The position numbers were made by a program, and so were the translations under genes. A DNA stretch of 20,665 bases from a virus: positions 1-20,665 of IMG/VR virus record IMGVR_UViG_3300032285_000277; one strand, given 5' to 3'. Below, one piece after another: positions 1-20,665 of this stretch. Position 1 is the stretch's first letter. Each line of letters begins with the position of its first letter. The notes under the pieces were generated by a model, which saw nothing but the letters and a program-made list of their open reading frames with translations, was not told the DNA's origin and made no database searches.

Positions 1-2
1 GG

Positions 3-8
3 TATGAT
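3..8 (+). promoter_or_regulatory. possible -10 box (TATGAT) for the RNA element at 15-123
   Basis: TATGAT matches five of six bases of the sigma-70 -10 box and would place a transcription start near base 15, just ahead of the first stem of the folded element. The -35 region would lie outside the window, so this cannot be tested here. It is proposed mainly by analogy with the promoter at 3771-3798, which stands in the same position before the second structured element. Confidence 0.3.
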
Positions 9-14
9 TTTTTG

Positions 15-123
15 AAAGACGCTTGGCGGCGTTTCTCAGTAGGGTTACACATGCTGTCTGCTGGTACTGAGCCAGTCCGCCAACATCCGCAAGGGTGAGA
101 CAGCAGGTGTAGCCCTTTTTTTT
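15..123 (+). ncRNA. structured non-coding element 1, candidate small RNA or leader ending in an intrinsic terminator
   Basis: No gene is seen in 1-132. A 19-nt arm AGGGTTACACATGCTGTCT (41-59) pairs with AGACAGCAGGTGTAGCCCT (98-116), with one G-U pair and one mismatch, followed directly by eight T (116-123). Two further perfect 7-bp pairings are nested in one another and compete with the long stem: TTGGCGG (23-29) with CCGCCAA (77-83), and CTCAGTA (35-41) with TACTGAG (65-71). Such alternative pairing upstream of a terminator resembles attenuators or small phage RNAs; it matches no RNA family I recognise. It contains TCTCAGTAGGG (34-44), also found in the element at 3805-3993. Base pairing is seen; transcription is inferred. 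Confidence 0.5.
41..123 (+). terminator. intrinsic terminator with long stem
   Basis: The 41-59 / 98-116 stem followed by an eight-T run (116-123) has the form of a Rho-independent terminator, though the 38-nt loop is unusually large. The loop can itself form a small hairpin (61-65 with 71-75). It would stop transcription 10 bases before the replication gene start at 133, so that gene would need readthrough, antitermination or another promoter. Confidence 0.55.
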
Positions 124-132
124 GGGCAAAAA

Positions 133-840
133 ATGAAAATTAAAAACTGGTCAAAGTTTCAGCACTTTAAAGACAGAAAACCGCCTTGGGTTAAGTTGTA
201 TCGTGATGTTTTGGATGACATGGAATGGTACGAATTAGACCCACTTGCCAGCAAAGTCTTGGTGATGTGCTGGCTGATTGCAAGTGAAGATGATGGTCGC
301 TTGCCAAACTCAAAAATTCTTGCATTTAGGTTAAGGATGACAGAAAAGCAAACTATAGATTGCTTAAACAAGTTGTCTCATTGGCTGGAACAAGATGATA
401 TCAACACGATATCAGCTCAATATCAACTTGATAGTCTAGAGACAGAGACAGAGACAGAGAAAGAGACAGAATATTTATGCCCACCTGACGGTGAGCCTGA
501 AAGCAAAATTCCGTTTTGCAATCACCAAGAAGTCATTGAGCTGTACCACAAGCATTTGCCAACACTTCGCAGGGTTGAGGTTTGGAACGAAACCAGAAAA
601 GGCTACTTACGGCAGCGGTGGCGGGAAGTAGCTGACGAGCTGATGAAAACCAAGGCCATTGATTCTTCAGACGTTCTTGGCTGGTTTGCTGAATTCTTTG
701 AACACATCGGTTCATCTAAGTTTTTGACAGGCAGGGTCAACGACAAGTCTGGCAGATCATTTGCCGCCGATCTTGAGTGGATTTTGAAACCAAGCAACTT
801 TGCAAAAATAGTCGAAGGAAAATATCATGGCGCTAACTAA
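133..840 (+). CDS. phage replication protein (DnaT / lambda O-like helicase loader or initiator)
   Basis: This 235-aa protein has the two-part build of phage replication initiators and helicase loaders. Residues about 18-95 form a winged-helix-like N-terminal domain common in phage replisome organisers (PPWVKLYRDVL, then ASKVLVMCWLIA, GRLP and a helix-turn-helix stretch near LAFRLRMTEKQ). A low-complexity acidic linker (about 96-120, with an ETETETEKETE run) follows. The C-terminal part (about 130-235) ends in DLEWILKPSNFAKIVEGKY, typical of DnaT-type C-terminal domains in phages. It probably binds the phage origin and recruits a helicase. There is no clear Shine-Dalgarno sequence before the ATG. 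The linker DNA carries 11-bp repeats, listed separately. It overlaps the next gene by 14 bases. The role is inferred from domain pattern and position. Confidence 0.65.
   Translation: MKIKNWSKFQHFKDRKPPWVKLYRDVLDDMEWYELDPLASKVLVMCWLIASEDDGRLPNSKILAFRLRMTEKQTIDCLNKLSHWLEQDDINTISAQYQLDSLETETETEKETEYLCPPDGEPESKIPFCNHQEVIELYHKHLPTLRRVEVWNETRKGYLRQRWREVADELMKTKAIDSSDVLGWFAEFFEHIGSSKFLTGRVNDKSGRSFAADLEWILKPSNFAKIVEGKYHGAN
397..440 (+). repeat. 11-bp direct repeats, candidate replication origin iterons
   Basis: Three consecutive 11-base units, GATATCAACAC (397-407), GATATCAGCTC (408-418) and AATATCAACTT (419-429), are followed by a degenerate fourth, GATAGTCTAGA (430-440). The ATATCA core recurs at exact 11-base spacing (398, 409, 420), about one helical turn. 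The repeats lie in the part of the replication gene that encodes the linker, as lambda ori does in gene O. A purine-rich stretch follows. Repeat and spacing are seen; origin function is inferred. Confidence 0.4.
439..470 (+). repeat. GAGACA microsatellite-like purine-rich tract
   Basis: A run of about five GAGACA/GAGAAA hexamer units encodes the Glu-Thr rich linker of the replication protein. It is strongly purine-biased and sits directly downstream of the iteron-like repeats. It could be simple slippage in a tolerant linker, or part of an origin where strand opening occurs. Confidence 0.6.
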
Positions 841-1066
841 CTTCAAAAACAATGCTTCTCAGGATTCTGGCTTTGATGAACTGCAAAGGCTTATGTGTTC
901 TGTCCCTGGCTGTTCAAACCGCTGGACAGTCCAGATTGACCGACCCATGTGCAGCTTTCACCAATGGGGCACAAGCGCAAAGCCAAAAACCCAGATTTAC
1001 AAGGTTTTAAAGACGCCACCTGTCCAGCATTGGAACGAAAAGAAAGATGATGAGGGCACGTTTTGA
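827..1066 (+). CDS. small Cys-rich putative zinc-binding phage protein
   Basis: This 79-aa protein has a CSVPGC motif (Cys24, Cys29) followed by MCSFHQW (Cys42, His45), an arrangement able to hold one zinc ion. The rest is basic and low in structure. A GAAGGA ribosome binding site lies 7 bases before the ATG, and the start overlaps the end of the replication gene by 14 bases, which supports coupled translation and this start. Its place behind a replication gene suggests a DNA-related early role, but I do not recognise a named family and no function can be read from the sequence. Confidence 0.65.
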   Translation: MALTNFKNNASQDSGFDELQRLMCSVPGCSNRWTVQIDRPMCSFHQWGTSAKPKTQIYKVLKTPPVQHWNEKKDDEGTF

Positions 1067-1269
1067 ACTACTTTGAAGCTCACAACCTGCTTGATGAGGT
1101 ACGCGAAGGCGCTCAGTATCATGTCAACATTATCAACAAAGCTCTTGAATTAACAGGTGACTTAGATGGATTTCAGCCGAGCTTACGACAGACAAGTGGA
1201 ACACATAGCCCAGATGGTGCTGCAAGCAGGATGGGTTCCTTATGCGAAACAGAGGGCCAAAGAACTTGA
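1063..1269 (+). CDS. small early phage protein of unknown function, TTG start
   Basis: The frame opens with TTG overlapping the TGA of the preceding gene and gives 68 aa. The N-terminal 35 residues (EAHNLLDEVREGA, then a helix and ALELTGDL) look like a conserved short phage protein built of two helices. The last 34 residues lie over the out-of-frame gene 1166-1339 and look like low-quality coding sequence (Ser, Gly and Thr rich), so the conserved part is probably only the first half. Function unknown. The TTG start is inferred from the stop-start overlap, which is common in this phage. Confidence 0.5.
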   Translation: MNYFEAHNLLDEVREGAQYHVNIINKALELTGDLDGFQPSLRQTSGTHSPDGAASRMGSLCETEGQRT

Positions 1270-1339
1270 AGAAGATGAATCAGGTCTTTGGGTTGGTATT
1301 ACTGAAAAAATCCGTGAACGGGTAAAGGAGTTGTCGTGA
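1166..1339 (+). CDS. 57-aa phage protein of unknown function
   Basis: ATG at 1166 opens a 57-aa frame ending in TGA at 1337-1339. The sequence is a convincing helical protein: AYDRQVEHIAQMVLQAGW, then YAKQRAKELEEDESGLWVGI and a basic C-terminus. The stretch around KELEEDESGLW resembles a recurrent short protein in early regions of proteobacterial phages. It overlaps the 1063-1269 frame by 104 bases in another frame and overlaps the next gene through GTGA. A later ATG at 1217 would give 41 aa and keep the best-conserved part, so the exact start is uncertain. Confidence 0.6.
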   Translation: MDFSRAYDRQVEHIAQMVLQAGWVPYAKQRAKELEEDESGLWVGITEKIRERVKELS

Positions 1340-1530
1340 AACAAGATGAAATCATTGAGATGGCTGGTCACAGGCAAGTTCCGCAATGGGTAATGAAATT
1401 GGTTTGCGATGCCGTGGCTAAAGAGCGTGAGGCGTGTGCAAAAGTGTGTGAGCAAGTAGCAACACCATACCAAGCCGCTGGTGCTTCCGTTGCACTTGAA
1501 TGTGCCAACATTATTCGAGCTAGGGGATAA
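1336..1530 (+). CDS. 64-aa phage protein with EREACAKVCE motif
   Basis: This short protein starts at a GTG that overlaps the previous TGA (GTGA) and is preceded by AAAGGAG, a strong ribosome binding site. Its core, VAKEREACAKVCEQVA, followed by a short helix with ECANIIRARG, is a pattern I recognise as frequent in early genes of phages and prophages of Gram-negative bacteria, where it remains uncharacterised. The two Cys in the ACAKVCE helix are four residues apart. No function is assigned. Confidence 0.65.
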   Translation: MKQDEIIEMAGHRQVPQWVMKLVCDAVAKEREACAKVCEQVATPYQAAGASVALECANIIRARG

Positions 1531-1532
1531 AC

Positions 1533-1700
1533 ATGAGCAAAGAAGAATTAGTCGCCTTGCTAAAAAGCGTAGGCGTATCCGAAAACACAGTGACTGCAAT
1601 GACAAACGCCTTTGATATGGGCGTTGAATGGGCTAAAAATGAACGCGAAAATATGCAATCTGTGCCTCCTGCCGAAACCCCAGTTGGGCGGGAAGATTAG
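1533..1700 (+). CDS. 55-aa phage protein of unknown function
   Basis: ATG at 1533, three bases after the preceding TAA, opens a 55-aa frame ending in TAG at 1698-1700. It is acidic and mostly helical (SKEELVALLKSVGVSENTV, then AFDMGVEWAKNERENM), with a Pro-rich tail. The weak GGGGA ahead of the start, the tight spacing and the ordinary amino-acid composition support it as real. The 3' end is overlapped by a small zinc-ribbon frame at 1639-1758. No family recognised. Confidence 0.5.
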   Translation: MSKEELVALLKSVGVSENTVTAMTNAFDMGVEWAKNERENMQSVPPAETPVGRED

Positions 1701-1758
1701 GTTTACGTCCGGCGCTAGACGCTGGATATGTGTAACTTGTGCAAAGAAATACGGATGA
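1639..1758 (+). CDS. 39-aa zinc-ribbon micro-protein
   Basis: ATG at 1639 opens a 39-aa frame ending in TGA at 1756-1758. It has two CxxC knuckles, CNLC (Cys6, Cys9) and CVTC (Cys31, Cys34), spaced 21 residues apart with a basic, aromatic stretch (GARRWI) just before the second, the usual layout of a small zinc ribbon. It overlaps the end of the 55-aa gene by 62 bases in another frame. It has no strong ribosome binding site and may depend on coupling to that gene. The Cys pattern and the stop right after the second knuckle make chance unlikely but do not exclude it. Confidence 0.5.
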   Translation: MNAKICNLCLLPKPQLGGKIRFTSGARRWICVTCAKKYG

Positions 1759-1773
1759 GACACGCAGCCCGAG

Positions 1774-1810
1774 TGGACAAAAACGAATTGATTGTATAAT
1801 TGCATCAATT
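1774..1810 (+). promoter_or_regulatory. candidate sigma-70 promoter with flanking inverted repeat for the HNH endonuclease gene
   Basis: TGGACA (1774-1779) and a perfect TATAAT (1795-1800) are 15 bases apart, slightly short of the optimum. The -10 box is framed by an inverted repeat, AATTGAT (1786-1792) and ATCAATT (1804-1810), which could be an operator. It lies right before the endonuclease gene at 1823, consistent with a self-contained mobile gene. Confidence 0.4.
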
Positions 1811-1822
1811 TGTGGAGATGTT

Positions 1823-2362
1823 ATGAAAACAATTGAAGACTTTGATTTGATGACTCGAAGCGGTCGTTACCAAGCAAGAAAATATGGATTAGATGTTCCG
1901 AAGCAAAAGCCTGGTGTAAAACCTAATGAATTTTGGTCTTTGATTGATAAAAAGTCAGAAAACGAATGTTGGAATTGGCTTGGCGCAGTTAATCAATGGG
2001 GATATGGTAGGTATTGCAACAACGGAACGCATATGGCGCACAGATACGCATATGAAATTATTAATGGGTTAAGTATTAAAGGATTTGTTGCAATGCACAA
2101 ATGCGACAACCCGCGCTGTTGCAATGTTAAACATTTGGAAATTGGAACTCATGCAGATAACCAAGGAGACAAAATTAAAAAGAACAGGCAAGCAAAAGGC
2201 GAGCAACTAGGAACTTCAAAGTTAACTGAAAAGCAAGTAAAAGAGGCTAGAGAAAAGTACAAGCCAAAAATAGTTACTTATGAAATGCTTGCAAAAGAAT
2301 ATGGTGTTTGTAAAGACACTATGCAAAAAGCCATTCGTGGAATTAATTGGAAACATTTATGA
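1823..2362 (+). CDS. HNH homing-type endonuclease
   Basis: This 179-aa protein has an HNH_3-type homing endonuclease core: a WNWLGAVNQWGYGRY strand-turn segment (about 50-64), AHRYAYE (72-78) and MHKCDNPRCCNVKHLEIGTH (91-110) carrying His92, the Cys residues and the Asn/His of the metal site. The C-terminus (about 134-179) reads as a helix-turn-helix DNA-binding tail (EMLAKEYGVCKDTMQKAIRG). The start at 1823 is chosen because GGAG lies 7 bases upstream and the homologous region begins after it; an in-frame TTG at 1739 would only add unlikely sequence. Codons are richer in A and T than those of its neighbours, and the gene has its own promoter, both fitting a recently acquired selfish gene. 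No intron is seen. Confidence 0.8.
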   Translation: MKTIEDFDLMTRSGRYQARKYGLDVPKQKPGVKPNEFWSLIDKKSENECWNWLGAVNQWGYGRYCNNGTHMAHRYAYEIINGLSIKGFVAMHKCDNPRCCNVKHLEIGTHADNQGDKIKKNRQAKGEQLGTSKLTEKQVKEAREKYKPKIVTYEMLAKEYGVCKDTMQKAIRGINWKHL

Positions 2363-2637
2363 GATTTGCATCTAGGCGGGATGCCAATGAAGCCGAGATT
2401 GTCCAGGCTTTGCGGGATGCTGGCGCTTACGTTTGGATAATTGGCTTACCTGTTGACCTTTTAGTGGGTTACAAAAGCCACACGTTTCTGGTTGAGGTCA
2501 AAAATGGCCCTCAGAAGCGTTTAACGGACTTACAAGCAGACTTTTTTGAAAGTTGGGCCGGAGGTACGCTGGCGAGGATTGACAGCCCTGAAGCGGCTTT
2601 AAGAATGTTGGGGGCAGTCGGTGAAATACGACCTTGA
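2359..2637 (+). CDS. PD-(D/E)XK nuclease-like protein (VRR-NUC / resolvase type)
   Basis: The 92-aa protein starts at an ATG that overlaps the endonuclease TGA (ATGA). It has the compact plan of a PD-(D/E)XK nuclease: an N-terminal helix with Glu (ANEAEIVQALRDAGA), then GLPVDLLVG giving the Asp, then FLVEVKNG giving the E-x-K, then a helix LTDLQADFFESW. The size and plan fit small phage VRR-NUC or Holliday-junction resolvase-like enzymes. With NinB next to it, a role in processing recombination intermediates is likely. Enzyme class is inferred from motifs; the substrate is unknown. Confidence 0.6.
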   Translation: MRFASRRDANEAEIVQALRDAGAYVWIIGLPVDLLVGYKSHTFLVEVKNGPQKRLTDLQADFFESWAGGTLARIDSPEAALRMLGAVGEIRP

Positions 2638-3034
2638 CAACGAAGCCCAAGCTTTAGCCTTGATGCGTAGTCTTTGGCCCAAAATTAAAGATGCGCTAAA
2701 CGCTGGCAGACAGCTCACGCTAGAGGTTAAACCTGCAAAACGAACAGACCCACAAAACGAGAAGTTTCACGCCATCATTGGCGACATTGCTAAACAAGCG
2801 CAGCACATGGGTGCTAAATGGGACGCGGAAGATTGGAAAAGGCTGTTGGTTCAAGAATATTGCAAAGAAAAAGGATTGGCAGCAGGGAAAGTCATTCCTA
2901 ATCTTTCTGGTGACGGAATTGTTCAGTTAGGGATGCAGACCCGCAAATTTACAAAAGAACAGGCCAGCGAGTTTGTGGAATTCCTTGAGGCTTGGGCAGC
3001 ACAAAACGGGGTGACACTTGAGAAAACGATGTAA
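2621..3034 (+). CDS. ninB: NinB-family recombination protein
   Basis: This 137-aa protein matches the NinB (lambda Orf) family, which helps RecA-type recombination by acting with single-stranded-DNA-binding protein on DNA. Characteristic features are LTLEVKPAKRTDPQNEKFHA (about 32-51), the helix after it, and AEDWKRLLV (69-77) followed by a region before FTKEQASEFVEFLEAWAAQNG near the C-terminus. The length is usual for the family. The start is a GTG at 2621, preceded by GGGGGC and overlapping the nuclease gene by 17 bases. Confidence 0.8.
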   Translation: MKYDLDNEAQALALMRSLWPKIKDALNAGRQLTLEVKPAKRTDPQNEKFHAIIGDIAKQAQHMGAKWDAEDWKRLLVQEYCKEKGLAAGKVIPNLSGDGIVQLGMQTRKFTKEQASEFVEFLEAWAAQNGVTLEKTM

Positions 3035-3479
3035 ACGCAAAGTCTGGTCAACAGACATAAACACTATTGCTCACGCCATTTCAGGCGCTGCGGTAGCTGA
3101 CAAGCAATCTTTAGACAAGCTCAGAATAAATGAGCTAGGCGCAATTGATGCCATGACTAAAGGCAAAGGTACTGTGGAAGATTGGCGCTGGCTTGCCGAC
3201 ATCATGAACATATCTGAAACGATGGGCATTAACGGAATCGGGCCAGAAGTCCTGCCGCATTGCAAGATAGCCCAAGAAGCCCTGTACGAAGCCGCTAAAC
3301 GCTACGAAACCACGGGCAAGATGGGATTGTCAGGATTGGGGATTAAGGCGATTAAGGACGTTTGGTCTTATCACGATCTTCAGCGCACAAGCATTTCTAG
3401 GTCTGAATACGAGCGAATGATTCAAAAGACCGCCAACTACATCAAGAGCAAAGGAAAAGATGTGGTGGAGATTACATGA
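3018..3479 (+). CDS. conserved phage protein of unknown function in the recombination block
   Basis: The 153-aa frame opens with TTG at 3018, 17 bases inside ninB, and is preceded by GGGGTGA. The N-terminus is very basic (RKRCKRKVW) and the rest helical. Conserved-looking parts are WRWLADIMNISETM (about 57-70), a helix IAQEALYEAAKRY, and the C-terminal LQRTSISRSEYERMIQKTANYI. It occupies the position where lambdoid phages keep nin-region or late-regulator genes, and a regulatory or DNA-binding role is possible but not shown. I do not assign a family. Confidence 0.65.
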   Translation: MRKRCKRKVWSTDINTIAHAISGAAVADKQSLDKLRINELGAIDAMTKGKGTVEDWRWLADIMNISETMGINGIGPEVLPHCKIAQEALYEAAKRYETTGKMGLSGLGIKAIKDVWSYHDLQRTSISRSEYERMIQKTANYIKSKGKDVVEIT

Positions 3480-3802
3480 GGCCAAAATTTAACTATTTCA
3501 GGAGCAAAAAGCACCTGATGAACGTGGCAGACTTGCCTTGCCAAAATTGCTACATTGAAGGCCAGACCCAGGCTGCACACTCAAACTGGGCTGAACACGG
3601 AAAAGGCAGGGGAATCAAGGCTAGTGACGAATACACAGCGGCACTTTGCCAAACATGCCATACCGAGCTGGACAGCGGAGCTAGACTAAACAAAGAACAA
3701 AGACGCGACTTGTGGCAAATGGCTTACCAAAAAACAATAAACAAATTAATCGAAAAAAACCTTTGGCCTGTTGACATTGCTAAACCAAACCTTAAAATCT
3801 AG
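3476..3802 (+). CDS. HNH nuclease, Ref / DUF968-like
   Basis: This 108-aa protein carries the Cys-His pattern of the Ref/DUF968-type HNH nucleases found in phage recombination regions: PCQNC (Cys22, Cys25), AAHSNWAEHGKGRGIKASD (His35 and following) and ALCQTCHTELDSG (Cys58, Cys61, His62). P1 Ref, the best-known relative, is a RecA-dependent nuclease that boosts recombination. The start overlaps the preceding TGA (ATGA). A promoter for the downstream element lies inside its 3' end. Family placement follows the motif; RecA dependence is not shown. Confidence 0.7.
   Translation: MRPKFNYFRSKKHLMNVADLPCQNCYIEGQTQAAHSNWAEHGKGRGIKASDEYTAALCQTCHTELDSGARLNKEQRRDLWQMAYQKTINKLIEKNLWPVDIAKPNLKI
3771..3798 (+). 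promoter_or_regulatory. sigma-70 promoter ahead of structured element 2
   Basis: A perfect TTGACA (3771-3776) is followed after 16 bases by TAAAAT (3793-3798), five of six matches to the -10 box. Transcription would begin near 3805, at the first base of the outer stem of the element. The promoter lies in the end of the Ref-like nuclease gene. Boxes and spacing are seen; activity is inferred. Confidence 0.6.
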
Positions 3803-3804
3803 GA

Positions 3805-3993
3805 CGTTGGACGTCAAGCCAGCATTCGAGGATGTCTCAGTAGGGATTTTCTGGCTTTCTCCCCTACCTAGTCAAGACCAAATCGAGTCCAACACGCATG
3901 ACCTTTCGGGCAATGTCGCCCAAGTACCAATGAGAGGTCAGCCGTGTTGGTAGCAGTTGCCGACCCTTTGGGGCTTCGTGCCCCGCCTTTTTT
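3805..3993 (+). ncRNA. structured non-coding element 2, candidate small RNA or regulatory leader
   Basis: This 189-base stretch has no gene and runs from a promoter to a terminator. Stems found by eye: GTTGGAC (3806-3812) with GTCCAAC (3887-3893); AAGCCAG (3816-3822) with CTGGCTT (3851-3857); GTAGGG (3840-3845) with CCCTAC (3862-3867), which crosses the previous stem as a pseudoknot; and a long arm CCAACACGCATGACCT (3889-3904) with AGGTCAGCCGTGTTGG (3935-3950), enclosing a 4-bp hairpin (3908-3911 with 3918-3921). The first and last pairings share 3889-3893 and exclude each other, as in a switch. It carries TCTCAGTAGGG (3835-3845), shared with element 1. It may be an independent RNA or the leader of the gene at 4003. 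No known RNA family recognised. Confidence 0.55.
3970..3993 (+). terminator. intrinsic terminator
   Basis: GGGGC (3970-3974) and GCCCC (3980-3984) form a 5-bp GC stem around a TTCGT loop and are followed after three bases by six T (3988-3993). The gene at 4003 begins right after, with AAGGA (3994-3998) as ribosome binding site, so this is either an RNA end or an attenuator. Confidence 0.65.
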
Positions 3994-4002
3994 AAGGACA
4001 CT

Positions 4003-4380
4003 ATGGCTTTCGAAAAAGACCCAAATCAAAAAGATGTAGCAGACTTCATCAGTACGCTACTTCACTCAGGGACAGTCACCCACTTTATGCACTTATCAAC
4101 CGATTCGTTTGCGGTTCACATGGCATTAGGTGCTTATTACCCTGAAATTATTGAATTGACCGATTCGTTTGCAGAGGCATATTCTGGTTGCTACGAAAAG
4201 ATTAAAAACTTTCCAGAGAATTTCCACAATGCCAAAGACCCAGTCCGCTACATGGAAAGCATTTCAGAATACGTGGCAAAGAATCGTAAAGCTATGCCAG
4301 ACGAAACGCAGCTCCAAAACATCATTGACGAAATAGCAGGTCTGATTGATTCCACCCTTTACAAGCTGACGCTGAAATGA
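4003..4380 (+). CDS. ferritin-like phage protein (DUF5856 type)
   Basis: This 125-aa all-helical protein resembles DUF5856, a phage family thought to share the ferritin-like four-helix fold. The first helix contains LLHSGTVTHFMHLSTDSFAVH, the position where relatives have a helix with HxxHL and SxxxH residues, followed by LGAYYPEIIELTDSFAEAYSG. The end (LQNIIDEIAGLIDSTLYKL) forms the last helix. The function of the family is unknown; metal or oxygen chemistry is a guess from the fold alone. AAGGA 4 bases before the ATG fixes the start. The gene overlaps the glycosyltransferase by 4 bases and is the first gene after structured element 2. Confidence 0.6.
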   Translation: MAFEKDPNQKDVADFISTLLHSGTVTHFMHLSTDSFAVHMALGAYYPEIIELTDSFAEAYSGCYEKIKNFPENFHNAKDPVRYMESISEYVAKNRKAMPDETQLQNIIDEIAGLIDSTLYKLTLK

Positions 4381-5054
4381 TCACGGTATTTGCAGGATAC
4401 GACCCAAGGGAAGCCGTGGGTTATTCTGTTTTTTGTCAAAGCCTAATTGAGCATACGTCACAGCCCGTGGCCATCATTCCTACGTTTGGTAGGCAGCGGG
4501 ACGGTACAAACGTCTTTATCTATCAACGATTCTTAGTGCCCTACCTGATGGGTTTTAAGGGCCATGCGATTTTTATGGATGCGTCAGACATGCTGATGCT
4601 TTCAAACATTGATGAACTGGATAAATTGTTTGACCCGTCTAAGGCTGTCCAGGTTGTGAAACATGAGTACAAGACCAAGCACAAAAAGAAGTACATCAAC
4701 ACAGCGATGGAATCCAAAAACGAGGACTACCCCAGAAAAAACTGGTCAAGCCTAATTATTTGGAATTGTGAACATCCTGCTAATAAGCTGTTGACGCCTG
4801 ATTACGTGGACGAACACACGGGGTCGGAGCTTCACAGGTTTGAATGGTTGAAGGACGAGCAGATTGGCGAACTGCCCAAGGAATACAACTTTTTGGTGGG
4901 TGAGCAAGAAATGGCATTTGCCAAGATTGCCCATTACACGCTTGGAATCCCAGAATTCCCGTATTATTCAGGTTGCGACTATTCAAAACAATGGTTTAAC
5001 ACCAAGTCAAGAATGCTAAACGGACTGATCAACATGAAAGAAAGTCATGCCTAG
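4377..5054 (+). CDS. phage glycosyltransferase (GT-A, GT8-like)
   Basis: This 225-aa protein opens with ITVFAGYDPREAVGYSVFCQSL, typical of GT8-like phage sugar transferases, and has the nucleotide-sugar/metal site region FMDASDMLMLSNIDEL (about 64-79), where the DASD takes the place of a DxD motif. The later LIIWNC, LPKEYNFLVG and IAHYTLGIPEFP segments also fit the family. It probably transfers a sugar to a virion protein, to phage DNA or to a host glycan; the acceptor cannot be read from the sequence. ATGA overlap with the ferritin-like gene indicates one transcript. Confidence 0.75.
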   Translation: MITVFAGYDPREAVGYSVFCQSLIEHTSQPVAIIPTFGRQRDGTNVFIYQRFLVPYLMGFKGHAIFMDASDMLMLSNIDELDKLFDPSKAVQVVKHEYKTKHKKKYINTAMESKNEDYPRKNWSSLIIWNCEHPANKLLTPDYVDEHTGSELHRFEWLKDEQIGELPKEYNFLVGEQEMAFAKIAHYTLGIPEFPYYSGCDYSKQWFNTKSRMLNGLINMKESHA

Positions 5055-5208
5055 TCACAGCGCCAAACAAGCCAGATTCATGCAGGCCGCAGCTCACAAC
5101 CCTAAGTTTGCTAAGAAAGCCGACATTCCTGTTAAGGTAGCGCAAGAATTTGCCAAAGCCGACAAAAAAGAGGAAATGGCTAAAGCATTGGTGCGTCAGT
5201 ATGGCTGA
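5047..5208 (+). CDS. 53-aa basic phage protein
   Basis: ATG at 5047 overlaps the end of the glycosyltransferase gene by 8 bases, and TGA at 5206-5208 ends a 53-aa frame. The sequence is Lys and Ala rich: SAKQARFMQAAAHNPKFAKK, then IPVKVAQEFAKADK. This is a pattern seen in many phage genomes near the packaging genes, where small proteins with KQ.RFM.AAAHNP and IP.KVA.EF.KAD occur; their role is not established. It overlaps the next gene by 8 bases. Confidence 0.7.
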   Translation: MPSHSAKQARFMQAAAHNPKFAKKADIPVKVAQEFAKADKKEEMAKALVRQYG

Positions 5209-6625
5209 TTACCGCGCACTAGCCCAAGCCCTTGACCCATATGCGGTCGATTCAGGTGCAATTACGCCTGACAGCTTTAGGGCATTGCAAAACATCAGAT
5301 CACCTAACCTGTTGGGAATGATTAGCGAGATTGGCCGTGGTGGATTGAGTAATTTGGAATCTTTGGTCAGGGGCGGGGTGGCGCAGTTTGCTGGAACGCC
5401 CGTAGACATGCTAAACACGATCAGAACGCCCTATCCTATGGAAGTAATGGGGGATGTGAACTATGCCCCTGATAAGCAGGTTTATGGCGGCACAAAAGAC
5501 ATTTTGGGAATGTTGCCCAAACGAGTAACCCAAGCTAGACCCGAAACTGCGGGAATGGAAGAACTCGGGACAGTCATGGGGCCGGGTCTTGCAAAGGGCG
5601 CAGCACCCGTGGCCAAAACATATGGCCGATTAGCGGGCGAGGCATTAGCAAACGAAGCAAGAATTCCAATTTTGAGCGACATAACGCCAAAACCGCCAGG
5701 CATTGTTGGCTTTGATTTGCGCTATGACCCAAGGATTAAAGAGCAAGAACGCCTTAAAGCATTGGTGACTCAAGTTCAACAAACACAATCGGAATTGCCA
5801 AAAAAACTGTCATTGGCAGATTTGGAAGGAAGACCATTTATTACCAGTATGTCTGACAGAACCGCAGGCGGTGGCATATTGACTGGAATCAATGATGTGC
5901 AGTTAAACCGCCCAATTGAACTCCAAGGCGGTCAGGACTATATGTTTAACAACCCTGGCCAAGTGTGGGCATCGGCACAAGCCCCTGTTAAGCAGATATT
6001 AGAAAACGCCCAAATTGTGAAACAAGTCACGGGTCAAAATCCTTTATACATTCCTTGGCGCATGGCCCCAACAGGTGGAGACTTTGCTCACATGACAGGT
6101 GAGACCATGTTGAGTTATGCCGATACAGTAATGAACAAAGGCACAAAAGCCAAAGTCAATAAAGAAATTAAGAAACTGATTCCTGAGTGGTCAGGACTTG
6201 GAACTGATGAAGCAATTGCCCAGTATAGAAATGCGCCAGACAAAACTCGCAAAGCCTTAAAAAACATGATGGATGTGGAATTTAGGGATAGGGGTGGACT
6301 CAACATTGGTGAAGCCCGATTAGCGGTATCAGACCCAACCCAGTTATCGGCACAAGACGCTGGCATCCAAAACATTGGCGAAATCTTTGCCGATAAACCC
6401 ATGATCATGCAGTCTGGCCATGTCTCATATCCAAGGGGTGTGCCTGGTCAGGGATTAGGTGTAGCTGCGGAAGATAGAAATATCTTTGAATTGCTACCCC
6501 AAGTGGTTAAAGAGCGCGGTATTGCCAACCCTCTACAGCCTAGCCAAACAGATATTAGAGCCTTACAGATGAAACCCTACGCAGGCATGATCACACATGA
6601 TCTGTTGAAGGCTTTGGGCTACTAA
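5201..6625 (+). CDS. large phage protein of unknown function (possible polyvalent or internal virion protein)
   Basis: The frame from ATG 5201 gives 474 aa. I choose 5201, not an upstream in-frame start at 5150, because it overlaps the TGA of the 53-aa gene (ATGGCTGA) and begins a sensible protein (MADYRALAQALDPY). Residues about 25-150 are Gly and Ala rich (LLGMISEIGRGGLSNLESL, then a second such stretch), suggesting a membrane-active or flexible segment. The middle (about 225-320) has MSDRTAGGG, LQGGQDYMFNNPGQVWAS and LYIPWRMAPTGGDFAHM, which I associate with domains inside large multi-domain phage proteins. It may be packaged with DNA. The function is not known, and no catalytic motif is clear. 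Confidence 0.6.
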   Translation: MADYRALAQALDPYAVDSGAITPDSFRALQNIRSPNLLGMISEIGRGGLSNLESLVRGGVAQFAGTPVDMLNTIRTPYPMEVMGDVNYAPDKQVYGGTKDILGMLPKRVTQARPETAGMEELGTVMGPGLAKGAAPVAKTYGRLAGEALANEARIPILSDITPKPPGIVGFDLRYDPRIKEQERLKALVTQVQQTQSELPKKLSLADLEGRPFITSMSDRTAGGGILTGINDVQLNRPIELQGGQDYMFNNPGQVWASAQAPVKQILENAQIVKQVTGQNPLYIPWRMAPTGGDFAHMTGETMLSYADTVMNKGTKAKVNKEIKKLIPEWSGLGTDEAIAQYRNAPDKTRKALKNMMDVEFRDRGGLNIGEARLAVSDPTQLSAQDAGIQNIGEIFADKPMIMQSGHVSYPRGVPGQGLGVAAEDRNIFELLPQVVKERGIANPLQPSQTDIRALQMKPYAGMITHDLLKALGY

Positions 6626-6815
6626 ACAAATACTCAGGTTTAAATGTATTGGCAAACTCAGCACCAAGCCGATCACCAAGAAACGATTGGACTTGGTCAA
6701 TGGTTACTGCATTGATGTTAGACATGACACAAAAAGTTTCATGCAATGTCAAAGCCTCAAGCATCAATTTTGGCATGGGAGTATCTGTATTAACCACAGG
6801 GGAGAAAAGTTGCAT
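6591..6815 (-). CDS. solitary leftward 74-aa gene of unknown function
   Basis: The only convincing minus-strand gene in the window. ATG (complement of 6813-6815) is preceded by AAGGTGG with a 5-base spacer and by an extended -10 promoter. The 74-aa product reads like a real protein: LMLEALTLHETFCVMSNIN, VTIDQVQSFLGDRLGAEFAN and a Pro/Ser-rich tail ending in DHV. No transmembrane segment is seen. It overlaps the tail of the rightward gene 5201-6625 by 35 bases, convergently, and its promoter lies beside the start of the terminase small subunit gene. A control protein, antitoxin-like or superinfection factor is possible; none is shown. Confidence 0.65.
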   Translation of the reverse strand: MQLFSPVVNTDTPMPKLMLEALTLHETFCVMSNINAVTIDQVQSFLGDRLGAEFANTFKPEYLFSSPKPSTDHV

Positions 6816-6840
6816 AGAATCCACCTTAATTGGAAAGCAC

Positions 6841-6849
6841 AGTATAACA
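6841..6849 (-). promoter_or_regulatory. extended -10 promoter of the leftward gene
   Basis: On the minus strand TGTTATACT (read from 6849 to 6841) is a TGn-extended -10 box with TATACT. The -35 region (about 6864-6870) is weak, as is usual for extended -10 promoters. It lies 25 bases ahead of the start codon at 6815, a normal leader length. Confidence 0.5.
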
Positions 6850-6855
6850 TAACTT

Positions 6856-7164
6856 ATGAATAAAGTAGCAGAATCTGGAAAAAGGAGAGGCGGTCGCAAG
6901 GCAGGCATCCCCAACAAGACCACACAACAGGCAAGAGAGGCCATTGCTTTGTTTGTTGATGGTAATGCACACAGATTGGCAGAGTGGCTGGATGAGGTCG
7001 CTAATGGCATTCCTGAGGCTGACATAAAACCCAACCCTGCCAAGGCGTTTGAGCTGTTTCAAAGCGTAGTTGAGTATCACGTTCCCAAGTTAGCCAGGAC
7101 TGAGATCACGGGAGCCGATGAAGGCCCAATAGAAATGGTAGTGACATGGGCAAGCGCGAAATAA
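6856..7164 (+). CDS. putative terminase small subunit
   Basis: The 102-aa protein begins with a basic segment GGRKAGIPNKTTQQAREAI (about 11-29), like the DNA-binding N-terminus of many small terminase subunits and DUF5681-like proteins, followed by helices LFVDGNAHRLAEWLDEVANG and AFELFQSVVEYHVPKLAR. The direct 19-base overlap with the large terminase gene supports the assignment. The small subunit recognises packaging sites on phage DNA and stimulates the large-subunit motor. There is no clear ribosome binding site before the ATG, so expression may be low or coupled. The assignment rests mainly on position. Confidence 0.6.
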   Translation: MNKVAESGKRRGGRKAGIPNKTTQQAREAIALFVDGNAHRLAEWLDEVANGIPEADIKPNPAKAFELFQSVVEYHVPKLARTEITGADEGPIEMVVTWASAK

Positions 7165-8465
7165 TCCTGCCCTATGCACCAAGAAAGGTTTTCATGCCTT
7201 TCCACAACAGGACAGAGCGTTGGTCTTGTTTGGTAGCACACCGAAGAGCTGGAAAGACTGTAGCGGCCATTAACGACTTGATTAAACGAGCGATTACTGA
7301 GGGCAACAGAATGGCCCAGTATGCTTACATTGCTCCATTCAGAAGCCAAGCCAAGAGGGTTGCGTGGGATTACCTAAAGTATTACGCTGCGCCGATCACC
7401 AAAGCAACCAATGAAGCAGACTTGAGCGTTGAGCTTGTTAACGGGGCCAAGATCATGCTGTTTGGGTCTGATAACGCTGACGCAATGCGGGGACTGGGTT
7501 TTAACGGGGTCTACCTTGATGAATACGGGGATTTTAAACCAAGCGTTTGGGGTAACGTCATTCGTCCTACATTGTCAGACCGATTGGGTTGGGCTGTCTT
7601 TGGGGGTACGCCCAAGGGAAAGAATCAGTTTCACGACATTTACAGGGTGAGCCAGGCTACGCCAGATTGGTTTCTGTTAAGGCTTCCGGCAAGTGTTTCT
7701 AAACTCCTGCCAGACATAGAACTTCAAGCAGCCCGAGACCAGCTCAGTCAAGACCAGTACGACCAAGAGTATGAATGCAGCTTTGATGCGGCTATTCTGG
7801 GTGCGTTTTATGGCCAAGAGATGCGCCAGGCTCAAGACGAGGGGCGAATCCAAGACCTGAAGTTTGACCCTGATGCGCCAGTATTCACGGCGTGGGACTT
7901 GGGTTATCGGGACGATACGGCAATCTGGTGGTATCAGATTGTGCGCGGCGAGATTCACGTAATGGACTATTACGCAGTCTCAGGGGCCAGCATTAACGAC
8001 ATTGCTGACGTTGTGAACATGAAGGGTTATCGGTACACCAAGCATTACCTACCGCATGATGCTAGAGCTAAGACGCTGGCAAGCGGTGGAAAGTCGATTG
8101 TTGAGCAGTTGGCTACGCACTTGGGTGGCATGGGAAAATTGGCCATCGTGCCCGAAATTGGGATTCAAGACGGAATTCAAGCGGTGCGGATGATTCTGCC
8201 CAAGTGTTACTTTGACCCAATCTGTGATGAGGGGCTAGAGGCACTCAGACAGTATCAAAGGGAATATGATGAGGACAAGAAAACATTTAGGCAAAGTCCG
8301 AGGCATGACTGGTGTTCACACCCTGCGGATGCGTTTAGAATGTTAGCCGTGGCCTACCGTCAAGATAAAAAAGACGAGCCGCAGCCCAAAGGAAGAACCC
8401 TGCAAAATATCACTTTGGATGAATTGTGGGACTTTGAAACGACACACAAAGAGGAACGGATATGA
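7146..8465 (+). CDS. terL: terminase large subunit
   Basis: This 439-aa protein is the DNA-packaging motor and nuclease. The ATPase part shows Walker A AHRRAGKT (31-38), Walker B VYLDEY (122-127) with its catalytic Glu, and the coupling motif GGTPKGKNQFH (153-163). The nuclease part shows the metal-binding Asp in FTAWDLGYRDD (Asp251), HDARAKT (Asp305) and HPADAFR (Asp395), the usual RNase H-like triad. The length is normal for the family and nothing is missing. It starts inside the small-subunit gene and ends with an ATGA overlap into the next gene. Confidence 0.93.
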   Translation: MGKREIILPYAPRKVFMPFHNRTERWSCLVAHRRAGKTVAAINDLIKRAITEGNRMAQYAYIAPFRSQAKRVAWDYLKYYAAPITKATNEADLSVELVNGAKIMLFGSDNADAMRGLGFNGVYLDEYGDFKPSVWGNVIRPTLSDRLGWAVFGGTPKGKNQFHDIYRVSQATPDWFLLRLPASVSKLLPDIELQAARDQLSQDQYDQEYECSFDAAILGAFYGQEMRQAQDEGRIQDLKFDPDAPVFTAWDLGYRDDTAIWWYQIVRGEIHVMDYYAVSGASINDIADVVNMKGYRYTKHYLPHDARAKTLASGGKSIVEQLATHLGGMGKLAIVPEIGIQDGIQAVRMILPKCYFDPICDEGLEALRQYQREYDEDKKTFRQSPRHDWCSHPADAFRMLAVAYRQDKKDEPQPKGRTLQNITLDELWDFETTHKEERI

Positions 8466-8731
8466 GCCAACCAGTAGCAGAATGCGGTGGATACAAAAAC
8501 ATCACAGCAACAGGGGCGGTCAGCACCGGCCAATGTCAACTAATCGGTTTCTACGTTAACAACACAACCGTGGGCACTTTGGTGCTTCGAAACGGTGGCG
8601 CAAGCGGTGATGTTATGTCTGGCACGATCACTCCAGCAATTGGATTCCATCGGTTTCCGGCTAACGTGGGCACAAGTCTTTATGCGACTATCGGCGGCAC
8701 TTTAGATGTGACTTTCTTCTTTGCGGCTTAA
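8462..8731 (+). CDS. small putative beta-structured virion protein
   Basis: The 89-aa protein is made of short beta strands rich in Gly, Thr and Val (ITATGAVSTGQCQLIGFYVNN, then TLVLRNGGASGDVMSGTI) and ends in a hydrophobic FFFAA. It has no Lys after the first strands and looks like a small beta-sandwich. Genes of this kind often lie between terminase and portal in related phages, and a head or connector role is likely. It overlaps terL by 4 bases and is separated from the portal start by one base. Confidence 0.6.
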   Translation: MSQPVAECGGYKNITATGAVSTGQCQLIGFYVNNTTVGTLVLRNGGASGDVMSGTITPAIGFHRFPANVGTSLYATIGGTLDVTFFFAA

Positions 8732-8732
8732 T

Positions 8733-9584
8733 ATGGCATTCGACAGCTCCTACGCAGACCAAGAGGCTTATGAGGACGATCAAGGCCCGTATTGGCATGA
8801 CCAGCTAGAACAAGCCCAAAAAGTCTTTGACAAGTGGGAGAAGCGCGGCAAAAAAGTCGTGCGGCGTTATCGTGACGAGCGTGACGCTATCGAAATGCCA
8901 AGGATGAAGTTCAACATCCTTTGGTCAAACATTTCTGTTCTATTCCCTGCACTCTATGGACGGATGGCAAAGCCTGAAGTCTCGCGTAGGTACATGGATG
9001 CAGACCCTGTTGGCCGTTTGGCCAGCACAATGCTTGAGCGCGTGGTTGAGTATGAAGTTACCCAATTCAACGACTTTGACTCAGCAATGCGTGGCGTGGT
9101 TGAAGATCGACTCTTACCTGGTCGCGGTACAGCATGGGTCAGATATGAGCCTGTTATCGTAGGTATAGAGCAACAAGAAACGGGTATGCCCACGGGCATT
9201 GAGGCCGATGAAGCCGCAGAAATCACCAATACTGAGGAAATTGAGCGCGTTGACTCAGCCCACAGTCCTGTTGATTACGTCTATTGGACGGACTTTCTGC
9301 ATTCACCAGCACGAACTTGGGATGAAGTTTGGTGGGTGAGCCGTTGGGTCTACATGACCAAGGACGAGGGCATTGAGCGTTTTGGCGATGTGTTCAAAAA
9401 CGTCCCTTTGACCGACCAGAACGACGATATTGACGCCAAAAACCCAATGACAGCCAAAGCGACTTACGGCAAAAAAGCCAAAGTCGCTGAAATCTGGAAC
9501 AAACGCACTAAAAAGGTCTGTTGGGTTGCTAAGGGTTACCCCCAAGCATTAGATGAGCGTGATGACCCGCTAGAACTTGAGTAA
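8733..9584 (+). CDS. portal protein, N-terminal part (frame interrupted by TAA)
   Basis: This 283-aa frame carries the N-terminal half of a portal protein: helices with WHDQLEQAQKVFDKWEKRGKKVVRRYRDERD, the conserved FNILWSNISVLFPALYGRMAKPEV (about 56-79), then RRYMDADPVGRLASTMLERVVEY and the beta wing region with DYVYWTDFLHSPARTWDEVWWV. I chose ATG 8733, two bases after the previous stop. The gene ends in TAA (9582-9584), but the same frame goes on without any shift as FFPCPKPL and more portal sequence, so this is one gene broken by a stop. Portal forms the dodecameric channel through which DNA is packed. Confidence 0.8.
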   Translation: MAFDSSYADQEAYEDDQGPYWHDQLEQAQKVFDKWEKRGKKVVRRYRDERDAIEMPRMKFNILWSNISVLFPALYGRMAKPEVSRRYMDADPVGRLASTMLERVVEYEVTQFNDFDSAMRGVVEDRLLPGRGTAWVRYEPVIVGIEQQETGMPTGIEADEAAEITNTEEIERVDSAHSPVDYVYWTDFLHSPARTWDEVWWVSRWVYMTKDEGIERFGDVFKNVPLTDQNDDIDAKNPMTAKATYGKKAKVAEIWNKRTKKVCWVAKGYPQALDERDDPLELE

Positions 9585-9605
9585 TTCTTCCCTTGTCCTA
9601 AGCCT

Positions 9606-11057
9606 TTGTTGGCCACAACGACTAACGGGTCAATGATTCCAATACCTGATTACTGCGAATACGAAGACCAAGCACAAGAGCTGGACAACCTAACGCAGCG
9701 CATCTATTTGTTGGTCAAGGCTTGTAAAGCCGTGGGCGTGTTTAATGCTGAATTTAAGGAATTGGGGCGTTTGTTCACCGAGGGCGTGGACAACAAGCTA
9801 TTCCCTGTGACTGCATGGGCAGCAATGAGCGAAAAAGGCGGTCTAAAAGGCGCCATTGATATGCTGGACACCAGCGCAATCATTCGCACCTTGCAACAGC
9901 TTTACCAATCACGCGAAGTCGTTAAGCAGTCAATTTACGAAATTTGCGGCATTTCTGACATTCTCAGGGGTGCAACTAACGCAAGCGAAACTTTAGGCGC
10001 CCAACAGCTTAAAGCTAATTTTGGCAGTCTGCGATTGAGAGCAACTCAGGGCGATGTGGCTCGATTTGCGACTGATCTGTTCAGAATCAAAGCCCAGATT
10101 GTCTGTAAGTTTTACCCACCTGAATTGATCGTGGAAATGTCGGGGGTGATGAACACTCCTGAAGGCCAAAATCCTCAGTTGTTGCAAGCTGCGGTTCAGA
10201 TGCTGTCAAACAGCACGATTCGGGATTTTCATATTCAGGTTGAAGCCGATACCCTAGCCCAGATTGACGAACAGGCTGACAAACAAAACGCAACTGAAGC
10301 GGTCAAGATCATTGGCGACTTTTTAGCTTCTAGTTTGCCAATGGTTCACCAGGCTCCCGAAATGCTGCCAATGATGAGCGAAATGCTCTTATTCTTGGTC
10401 AGACGTTACCGCGCAGGCCGAAGCCTAGAAACTGCCATTGAACAGGCTATGAAGGCTTTGCAAGCCAAAGCACAGCAAGCCCAAGCGCAACCGCAGCAGA
10501 ATCCTGAAATTATGAAGCTCCAAGCTGAACAGCAGGCCGAACAGATGCGGATGCAAGCCCAAGCGCAAGGCGACCAGATGAAGATGCAGGCCGAGGCACA
10601 ACTTGCCCAAGCTAAAGCACAACTTGAGATGCAAATGCAACAAGCCAAAGTGCAAGCAGACCTCCAGCTTGAGCAGATGAAAGAGCAGTTTGCCCAACAG
10701 CTTTCAAATAATGAGCTTCAGGTCAAGGCAAGAGAAATGCAGGGCCGAGAAGAATACGAACGCTGGAAAGCCGAGCTGGATGCCGCAACTAAGGTTTTGG
10801 TTGCCAGAATCGGGGCTAATCCTGGTGTTGACTTGCCTTTGATGGAAGCACAACAAGCAGCGTCTGAAAAGATCACCCAAGAACTTGGCATGGGCGTTCA
10901 GAGCGCGGTAATGCAAATGGCGCAAATTGCTGACAATATGGCCAACTTACACGGACAGACCATGCAGGGCATTGGAGAAGCCGTTAAAAAACTTGGCGCA
11001 CCTAAGAAAGTTGTGAGGGGTGCTGATGGTCTTGTGATTGGCGTGGAGACTTTATGA
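9606..11057 (+). CDS. portal protein, C-terminal part
   Basis: This is the downstream half of the interrupted portal gene, in the same frame; the first possible start is TTG 9606 (483 aa), and the sequence coding for FFPCPKP just before it still looks conserved. Residues include the LTQRIYLLVKACKAVGV stem region and KQSIYEICGISDILRGATNASETLGAQQLKAN, a hallmark stretch in P22-type and related portals. The end (about 275-400) is a long Gln and Met rich coiled coil, the barrel of long portals. With the first part, the full reading frame is about 774 codons, a fitting size. TTG 9606 has no ribosome binding site, which makes independent translation doubtful. Confidence 0.75.
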   Translation: MLATTTNGSMIPIPDYCEYEDQAQELDNLTQRIYLLVKACKAVGVFNAEFKELGRLFTEGVDNKLFPVTAWAAMSEKGGLKGAIDMLDTSAIIRTLQQLYQSREVVKQSIYEICGISDILRGATNASETLGAQQLKANFGSLRLRATQGDVARFATDLFRIKAQIVCKFYPPELIVEMSGVMNTPEGQNPQLLQAAVQMLSNSTIRDFHIQVEADTLAQIDEQADKQNATEAVKIIGDFLASSLPMVHQAPEMLPMMSEMLLFLVRRYRAGRSLETAIEQAMKALQAKAQQAQAQPQQNPEIMKLQAEQQAEQMRMQAQAQGDQMKMQAEAQLAQAKAQLEMQMQQAKVQADLQLEQMKEQFAQQLSNNELQVKAREMQGREEYERWKAELDAATKVLVARIGANPGVDLPLMEAQQAASEKITQELGMGVQSAVMQMAQIADNMANLHGQTMQGIGEAVKKLGAPKKVVRGADGLVIGVETL

Positions 11058-11764
11058 GTTTAGTTGTTGCTGATCGGGTACGTGAATCAACCCAAACCAC
11101 GGGAACAGGCACGATCACGCTAGATGGCGCGGTTCAAGGCTTTCAGTCCTTTGCAGTCATTGGCAACAACAACACAACCTATTACACGATCACCCGTAGT
11201 TCTGATTGGGAAGTCGGGATTGGTACATATTACGCAGGCACGTTAAGCCGAGACACAGTAATTTCATCTTCCACAGGGTCAAAGATTAACTTTGGCGCAG
11301 GGTCTAAGGATGTATTTGTTACCTTACCTGCAAGCGTGGCGGTTATAAGCGGTACAGATGCAACCCTGACCAAACTTACCACCCCAGTTGTCCAGGCCAC
11401 TAACTCAGGTGGGTTATCTTTAAAGAATTCCGCAGGAACAACCCAGATCAGCATGGGCGCTGGCGGTGGTGACAACATTTCCCTCAATGTATCGACCAAC
11501 CTAAACGGCACAAACGCTCAGATTGACATTAGCCCTACGGGTACTGGCCATGTCCACATGAAGCCAAGCGGTACGGGAGCAATTGAAATTGCCCCAACCA
11601 ATGTAGGCACGATTGACAACATGACTATTGGTGCAACTACTGCGAAAAATGCAACTTTTCTAAATGTAAGCGCATCAACAGGCACAGTCTCAACAGCCCC
11701 AAGCGCAGGCACAGACATTGTTAATAAAACCTATGCGGACGGATTAGCCGCAAAGTGGGGCTAA
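11054..11764 (+). CDS. putative tail- or head-fibre-like structural protein
   Basis: The 236-aa protein begins with VVADRVRESTQTTGTGTITL, a signature N-terminus of beta-rich phage fibre-type proteins, with GFQSFAVIGNNNTTYYTI and SRDTVISSS as further marks. The rest is low in charge and rich in Gly, Thr, Ser and Asn, with repeated strands such as IDISPTGTGHVHMKPSGTGA. It ends in SAGTDIVNKTYADGLAAKWG, a segment typical for sequences just before a fibre or assembly tip. Such a short fibre next to portal could sit at the vertex or adsorb to the host. It overlaps the portal gene by 4 bases. The exact location in the virion is not known. Confidence 0.65.
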   Translation: MSLVVADRVRESTQTTGTGTITLDGAVQGFQSFAVIGNNNTTYYTITRSSDWEVGIGTYYAGTLSRDTVISSSTGSKINFGAGSKDVFVTLPASVAVISGTDATLTKLTTPVVQATNSGGLSLKNSAGTTQISMGAGGGDNISLNVSTNLNGTNAQIDISPTGTGHVHMKPSGTGAIEIAPTNVGTIDNMTIGATTAKNATFLNVSASTGTVSTAPSAGTDIVNKTYADGLAAKWG

Positions 11765-12124
11765 ATGTTTGGGTTTGCTGCCTTTGCCCAACTGCCGTTT
11801 GCAACAGATACAAACGCAGCGACTCCTGATGTAATTTCCACAATTGGTGGTCACTTTGGATTTGATGAGAAAAAGCGGGACAAACAATGGGAAGAAGACC
11901 GAAAACTTGAAACCCAACGCAAAAACAAGTTAAAAGAAGCGTTATTTGGCTTGCCGCCTGAAGTCAGGGAAGAAATCACATCTGCTCCTGATCAAACAAT
12001 ATATATTGCAGCAAGAAACACAATTGATTATGATTCGCTGATGCAGCGGGTTAGGGAACTTGATAAGCGAGTACGCTTTGAAAGGGACGAACATGACATT
12101 TCACGTTTATTGGAGCTAATTTGA
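11765..12124 (+). CDS. hypothetical phage protein in the head block
   Basis: This 119-aa protein begins immediately after the previous stop. The first 14 residues FGFAAFAQLPFAT are hydrophobic with a Pro, as in several phage proteins of this position; it is not a clear signal peptide. From residue 35 it is highly charged and helical (DEKKRDKQWEEDRKLETQRKNKLKEALF and DYDSLMQRVRELDKRVRFERDEHD), which suggests a coiled coil. No known function. It overlaps the next gene by 4 bases. Confidence 0.6.
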   Translation: MFGFAAFAQLPFATDTNAATPDVISTIGGHFGFDEKKRDKQWEEDRKLETQRKNKLKEALFGLPPEVREEITSAPDQTIYIAARNTIDYDSLMQRVRELDKRVRFERDEHDISRLLELI

Positions 12125-12543
12125 GACAAACATGGGTTTATCCAGCGGACGGGTCACCACCTTACGAGAAGCATCTTGGCCCACCTGATGAGCGTTACTC
12201 AGTAATGGGTGATATTGCTCCTTTTATGTCTCCAGACGGGGTAATGATTGAGGGTCGCGCCCAATGGCGAGAACACCTCAAACGGACTGATTCCATCGAA
12301 ATGGGGCATTCGGACGTTAAATACGCTCAAGAGCAATGGAACAAAAAGAAGTCAGCTCACATTGAACGATTGCGTGGTCAAGTGGCCGTTACTCAAGAGT
12401 TTGACCGACCTGGTGCGCCAATCAATCCAATGAAAATGAGTGGATTGAACGTAGAAATGGCTAATCGGTTGCATAATCGGCCTATGCCTGAGCGCAAAGA
12501 GATGATTAAAATGACTTTAGACCAAATGAAAAGGATGAGATAA
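12121..12543 (+). CDS. conserved hypothetical phage protein, TTG start
   Basis: The 140-aa frame opens with TTG overlapping the preceding TGA (TTGA). The first part has WVYPADGSPPYEKHLGPPDERYSVMGDI and SPDGVMIEGRAQWREHLKRT, a small domain I know only as a recurrent uncharacterised protein next to scaffold genes. The second part is basic and helical, rich in Met and Lys, ending in KMTLDQMKRMR. A role in head assembly is suggested by place alone. It ends two bases of spacing-free before the scaffold ATG. Confidence 0.6.
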   Translation: MRQTWVYPADGSPPYEKHLGPPDERYSVMGDIAPFMSPDGVMIEGRAQWREHLKRTDSIEMGHSDVKYAQEQWNKKKSAHIERLRGQVAVTQEFDRPGAPINPMKMSGLNVEMANRLHNRPMPERKEMIKMTLDQMKRMR

Positions 12544-13581
12544 ATGGAAAACGAAGTTGTCGCACCCGACACGATTGACCCAACTCCACCTGAACCAGAA
12601 ATTAAAGTTGAGCCGACCGAAGTTAAGGTTGAGCCAAAAGCAGAGCCACAAAGTCGTTCTGACGTTATCCGTGAAGCGTTGAAAAAAGACGCAAAAGAGC
12701 CTAGAGAGCCAAAAGCAGAACGCGCTGCTAAATTCCCAACACCAGATAGCAAGCAACCTGCTATCCAAGCTCCTGAAATGCCCAAATCTCTCAAAGTAGA
12801 GATGAAAGCACATTGGGAAAAAGCACCTCCAGAGCTGCGCCAAGCTATTGCTCAACGCGAGGCAGATTTTGAGCGTGGCATTAACACCTATAAAAGCCGT
12901 GATGCCGAGGCCAAGGCAATAACTGAGCTTTTTCAGCCTTATGAGTGGATGTTGCGAAACGAAAACGCAACGCCAGCAACGGCAATTGCTCCACTTCTTC
13001 AGACTGCGGCATTGTTGCGGACGGGTACACCACAACAAAAGTCACAAGCCGTGGCGCAGATGATCTCGCAATTCCAAATTCCGTTAGATCAGGTCGCTGC
13101 ACATTTTGGCGGTCAACCACCCGTCCAAGATAATCATTACAATCAATTAGCGCAACAAGTTCAACAACTGACTCAGCACATCACGCAGAGCCAGTATGAA
13201 GCGCAAAAACAGAATGAAAGCCGAGCACTCTCGGTAATCCAGCAGTTTGCGGCTGACCCCGCAAATGCGCATTTCGAGGCAGTCCAAGACAGAATGTTGT
13301 CGCTTCTCCAAGCACCGCACGTTCTGGGGGACACGGGAAATATGTCTGAACGCGAGAAATTGCAATTGGCATACGACACGGCCATTCGGTTAGACCCAAG
13401 TCTTTCGCAACAGATATTTGCTCAACAGCAACAGTCATTGCAAGCCCAAAGTCAAGCCCAGAGAGCAAAAGCGGCAGCAGTTCAAGTCAAAGGGTCACCA
13501 GGCTCGGTCATGAACGCTGCATTAAACCAAACTGATCGCAGGGCAATCATCGCAAATGCGTTACGCTCTGCGAACTACTAA
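12544..13581 (+). CDS. scaffolding protein
   Basis: The 345-aa protein lies directly before the major capsid gene and has the composition of a capsid scaffold: a charged, Pro/Glu/Lys-rich N-terminus (about 1-60), a helical domain with SLKVEMKAHWEKAPPELRQA (about 81-100) and ITELFQPYEWMLR, then a Gln-rich coiled coil (QLAQQVQQLTQHITQSQYEA and SLQAQSQAQRAKAAAVQ) and a basic tail. The scaffold guides the capsid shell and then leaves. The segment before ELRQAIAQREADFERGI is typical in podovirus-like scaffolds. It ends 12 bases before the capsid start. Confidence 0.75.
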   Translation: MENEVVAPDTIDPTPPEPEIKVEPTEVKVEPKAEPQSRSDVIREALKKDAKEPREPKAERAAKFPTPDSKQPAIQAPEMPKSLKVEMKAHWEKAPPELRQAIAQREADFERGINTYKSRDAEAKAITELFQPYEWMLRNENATPATAIAPLLQTAALLRTGTPQQKSQAVAQMISQFQIPLDQVAAHFGGQPPVQDNHYNQLAQQVQQLTQHITQSQYEAQKQNESRALSVIQQFAADPANAHFEAVQDRMLSLLQAPHVLGDTGNMSEREKLQLAYDTAIRLDPSLSQQIFAQQQQSLQAQSQAQRAKAAAVQVKGSPGSVMNAALNQTDRRAIIANALRSANY

Positions 13582-13592
13582 GGAGAATTCTT

Positions 13593-14573
13593 ATGGCATA
13601 CGCCAATAGTAATTACTCAGACGTTTTGGCCACTACCATTGAGTCGCGTTCCGGCATCGTTGCTGATAACGTGACTAAAAACAATGCGTTGCTGACTCGC
13701 CTGCGTGAGAAAGGCCGTTACAAGCCTTTCACAGGTGGTTCGACTATCTTGCAAGAGTTGTCGTTCCAAGCAAACTCTACCGCCATGTACTATTCGGGCG
13801 CTGAAGTTCTGAACATTTCCCCTGCGGATGTGATCAGCGCGGCTCAGTTCCCAATCAAACAAGCTGCGGTGGCTGTCACCATTAACGGTCTTGAGATGTT
13901 GCAAAACAGCGGTGAAGAACAGATCATTGATTTGTTTGACGCACGTTTGGACGTTGCAGAGGCTTCTATTGAAAACTTGATCTCTACGGGTATCTACTCG
14001 GACGGAACTGGTAACAACGGCAAGCAGATCACAGGTTTGCAGGCGATGGTTGTTGCTTCCCCATCTACGGGTGTGGTCGGCGGCATTGATCGTGCATCTT
14101 GGTCTTTCTGGCAAAACCAGACTTTTGACTTCTCTAGCGACCTCGGCGTGAGCGCAAGCGCATCTAACATTCAGACTGGTTTTAACCGTTTGTATGCCAA
14201 GACTAGCCGTGGTTCTGATGTGGTCGATTTGATCTTGTTGGACAACAACCTCTGGTCATTCTTCATGTCCTCATTGCAGAACATCCAGCGTTTCCCTGGC
14301 TCAAGCAAAATGGCCGAACTCGGCTTCGTTGCTTCGAAGTACATGAACGCAGACGTTGTGCTGGACGGTGGTATTGGTGGCAACATCCCTGCCTCTACAG
14401 GTTACTTCCTTAACACGAAGTACATCTTTTTCCGACCACACGCTAACCGCAACTTCGTACCAATCGGCGATGAGCGCATGAGTACCAACCAAGACGCAAT
14501 TGTGCGCTTGATTGGGTGGGCTGGTAACATGACTGCTTCTGGACTCCAGTTCCAGGGCATTATGACGGAGTAA
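13593..14573 (+). CDS. major capsid protein
   Basis: The 326-aa protein follows the scaffold and has a strong AAGGAG 7 bases before its ATG, as expected for the most abundant virion protein. Features are the N-terminal arm ending in RKNNALLTRLREKG-like VTKNNALLTRLREKG, then TILQELSF, the helix IKQAAVAVTINGLEMLQNSG with EEQIIDLFDARLDVAEASIE (spine helix), and TKYIFFRPHANRNF near the end. This fits the HK97 fold. Codon use is notably cleaner and richer in C-ending codons than in neighbouring genes, as for a highly expressed gene. No cleavage site is evident. Confidence 0.85.
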   Translation: MAYANSNYSDVLATTIESRSGIVADNVTKNNALLTRLREKGRYKPFTGGSTILQELSFQANSTAMYYSGAEVLNISPADVISAAQFPIKQAAVAVTINGLEMLQNSGEEQIIDLFDARLDVAEASIENLISTGIYSDGTGNNGKQITGLQAMVVASPSTGVVGGIDRASWSFWQNQTFDFSSDLGVSASASNIQTGFNRLYAKTSRGSDVVDLILLDNNLWSFFMSSLQNIQRFPGSSKMAELGFVASKYMNADVVLDGGIGGNIPASTGYFLNTKYIFFRPHANRNFVPIGDERMSTNQDAIVRLIGWAGNMTASGLQFQGIMTE

Positions 14574-14578
14574 TAATC

Positions 14579-15112
14579 ATGGCTGATTACATCACCGATG
14601 GCAAAATCGGCATTGACTTGACCGCAACTTATGCGTCAACTTCTGCTGGTTCTACGACCTTGTTTCCCGTTACCCCTGGTACGCGAGTGAACACAAGCAA
14701 TAACGGCGTGTACATTTTTGCTCGCGCTGAGTCCGATATTGCAGCTTATGACGCTGTGATCATGTCCACCTACGGCGATTCAGCGAGCCAAACTCCTGTT
14801 TTGCGAGCTGTACCTGTCACAACGACTAACGCTGCCGCATTGGGCTGGAACATGGTTGGCTTTGCACAAACCGCAATTACTTCTAGCTACTACGGCTGGA
14901 TTGCATTGAACGGCGTGGTTAAGGTCAACTTGTTGATTGCTTGCCAACCTAAAGTTCCTTTGTACACAACCGCCACGGCTGGTAAATTGGACGACACAAC
15001 CGTGTCTGCTGGTTTCATCCAAGGCATTGTGGCAAACACTTCTGCAACCTCTGCATCTGCTCCTTACTGTGTTGTTAACAACGCAGGCCTGATGATGGTT
15101 GGTGCTGGCTAA
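14579..15112 (+). CDS. head decoration or minor head protein
   Basis: This 177-aa protein follows the capsid gene after 5 bases. It is beta-rich and low in charge: YITDGKIGIDL, then PVTPGTRVNTSNNGVYIFARAES, a strand-rich middle with GWNMVGFAQ and YGWIALNGVVKVNLL, and a Gly-rich end LMMVGAG. These proteins are commonly encoded just after the major capsid gene and decorate the shell. The codon bias resembles that of the capsid gene, supporting high expression. It has few Lys and is likely a surface protein. It is followed by a terminator. Confidence 0.6.
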   Translation: MADYITDGKIGIDLTATYASTSAGSTTLFPVTPGTRVNTSNNGVYIFARAESDIAAYDAVIMSTYGDSASQTPVLRAVPVTTTNAAALGWNMVGFAQTAITSSYYGWIALNGVVKVNLLIACQPKVPLYTTATAGKLDDTTVSAGFIQGIVANTSATSASAPYCVVNNAGLMMVGAG

Positions 15113-15120
15113 CGCCTAAT

Positions 15121-15149
15121 CCCTCCTCCTAAAAGCGGGAGGGGTTTTT
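15121..15149 (+). terminator. intrinsic terminator after the head genes; its 3' arm doubles as ribosome binding site
   Basis: CCCTCC (15121-15126) pairs with GGAGGG (15138-15143) around an 11-base loop, followed by five T (15145-15149). GGAGGGG (15138-15144) lies 8 bases before the ATG at 15153 and is at once the best ribosome binding site of the next gene. The stem could lower readthrough or hide that site. Confidence 0.6.
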
Positions 15150-15152
15150 CTA

Positions 15153-16775
15153 ATGACATTTGTTCCTTTAAAAATCGTTGGCAAATGCGTTGCCGATGAC
15201 GAAACATTGTTTCAAAACATGGAGGCTGCGGTAGCGCGTGGTTATCCTCAAATATTGAAACAAGAGCCAATTAAAGATGGCATGATCATGCTGGTCGCAA
15301 GCGGGCCAAGCGTGGCAGGGCAAATAGATGTTATTAGAGAGATGGCTAAAACGTCAAAGATCGTGGCGATCAAAGACGCCCATGATTGGCTAATCTCACA
15401 AGGCGTTATTCCTGACTACGCCCTAGCAATAGACCCACAAGAACACCGAATTTCATTCCATAAGCCCCACAAGGCCGTGGAATACATGATTGCATCTCAA
15501 TGCCACAAGGCCATGTTTGACAACCTTGAAGGGCATAACGTCACTATCTGGCATCCGTATGTTATGAAAGGTCAGGACAGACCTAAAAACACAATGCTGA
15601 TAGGCGGCGGGACTACTTCAGGGCTAAGAGCGATTTCCTTGTTTTACGTTCTTGGATACCGTCAATTTGCTTTGTTTGGGTTTGATTCCTGCAATGACGG
15701 GGACAAACTCAGGGTGAACGGGTCAGGTCTAAAGCCTGGTGACCAGTTAACAGAAATCAGAATTGAGCAAAACGGCGAGACTTTCTATTGCAATGCGTCT
15801 ATGGCCTTGCAAGCTGAACATTTCCAAACTTACTATGACTACCTGCCAGATGCACAGTTTTATGGGTTTGGGCATGGTTTGATTCAAGCAATCATTAAGA
15901 AACGTGAACAGAATGCCGTGGAGCTTCAGGCTGTTATTGACAACATGAAGCAACCTAATGACAGGGTTTCGTTTATCCATTGGGGCGACAAAACCTCAGC
16001 AAGCTGGCGCTATCGAGCCAAGATCGTCAGCGAAGGATGGGCAAGTCTTAACGATTTGACTGCGGACACGCTTATTTTTGCCAAGCCTCAAGCCAATGAA
16101 TTGATGGATATGGCCAAAGCCAAGGCCCGTGGTGCATGGGTTATTGTGGATTTTTGTGATGATCACTTTGATTGGGTGCATTACAAAGAAGCCTTGCGCT
16201 TGGCTGATGCGGTGAGCTGCAACACCGAAGTCATGGCCAAAATCATCAAAGAACACGGGCGGGACGCGACTGTGATTGGTGACCCTTATGAATACCCAGA
16301 AGAAAAACCGCATTGCAATGGGCTAAATCTGTTGTGGTACGGACACGCAGTAAATAAGCACAGTCTGGAGAGGATATTGCCTGATTTGGAGGGATACAAC
16401 CTGCGGGTGGTGTCTAACTTTGGTGGCGCTATTCCTTGGTCGCATGAGACTATGTTGGAAGAATTTGCGAAAGCAGATATTGTCTTGATGCCTGCAACGG
16501 CAGAGTACAAAAGCCCAAACAGGGCAGTCGAGGCGATTCGTCAGGGGTGCTTTGTGGTCAGCGAAAGAGACTTGGGCATTCCAGAAATTTACGTTGGCAA
16601 CATTAAAGAAGGCATTGAATGGACACAGACACAGAACGTCAACCAGCGCATATCCAAGGCGCAGAAATTCGTGACGGAAGAATTCTCGCCAAAAATACTG
16701 ATCGACAAGTGGAAGACACTTACGAAACAGCGTACAACCTTGGATGCGGAAAAAAGAAATGGGACGGTTGGATAA
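15153..16775 (+). CDS. fusion of DUF115 (MptE-like / Maf-type) domain and GT-B glycosyltransferase
   Basis: The 540-aa protein has two parts. The N-terminal part (about 45-190) is a Rossmann-like DUF115 domain as in MptE and motility-associated Maf enzymes: MLVASGPSVAG, IKDAHDWLISQGVIPDY, AIDPQEH, then LIGGGTTSGLRAI and LGYRQFALFGFDS. The C-terminal part (about 270-530) is a GT-B type glycosyltransferase: FIHWGDKTSASWRYR, LLWYGHAVNKHSLERIL, ADIVLMPATAEYKSPNRAVE, with the KSPNR-E donor-binding motif. It probably builds or attaches a sugar to a virion or host structure. ATG 15153 is set by GGAGGGG upstream. Its 3' end overlaps the methyltransferase gene by 157 bases. Confidence 0.75.
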   Translation: MTFVPLKIVGKCVADDETLFQNMEAAVARGYPQILKQEPIKDGMIMLVASGPSVAGQIDVIREMAKTSKIVAIKDAHDWLISQGVIPDYALAIDPQEHRISFHKPHKAVEYMIASQCHKAMFDNLEGHNVTIWHPYVMKGQDRPKNTMLIGGGTTSGLRAISLFYVLGYRQFALFGFDSCNDGDKLRVNGSGLKPGDQLTEIRIEQNGETFYCNASMALQAEHFQTYYDYLPDAQFYGFGHGLIQAIIKKREQNAVELQAVIDNMKQPNDRVSFIHWGDKTSASWRYRAKIVSEGWASLNDLTADTLIFAKPQANELMDMAKAKARGAWVIVDFCDDHFDWVHYKEALRLADAVSCNTEVMAKIIKEHGRDATVIGDPYEYPEEKPHCNGLNLLWYGHAVNKHSLERILPDLEGYNLRVVSNFGGAIPWSHETMLEEFAKADIVLMPATAEYKSPNRAVEAIRQGCFVVSERDLGIPEIYVGNIKEGIEWTQTQNVNQRISKAQKFVTEEFSPKILIDKWKTLTKQRTTLDAEKRNGTVG

Positions 16776-17221
16776 ATGTTGATTTGCATTCCGACATTTC
16801 TGACCTGAAGTGTGACCTGCGAAAGCTAGAAATAGCATCTGATAGCGCCGATGCGGTAGCCGCGATTCATGTTTTAGAGCATTTCTACGAATGGGAAGTG
16901 GCCGATGTGCTTACCGAGTGGAAACGAGTTTTAAAGCCTGGCGGCAAGATGATCTTAGAACTTCCCTGTATGGACAAGGTTTTTGCGTATGTGACTAACT
17001 GCGTGCAAACCAAAGAGCCATTACAGCCTTTTATGACTCTTATGGCGCTTTATGGCGACCCCAAATATAAAAGCGAAGCCATGTGCCACAGATGGGGTTG
17101 GTTTCAGCGTCCCTTGCACGATATGCTAATTTCCGTGGGCATGACAGAAATCAAATTCTGTGAGCCTAACTACCATTTTCCATTTCGAGACATGAGGGTT
17201 GAGTGCTTAAAGGCGTCCTAA
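16619..17221 (+). CDS. SAM-dependent methyltransferase (class I, type 11-like)
   Basis: This 200-aa protein has a clean class I methyltransferase core: NLGCGKKKWDGWINVDL (about 40-56) for SAM binding, ADAVAAIHVLEHFYEWE (about 73-89), then LKPGGKMILELPC. The ATG at 16619 is preceded by AAAGAAGG with a 6-base spacer, so it is favoured although it runs 157 bases out of frame over the previous gene; a GTG at 16709 would remove the first 30 residues, which look less protein-like. The enzyme may methylate a sugar or glycan product of the neighbouring transferases. It overlaps the next gene by 19 bases. Confidence 0.75.
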   Translation: MDTDTERQPAHIQGAEIRDGRILAKNTDRQVEDTYETAYNLGCGKKKWDGWINVDLHSDISDLKCDLRKLEIASDSADAVAAIHVLEHFYEWEVADVLTEWKRVLKPGGKMILELPCMDKVFAYVTNCVQTKEPLQPFMTLMALYGDPKYKSEAMCHRWGWFQRPLHDMLISVGMTEIKFCEPNYHFPFRDMRVECLKAS

Positions 17222-17940
17222 CTAATAAACAGCGGCATGAACAGATGGAGCAATCCATTCACCTGCCATTACTCAAGAAAAAGCCGAAGTTTAATGATCG
17301 TTGGGTGTCGATTGTTTGTTACGGGCCGAGCCTAGCAGACACTTGGAAACACATCAAACGGCCAATAGTGACTGTTTCTGGAGCGCACGATTTTCTGGTA
17401 AGCAAGGGAATCAATCCTGATTGGCACGTTGACTGTGACCCAAGAGAACACAAGGCAAGGATGCTTAAAAAGCCCCAGAAGGCCACAAAGTATCTTTTGG
17501 CATCTGTGTGTCACCCCAGTTATTTTGAGGCTTTAAAGCGGCACAACGTGGCTATATGGCATCTTGTGAACGGGGATGATCTAGAAACTGTGGCGTGGGT
17601 TGCTGAAAATCACCCTGAAGGCATGGAAAGCCTGATTGGTGGCGGTTCGTCTGTTGGAATGCGGGCAATGAATGTCTGTGCTGCCTTGGGTTATCGGAAA
17701 TTCAACATATATGGGATGGATAACTCATTTACGGAACAACGACACGCGGGGGAACACTTGGGAAAAGAGCAAGAAAAGATGATGGTGCAAGCTGGAGAGC
17801 GAATCTTTCAGACTACCAAGCAAATGGTTCAAGCGGCGATTGAGATGGAAAAGTTCTTGGAAACTCAAGACGCTGAGGTTATATTTCACGGTGATGGACT
17901 AATGCAGGAAACTGCCAAAATTCTTAAACAAAGGGCTTGA
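17203..17940 (+). CDS. second DUF115 (MptE-like) domain protein
   Basis: The 245-aa protein is a stand-alone copy of the DUF115 domain in the fusion gene two positions upstream: CYGPSLADTWKHI, SGAHDFLVSKGINPDW, DCDPREHKARML, LASVCHPSYFEALKRHNVAIWH, LIGGGSSVGMRAMN and LGYRKFNIYGMDNS all align with the first copy. The C-terminal part (about 185-245) is a helix bundle. The start is a GTG at 17203 inside the methyltransferase gene, with GAGGG 6 bases before. MptE-like domains bind nucleotide or pterin-type donors; in phages the substrate is unknown. This is most likely a duplicated glycan-biosynthesis enzyme. Confidence 0.7.
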   Translation: MLKGVLTNKQRHEQMEQSIHLPLLKKKPKFNDRWVSIVCYGPSLADTWKHIKRPIVTVSGAHDFLVSKGINPDWHVDCDPREHKARMLKKPQKATKYLLASVCHPSYFEALKRHNVAIWHLVNGDDLETVAWVAENHPEGMESLIGGGSSVGMRAMNVCAALGYRKFNIYGMDNSFTEQRHAGEHLGKEQEKMMVQAGERIFQTTKQMVQAAIEMEKFLETQDAEVIFHGDGLMQETAKILKQRA

Positions 17941-17941
17941 T

Positions 17942-18526
17942 ATGCAACATGATGCAAACTGGACAAATGAGAGCTTTATGGAAGACAACCGAGGCAAGAT
18001 GGCGGTGTTTTTTCATACTGTTCAACGTCAAAACAACTTTAAAACAATTGCTGAAAAGCGGCCAATCTTTGAAGAAAAGATTTTTCTCAAGAAGTTAGTG
18101 CCAGGCGACTCCACTTTGGTGGTTGATCGTCCCATGCGCGAGACTGATATTGATGACTATCCTGTGGAATGGGCACGTTTTCAGCAAAAGAAAGAACAGC
18201 GCGTGGCAGGTACGCCAATTGATGCGTGGGCCATCCTGTCAGACACGCAAAAGGCCGAATTTAAGGCTTTGCACATCTACACGATTGACCAATTTGCCCA
18301 ACTTGCCGACTCTGCTGGCAACAAAATCATGGGTTTTAATGACTTGCGCGACAAGGCCAAGGCATTTATTGCTGCTGCCCAAGACTCGCAAATGTTCGAT
18401 AAAATACGTGCAGAAACAGATGCCAAGCTCGCACAACAAGAAGAAGAAATGGCACAATTGAGAGCATTGGTCAATGAGTTATCTGCCAAAAAAGCAGGCA
18501 GACCCAAAAAAGAAATGGTGGAATAA
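17942..18526 (+). CDS. conserved phage protein with C-terminal coiled coil
   Basis: The 194-aa protein has an N-terminal part with VFFHTVQRQNN, RPIFEEKIFLKKLVPGDSTLVVDRPMRETD (about 40-69) that I recognise as recurrent in phage genes near the head-tail joint, then VEWARFQQKKEQRVAGTPIDAW. A middle helix-hairpin-like stretch (ALHIYTIDQFAQLA, FNDLRDKAKAFI) is followed by a Gln/Glu-rich coiled coil (about 158-182) and a basic AT-hook-like tail AGRPKKE. AAAGGG before ATG supports the start. A joining or DNA-associated role is possible; it is not known. Confidence 0.6.
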   Translation: MQHDANWTNESFMEDNRGKMAVFFHTVQRQNNFKTIAEKRPIFEEKIFLKKLVPGDSTLVVDRPMRETDIDDYPVEWARFQQKKEQRVAGTPIDAWAILSDTQKAEFKALHIYTIDQFAQLADSAGNKIMGFNDLRDKAKAFIAAAQDSQMFDKIRAETDAKLAQQEEEMAQLRALVNELSAKKAGRPKKEMVE

Positions 18527-19444
18527 ATGTCCTACACGCTGCTGGAATTGGTTGATCAGGTATCAGGTGAACTAGGTCTAACCCAACCAGCGGTGGTGGT
18601 AGGTTCTACCAACAATCAGACAATCCAGCTCCTTTCCCTAGCGCAACGCTTGGGCAAGGATTTGGTAAGAGACTTTGAATGGCAGCGTCTGGTTCAGGCT
18701 TACATCTGGCAGACGCAAGCTGCGGTTACCACCACGGGCAACATTACCGCTGGCTCAAAGATCATCACAAACATCCCTAGTACGGCGTCACTTCAGGTCG
18801 GCAACGTCATTACAGGTACGGGCCAGACTCCCTACGCTGAAATTTTGACCATTGATTCAGCTACTCAGGTAACGCTAAACGCGCCTGTGACGACTTCTAC
18901 GGCATCTGTATCTATGACGTTTGCCAAACAAGATTACGACTTGCCAACTGGCTATGACCGAATGATTTCGGACACAAACTGGGATAGAACAGACCATTGG
19001 CGCAATCTTGGAACTAAATCCTCGCAAGATTGGCAGTTCTTGCAGGGCGGCATCATTTCAATTGGCCCACGCGAACGCTATCGGATTTACAACAACAAAT
19101 TCCGCATTTTCCAAGCGTTAACAACTGTCTATAACTTTTCTTTTGAGTACGTTTCTAACCTGTGGGTTTGTGCTTCTGGCTCAGATCAAGGGTCAAAAAA
19201 AGAATTTACGCTTGATTCTGACACCTGTATTTTTCCTGATGACCTGATGATGGCTGGCTTGAAGTTTTACTTCTTGAAAGCTAAAAAACTGGATTACGGG
19301 ATTGAACTAGGTGAATTCACTAGGGCGCTAAGTTACTGCAAAGCTCAAGACGTTCCTGTGTCGGCTATGTCGTTGGCTCCTGTTGGCATGAATCAACTGG
19401 TTGGGCCTTGGTCTGTTCAAGATGGCAACTGGCCTAGCGTTTAA
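18527..19444 (+). CDS. head-tail adaptor / tail tube-type connector protein
   Basis: The 305-aa protein starts with LLELVDQVSGELGL and a helical first part (SLAQRLGKDLVRDFEWQRL), the typical start of connector proteins such as P22 gp4 and T7 gp11-type adaptors. Residues about 66-135 form a beta-rich insert (GNITAGSKIITNIPSTASLQ, QTPYAEILTID, APVTTSTASVSM) seated between the helical first part and YDLPTGYDRMISDTNW. The last part is helical (LMMAGLKFYFLKAKKLDYG). It would link portal and tail. It starts right after the previous stop and is followed by a strong AAGGAG for the next gene. Confidence 0.65.
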   Translation: MSYTLLELVDQVSGELGLTQPAVVVGSTNNQTIQLLSLAQRLGKDLVRDFEWQRLVQAYIWQTQAAVTTTGNITAGSKIITNIPSTASLQVGNVITGTGQTPYAEILTIDSATQVTLNAPVTTSTASVSMTFAKQDYDLPTGYDRMISDTNWDRTDHWRNLGTKSSQDWQFLQGGIISIGPRERYRIYNNKFRIFQALTTVYNFSFEYVSNLWVCASGSDQGSKKEFTLDSDTCIFPDDLMMAGLKFYFLKAKKLDYGIELGEFTRALSYCKAQDVPVSAMSLAPVGMNQLVGPWSVQDGNWPSV

Positions 19445-19453
19445 GGAGATGTT

Positions 19454-19615
19454 ATGAAACTCGATGGTTTGTATGCCAACATTCAGGCAAAGAGAGAAAG
19501 AATAGCCGCAGGGTCAGGCGAGAAAATGCGTAAGCCTGGCACAGAGGGCGCACCTACTGCAAAAGCATTTAGGGAATCTGCTAAGACAGCGAAACCTGAA
19601 AAGAAAAGCAAATAA
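19454..19615 (+). CDS. 53-aa basic phage protein
   Basis: ATG at 19454, preceded by AAGGAG with a 5-base spacer, opens a 53-aa frame ending in TAA (19613-19615). The sequence LDGLYANIQAKRERIAAGSG, then EKMRKPGTEGAPTAKAFRES, with a Lys-rich tail, matches a short protein repeatedly found next to connector and stabilisation genes in phages of similar layout. It is likely a small virion or DNA-associated protein; its function is unknown. The good ribosome binding site makes this a convincing gene. Confidence 0.75.
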   Translation: MKLDGLYANIQAKRERIAAGSGEKMRKPGTEGAPTAKAFRESAKTAKPEKKSK

Positions 19616-20665
19616 ATGCTTAAACAGTTTTCCAAATTTGGCAAGATGCGGACGCAAACATCGTCCGTGGTTACTGTGCCTGCGCCTATTGGTGGATGGA
19701 ATGCAAGGGATTCTCTTGGTGCTATGGCCATTGAAGATGCGGTAACTCTGCAAAATTGGTGGCCTGGAACTAACTCAGTCATCTTGAGAAACGGTTACAC
19801 CCAATACGCTACAGGCATGACGGGCCAAGTTGAAAGTGTGATGGCTTATTCTTCGGGGACGCAAGACAAGCTGTTTGCTGCAGTTGGGACTAAGGTTTAC
19901 AACATTACGGGCGGCGGTGCAGTTGGGGCTGCTGATTTGACGGGTTTGACAAATGCTCGGTGGCAAAACGTCAACTTCACCAATACGGGCGGCTCTTACC
20001 TGATGATGGTGAACGGGGCAGACAAGCTCAGAATCTATGATGGTTCGGCATGGCACAAAGACGGTGATGGCGCTGGTTACGACATTACGGGCGTTGACAC
20101 GGCGGCTTGTTCAAACATTAACCTGTTTAAAAATCGTATTTGGCTGATTCAAAACCAGACCCTGAAAGCCTGGTATCTGCCAATCAACGCTATTGCAGGG
20201 GCGGCCAATGTCTTGGATATGTCTTCCCTTGTCCAGATGGGTGGCTATCTGGTTGCCGGCATGACTTGGACGCTGGACGCTGGTTATGGCATGGATGACT
20301 ATTTGGCGTTTATAACCTCCAAGGGCGAGTTATTGGTTTGGAGGCTAACTGACCCCACAACCCCATCAGGAATCTCTTTAATCGGGGTTTACACGGTTGG
20401 AGCGCCTATAGGGGCAAGATGTTGGGTCAAGTTTGGCGGTGACCTTTTGATCATCACGCAGGATGGGGTGGTTCCCATGTCTGGTGCGCTTCAAAGCAGC
20501 CGATTAGACCCGCGGGTGTCAATTACAAACAAAATCCAATATGCCATGAGCGCGGCGATTTCTAGTTATTCTGGAAACTTTGGATGGTGTCTGCTGTATT
20601 TCCCGAAAGAAAATCAGCTAATCCTTAACGTCCCAACACAAGAAAACTTGAATCAGCAGCAATAC
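19616..20665 (+). CDS. tail accessory / stabilisation protein (P22 gp10-like), partial at the window end
   Basis: ATG 19616 directly follows the previous stop and the frame stays open for 350 codons to the window edge. The start GGWNARDSLGAMAIEDAVTLQNWWPG is typical of P22 gp10-like stabilisation proteins and relatives that close the portal and hold the tail. The rest is a string of beta strands with repeated blade-like units (MAYSSGTQDKLFAAVGTKVYN, SYLMMVNGADKLRIYDGSAW, CWVKFGGDLLIITQDGVVPM), as in a beta-propeller. The gene continues beyond the window, so its end and length are unknown. Ordinary codon use, no damage seen. Confidence 0.75.
   Translation, partial: MLKQFSKFGKMRTQTSSVVTVPAPIGGWNARDSLGAMAIEDAVTLQNWWPGTNSVILRNGYTQYATGMTGQVESVMAYSSGTQDKLFAAVGTKVYNITGGGAVGAADLTGLTNARWQNVNFTNTGGSYLMMVNGADKLRIYDGSAWHKDGDGAGYDITGVDTAACSNINLFKNRIWLIQNQTLKAWYLPINAIAGAANVLDMSSLVQMGGYLVAGMTWTLDAGYGMDDYLAFITSKGELLVWRLTDPTTPSGISLIGVYTVGAPIGARCWVKFGGDLLIITQDGVVPMSGALQSSRLDPRVSITNKIQYAMSAAISSYSGNFGWCLLYFPKENQLILNVPTQENLNQQQY

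Follow-up and report, generated by a model that had tools for sequence, protein, structure and literature searches.

The locus studied here, positions 3771-4002 of the window (by which the whole analysed stretch of 20,665 nucleotides is meant, a 20.7-kb virus record that is itself a fragment), is predicted to encode, from promoter to terminator, a modular RNA composed of a pseudoknotted module A, a module B whose insert varies, one further small hairpin and the terminator itself. Module A constitutes a new class of structured RNA, found neither in Rfam nor, as searched, among deposited phage genomes, and its carriers are well over a hundred uncultured phages. Comparison of close relatives revealed that the modules are gained, lost and reshuffled as cassettes. 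As to function, the locus was suggested to be an accessory small-RNA gene made up of exchangeable cassettes and probably acting in trans, a reading for which confidence and doubt are about evenly balanced.

Genomic context of the RNA locus

Protein annotation of the window identified an HNH gene between the genes for the replication initiator and NinB, which precede the RNA, while the DUF5856 gene and the terminase gene follow it (Table 1). The terminase is best matched, with about 40% identity, by those of Microcystis, Pelagibacter and Rhodoferax phages, and many of the contigs carrying module A are presumably of freshwater origin. The initial annotation had described a TTGACA-N16-TAAAAT promoter followed by a terminator, and both signals are present at the locus. 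With 11 of 12 consensus matches the promoter is the top-scoring one of the window, whose total of promoter-like sites is the same as in shuffled sequence; it is conserved in L002-L004, and an extended -10 element (TGNTAAAAT) resides at the equivalent place in other members of the DUF5856 gene neighbourhood. The terminator is conserved in relatives both with and without modules A and B. The whole stretch was said to be gene-free, which holds for positions 3803-4002, where an ORF scan found no reading frame of more than 60 amino acids, but not for the promoter, which lies outside gene-free DNA because the HNH/DUF968 ORF extends over it. A second apparent gap, at the window end, is occupied by an ORF running off the contig. 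As anticipated for a structured RNA, the 193-nt RNA was found to be more stable than shuffled sequence (z -2.9, using a folding program that cannot form the pseudoknot).

Table 1. Coordinates of genes, signals and RNA elements in the window.
Feature	Position	Strand	Sequence or support
Replication initiator	133-840		
NinB	2621-3034		
HNH/DUF968 ORF, upstream neighbour of the RNA	3476-3802		
Sigma-70-type promoter (predicted)	3771-3798	+	TTGACA-N16-TAAAAT, within the 3' end of the HNH/DUF968 ORF
Predicted transcription start	~3805-3806	+	
Module A, pseudoknot RNA family (P1, P2, P3, P5, P4)	3806-3893	+	covariance model and covariation
P1	3806-3812 with 3887-3893	+	7/7 pairs changed on both sides
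P2, pseudoknot helix	3816-3822 with 3851-3857	+	AAGCCAG with CTGGCTT; covariation
P3	3826-3829 with 3883-3886	+	TCGA with TCGA; G-C to A-U in 22/95 sequences
P5	3834-3836 with 3876-3878	+	GTC with GAC; third pair C-G 50, U-G 33, U-A 12
P4	3840-3845 with 3862-3867	+	6/6 pairs changed on both sides
Module B hairpin	3893-3946	+	compensatory changes in stem 2
B outer stem	3893-3896 with 3943-3946		(C)ACG with CGT(G)
B stem 2	3900-3904 with 3935-3939		GACCT with AGGTC
Variable insert X of B	3905-3934		
Small hairpin	3946-3964	+	GTTGG...CCGAC around conserved box GCAGTTGCC (3953-3961)
Intrinsic terminator (predicted)	3969-3993	+	TGGGGCTTCGTGCCCCG, then CCTTTTTT; stem-loop 3969-3985 plus T6
Downstream gene, DUF5856 / phrog_858	4003-4380	+	
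Further predicted gene after DUF5856	from 4377		
Terminase large subunit	7146-8465		

Module A, a pseudoknotted RNA family

A DUF5856 protein search led to 80 related loci, the leaders of which differ by entire modules. In the viral collection, a first pattern scan identified module A in at least 119 stretches; a second pattern, tied to the 3' half, and a third, in which the central part of P2 was unconstrained, raised this to 149 distinct sequences among the matches listed. Covariance model R1, which includes the window sequence itself, matches positions 3804-3897 with 92.8 bits (E 1.6e-24).

Helices P1, P2 and P4 had been proposed from the window, where they show full complementarity, and the crossing of P2 and P4 had been taken for a pseudoknot. 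Each of the three proved to be backed by compensatory changes, whereas P3 and P5, absent from that first proposal, were added by comparison; P2 crosses P3, P5 and P4, all inside P1. In an alignment of 95 members (A1), 98.8% of the cells pair in the structure named as compared to 81.8% upon shuffling, 455 cells are changed on both sides as compared to 128, and sliding the partners lets pairing fall to 32-51%. An unsupervised all-versus-all column comparison of these 95 sequences ranks pairs of P1, P4, P3 and P5 top, the sequence of P1 being free to vary from phage to phage. P2 is almost invariant in A1, partly because the search patterns fixed it, and as a consequence this first alignment was unable to test P2 and a P2-free scan was needed. 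With a pattern excluding the usual central pair of P2, five other P2 sequences were recovered, in which both strands are changed in step (AAGCAGA/TCTGCTT, AAGCTCG/CGAGCTT, AACCAGA/TCTGGTT, AACGGCA/TGCCGTT and AGGCAGA/TCTGCTT). Among 39 divergent members (A2), 97.5% of the pair cells pair as compared to 77.0% upon shuffling, and the covariation that had been called for in relatives was found for 21 of the 28 pairs, which are changed on both sides; five of the seven pairs of P2, itself 100% paired, are among them. Since the P2 strands co-change in divergent members, the module A pseudoknot is established. G-U pairs are frequent on the sense strand, and the unpaired invariant nucleotides are GGAU, UUUU, UC and YRAA. 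The motif AGGATGT, which was required by the first search pattern and not by the one anchored on the 3' half, is invariant in all 95 A1 sequences.

The earlier impression that the RNA fits no recognised family was borne out by a Rfam 15 covariance-model search of the window, in which nothing scored at or above gathering. Up to E 10, solely Ms_IGR-4 (minus strand, E 0.089) and SorX appeared, both far below gathering, whereby the SorX match (E 5.3) covers the part of B and the terminator; up to the same E value, the window matched no ribozyme family. A blastn search of module A or B against 50,697 phage records returned nothing meaningful, and DNA similar to the window stretch was not found among these records. 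Among 84,980 genomes of bacteria and archaea, three pattern matches were obtained, and L318 alone is a genuine module A; its 3.4-kb contig was assigned to a Beijerinckiaceae MAG but probably belongs to a misbinned phage.

Genomic distribution of module A

In 22 long records with module A, one significant copy each was found, which may be an undercount because the records are metagenomic and of uncertain completeness, and in 15 phages picked for their B arrays no module A was found. Module A resides in leaders after promoters, as part of mosaic arrays, between genes and at the 3' ends of operons. In L084, L121 and L146 it directly follows promoter-like boxes whose upstream ORFs are divergent, and in L155, L178, L212 and L410 it lies at the 3' end of an operon and faces convergent ORFs. 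Both neighbouring ORFs are on the strand of module A for 103 of the 149 sequences listed, the rest being mostly operon ends, contig ends or doubtful ORFs. The neighbours are unrelated to one another and comprise exonuclease, DNA polymerase-like, TerS, TerL, DUF5856, methylase-like and ssDNA-binding proteins. The ssDNA-binding proteins encoded upstream of module A belong to at least two unrelated families, phrog_6015 and phrog_112 (L100, L125 and others).

At least five T within 4 nt after P1 were identified in 37 of 120 non-array copies as compared to 6.7% of control gene starts, a contrast that is inflated by relatedness and whose control was measured over a wider interval. In several loci (L112, L129, L155, L177, L212 and others) P1 is directly followed by five to eight T, hence module A itself looks like a terminator there.

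Module B, boundaries and mosaic arrays

Module B carries a CAT/AGC internal loop, and its stem 2 occurs in compensatory variants (GGGGA/TCCCC, GAGGA/TCCTC, GGAGA/TCTCC, GAAGA/TCTTC and GGCGA/TCGCC, next to the pair of the window). With a B pattern that leaves stem 2 free, 98.4% of the cells are paired as compared to 88.4% (maximum 90.4%) in shuffles. B is followed by a slot, termed Y, that is bounded by GTTGG and CCAAC. Using a heuristic extraction, by which some Y ends will be wrong, the X inserts of 204 B units fall into 105 clusters and 183 Y domains into 74, one of which, with 25 members, is module A. Some Y clusters resemble tRNA; that Y domains are ordinary tRNA genes was rejected, as ARAGORN finds 0 among the 183 extracted. 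The Y domain at L057:4873-4981 reaches a Rfam tRNA score of 39.3 bits, yet it is 109 nt long and has a long insertion in place of the anticodon arm. Intergenic arrays in which B hairpins alternate with GTTGG/CCAAC-closed Y domains were observed in L095, L222, L299, L306, L130 and others, and array inserts reappear in differing combinations in uncultured phages; a literature search on phage RNA decoy arrays yielded no papers. At the small hairpin, the partner of GTTGG is present where GTTGG precedes it and missing from empty-slot relatives, and the block of box plus terminator follows B units at other loci, too (L226, L228, L310 and L466).

Cassette turnover and the proposed switch

Close relatives share 91-95% identity over the 200 nt upstream of the promoter and 89-95% over the downstream gene, and in these the slot is empty (L008) or holds B (L012), A and B (L006) or B, Y and B (L015), which documents cassette gain, loss and reshuffling between close relatives. 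As promoter, terminator and downstream gene are present without A or B, both modules are dispensable for the leader. The empty-slot leaders of the DUF5856 homologue in L007-L022 read GAGCAGTTGCCTTTGGGGGGTGCTCTCCCCC; base pairing of GAGCA to the TGCTC of the terminator loop may give these an attenuator of their own. In L023-L040 a different long conserved leader stretch is located upstream of the DUF5856 homologue, for which (L025 and L038) no Rfam match was found; here, the same box TGCTAAAAT follows and directly precedes the gene.

The initial annotation had further suggested that P1 competes with an arm formed by 3889-3904 and 3935-3950, so that two mutually exclusive folds would act as switch or attenuator. 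This arm can indeed pair, with one 3-by-3 internal loop, and it shares 3889-3893 with P1, but that this sharing amounts to a switch is not supported. Each helix is kept in phages lacking the other module, since at the DUF5856 leader place A stands alone in L073, L075 and L076 and B in L012, L050, L051 and L062. The GTTGG terminating B has its own partner within the small hairpin (CCGAC in 11 of 15 cases; CCAAT, CCAGC or CCTAC in the other four), and hence all four elements, from module A to the terminator, can form at the same time. With helices conserved independently and each strand having a separate partner, the two-fold switch was rejected; a pair of conserved, mutually exclusive helices, as expected of a riboswitch or attenuator, was not found, nor was a conserved alternative helix seen to compete with P1. 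The five shared nucleotides are rather to be read as a module boundary. Folding without P2 gave -65.9 kcal/mol unconstrained as compared to -62.5 kcal/mol with P1 and P3 enforced. P2 as a duplex would add -9.3 kcal/mol, the pseudoknot penalty left uncounted, and it can be added to the P1 and P3 fold only, because the unconstrained fold uses part of its 5' strand. Once P2 is counted, the calculated energies are compatible with co-formation of all modules.

Comparison with known phage RNAs

The late leader of phage lambda, pR'-6S RNA-tR', is located at this same gene position, and the window shares with it the layout of promoter, short RNA and terminator, set where early-type genes (those for the replication initiator, NinB and HNH) give way to packaging genes. 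It differs in that close relatives have this leader without modules A and B and in that module A also occurs far from such junctions; a Q gene was not found among ten window proteins scanned, the record being a fragment. Phage HK022 put is a structured RNA at an operon start upstream of a terminator as well, yet it consists of two stem-loops without the pseudoknot of module A, and the terminator described here exists without module A. Promoter, pseudoknot RNA array, terminator and gene are also the layout of type III toxin-antitoxin systems, in which ToxI forms near-identical tandem copies of about 36 nt. Unlike these, each record holds one module A, and the downstream gene is DUF5856 instead of a toxN-like gene and a different one at other module A loci.

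GOLLD and ROOL are likewise phage-borne structured non-coding RNAs of unknown function, often near tRNA islands, and ROOL is reported to contain several pseudoknots (PMC12286853). Both are much larger, many GOLLD exceeding 800 nt as compared to about 88 nt for module A, and their covariance models gave no match in the Rfam searches. STAXI is reported to be mainly a pseudoknot near genes of ssDNA-binding proteins (PMC2864571); it occurs in tandem with two or three copies, whereas module A is a single-copy, multi-helix pseudoknot without a covariance-model match in Rfam.

Function of the RNA

RNA polymerase is predicted to start at about 3805 and to stop at about 3993, which would yield an RNA of about 190 nt. 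Its 5' half would be module A in its compact five-helix fold, followed by the B handle with its insert, the small hairpin and the terminator. A and B would thus represent exchangeable cassettes, bordered by the recurring boundary GTTGG/CCAAC and placed between a promoter and a terminator which also exist without them. Such an RNA would most likely act in trans and bind a host or phage partner via the invariant unpaired nucleotides of module A (GGAU, UUUU, UC and YRAA). As module A is position-independent, sense-strand, single-copy and exchangeable, an RNA working in trans explains these properties best, and since the cassettes are gained, lost and reshuffled among close relatives, we guess that the partner is host- or defence-directed. 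Of the regulated leader and the free small RNA, between which the initial annotation left the choice, the latter hence fits better; the switch or attenuator was given up, and the leader does without A and B.

Cis regulation fits as well, because many copies are followed at a short distance by a start codon. Module A would then be an aptamer or protein-binding operator which controls the next gene, be it via transcription through P1 or a later terminator, or via translation initiation. The closeness of many copies to a same-strand gene, whose start codon often follows the end of P3 by 23-31 nt, the aptamer-like invariant core nucleotides, the T-runs after P1 and the strong terminator right before the first gene in the window are consistent with this idea. 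It is rendered rather improbable by copies at operon 3' ends that face convergent genes, by downstream genes unrelated to one another, by close relatives having promoter, terminator and gene without A or B, and by the lack of a conserved helix seen to compete with P1.

A processing or stability element appears more doubtful still, whether in the form of a 5' or 3' end that resists nucleases, of a target for RNase or of a self-cleaving ribozyme separating transcripts. This role would suit a compact pseudoknot whose closing stem is free in sequence and which occurs at 5' and 3' ends as well as between genes; often it takes up the entire gap from stop codon to ribosome-binding site. However, a single copy per record is at odds with the many junctions that would benefit, module A shares its array slot with tRNA-like and other domains, and no ribozyme family was matched.

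That module A is a CsrA/RsmA sponge, as its invariant AGGAUGU resembles the CsrA consensus RUACARGGAUGU, a string found in the CsrA literature (e.g., PMC4347634), is very unlikely, since the preceding base is G in 72 of 95 sequences where the consensus has A and covaries with its P3 partner, and since each module A RNA offers one site whereas CsrA sponge RNAs carry many. Hardly any weight is given to a DNA-level element, such as an origin or a site of packaging or recombination that folds when single-stranded. The single copy per record, its frequent location next to genes for ssDNA binding and replication, and the similar neighbourhood reported for STAXI pseudoknots (PMC2864571) could be quoted in favour of this reading, but against it stand an orientation that follows transcription, G-U pairs on the sense strand, promoters before and T-runs after module A and its absence from close relatives.

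The accessory small-RNA gene thus being preferred, a wider idea was considered, namely that phages maintain mosaic RNA loci in which module A, tRNA-like and other Y domains and B handles with their many different inserts are swapped between common boundaries, promoters and terminators, whereby each cassette would disarm a different host factor. We regard this as speculative and on balance unlikely; if true, mosaic RNA loci would be the RNA counterpart of anti-defence gene islands. Structured phage RNAs of unknown function were known before; what is new is the module A family and its cassette organisation. The layout of boundaries and slots makes function testable by cassette swap or deletion, and the architecture suggests that RNA modules are exchanged between phages like accessory genes.
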